DNA from: Hyphomicrobiales bacterium
GTDB taxonomy: Bacteria > Pseudomonadota > Alphaproteobacteria > Rhodobacterales > Rhodobacteraceae
Assembly: GCA_003558415.1 (NCBI GenBank)
Contig: PWLT01000458.1
Span: 1-11,979, forward strand
DNA: 11,979 nucleotides
Direction: 5' to 3'
The notes beneath the pieces are model-generated. The model made no database searches. It was not told the DNA's origin and saw nothing but the letters and a program-made list of their open reading frames with translations. This document shows positions 1-11,979 of this stretch, one piece after another (the stretch's first letter is position 1; every line of letters begins with the position of its first letter). A program made the position numbers and the translations under genes.

Positions 1-102
1 AAGCGCGACACGTCGACAGGATCCCTCTCCATCAAGATCAAACGCGCAGGCTGGGATGATGCGTTTCTATACAGCTTGCTCAACAACTTGCCGCAAGCCT
101 GA
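1..102 (+). CDS. C-terminal end of an unidentified ORF, cut by the window edge
   Basis: Frame 1 is open from the window edge to a TGA at 100-102 and encodes 33 residues, including GSLSIKIKRAGWDD. I cannot name the family. The pattern of a glycine, a short basic beta-like stretch and an amphipathic end loosely recalls C-termini of ParB/RepB-like partition proteins, but this is only an impression. It runs straight into the recombinase fragment, so it may itself be part of the debris at this edge. Confidence 0.2.
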   Translation, partial: KRDTSTGSLSIKIKRAGWDDAFLYSLLNNLPQA

Positions 103-139
103 GCCAACTGCGATGGCCCTGAGGGACCAAAGGGACAAG

Positions 140-440
140 CCGCAAAACTTCAAGGCGATAAACTACCACGAGGTTTCAAACCTTTGCCAAAAGATTGAGC
201 ATAGCGAAGCAATAGGCGCATTGGCGCTGCGATTTACAATCCTGACCGCTGCGCGGTCGGGTTCGGTTCGTAAGGCAACTTGGGACCAGTTCAACGGCGA
301 TTTCTCGGTTTGGACAATCCCGGAAGAAAATATGAAGGGCCGACAAGAGTTTCGGATTCCTCTCTCCGAGCAAGCGCAAGTCATCCTGCGCGGTTTGTCA
401 GCAAAGCGGTCGAAGGCCGTAAGCCTCGTGTTCCCCTCAC
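140..440 (+). pseudogene. Tyrosine recombinase (phage/island integrase) fragment
   Basis: Frame 2 encodes about 100 residues typical of the first half of a P4-type integrase catalytic domain. It reads KAINYHEV, then LTAARSGSVRKATWDQF, which carries the first catalytic arginine (AARSG), then VWTIPEENMKGRQEFRIPLS and finally LVFPSP. The second catalytic box (HxLR) and the active-site tyrosine are absent, because similarity ends near 440 where a different gene fragment in another frame takes over. The N-terminal arm-binding and core-binding domains are also missing, so the protein cannot recombine DNA. The stretch is less GC-rich than its surroundings: positions 181-240 are 47% GC, against 65% at 3001-3060 in the biotin carboxylase gene. 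This fits acquired DNA. It is a remnant of a mobile element; no att repeat is visible. Confidence 0.75.
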
Positions 441-444
441 CCTG

Positions 445-1070
445 GACACCGCAAGCATCGCCTCTGAATCCTTCCCCATGGCGGTGGCGTCCGAGGAGGC
501 CGAGCGGAGGTGCCGCCGCGCGCTGATGGAAGCCTGGATCGGGCGCGAGAGCGCAACCTTCCGCCTGTCGCCCTCAAGGCTGGCGCTGGACCCGGCCGAT
601 GTGGTGACGCTCGACCATGACAGAAGGCAGCTGCCCCTGCGACTGATCGCCACCGCCGATGCCGAGGCCCGTTCGATCGAGGCGGTGCGGCGGGACCGCG
701 AGGCCTACGACCTGCCGCCAGGGCAGGCCCGACCATCCTCACAGTCGCGCGCCGTGGTCTTCGGCGCGCCCGAGGTGGCGCTCCTGGACCTGCCGCAGCT
801 GACCGAGGATCAGCCCGCGCATCGCCCGCTCATTGCCGCGCATGCGGTGCCATGGCCCGGAGAGATGGCGGTGTTCCGCAGCCCCGCGATGGACGGGTTC
901 GAGTTGTTGACGACGTTCGGCACCCGCGCCCGGCTTGGCACTCTCGCCGCTGACCTCTACGCGGGCCCCACCTCGCGCTTCGATCTCGGCAATGTGCTGG
1001 TGGTCGATCTGCTTACCGGGACGCTGGAAAGCGTCACGGACCTGACCCTGTTCGGTGATGCCAACGCGCT
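445..1070 (+). pseudogene. Internal fragment of a GTA gp15-like phage baseplate/tail hub protein
   Basis: Frame 1 is open through the region and encodes about 205 residues resembling the C-terminal half of the large 'baseplate multidomain'/GTA gp15 (host specificity) protein of Rhodobacterales gene-transfer agents. Recognisable parts are ESATFRLSPSRLALDPADVV, then a stretch ending IEAVRRDREAY, then LLDLPQLTEDQPAHRPLIAA, PWPGEMAVFRSP and VVDLLTGTLESV. The full protein is usually over 1,000 residues, so this is a minor part with no start codon or native C-terminus. Similarity stops near 1070, and the last 31 codons of the ORF up to 1164 do not look like the family; they lie antisense to a truncated minus-strand gene. 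No other GTA gene is present, so this is not a working cluster. The absence of internal stops suggests a fairly recent rearrangement. The upstream edge (about 441-455) is uncertain. Confidence 0.72.
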
Positions 1071-1071
1071 C

Positions 1072-1143
1072 CCCCAGCCACGTGACGATACCGCTGTTCT
1101 CGTGCAGCTCGCGAAGCGGCGCCGCACCGGGAACCGGCGTCAT
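1072..1143 (-). pseudogene. Truncated start of an unknown gene
   Basis: An ATG at 1143 (minus strand) is preceded by a strong Shine-Dalgarno sequence (AGGAGAG, 7 nt upstream). It opens an ORF beginning MTPVPGAAPLRELHENSGIV. After about 24 codons the reading enters DNA that is antisense to the GTA gp15 fragment, so the true gene most likely ended at the junction near 1071. The minus frame stays open to 739 only because the GTA gene is GC-rich on its other strand. It lies downstream of, and on the same strand as, the hydratase gene, so it may have been the next gene of that unit. I do not recognise the family from 24 residues. Confidence 0.35.
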
Positions 1144-1281
1144 GAGTGCTCTCTCCTACTGTGATGGCTTCAACACAATGCATTGCCACATTCTGATGCC
1201 GTCAGGAGGCGGCGCCCAGCGCATCGGAATGACTGACCGGATGTCGCGGGAACACGCCACCGGATGTGTCGAAATGCGCAC

Positions 1282-2124
1282 TCAGCCAGCGCGGCCGCTC
1301 ACGCGCAATATTCCCTCGTTGTCGCGTACCCACAGATCGTAACCGCCATCCTCGCGCGGCTTGCCTTCAACATGCACGCGCTCGCCGCATAGCACCGGCT
1401 GCACACCGCGGAAGGAGAAGCTCGCAAGCCGGGCATCTGGAACCGCGGTGAGCAGATCGCGCAGCATCAGCGTGGCCGAAAGCTGCCCCTGCACCAGAAT
1501 GTCGGGGTACCCTTCCTGCGCGCGGGTATATTCGCGGTCATAATGAATGCGGTGGGCGTTGAAGGTCACCGCCGAGTAGCGAAACATCATCGCCTCGTCG
1601 ATCGTGTAGGCGCGGCTCCAGGCCGCCCCCTCCGGTGCGGGCTTGCCCGCCGGAGCGGGTTCATCCGCGCCGGGCAAATCGCGGTAGACCAGCGTCTGGG
1701 TCTCCTCCAGCAGCGGCGCCCCGTTCTTTGAATCACTGTAGGTATTGTCGAGTTTCACGAAGATCAGCGCGCCGCTCTTGCCCTCCTTGAGCGAGATGTC
1801 CGAAACCGTCGCCGTCTTGGTCACATGCTTGCCCAACACCAGGGGTGCGTGAAAGCGGATGTCGCTGGCGGCCCACATGCGCCGCGCCAGCGTGATCGGC
1901 GGCAGGAAGCCACCCCGGCGCGGATGGCCATCATCGCCCAGCTCGGACTGCACCACCATGGGTGGGAAATAGAGCCATTGCGCCAGTGGCGGCACCTCCT
2001 GCCCCTCGGTTGGGGCCTCGGTCGAATCCAGCGCCGCAAGCAGCCCGCGCACGGGCCACAGATCAAGTCGCTCGGTATGGGTTTCGCTGTATCCTTGCCA
2101 AGGGGCGTATCTGTCCATGTCCAT
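1282..2124 (-). CDS. FAS1-like/MaoC-type enoyl-CoA hydratase (HTD2 / mesaconyl-C4-CoA hydratase-like)
   Basis: This 280-residue protein has the double hot-dog layout of the HTD2/mesaconyl-C4-CoA hydratase group, which also includes itaconyl-CoA hydratase-like enzymes. These add water to, or remove it from, a CoA-bound enoyl acid in the cytoplasm. The degenerate N-terminal FAS1-like dehydratase domain covers roughly residues 10-150 (LYFPPMV, GGFLPPITLARRMWA, TQTLVYRDL). The catalytic hot-dog domain covers about 170-278 and contains FRYSAVTFNAHRIHYDREYT at 181-200, the family signature, with N189, H191, H194 and D196 as likely catalytic or structural residues. A disordered Pro/Ala linker (153-168) joins the two. 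The ATG at 2124 is favoured over a second Met two codons on, because AAGGAAG sits 7 nt upstream. It is divergent from the biotin carboxylase operon and shares its operator region. The exact substrate cannot be read from the sequence; an unsaturated C5 or similar dicarboxylyl-CoA would suit the family. Confidence 0.85.
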   Translation of the reverse strand: MDMDRYAPWQGYSETHTERLDLWPVRGLLAALDSTEAPTEGQEVPPLAQWLYFPPMVVQSELGDDGHPRRGGFLPPITLARRMWAASDIRFHAPLVLGKHVTKTATVSDISLKEGKSGALIFVKLDNTYSDSKNGAPLLEETQTLVYRDLPGADEPAPAGKPAPEGAAWSRAYTIDEAMMFRYSAVTFNAHRIHYDREYTRAQEGYPDILVQGQLSATLMLRDLLTAVPDARLASFSFRGVQPVLCGERVHVEGKPREDGGYDLWVRDNEGILRVSGRAG

Positions 2125-2170
2125 CGCTGATCTTCCTTCCGTTGGGGTGCAAGCCGAACGCCGGATTTCC

Positions 2171-2190
2171 GGAGTTGCTATTGCAACTAC
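2171..2190. promoter_or_regulatory. Palindromic operator, copy A (between hydratase and BCCP genes)
   Basis: A 20-bp inverted repeat, GGAGTTGC-TATT-GCAACTAC, in which 7 of 8 half-site positions pair. The same palindrome (16 of 20 bases identical, ungapped) lies in the other divergent promoter region at 10482-10501. It is 46 bp from the hydratase start and 61 bp from the BCCP start, and its right half supplies the likely -35 box of the BCCP promoter, so a bound protein would probably repress. The likely ligand is the TrmB-type regulator encoded at 4576-5451 (inference from proximity). Confidence 0.65.
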
Positions 2191-2209
2191 TATTGACCCG
2201 CTCTATAGT
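2181..2209 (+). promoter_or_regulatory. Predicted sigma-70 promoter of the BCCP-BC-bioY operon
   Basis: TTGCAA at 2181-2186 and TATAGT at 2204-2209 are separated by 17 bp, the standard spacing. The first box lies inside operator copy A. Transcription would start near 2216, leaving a leader of about 36 nt before the GTG start at 2252. This is a visual match only. Confidence 0.5.
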
Positions 2210-2218
2210 GAAGGTCAA
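2193..2218. repeat. Second inverted repeat TTGACC-N14-GGTCAA over the -10 box
   Basis: TTGACC (2193-2198) and GGTCAA (2213-2218) form a perfect 6-bp inverted repeat whose 14-bp spacer contains the predicted -10 box and borders the start site. It could be a second protein-binding site used only on this promoter; I saw no copy near the transporter promoter. TTGACC could alternatively be an overlapping -35 box, but I see no good -10 at 17 bp from it. Confidence 0.35.
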
Positions 2219-2251
2219 CAGTGAGAGCGCCGTCAAGAGGAGGAAACCGCC

Positions 2252-2473
2252 GTGCCAATCGTTGACGTGAAGACGGAGATTACCGGAAACGTCTGGAAGA
2301 TCGAGGCCGAGCCGGGTCAGTCGATGGAAGAGGACGAACCCATCATGATCCTCGAATCGATGAAGATGGAAATTCCGGTGGCGGCGCCCGAGGACGGCAC
2401 GCTGATCGAGATTCTGGTCAAGGAAGGGGATACCGTCACCGAAGGCACGGTCGTCGCCCGGATCGAGGCCTGA
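2252..2473 (+). CDS. Stand-alone biotin carboxyl carrier protein (biotinyl domain)
   Basis: This 73-residue protein is a single biotinyl/lipoyl barrel. The biotinylation motif ESMKME spans residues 35-40 with K38 as the biotin attachment site, and the barrel is closed by VKEGDTVTEGTVVARIEA-type strands near the C-terminus. It carries the biotin that shuttles carboxylate from the biotin carboxylase encoded 12 nt downstream to a carboxyltransferase, probably the one at 7759-9294. It has no N-terminal extension or Ala/Pro linker, unlike the roughly 150-residue AccB of fatty-acid synthesis, so a catabolic carboxylase subunit is more likely. The start is GTG, chosen because AAGAGGAGG ends 8 nt upstream and the barrel begins immediately after. 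It is the first gene of a BCCP-BC-bioY operon. Confidence 0.9.
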   Translation: MPIVDVKTEITGNVWKIEAEPGQSMEEDEPIMILESMKMEIPVAAPEDGTLIEILVKEGDTVTEGTVVARIEA

Positions 2474-2485
2474 GAGGGCGAAGAC

Positions 2486-3847
2486 ATGAACAGACTTCTG
2501 GTCGCCAATCGGGGCGAGATCGCCCGGCGAATCTTCCGCTCGGCGCGCGAGTTGGGCATCGAGACGGTCGCCGTGTATTCCGAGGCCGACGCCGGCTCCG
2601 CCCATGTCGAGGAGGCCGACCAGGCCATCGCCATCGGTCCCGCCGCGGCGCGCGAGAGCTACCTCGACACCGCGAAGGTACTTGACGCCGCGCGGCGTGC
2701 CGGCGCGGATGCCATTCATCCCGGCTACGGGTTCCTCTCGGAGAATGCCGGATTCGCCGAGGCGGTAATCGCGGCAGGCATGATCTGGATCGGCCCCGCG
2801 CCCGAAACCCTGCGCGCCATGGGCGACAAGCAGCGCGCCCGCGATCTGGCCGAACAGGCCGGGGTGCCGGTGGTGCCGGGCAGCGCCCGCATAGAAACCG
2901 GCGCATCGGCGGATCTCGACGCGCTCGCCGAGGCGGTCGGTTACCCGCTGCTGGTCAAGGCCTCGGCCGGTGGCGGCGGCATCGGCATGCGCCGGGTCAA
3001 TGACGGCGCCAAACTGGCGCGCACGGTCGCCGACACCCAGTCCATGGCGGAGAAATCCTTTGGCGACGGCGCGGTGTTTCTGGAACGCTTCGTGCCCCGT
3101 GCGCGCCATGTCGAGATCCAGGTCTTTGGCTTCGGAAATGGCGAGGCGGTGCATCTCTTCGAGCGCGACTGCTCATTGCAGCGGCGTTTTCAGAAGGTGA
3201 TCGAGGAGGGCCCCGCGCCCGGGCTGCCCGATGGAGTGCGCCGGGACATGGCTGCCGCCGCCGTGGCGCTGTGCCGCGAGACCCGCTACAGCGGCGCCGG
3301 CACTGTCGAGTTCATCCTCGACACCGAAACACACGAGTTCTTCTTTCTGGAGATGAACACGCGCATCCAGGTGGAGCATCCGGTCACCGAGATGATCACC
3401 GGCACCGATCTGGTCGCCATGCAGATCGATTTCGCGCGCGCAAGGCTGAGCGGGATGGACCAGGACGCCCTGCGTGCCGAGGGTCACGCGGTGGAATGCC
3501 GACTATATGCCGAGAACCCCGCCAAGATGTTCATGCCCTCGCCCGGCCCGCTCACCGTGTTCGAGCTGCCCGAAGCATCGCCGGGCCTGCGCATCGATGC
3601 CGCCTATCGTCAGGGCGAGGAGGTCACCCCCTATTACGACCCGATGCTGGCCAAGATCATCGTTCACGGCCCCGACCGCGCTACAGCCTGCGCGCGCGCT
3701 GCCGAGGCGCTGCGCAGTGTGCGGGTTGAGGGGATCGCCACCAACCGCGATTTCCTTATCGCCTGTCTGGAAAGCGCGGGCTTTCGCGACGGCGACATCC
3801 ATACGAGCTTTATCGACGACAACCGAAAAGCGCTGCTTGCAGCCTGA
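2486..3847 (+). CDS. Biotin carboxylase subunit (AccC-like) of an acyl-CoA carboxylase
   Basis: This 453-residue enzyme uses ATP and bicarbonate to carboxylate biotin on the carrier protein. It has the biotin carboxylase N-terminal domain (1-112, with HPGYGFLSENA at 78-88), an ATP-grasp domain (about 113-310) and the C-terminal domain (about 335-445). Catalytic residues match those of E. coli AccC: K115 (MGDK), K158 before the glycine-rich loop SAGGGGIGMR, H208 (RHVEIQV), E275 (TVEF), E289 and R293 in EMNTRIQVEHPVTE, and R339 (ECRL). The length is that of a free biotin carboxylase. It lacks the BT and biotinyl domains fused to the alpha subunits of propionyl- and methylcrotonyl-CoA carboxylases, which agrees with the separate carrier gene just upstream. 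A GAGGGCGAAG leader precedes the ATG. It could be mistaken for housekeeping accC, but the neighbours point to a catabolic carboxylase. Confidence 0.92.
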   Translation: MNRLLVANRGEIARRIFRSARELGIETVAVYSEADAGSAHVEEADQAIAIGPAAARESYLDTAKVLDAARRAGADAIHPGYGFLSENAGFAEAVIAAGMIWIGPAPETLRAMGDKQRARDLAEQAGVPVVPGSARIETGASADLDALAEAVGYPLLVKASAGGGGIGMRRVNDGAKLARTVADTQSMAEKSFGDGAVFLERFVPRARHVEIQVFGFGNGEAVHLFERDCSLQRRFQKVIEEGPAPGLPDGVRRDMAAAAVALCRETRYSGAGTVEFILDTETHEFFFLEMNTRIQVEHPVTEMITGTDLVAMQIDFARARLSGMDQDALRAEGHAVECRLYAENPAKMFMPSPGPLTVFELPEASPGLRIDAAYRQGEEVTPYYDPMLAKIIVHGPDRATACARAAEALRSVRVEGIATNRDFLIACLESAGFRDGDIHTSFIDDNRKALLAA

Positions 3848-3866
3848 CATGCACAAGGAGACAGTC

Positions 3867-4448
3867 ATGAAACAGCAGGGCACCGACACGATCGTCAATG
3901 CCGCATGGGACGCTCGCGCCAGCACCCAACCGCTCTTGCGCGCCATCCTCGTGGTGTTGGCGGGTTCGGCCTTCATCGCGCTGAGCGCGCGGGTCCAGGT
4001 CCCGATGTGGCCCGTGCCGATGACCATGCAGACCTTCGCGGTGCTGCTCGTGGCACTGGCCTTCGGGGCGCGGCTCGCGGTGATCACCATAGCGGCTTAT
4101 CTCGCGCAGGGGGCAATGGGCCTGCCGGTCTTCGCCGGCGGTGGCGGGCTGCCCTATCTTGTCGGCCCGACGGCGGGCTACCTGTATGCCTTCCTCGCCG
4201 TGGCGCTGGTGGTAGGCCACCTGGGCGACCGCGGCTGGGGCCGTGGTTTCGCCGGCGCCTTCGCGGCCACGCTTGCGGGCAGCGTGCTGATCTATGCCAT
4301 CGGCGCAAGCTGGCTGGCAGGCTATGTCGGGGTCGAGCAGGCCGTGGCCCTGGGGGTTGCCCCCTTCGTGATCGGCGATCTGCTCAAGGCCGCGCTGGCG
4401 GCATTGCTGCTTCCGGCGGCCTGGAAGCTCCTGCGCACCGCGCAGTGA
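3867..4448 (+). CDS. bioY: BioY biotin transporter, S component
   Basis: This 193-residue integral membrane protein binds and imports biotin, either alone or with an ECF energising module. Hydrophobic segments lie at about 23-41, 55-68, 70-88, 96-117, 127-147 and 160-187. Family motifs are VPMWPVPMTMQTFAVLL (45-61) with the substrate-side PMTMQ, MGLPVFAGGGG (84-94) and GPTAGYLYAF (100-109). No bioM or bioN is visible, and several alphaproteobacterial BioY proteins are known to work alone. The ATG has AAGGAG 6 nt upstream, and the gene follows the biotin carboxylase stop by 19 nt, so it is co-transcribed with two biotin-dependent genes. Upstream in-frame starts at 3474 would lie inside the biotin carboxylase gene and are not used. 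A terminator follows at 4499-4533. Confidence 0.92.
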   Translation: MKQQGTDTIVNAAWDARASTQPLLRAILVVLAGSAFIALSARVQVPMWPVPMTMQTFAVLLVALAFGARLAVITIAAYLAQGAMGLPVFAGGGGLPYLVGPTAGYLYAFLAVALVVGHLGDRGWGRGFAGAFAATLAGSVLIYAIGASWLAGYVGVEQAVALGVAPFVIGDLLKAALAALLLPAAWKLLRTAQ

Positions 4449-4498
4449 CAAGACGGCGCGCCCGAACTCCGATGCCGGGTCTCCCAAAGCTCACCGAG

Positions 4499-4533
4499 AA
4501 GCCGCCGACGGGCATTTCGTCCGTCGGCGGCTT
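4499..4533 (+). terminator. Hairpin terminator after bioY
   Basis: AAGCCGCCGACGG and CCGTCGGCGGCTT form a perfect 13-bp stem around a 9-nt loop (4512-4520). The T run after the stem is short (TTT), so termination may be leaky and some transcript may read into the regulator gene, whose ribosome-binding site starts 27 nt downstream. Confidence 0.75.
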
Positions 4534-4575
4534 TGGCTATGGTCGCCGCGTATTGCTCCAGGAGGAGAAGGAAAA

Positions 4576-5451
4576 TTGAGTGGAAAACTTGCCGTCAATT
4601 CGGGCCTCGTTCCCGGCGACATTCTTGCCGGGCTGAAGCGCCTGGGATTCACCGATTATGAGGGCCGCATTTACATCCAGCTTCTCCGCCAGAACACCCC
4701 CAGCACCGCCTATGAAGTGTCCAAGAACGCCGCGGTCCCGCGACCCAATACCTACAACGCGCTCGAAAGCCTGGCCCAGCGCGGCGCGGTGCTGGCGGTC
4801 AGCGAAAACCCCAGCCGCTTCGTCGCTGCACCGCCGCAGGAACTATTCGAGAGCATCGCCCGCCAGACTGGCACGCTATGCGCCAATATCGGCGCGCAGC
4901 TGGCCGAAATGGCCCAGCCCGTCGACGACCAGCATGTCTGGACGCTGGCCGGCGATCTCGACGTCCATGACAAGATCGACGCGCTGATCCGCGATTGCGC
5001 GGATACGCTGATGATCAAGGCCCATGACGACATCCTGCGCCGCCACAAGCCGGCGCTGCGCGAGGCCGGCCAGCGCGGCGTGGAGATGCTGATCATTCTC
5101 TTCGGGCCCGACCCGGACGAGTTCACCTTCGGTCCGCGCTGCCGCACCTATATCCATGAAGGCAACGGCGTGCGCATGGGCTCCACCGACAACCTGTTCA
5201 CCATCGCCGCCGATCACCGCGAGATGGTTACCGCGAAGGTTGCCGATCAGGCCGTGGCCGTGCACACGCGCAACACGACCATCGTCAACCTCGCCGAATC
5301 GCTGGTGCGCCACGACTATTACATGGCCGAGGTATTCCTGAAGTTCGGCGATCAGATCGACGCGGCCTTCGGCCCCTATCTGCGCGATCTGAGGCTGGGA
5401 TGTTTCACCGAAGAACAGGCCGAAAGCTTCCGCCAGAAGACGGGGCTCTGA
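4576..5451 (+). CDS. TrmB-family transcriptional regulator
   Basis: This 291-residue protein has a TrmB-type winged helix at about 14-88. It includes LKRLGFTDYEGRIYIQLLRQ (20-39), a recognition-helix region VPRPNTYNALESLAQRGAV (54-72) and the wing residues up to 85. The C-terminal effector part (about 118-258) resembles the phospholipase-D-like sensor domain of TrmB proteins that bind sugars or other small ligands. A cysteine pair is not evident, so metal binding is unlikely. The start is TTG, chosen because the AGGAGGAG sequence lies about 8-10 nt upstream and the family N-terminus begins here; TTG suggests deliberately low translation. It sits between the two operons that share the palindrome at 2171 and 10482 and is the only regulator in the window, so it probably controls both. 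The ligand is unknown; a pathway acid or acyl-CoA is a guess. TrmB regulators are best known in archaea and less studied in proteobacteria. Confidence 0.85.
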   Translation: MSGKLAVNSGLVPGDILAGLKRLGFTDYEGRIYIQLLRQNTPSTAYEVSKNAAVPRPNTYNALESLAQRGAVLAVSENPSRFVAAPPQELFESIARQTGTLCANIGAQLAEMAQPVDDQHVWTLAGDLDVHDKIDALIRDCADTLMIKAHDDILRRHKPALREAGQRGVEMLIILFGPDPDEFTFGPRCRTYIHEGNGVRMGSTDNLFTIAADHREMVTAKVADQAVAVHTRNTTIVNLAESLVRHDYYMAEVFLKFGDQIDAAFGPYLRDLRLGCFTEEQAESFRQKTGL

Positions 5452-5494
5452 GCCCCCACAGGGGTCCGCCTGCGCGCGCCCGCAAATGGTAGCG

Positions 5495-5521
5495 CTTCGC
5501 CGGGACTGAGCCCCGGAGAAG
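5495..5521. terminator. Possible shared terminator between convergent genes
   Basis: CTTCGCCGGG and CCCGGAGAAG form a 10-bp stem with one mismatch and a 7-nt loop (5505-5511). It lies in the 95-bp gap between the convergent regulator and acyl-CoA synthetase genes, where a bidirectional terminator would be expected. There is no T run on either side, so intrinsic termination is doubtful. Confidence 0.35.
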
Positions 5522-5546
5522 GCGTGCGCAGACGGGGTGGGACGCC

Positions 5547-7748
5547 TCAGCCGCGCGCGGCGAGGCGGCGTTCGATCTGCCCCACCACGGCAAGCGCGCG
5601 CGCCATGGCGGGGATCTCGTCGAAGACGGGCACGCCGATCTCGCGCGCGCGGGCGCGGTACTGGCGCCGCGTCTCGTCCAGCTCGGCCGAGCCGTCGGTA
5701 CGCATCGCCAGCGCGAAATGGGCAACACCGGGGTATTTCTCCAGCGTCTGACGCACCACCTCGAAGAGGTTGCCAATGGGATCGACCGTGCCGCGACCCA
5801 CGAAGGCGGCAAGGTTGAGATGCATGGCGATGGCATCGGGGGCTGCGTGCTCGAAGACATGGTCGAGGATCTCGCCCGCGATCCAGCCCTCCTTTTCCTG
5901 AAGGGTCGCCACCGGCGTGTCGATGGGATTGGCCACGCTGGTGCCCGGGGGCAGGCCCATGCCCTCCAGCGCGTCGCGCGCCGCACCCTCGAAGGGCGCG
6001 ACCGTCAGCCCGTGATGGGCGAAGATGTCGGCGCCCAACACGCTGGAGCCGCCGCCATTGCCGAACAGCGTGACCTCCTGCGTGGGCTTTTCGGGGCGCA
6101 GCTGGAAATGCTGCAGCGCCAGCAGCGCGTCGATGAACTCGTCCACCGTGGTGGTCAGCGCCACCGGCAGTTGCGCGGCCAGCGCGTCCCAGGCGCGGTC
6201 GTCGCCCGCCAGCGCCCCGGTATGCGAGGCCGCCGCCGTGCGCCCGTATTCGGTGCGCCCGCCCTTGAGCACCACCACCGGCTTGGGCGCGGGGTGGCTG
6301 CGCAGCAGGTCGAAGAAGGCGCGCCCCTCACGGATATCCTCGATATAGAGGCCCAACGCGCGCGTCTGGGGGTCGTCGAAATAGTATTCGACCAGCTCAT
6401 GCGGCTTCACATCGGCGCTGTTGCCGATGGTCACCAGCCCGCTGTAGCGCAGTCCGCGCCACTGGCCGCGCTTGATGATGTCGGTGCTCAGCCCGCCCGA
6501 CTGCGAGATCACGCCGATATTTCCGACCTCCTTCGGCGCCCCCGCCGGAAAGGTCAGCCCACCGCGCGGCGAATAGGTGCCCAGGCAGTTCGGCCCCAGC
6601 ACGCGGATACCGGCCTTGCGCGCCCGCGCGACCAGATCAGCCTGCAGCGCGCGCCCCTCCTCGACCTCGCCAAAACCCGAGGAGATCACCTGCGCCACGC
6701 GTACCCGCCCGGCGCCGGCCTCGAGCGCGTCGGCAATGCGCTCGGCACCGATGGCGACATAGGCGTAATCCACCTTGTGCGGGGTCTCACCCAGCGAGGG
6801 ATAGGCCTTCAGCCCCTCGATCTCGTCGGCCTTGGGGTGGATGGGATAAATCTCTCCGGCATAGCCGAAATCCTTCAGCCGCCGGATGAAGGTGTTGGCG
6901 ATGGTCACACCCTTACCCGAGGCCCCGAGCACGGCGATGGTCTTCGGCTCGAAGAGCGGGCGGAATTCCTCCAGCGCCGGACGCGTTGCGGCCGGCGCCT
7001 CCGAGGTATCGGTTGCCTCGGCATCGGTGAGGATGAAGCGCGCATCGACCGCCACCGCCCCTTCCGGGCTCACGATCACCGGGTTGAGATCGGCCTCGGC
7101 GATGTCGTCCGCGTGGCGCATCAGGATGCCGTTCTCGCCACCGAGCGCGAGCATGGCGTCAACCAGCGCCGCCTCGTCCACCGCGGCCTCGCCGCGCGCG
7201 CCCTTGAGCAGCGCGTGGCCCTTGAGTTCGGCGAGCATCTCCTGCGCGGTGTCCCGGTCCACCGGGCAGATGCGAAAGGAGACATCCTTGAGGATCTCCA
7301 CGAAGATGCCGCCCAGCCCGACCATCAGCATCGGGCCGAATTGCGGATCGCGAAAACCGCCGATGACCACTTCGCGCCCGGCGGGGCTCATCTCTTCGAC
7401 CAGCCAGCCCTCGACATGGGCATCGCGGATCGCGGGTTTCGCGGCCATCTCCTCGATCGCCTCAGCCACAGCCATGCCGTCGGCCAGATTGAGCGCCACG
7501 CCGCCCGCGTCGGACTTGTGAAGGATCTCGGGCGAGACGACCTTGACCACGAAGGGGCCGCGCATCTGCGCAGCCACCTTGGCTCCGGCGCCGGCATCGG
7601 GCACCACCTGCGACCGCGGCGCACGCACGCCGTAAGCCTCCAGCAGTGCCTTGCCCGCCGCCTCGTCCAGCGCCCCGCGCCCCGCGCCGCGCGCCTCTTT
7701 CAGTATCGCGGCGGCCTTCGCGCCGGCGTCCTTGGCAATCATGTTCAT
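5547..7748 (-). CDS. ADP-forming acyl-CoA synthetase, beta-alpha fusion
   Basis: This 733-residue protein belongs to the NDP-forming acyl-CoA synthetase superfamily, which converts acid + CoA + ATP to acyl-CoA + ADP + phosphate through a phosphohistidine. An ATP-grasp (beta) domain comes first (about 20-240; VVKVVSPEILHKSDAGGVAL at 67-86, GPMLMVGLGGIFVEILKD at 138-155, ADLNPVIV at 219-226). It is followed by a CoA-binding Rossmann domain (about 262-355; IAVLGASGKG at 271-280), then two succinyl-CoA-ligase-like domains (VLGPNCLGTY at 383-392; VISQSGGLSTD at 413-423; ASHTGALAG at 507-515, with H509 as the likely phosphohistidine). This beta-alpha order is the reverse of the alpha-beta fusions common in this superfamily. 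The ATG at 7748 has GAGAGGGGAG just upstream and lies 10 nt after the carboxyltransferase stop, so the two are translationally close. It probably activates the imported acid; the substrate is unknown. Confidence 0.88.
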   Translation of the reverse strand: MNMIAKDAGAKAAAILKEARGAGRGALDEAAGKALLEAYGVRAPRSQVVPDAGAGAKVAAQMRGPFVVKVVSPEILHKSDAGGVALNLADGMAVAEAIEEMAAKPAIRDAHVEGWLVEEMSPAGREVVIGGFRDPQFGPMLMVGLGGIFVEILKDVSFRICPVDRDTAQEMLAELKGHALLKGARGEAAVDEAALVDAMLALGGENGILMRHADDIAEADLNPVIVSPEGAVAVDARFILTDAEATDTSEAPAATRPALEEFRPLFEPKTIAVLGASGKGVTIANTFIRRLKDFGYAGEIYPIHPKADEIEGLKAYPSLGETPHKVDYAYVAIGAERIADALEAGAGRVRVAQVISSGFGEVEEGRALQADLVARARKAGIRVLGPNCLGTYSPRGGLTFPAGAPKEVGNIGVISQSGGLSTDIIKRGQWRGLRYSGLVTIGNSADVKPHELVEYYFDDPQTRALGLYIEDIREGRAFFDLLRSHPAPKPVVVLKGGRTEYGRTAAASHTGALAGDDRAWDALAAQLPVALTTTVDEFIDALLALQHFQLRPEKPTQEVTLFGNGGGSSVLGADIFAHHGLTVAPFEGAARDALEGMGLPPGTSVANPIDTPVATLQEKEGWIAGEILDHVFEHAAPDAIAMHLNLAAFVGRGTVDPIGNLFEVVRQTLEKYPGVAHFALAMRTDGSAELDETRRQYRARAREIGVPVFDEIPAMARALAVVGQIERRLAARG

Positions 7749-7758
7749 GACTCCCCTC

Positions 7759-9294
7759 TCAATAGCTCGTGGGCCAGCTGCGCATCAGATGCTCACCGAT
7801 CCCGCCGGTGCGGCGGCGGCGATGAATATCGAACAGCCGGGTGATATAGGCGCGCGTCTCCTGCGGCTTGATCACGTCATGGGCCGAGAAGATCGTCGCC
7901 ATGTCCCAGATCTCGAGATCCTTCTGGATCTCGGCCAGTGCCTCTTCGAAGCCCTCATCGCCAGCGGTGAGGTTGTGAACGATGCTGGTGGCGAACACCG
8001 GATCCATGAAGGAGACCTCGGCCATCGGCCAGGCGATCATCGAATCGTTATGCGCGCCGCCGCCCATGGCGACATAGGCGCGCCCATAGGCCTTGCGGCA
8101 GATCACCGTGACCTGCGGCACCGTGGTCAGGCAGGTGGCGTTCATGAAGTTCATGATATGCCCCGGCGCGCCGCGGCGCTCGGCATCGGTGCCCACGACA
8201 AAACCCGGTGTGTCCATCAGCCGCACGATGGGAATGTTGAAGCTGTCGCACAGCACGGTGAAATCGATGATCTTGCGGCAGGCCTCTGCCGAGAGCGCGC
8301 CGCCCCCGACCTGCGGGTTGTTGGCGATCACGCCCACCACCTTGCCGTCGAGCCGCGCCAGCGCCACCACCGCGGATTTGCCGAAGCGCGGCTTGAGCTC
8401 GAAGATCGACCCGGTGTCAAAGATCACCTCCATGATCTTCTTCATGTTGTACACCTGCGTGCGCTTCTCCGGCATGATGTCGAGGATGCGCGCCTGATCT
8501 GCCTCCTGCCCCTCGGGCACCGGCGCCTCGGGCGGCAATTCGCGGTTGTGGCTGGGCATGTAGGACAGGAAGCGGCGGATCGCAGCCATCGCCTCGGCGT
8601 CGTCATCGACGAAATGATCGATGAGCCCGGTCTGCTCGGCATGCAGCCGCCAGCCACCCAGATCCTCGAGATCGACCTTCTCGCCGATGGCCATCGACAC
8701 CAGCCGTGGGCTGGAGACCGACATGATCGAGCCCTTCTTCATCACGGCAAAGTCGGCGCAGCAGCACAGCCAGGCGGAGGAGCCGAAGGAGGTGTCGAGC
8801 GCGGTCGCCACCCAGGGCGTGTCGCGCATGCGGCGAAACTGGGTGGTGTCATTGCCCAGCATGGTGCCCATGCCCTTGGAGCCCATCGCATCGGGAAGCC
8901 GCGCGCCAGTCGATTCGCCGACATGGACAAAGGGCATCCCGCGCTCGGTGCAGGTCTTGCGGATATAACCCATCTTCTTGGAGTTGGTGGCGCCCGTCGA
9001 GGCGCCCTTGGTGGTGAAATCGTTGACCACCACGCCCACATCGCGCCCGTCGATGCGGCCGAACCCCGTGATCTTGCCGTCGCGCGGGGTCTTGGCAGCC
9101 TCCTTCGCGGAATAGCTCGACCGGCCCAGCAGCCCGACTTCGAAGAAAGAGCCCTCGTCGACGAGCGCGTCGAGCCGCTCCTGTGCGTTGAGCTGGCCGT
9201 TATCGCGCCGGCGGGCGAGTTTTTCCTCGCCGCCCATTGCCTTCGCCTGTTTGCGCATCTCTTCCAGTTTCGCGAGCATGTCTTCATGCGCCAT
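7759..9294 (-). CDS. Acyl-CoA carboxylase carboxyltransferase (beta) subunit, divergent substrate pocket
   Basis: This 511-residue carboxyltransferase of the PccB/AccD5 type has both crotonase-like halves on one chain. It moves carboxylate from carrier-bound biotin to an acyl-CoA (or the reverse). N-half features are RRRDNGQLNAQERLDALVD (28-46), VHVGESTGARLPDA (123-136) and SPRLVSMAIGEKV (195-207), then GLIDHFVDDDAEA. C-half features are GVIANNPQVGGGALS (321-335), RLMDTPGFVVGTDAERRG (358-375), KAYGRAYVAMGGG (401-413), AWPMAEVSFMDP (421-432) and DVIKPQETR (473-481). Within the C-half, the position that in PccB/AccB enzymes is Asp or Ile (after GGAY) is V408, and the usual MGSK is MGGG. The substrate therefore cannot be called propionyl- or acetyl-CoA with confidence. 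Partners should be the BCCP and biotin carboxylase at 2252-3847. The ATG has GGAGG 8 nt upstream. It is the middle gene of the minus-strand operon. Confidence 0.9.
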   Translation of the reverse strand: MAHEDMLAKLEEMRKQAKAMGGEEKLARRRDNGQLNAQERLDALVDEGSFFEVGLLGRSSYSAKEAAKTPRDGKITGFGRIDGRDVGVVVNDFTTKGASTGATNSKKMGYIRKTCTERGMPFVHVGESTGARLPDAMGSKGMGTMLGNDTTQFRRMRDTPWVATALDTSFGSSAWLCCCADFAVMKKGSIMSVSSPRLVSMAIGEKVDLEDLGGWRLHAEQTGLIDHFVDDDAEAMAAIRRFLSYMPSHNRELPPEAPVPEGQEADQARILDIMPEKRTQVYNMKKIMEVIFDTGSIFELKPRFGKSAVVALARLDGKVVGVIANNPQVGGGALSAEACRKIIDFTVLCDSFNIPIVRLMDTPGFVVGTDAERRGAPGHIMNFMNATCLTTVPQVTVICRKAYGRAYVAMGGGAHNDSMIAWPMAEVSFMDPVFATSIVHNLTAGDEGFEEALAEIQKDLEIWDMATIFSAHDVIKPQETRAYITRLFDIHRRRRTGGIGEHLMRSWPTSY

Positions 9295-9316
9295 GTGGCA
9301 GTCCTCCGGTTATTCT

Positions 9317-10390
9317 TCAGGTGTAGGCGACGCGCTCGGCCGTGAGCCGCTCGATGGCGGCGCGATCGAGGCGGGGGCGGTAGCCGGCAGGAAGCCGGAT
9401 CGCGCCCTCGGTGAATTCGAGCGGGTTCTCGAACAGGCGGTCGCGGGGCTTGAGAAAGCCGTTGAACTCGCCGGCATTGTCGATCGTGGTGCGGGCGACG
9501 CAGGCTTCGAGCCAGCCGTGGATCTCGCTGCCCAGCCCGTCGCCGAGCACGGGCTCCATGCCATGCGCACGCACCGCCTCAAGCCCCTCGCGCAGCCGCC
9601 CCAGCCCGCCGAATCGCTTGAGCTTGAGCTTGCAAAAGCCCACGCCCGCGATTTCGCCCGCGCGCGCGATATCGTCGAGAGTGCAGATCGGCTCATAAAG
9701 CATCAGCGGCACCGGCGAGGCGGCCGCGACGGCGGCGTTGGCCTCCCAGTCATCGGCGTCGCAGGGCTGTTCGAACAGCTCGATCCCCTCGGGGGCCAGT
9801 GCTGCCGCGAATCGGCACGCATCCTCGCGCGAGAAGGCGCGATTGGCGTCGAGCCTGAGCGTCGCACGCCCGGACACGACCCGCTGAATGACCGCCAGGC
9901 GCGCCAGATCGGCATCGACATCCTTGCCGACCTTGACCTTGAAGGTGCGGAATCCGCGCGCGATTTCGACCTCGAGCTCGTCCTCTATGCCCTCGGGATC
10001 AGTGGCGTTGACCGGCGTGAGCAGCGGCAGGGTGCAATCCTCGGGGATATCGAGGATCGGATCCTGTGCGAGCACTTCAAGCGCCGTGACGAGGCTCGTC
10101 GCCGCCACCTTGCTTTCCGAAAAACGCGCCAGGGCAGCTGTGCGTGCAGCTTCGGCATCTCGGCCGATCGCGGCCTCCGCCTGCGCCGTCAGGAAAGCCC
10201 AGCCCCCTTCGCGCGTCTCGGCGCTCGAACCCGGCGAGACATGCGCATCGGCGAATCCAACGCGCCCGTCACTGTCCTCGACCTCCACCATGAAGGGCTC
10301 GAAAACCTCGAAGGTGCGGTAGGATAGCCGGTAAGGCCGCACCAGCGGCAAGGCCAGCCTGCGCAATGTCATGGATCTGATCTCGGCCAC
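9317..10390 (-). CDS. Enolase-superfamily enzyme (mandelate racemase/muconate lactonizing group)
   Basis: This 357-residue protein has the N-terminal capping domain (about 1-120) followed by the beta/alpha barrel. The catalytic framework is of the muconate-lactonizing subgroup: the KxK pair K151/K153 (TFKVKVG), metal ligands D181 (RLDANRAF), E207 (ELFEQP) and E233 (MLYEP), and the opposite lysine K256 in CKLKLKRFGG. Such enzymes abstract a proton alpha to a carboxylate and then racemise, epimerise, cyclo-isomerise or dehydrate. The residue at the third metal position is Glu rather than the Asp usual in lactonizing enzymes. The annotated start is GTG at 10390 with GGGAGG about 10 nt upstream; an ATG 18 codons earlier adds a basic, cysteine-containing stretch unlike the family and lacks a good ribosome-binding site. 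It is the first gene of the operon, 22 nt before the carboxyltransferase, and is divergent from the transporter. Its substrate is unknown, probably the acid taken up or its isomer. Confidence 0.85.
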   Translation of the reverse strand: MAEIRSMTLRRLALPLVRPYRLSYRTFEVFEPFMVEVEDSDGRVGFADAHVSPGSSAETREGGWAFLTAQAEAAIGRDAEAARTAALARFSESKVAATSLVTALEVLAQDPILDIPEDCTLPLLTPVNATDPEGIEDELEVEIARGFRTFKVKVGKDVDADLARLAVIQRVVSGRATLRLDANRAFSREDACRFAAALAPEGIELFEQPCDADDWEANAAVAAASPVPLMLYEPICTLDDIARAGEIAGVGFCKLKLKRFGGLGRLREGLEAVRAHGMEPVLGDGLGSEIHGWLEACVARTTIDNAGEFNGFLKPRDRLFENPLEFTEGAIRLPAGYRPRLDRAAIERLTAERVAYT

Positions 10391-10481
10391 GCGATGTTTC
10401 CCTCCCTTGCTGCACCGGCACCCAGCGCGGCGGTGGCGCCTCAACGCGCGACACGGGCCTGCTGCGCCAATGATGAAATTA

Positions 10482-10501
10482 GTAGTTGCTTCTGCTACTA
10501 C
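10482..10501. promoter_or_regulatory. Palindromic operator, copy B (between enolase-superfamily and tctC genes)
   Basis: GTAGTTGC-TTCT-GCTACTAC is a 20-bp inverted repeat with 7 of 8 half-site positions paired and 16 of 20 bases identical to copy A at 2171-2190. The exact half-site GTAGTTGC occurs here on the left and, inverted, on the right of copy A. It lies about 91 bp from the enolase-superfamily start and 84 bp from the tctC start. I saw no third copy in the window. Confidence 0.65.
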
Positions 10502-10514
10502 GTTTTCTTACTCT
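10486..10514 (+). promoter_or_regulatory. Possible promoter of the TTT transporter operon
   Basis: TTGCTT (10486-10491) and TACTCT (10509-10514) are 17 bp apart, and the first box again lies inside the palindrome. The match is moderate. It would give a leader of about 65 nt before tctC. The opposite promoter, for the enolase-superfamily operon, must also lie in 10391-10481, but I cannot pick it out. Confidence 0.3.
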
Positions 10515-10585
10515 TGCCACGCAGACGCCGGGTTTGCAAGTTTCGAAATGCCGCCCGGGTCGAACGCAAAACGGGAGGAACTACC

Positions 10586-11563
10586 ATGATGAACGCTAGA
10601 CTCGTCGCGGCAGCCGTGACTTCGGCGGTGGCGCTGGGCGCCGGTGCGGCGATGGCCCAGGATGCGGCAGACTGGCCGCAGGGCGATCTCAACTACATCC
10701 TGCATGTCAATCCGGGGGGGGCGACGGACGTGATGGCGCGGCGCCTTGCAGACGGCCTGCAGCGCGATCTTGGTGTCAATGTCGTCGTCGAGAACCAGCC
10801 GGGCGGCAGTGGTGCGCGCCAGATGGCACTGATGTCCATGGCTGAACCCGACGGGCAGACGCTGGGTTCGGTGACTGCCTCGCATCTGGGGATGTTCCTG
10901 CAGAATGAGGAATTCGACGTCGATTCGGCCGAATGGGCGTGCGGGCTGGTGCTCGACCCGTTCCTGCTGGCCGTATCCGCCGACAGCGACATCCACAGCC
11001 TCGACGATCTCGTCGAAATGGCGCAGGAGAATCCGGGCCAGATGTCCATCGCCGGCTTTGGCGAAGCCTCTGGCGGGCATGTCGGCTGGGCGATGTTCGA
11101 GGAAGCCGCCGGTATTGAGGGTGATATCAACTGGGTTCCCTATGACAGCGTCGGCGACGCGGTGACCGCCGCACTTGGCGGGCATAACGACATCGCCATC
11201 GCCTATGTCGGCCTCGTGCGTCAGCATGTCGAGGCGGGCAACATGCGCGTGATCGGCATTCAGTCCGACGAGCGTTCCGAAGCCTTCCCGGACGCGCCCA
11301 CCTATGGCGAAGCCGGCTATGACGTGGATACCACCTGGGCACAGTTCCGCGGCACGATCATGCCGGCCGGCACTCCGATCGAGCTTCAGGAGGCGCTGTG
11401 CGACGCGGTCGAGGCGGTTCTGCTGACCGACGAAATGCAGCAATACATCGCCGATTCCGAGCTGGTCTACGGATACATGGCGCCCGCCGAGTTCCGCGAA
11501 TTCGTCGAAGCGCAGGCCGAAGCCGCCGCCTACTGGGCCGAACGCCTCGAATCGATCGAGTGA
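10586..11563 (+). CDS. tctC: TctC/Bug-family periplasmic substrate-binding protein of a TTT transporter
   Basis: This 325-residue protein captures a carboxylate in the periplasm and delivers it to the TctA/TctB membrane unit. Residues 1-24 form a Sec signal peptide with basic MMNAR, a hydrophobic Ala/Val core and a likely cleavage after AMA. The Bug fold is marked by NPGGATDVMARRLADGL (42-58) and VVENQPGGSGARQM (67-80), which form ligand-contacting loops, and by FPDAPTYGEAGYDV (234-247), the usual C-terminal family signature. There are two cysteines (119 and 272), which could pair. The start is the first of two adjacent ATG codons, 7 nt after GGGAGGA. tctB follows after 24 nt. Bug proteins bind a wide range of carboxylates, so the ligand cannot be deduced. 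The gene is divergent from the enolase-superfamily operon and shares operator copy B with it. Confidence 0.9.
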   Translation: MMNARLVAAAVTSAVALGAGAAMAQDAADWPQGDLNYILHVNPGGATDVMARRLADGLQRDLGVNVVVENQPGGSGARQMALMSMAEPDGQTLGSVTASHLGMFLQNEEFDVDSAEWACGLVLDPFLLAVSADSDIHSLDDLVEMAQENPGQMSIAGFGEASGGHVGWAMFEEAAGIEGDINWVPYDSVGDAVTAALGGHNDIAIAYVGLVRQHVEAGNMRVIGIQSDERSEAFPDAPTYGEAGYDVDTTWAQFRGTIMPAGTPIELQEALCDAVEAVLLTDEMQQYIADSELVYGYMAPAEFREFVEAQAEAAAYWAERLESIE

Positions 11564-11587
11564 TCGCCTACAGACGGGAGTCCCCAA

Positions 11588-11979
11588 GTGAACGACGACC
11601 GTAATACCAAGACGCCAGCGCCTTCGGGCGCTGGCGCGTTCTATGCCCTCAAGCTGCCGGCGGTGGTGCTGGATCTCATTGTCTGCATCGCGTTGGGCGC
11701 GCTGGGCATCTGGTTCATCGTCGAGGGCAGGACGCTTCCCGATCCGCGCCGAATGATCGGACCGGGCACATTTCCGATGATCGCAGGCGCATTGCTTACG
11801 ACGCTGTGCATCGCGCAGGCCGTGGTATCCATTCGCGACCGCAAGACAGACTCGGCAGTACCCTTCAGCCGCCCGCTGGCACTTCCCTTCGCCATGGCGC
11901 TGATGCTGGCCTTTCCATTCGCGATGGACAGCTTCGGCTATTACCTCACGGCAGTGATCTGGGTGCCGGCCTTCGCCTG
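11588..11979 (+). CDS. tctB: TctB small membrane subunit of a TTT transporter (partial, runs off the window)
   Basis: The first 130 codons of a DUF1468/TctB protein are present. After a polar N-terminal tail of about 20 residues there is a membrane segment at about 23-48 (VVLDLIVCIALGALGIWFIV), then the family motif GPGTFPMIAGALLT (60-73) in the second segment, then a third (about 101-117), and the start of a fourth ending at the edge. The start is GTG at 11588 with GGGAG 7 nt upstream; the next in-frame starts lie within the first membrane segment, so this one is required. TctB supports the large TctA subunit, which should be encoded next, outside the window. A strong hairpin lies inside the first 20 codons (11613-11636). 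Confidence 0.85.
   Translation, partial: MNDDRNTKTPAPSGAGAFYALKLPAVVLDLIVCIALGALGIWFIVEGRTLPDPRRMIGPGTFPMIAGALLTTLCIAQAVVSIRDRKTDSAVPFSRPLALPFAMALMLAFPFAMDSFGYYLTAVIWVPAFA
11613..11636 (+). promoter_or_regulatory. cUUCGg-capped hairpin inside the start of tctB
   Basis: CGCCAGCGCC-TTCG-GGCGCTGGCG is a perfect 10-bp GC-rich stem closed by a C(UUCG)G tetraloop, the most stable common RNA tetraloop. It lies 50 nt past the tctC stop and 25 nt into tctB, in the variable N-terminal tail coding TPAPSGAG. It may protect the upstream tctC message from 3' exonucleases or slow expression of the membrane subunits, giving excess binding protein. Weak T content after the stem argues against full termination. 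Confidence 0.6.

Follow-up and report, generated by a model that had tools for sequence, protein, structure and literature searches.

The closest described relatives of the system reported here are the TrmB proteins of Archaea. TrmB of Pyrococcus furiosus and Thermococcus litoralis, the maltose regulators, comprises a winged helix-turn-helix, a long helix and a phospholipase-D-like effector domain; in the accessible text of the TrmB review (PMC4158304), it is described with a conserved DNA-contacting tyrosine and a palindromic operator, TACT-N3-AGTA, at the archaeal BRE/TATA box of its promoter. TrmBL1/Tgr and haloarchaeal TrmB, members of the same family, have regulons of sugar and gluconeogenesis genes, with the outcome set by the position of the site relative to the promoter (available portions of PMC4158304 and PMC10817205), and their motifs are given as TATCAC-N5-GTGATA and TACT-N7-8-GAGTA (PMC4158304, same portions). 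That review deals with Archaea, and the word proteobacteria is absent from its main text as far as accessible (PMC4158304). Among the matches listed in our literature search (titles and beginnings of abstracts, with subscription papers mostly missing), the TrmB studies are archaeal and no proteobacterial TrmB operator was found; papers in which TRMB is the name of a cyclodextrin were set aside. A 2016 review by Kim and co-workers reportedly covers TrmB in prokaryotes.

We have analyzed a stretch of 11,979 nucleotides (the window) from a draft genome of 2,365,689 bp (480 contigs, 75% complete), in which a TrmB-type regulator gene lies between two divergent promoter regions that each carry a 20-bp palindrome. 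The regulator shares with P. furiosus and T. litoralis TrmB the winged helix-turn-helix, long helix and phospholipase-D-like effector domain, together with the conserved tyrosine and a palindromic site at a promoter. In contrast to TACT-N3-AGTA at a BRE/TATA box (PMC4158304, accessible text), the putative operator here is GTAGTWGC-N4-GCWACTAC at a bacterial -35, and the predicted targets are acid and CoA genes rather than the sugar and gluconeogenesis genes of the archaeal regulons. The archaeal motifs in the available text of PMC4158304 and PMC10817205 are unlike the window sites; by eye, TACT-N3-AGTA, TATCAC-N5-GTGATA and TACT-N7-8-GAGTA are absent from both sites and from the consensus of 30 sites. 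Judged from sequence comparison, the palindrome is most likely a conserved operator through which the TrmB-type protein would govern a local acid-utilisation regulon. What is known is the family and its logic; what is new is the operator, the bacterial promoter setting and the non-sugar targets.

Gene content of the window and the TrmB-type regulator

The genes of the window are as follows.

1282 to 2124, minus strand: MaoC-type hydratase (Pfam; nearest solved relative itaconyl-CoA hydratase, 8khg, E 2.4e-58)
2252 to 2473, plus strand: biotin carboxyl carrier protein, BCCP (Pfam, NCBIfam)
2486 to 3847, plus strand: biotin carboxylase (Pfam, NCBIfam)
3867 to 4448, plus strand: BioY biotin transporter (Pfam)
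4576 to 5451, plus strand: TrmB-family regulator, 291 aa, TTG start, proposed repressor (Pfam, NCBIfam, fold comparison)
5547 to 7748, minus strand: ADP-forming-type acyl-CoA synthetase (Pfam, NCBIfam)
7759 to 9294, minus strand: carboxyltransferase, PccB/MmdA-like (Pfam, NCBIfam)
9317 to 10390, minus strand: enolase-superfamily (muconate-lactonizing-like) enzyme (Pfam, NCBIfam)
10586 to 11563, plus strand: TctC, substrate-binding protein of the tripartite tricarboxylate transporter, TTT (Pfam)
11588 to 11979, plus strand: TctB, truncated by the window end (Pfam)

An earlier note, made from the letters of the window, had called the 4576-5451 product TrmB-type and the only regulator present, and both statements were borne out: its TrmB DNA-binding domain (PF01978) scored 64.3 bits against a cut-off of 25.6, and it was the sole regulator among 12 ORFs scanned against Pfam. 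The TrmB effector domain PF11495 is also present, and the predicted fold matches the overall fold of full-length TrmB. The product has 291 residues vs. 342 for 3qph; the alignment covers chain residues 8-240 of 335 with nothing aligned beyond residue 240, and the C-terminal part of the sugar-binding domain is therefore without counterpart in it. The NCBIfam equivalogs for archaeal sugar-sensing TrmB/TrmBL1 gave 43.2-46.7 bits, far under their cut-offs of 500-650, and the closest relatives of the regulator are from Rhodobacteraceae. The many phospholipase-D enzymes in the fold look-up were taken to reflect a common domain fold only.

With respect to metabolism, the window resembles the ict-ich-ccl itaconate operons of Pseudomonas in its hydratase, while genes for HpcH/HpaI-type CoA ester lyases occur near the operator in relatives only (L012, L050 and L065). 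It differs from these operons, as far as their accessible description goes, in adding an ADP-forming-type ligase, a biotin-dependent carboxylase and the enolase-superfamily enzyme and in having TTT as transporter; no CoA transferase was found by Pfam among the window ORFs scanned, the window ending in tctB. The carboxyltransferase and the enolase-superfamily enzyme have generic matches, which do not single out a pathway. The Bacillus trans-aconitate system was rejected as a parallel, its regulator being of the LysR type, with TrmB not mentioned in the available text.

The enolase-superfamily enzyme is rare, with a match in one of 198 sampled family genomes (E <= 1e-60), namely its own, and in one of 72,556 plasmid records (E <= 1e-40), and this single plasmid also has TrmB and the sites. 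Three further genomes (G199, G216 and G253) carry the enzyme; they have no match among the 198 and so seem to lie outside that sample. The left end of the window holds two fragments, one weakly phage-integrase-like (56-523, slightly below the Pfam cut-off) and the other phage-tail/Rcc01698-like (481-1164), which suggests from sequence that the gene cluster adjoins mobile-element remains. Between bioY and trmB is a strong hairpin (4500-4532) followed by a short T run only; it is absent from the output of the terminator scan and is possibly a weak terminator or an attenuator ahead of the regulator gene.

Two palindromes in the divergent promoter regions

The two putative operators are listed below.

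2171 to 2190, no strand: operator 1 (predicted), between the hydratase (minus) and BCCP (plus) genes (consensus scan, locus conservation)
10482 to 10501, no strand: operator 2 (predicted), between the enolase-superfamily gene (minus) and tctC (plus) (consensus scan, locus conservation)

Both 20-bp palindromes were found where the earlier note had placed them, matching each other without gaps at 16 of 20 positions, and both are inverted repeats as claimed, with arms of 8 paired at 7 of 8 positions in each. Searching for GTAGTTGC-N4-GCAACTAC with up to 3 mismatches yielded exactly these two hits in the window, each with 1 mismatch; 200 shuffled windows gave a mean of 0.01 hits to the inverted-repeat consensus and in no case reached 2. 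The description of each palindrome as the most obvious one in its gap is true of site 2 but not of site 1, since an overlapping palindrome at 2157-2176 scores equally in the 2125-2251 gap. Directly before trmB in the window, the consensus scan (<=3 mismatches) found no site. The same search in the whole draft genome gave 3 places, i.e. one beyond the window pair: this third place (C218:5610, 2 mismatches), 178 bp ahead of a presumably RsmB-like ORF, looks unrelated.

A further feature lies at 10514-10540, immediately beyond operator 2 towards tctC, where TTGCCA-/TTGCA-like words recur about 20 bp apart; similar words occur in L005, L006, L007, L008, L010 and L013, and they may belong to the enolase-side promoter or form a second site.

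Scanning genome contigs for the regulator gave 10 distinct loci. As the reading of the earlier note requires, the palindrome is conserved at orthologous loci: among the regulator-found loci holding the relevant DNA, it is present upstream of BCCP in 6/6 (L005, L008, L009, L011 with 3 mismatches, L012 and L013) and upstream of the enolase-superfamily gene in 7/7 (L005-L010 and L013). L004, which stops short of both promoters, is outside these counts; L008 and L009 are from one species, and L013/L041, L010/L042 and L012/L060 are apparently identical records. The logo and weight matrix were built from sites picked by matching, and their strength is for that reason no independent evidence. Conservation was also evident in a motif-blind comparison, in which all window 20-mers in the 250 bp before each gene were ranked by their best match in the same 250 bp elsewhere (in an earlier version the far edge of the stretches had been set with the site known; the repeat used a uniform 250 bp). 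For BCCP, the top of 231 20-mers starts at 2173, 2 bases off the reported site, with a mean of 17.0/20 in 7 loci (median 11.6), the reported site itself coming third; with the enolase-superfamily gene, the first of 231 is the reported site, with a mean of 16.0 in 8 loci (median 11.9), the 250 bp of Sulfitobacter ending short of its site.

Predicted promoters overlapping the putative operators

Four promoter features bear on the sites.

2181 to 2186, plus strand: TTGCAA, predicted -35 hexamer for BCCP, lying within operator 1 (promoter scan, orthologous promoters)
2204 to 2209, plus strand: TATAGT, predicted -10 hexamer for BCCP, separated from the -35 by a 17-bp spacer (promoter scan, orthologous promoters)
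2189 to 2218, minus strand: predicted leftward (hydratase) promoter TTGACC-18-AATAGT, its -10 overlapping the operator 1 end (promoter scan, orthologous promoters)
10486 to 10514, plus strand: TTGCTT-17-TACTCT, a weak candidate for the tctC promoter that overlaps operator 2 (by eye; absent from the promoter scan)

The notion that each palindrome overlaps a -35 box holds for site 1, which both sigma-70-like promoters predicted in the window touch, but only weakly for site 2. Since 2 promoters are no more than shuffles give (mean 1.4), support for the -35 overlap comes from the orthologous promoters. In 6 of 7 BCCP promoters, including that of the window and with Sulfitobacter as the exception, the downstream half-site can be read as a -35 (TTGCAA, once TTACAA), followed by a 17-bp spacer and a -10, and none of 300 shuffled flanks had as good a -10 column; an alternative -35-like word, located in the upstream half-site, has a slightly better score, though its spacer would be 23 bp. 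The leftward promoter has its -10 at the operator edge (AATAGT or GATAGT) in 3/3 loci, one of which (L005) is without a detected hydratase relative, and a TTGACC -35 in 2/3. At site 2, the downstream -10 on the tctC side is weak (15/300 shuffles as good), and on the enolase side the site is followed directly by a conserved A/T-rich stretch resembling a -10 (0/300 shuffles), with no clear -35. By our estimate, the centre of operator 1 would lie at about -36 for the BCCP promoter and about +1 for the leftward promoter; a blocking repressor therefore fits, and the coincidence of the site with the BCCP -35 box likewise suits repression.

Association of the site with the TrmB gene

Loci found via TrmB contain TrmB by construction, and therefore only genome-level counts test the link between site and regulator. 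Among 394 family genomes, the regulator (E <= 1e-20) was present in 10 and a near-perfect site in 14, with both in 7, the regulator only in 3 and the site only in 7; relatedness ignored, Fisher's p was 1.4e-9, rising to 2.8e-8 when the own genome was left out. No relative of the window genes was found in the 3-kb surroundings of the sites in the 7 site-only genomes. Nor is the palindrome frequent elsewhere, in keeping with the earlier note: in 12 other TrmB genomes (48.6 Mb), 11 of 14 sites (<=2 mismatches) were within 25 kb of TrmB, a limit picked after the places were known, with one of the 11 about 21 kb away. This genome-level co-occurrence, and the retention of sites at TrmB loci with other metabolic genes, lead us to infer that TrmB is the cognate regulator of the sites. 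Open frames through a site were tried as an intergenic test and proved uninformative because the DNA is GC-rich and the proposed operators themselves lie in long open frames.

Proposed regulation

The sites, their conservation, the co-occurrence with TrmB, the overlap with the BCCP promoter and the predicted fold were computed directly. Beyond these, we infer dimer binding, repression, an inducer, a substrate and control of each unit. We consider it probable that the TrmB-family protein, whose gene lies between the palindromes, uses both as operators; it would bind as a dimer and repress genes for the uptake and CoA-dependent breakdown of an organic acid. In such a scheme, the winged helix-turn-helix would read two inverted GTAGTWGC half-sites (GTAGTWGC-N4-GCWACTAC). 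Binding at operator 1 would hide the -35 box of BCCP-biotin carboxylase-bioY and occlude the start region of the hydratase promoter, which points the other way, while binding at operator 2 would block two divergent promoters, one serving the enolase-superfamily/carboxyltransferase/acyl-CoA synthetase operon and the other the TTT transporter; we assign these four units to the regulator by their position. An acid brought in by the transporter, or its CoA ester, might then be bound by the phospholipase-D-like effector domain, whereupon the repressor would leave the DNA.

Archaeal TrmB proteins act both ways depending on site position (PMC4158304 and PMC10817205, available portions), and the enolase-side promoter is without a recognizable -35; the protein might thus bind the sites but activate, or activate one promoter and repress the other. 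We regard this as rather unlikely, as one and the same operator, located at about -36 relative to BCCP and at about +1 relative to the leftward promoter, fits steric blocking better than a single activating contact, and the BCCP promoter looks serviceable unaided. Neighbourhood alone is no proof of cognate binding, and with the site lacking TrmB in 7 of the 394 genomes and TrmB lacking the site in 3, the palindrome could be the operator of some other regulator encoded elsewhere, with TrmB a mere neighbour. The genome-level co-occurrence, the clustering near TrmB and the sites in the promoter region of TrmB itself (L047, L048 and L068, degenerate in L070), despite different other genes there, render this quite improbable.

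An inverted repeat could also form a stem and act as RNA, in a hairpin or attenuator, or might be a chance repeat, but we find either scarcely credible. Site 1 is upstream of the predicted BCCP transcription start, and among the 240 arm positions of 30 sites there were 45 one-sided vs. 3 two-sided deviations (2 of them still paired), so that the half-sites vary independently, as expected for DNA recognition, rather than as compensating stems; chance is made unlikely by the shuffles, the co-occurrence, the clustering near TrmB and the motif-blind conservation. If the palindrome is an operator of TrmB as we propose, a target code could be predicted for proteobacterial TrmB proteins, and from it their regulons, the local gene circuit being predictable since the same site recurs beside the repressor gene in other bacteria; the operator would also provide a handle on an acid pathway using a biotin-dependent carboxylase and, given knowledge of the ligand, could become an inducible sensor.

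Sites at TrmB loci of different gene content, and reach of the motif

Several TrmB loci place the site before other genes: 1) in L047, between TrmB and a TctC gene whose identity to that of the window is only about 30%, and likewise with 3 mismatches in L048; 2) in L012, before a CoA ester lyase-hydratase operon, and in L050 (another contig of G109), 432 bp before a CoA ester lyase gene; 3) in L049, before a hydantoinase-like gene adjoining the TrmB of G109; 4) in L043 and L044, before an SDR gene, with 3-mismatch copies before further ORFs that are presumably an epimerase and an ADH; 5) in L065, a predicted conjugative Sulfitobacter plasmid, before BCCP, plus two (<=2 mismatches) before tctC; 6) in L068, a Cupriavidus plasmid with a 33% identical TrmB, between the RraA-like and TrmB genes. 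In the 15674-16946 part of L065, a methionine adenosyltransferase gene is seen inside the enolase-side operon, and three operator-like sites share one gap (16866, 16892 and 16927).

More distant loci were scored with a weight matrix from 21 sites, each against 20 random sequences. L070 (TrmB 30% identical) has a degenerate copy keeping most of GTAGT-N10-ACTAC about 20 bp before the TrmB gene, and L067 (TrmB 37%) has one about 67 bp ahead of where a PrpD-type gene, with TrmB adjacent, is annotated to start, both above 20/20 random sequences; L061, near-identical to L067, has a degenerate copy likewise. In Bradyrhizobium L066 (41%), the best match (3 mismatches) is inside an ABC-transporter gene and weaker ones precede CoA transferase and racemase genes, all within the random range. 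No site was seen in six distant loci (L051, L052, L062, L063, L064 and L069; about 3.5 kb was covered for L069, as for L070).

Overall, 27 TrmB relatives beyond the window comprise 16 with a promoter-region site (<=3 mismatches), 3 with only a degenerate one (two of these loci near-identical) and 8 with none, the last being L004 (too short), L066 and the six distant loci. The GTAGT-N10-ACTAC core may thereby reach more distant relatives. It is quite possible, though we would stop short of calling it probable, that this core is an old code common to a large part of the TrmB family in Proteobacteria (in Alpha- and Betaproteobacteria as well as outside them), whose regulators would sense organic acids or CoA esters and not sugars, with regulator and operator, often with the TTT transporter, moving as a horizontally transferred cassette that captures varied acid pathways, here the biotin-dependent carboxylase and the enolase-superfamily enzyme. 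On the Paracoccus versutus plasmid pTAV3 (L067, 10001-18484), the 37% identical TrmB adjoins a cluster of TTT, FAD oxidoreductase, PrpF and PrpD genes, which could be a tricarboxylate relative of the regulon.
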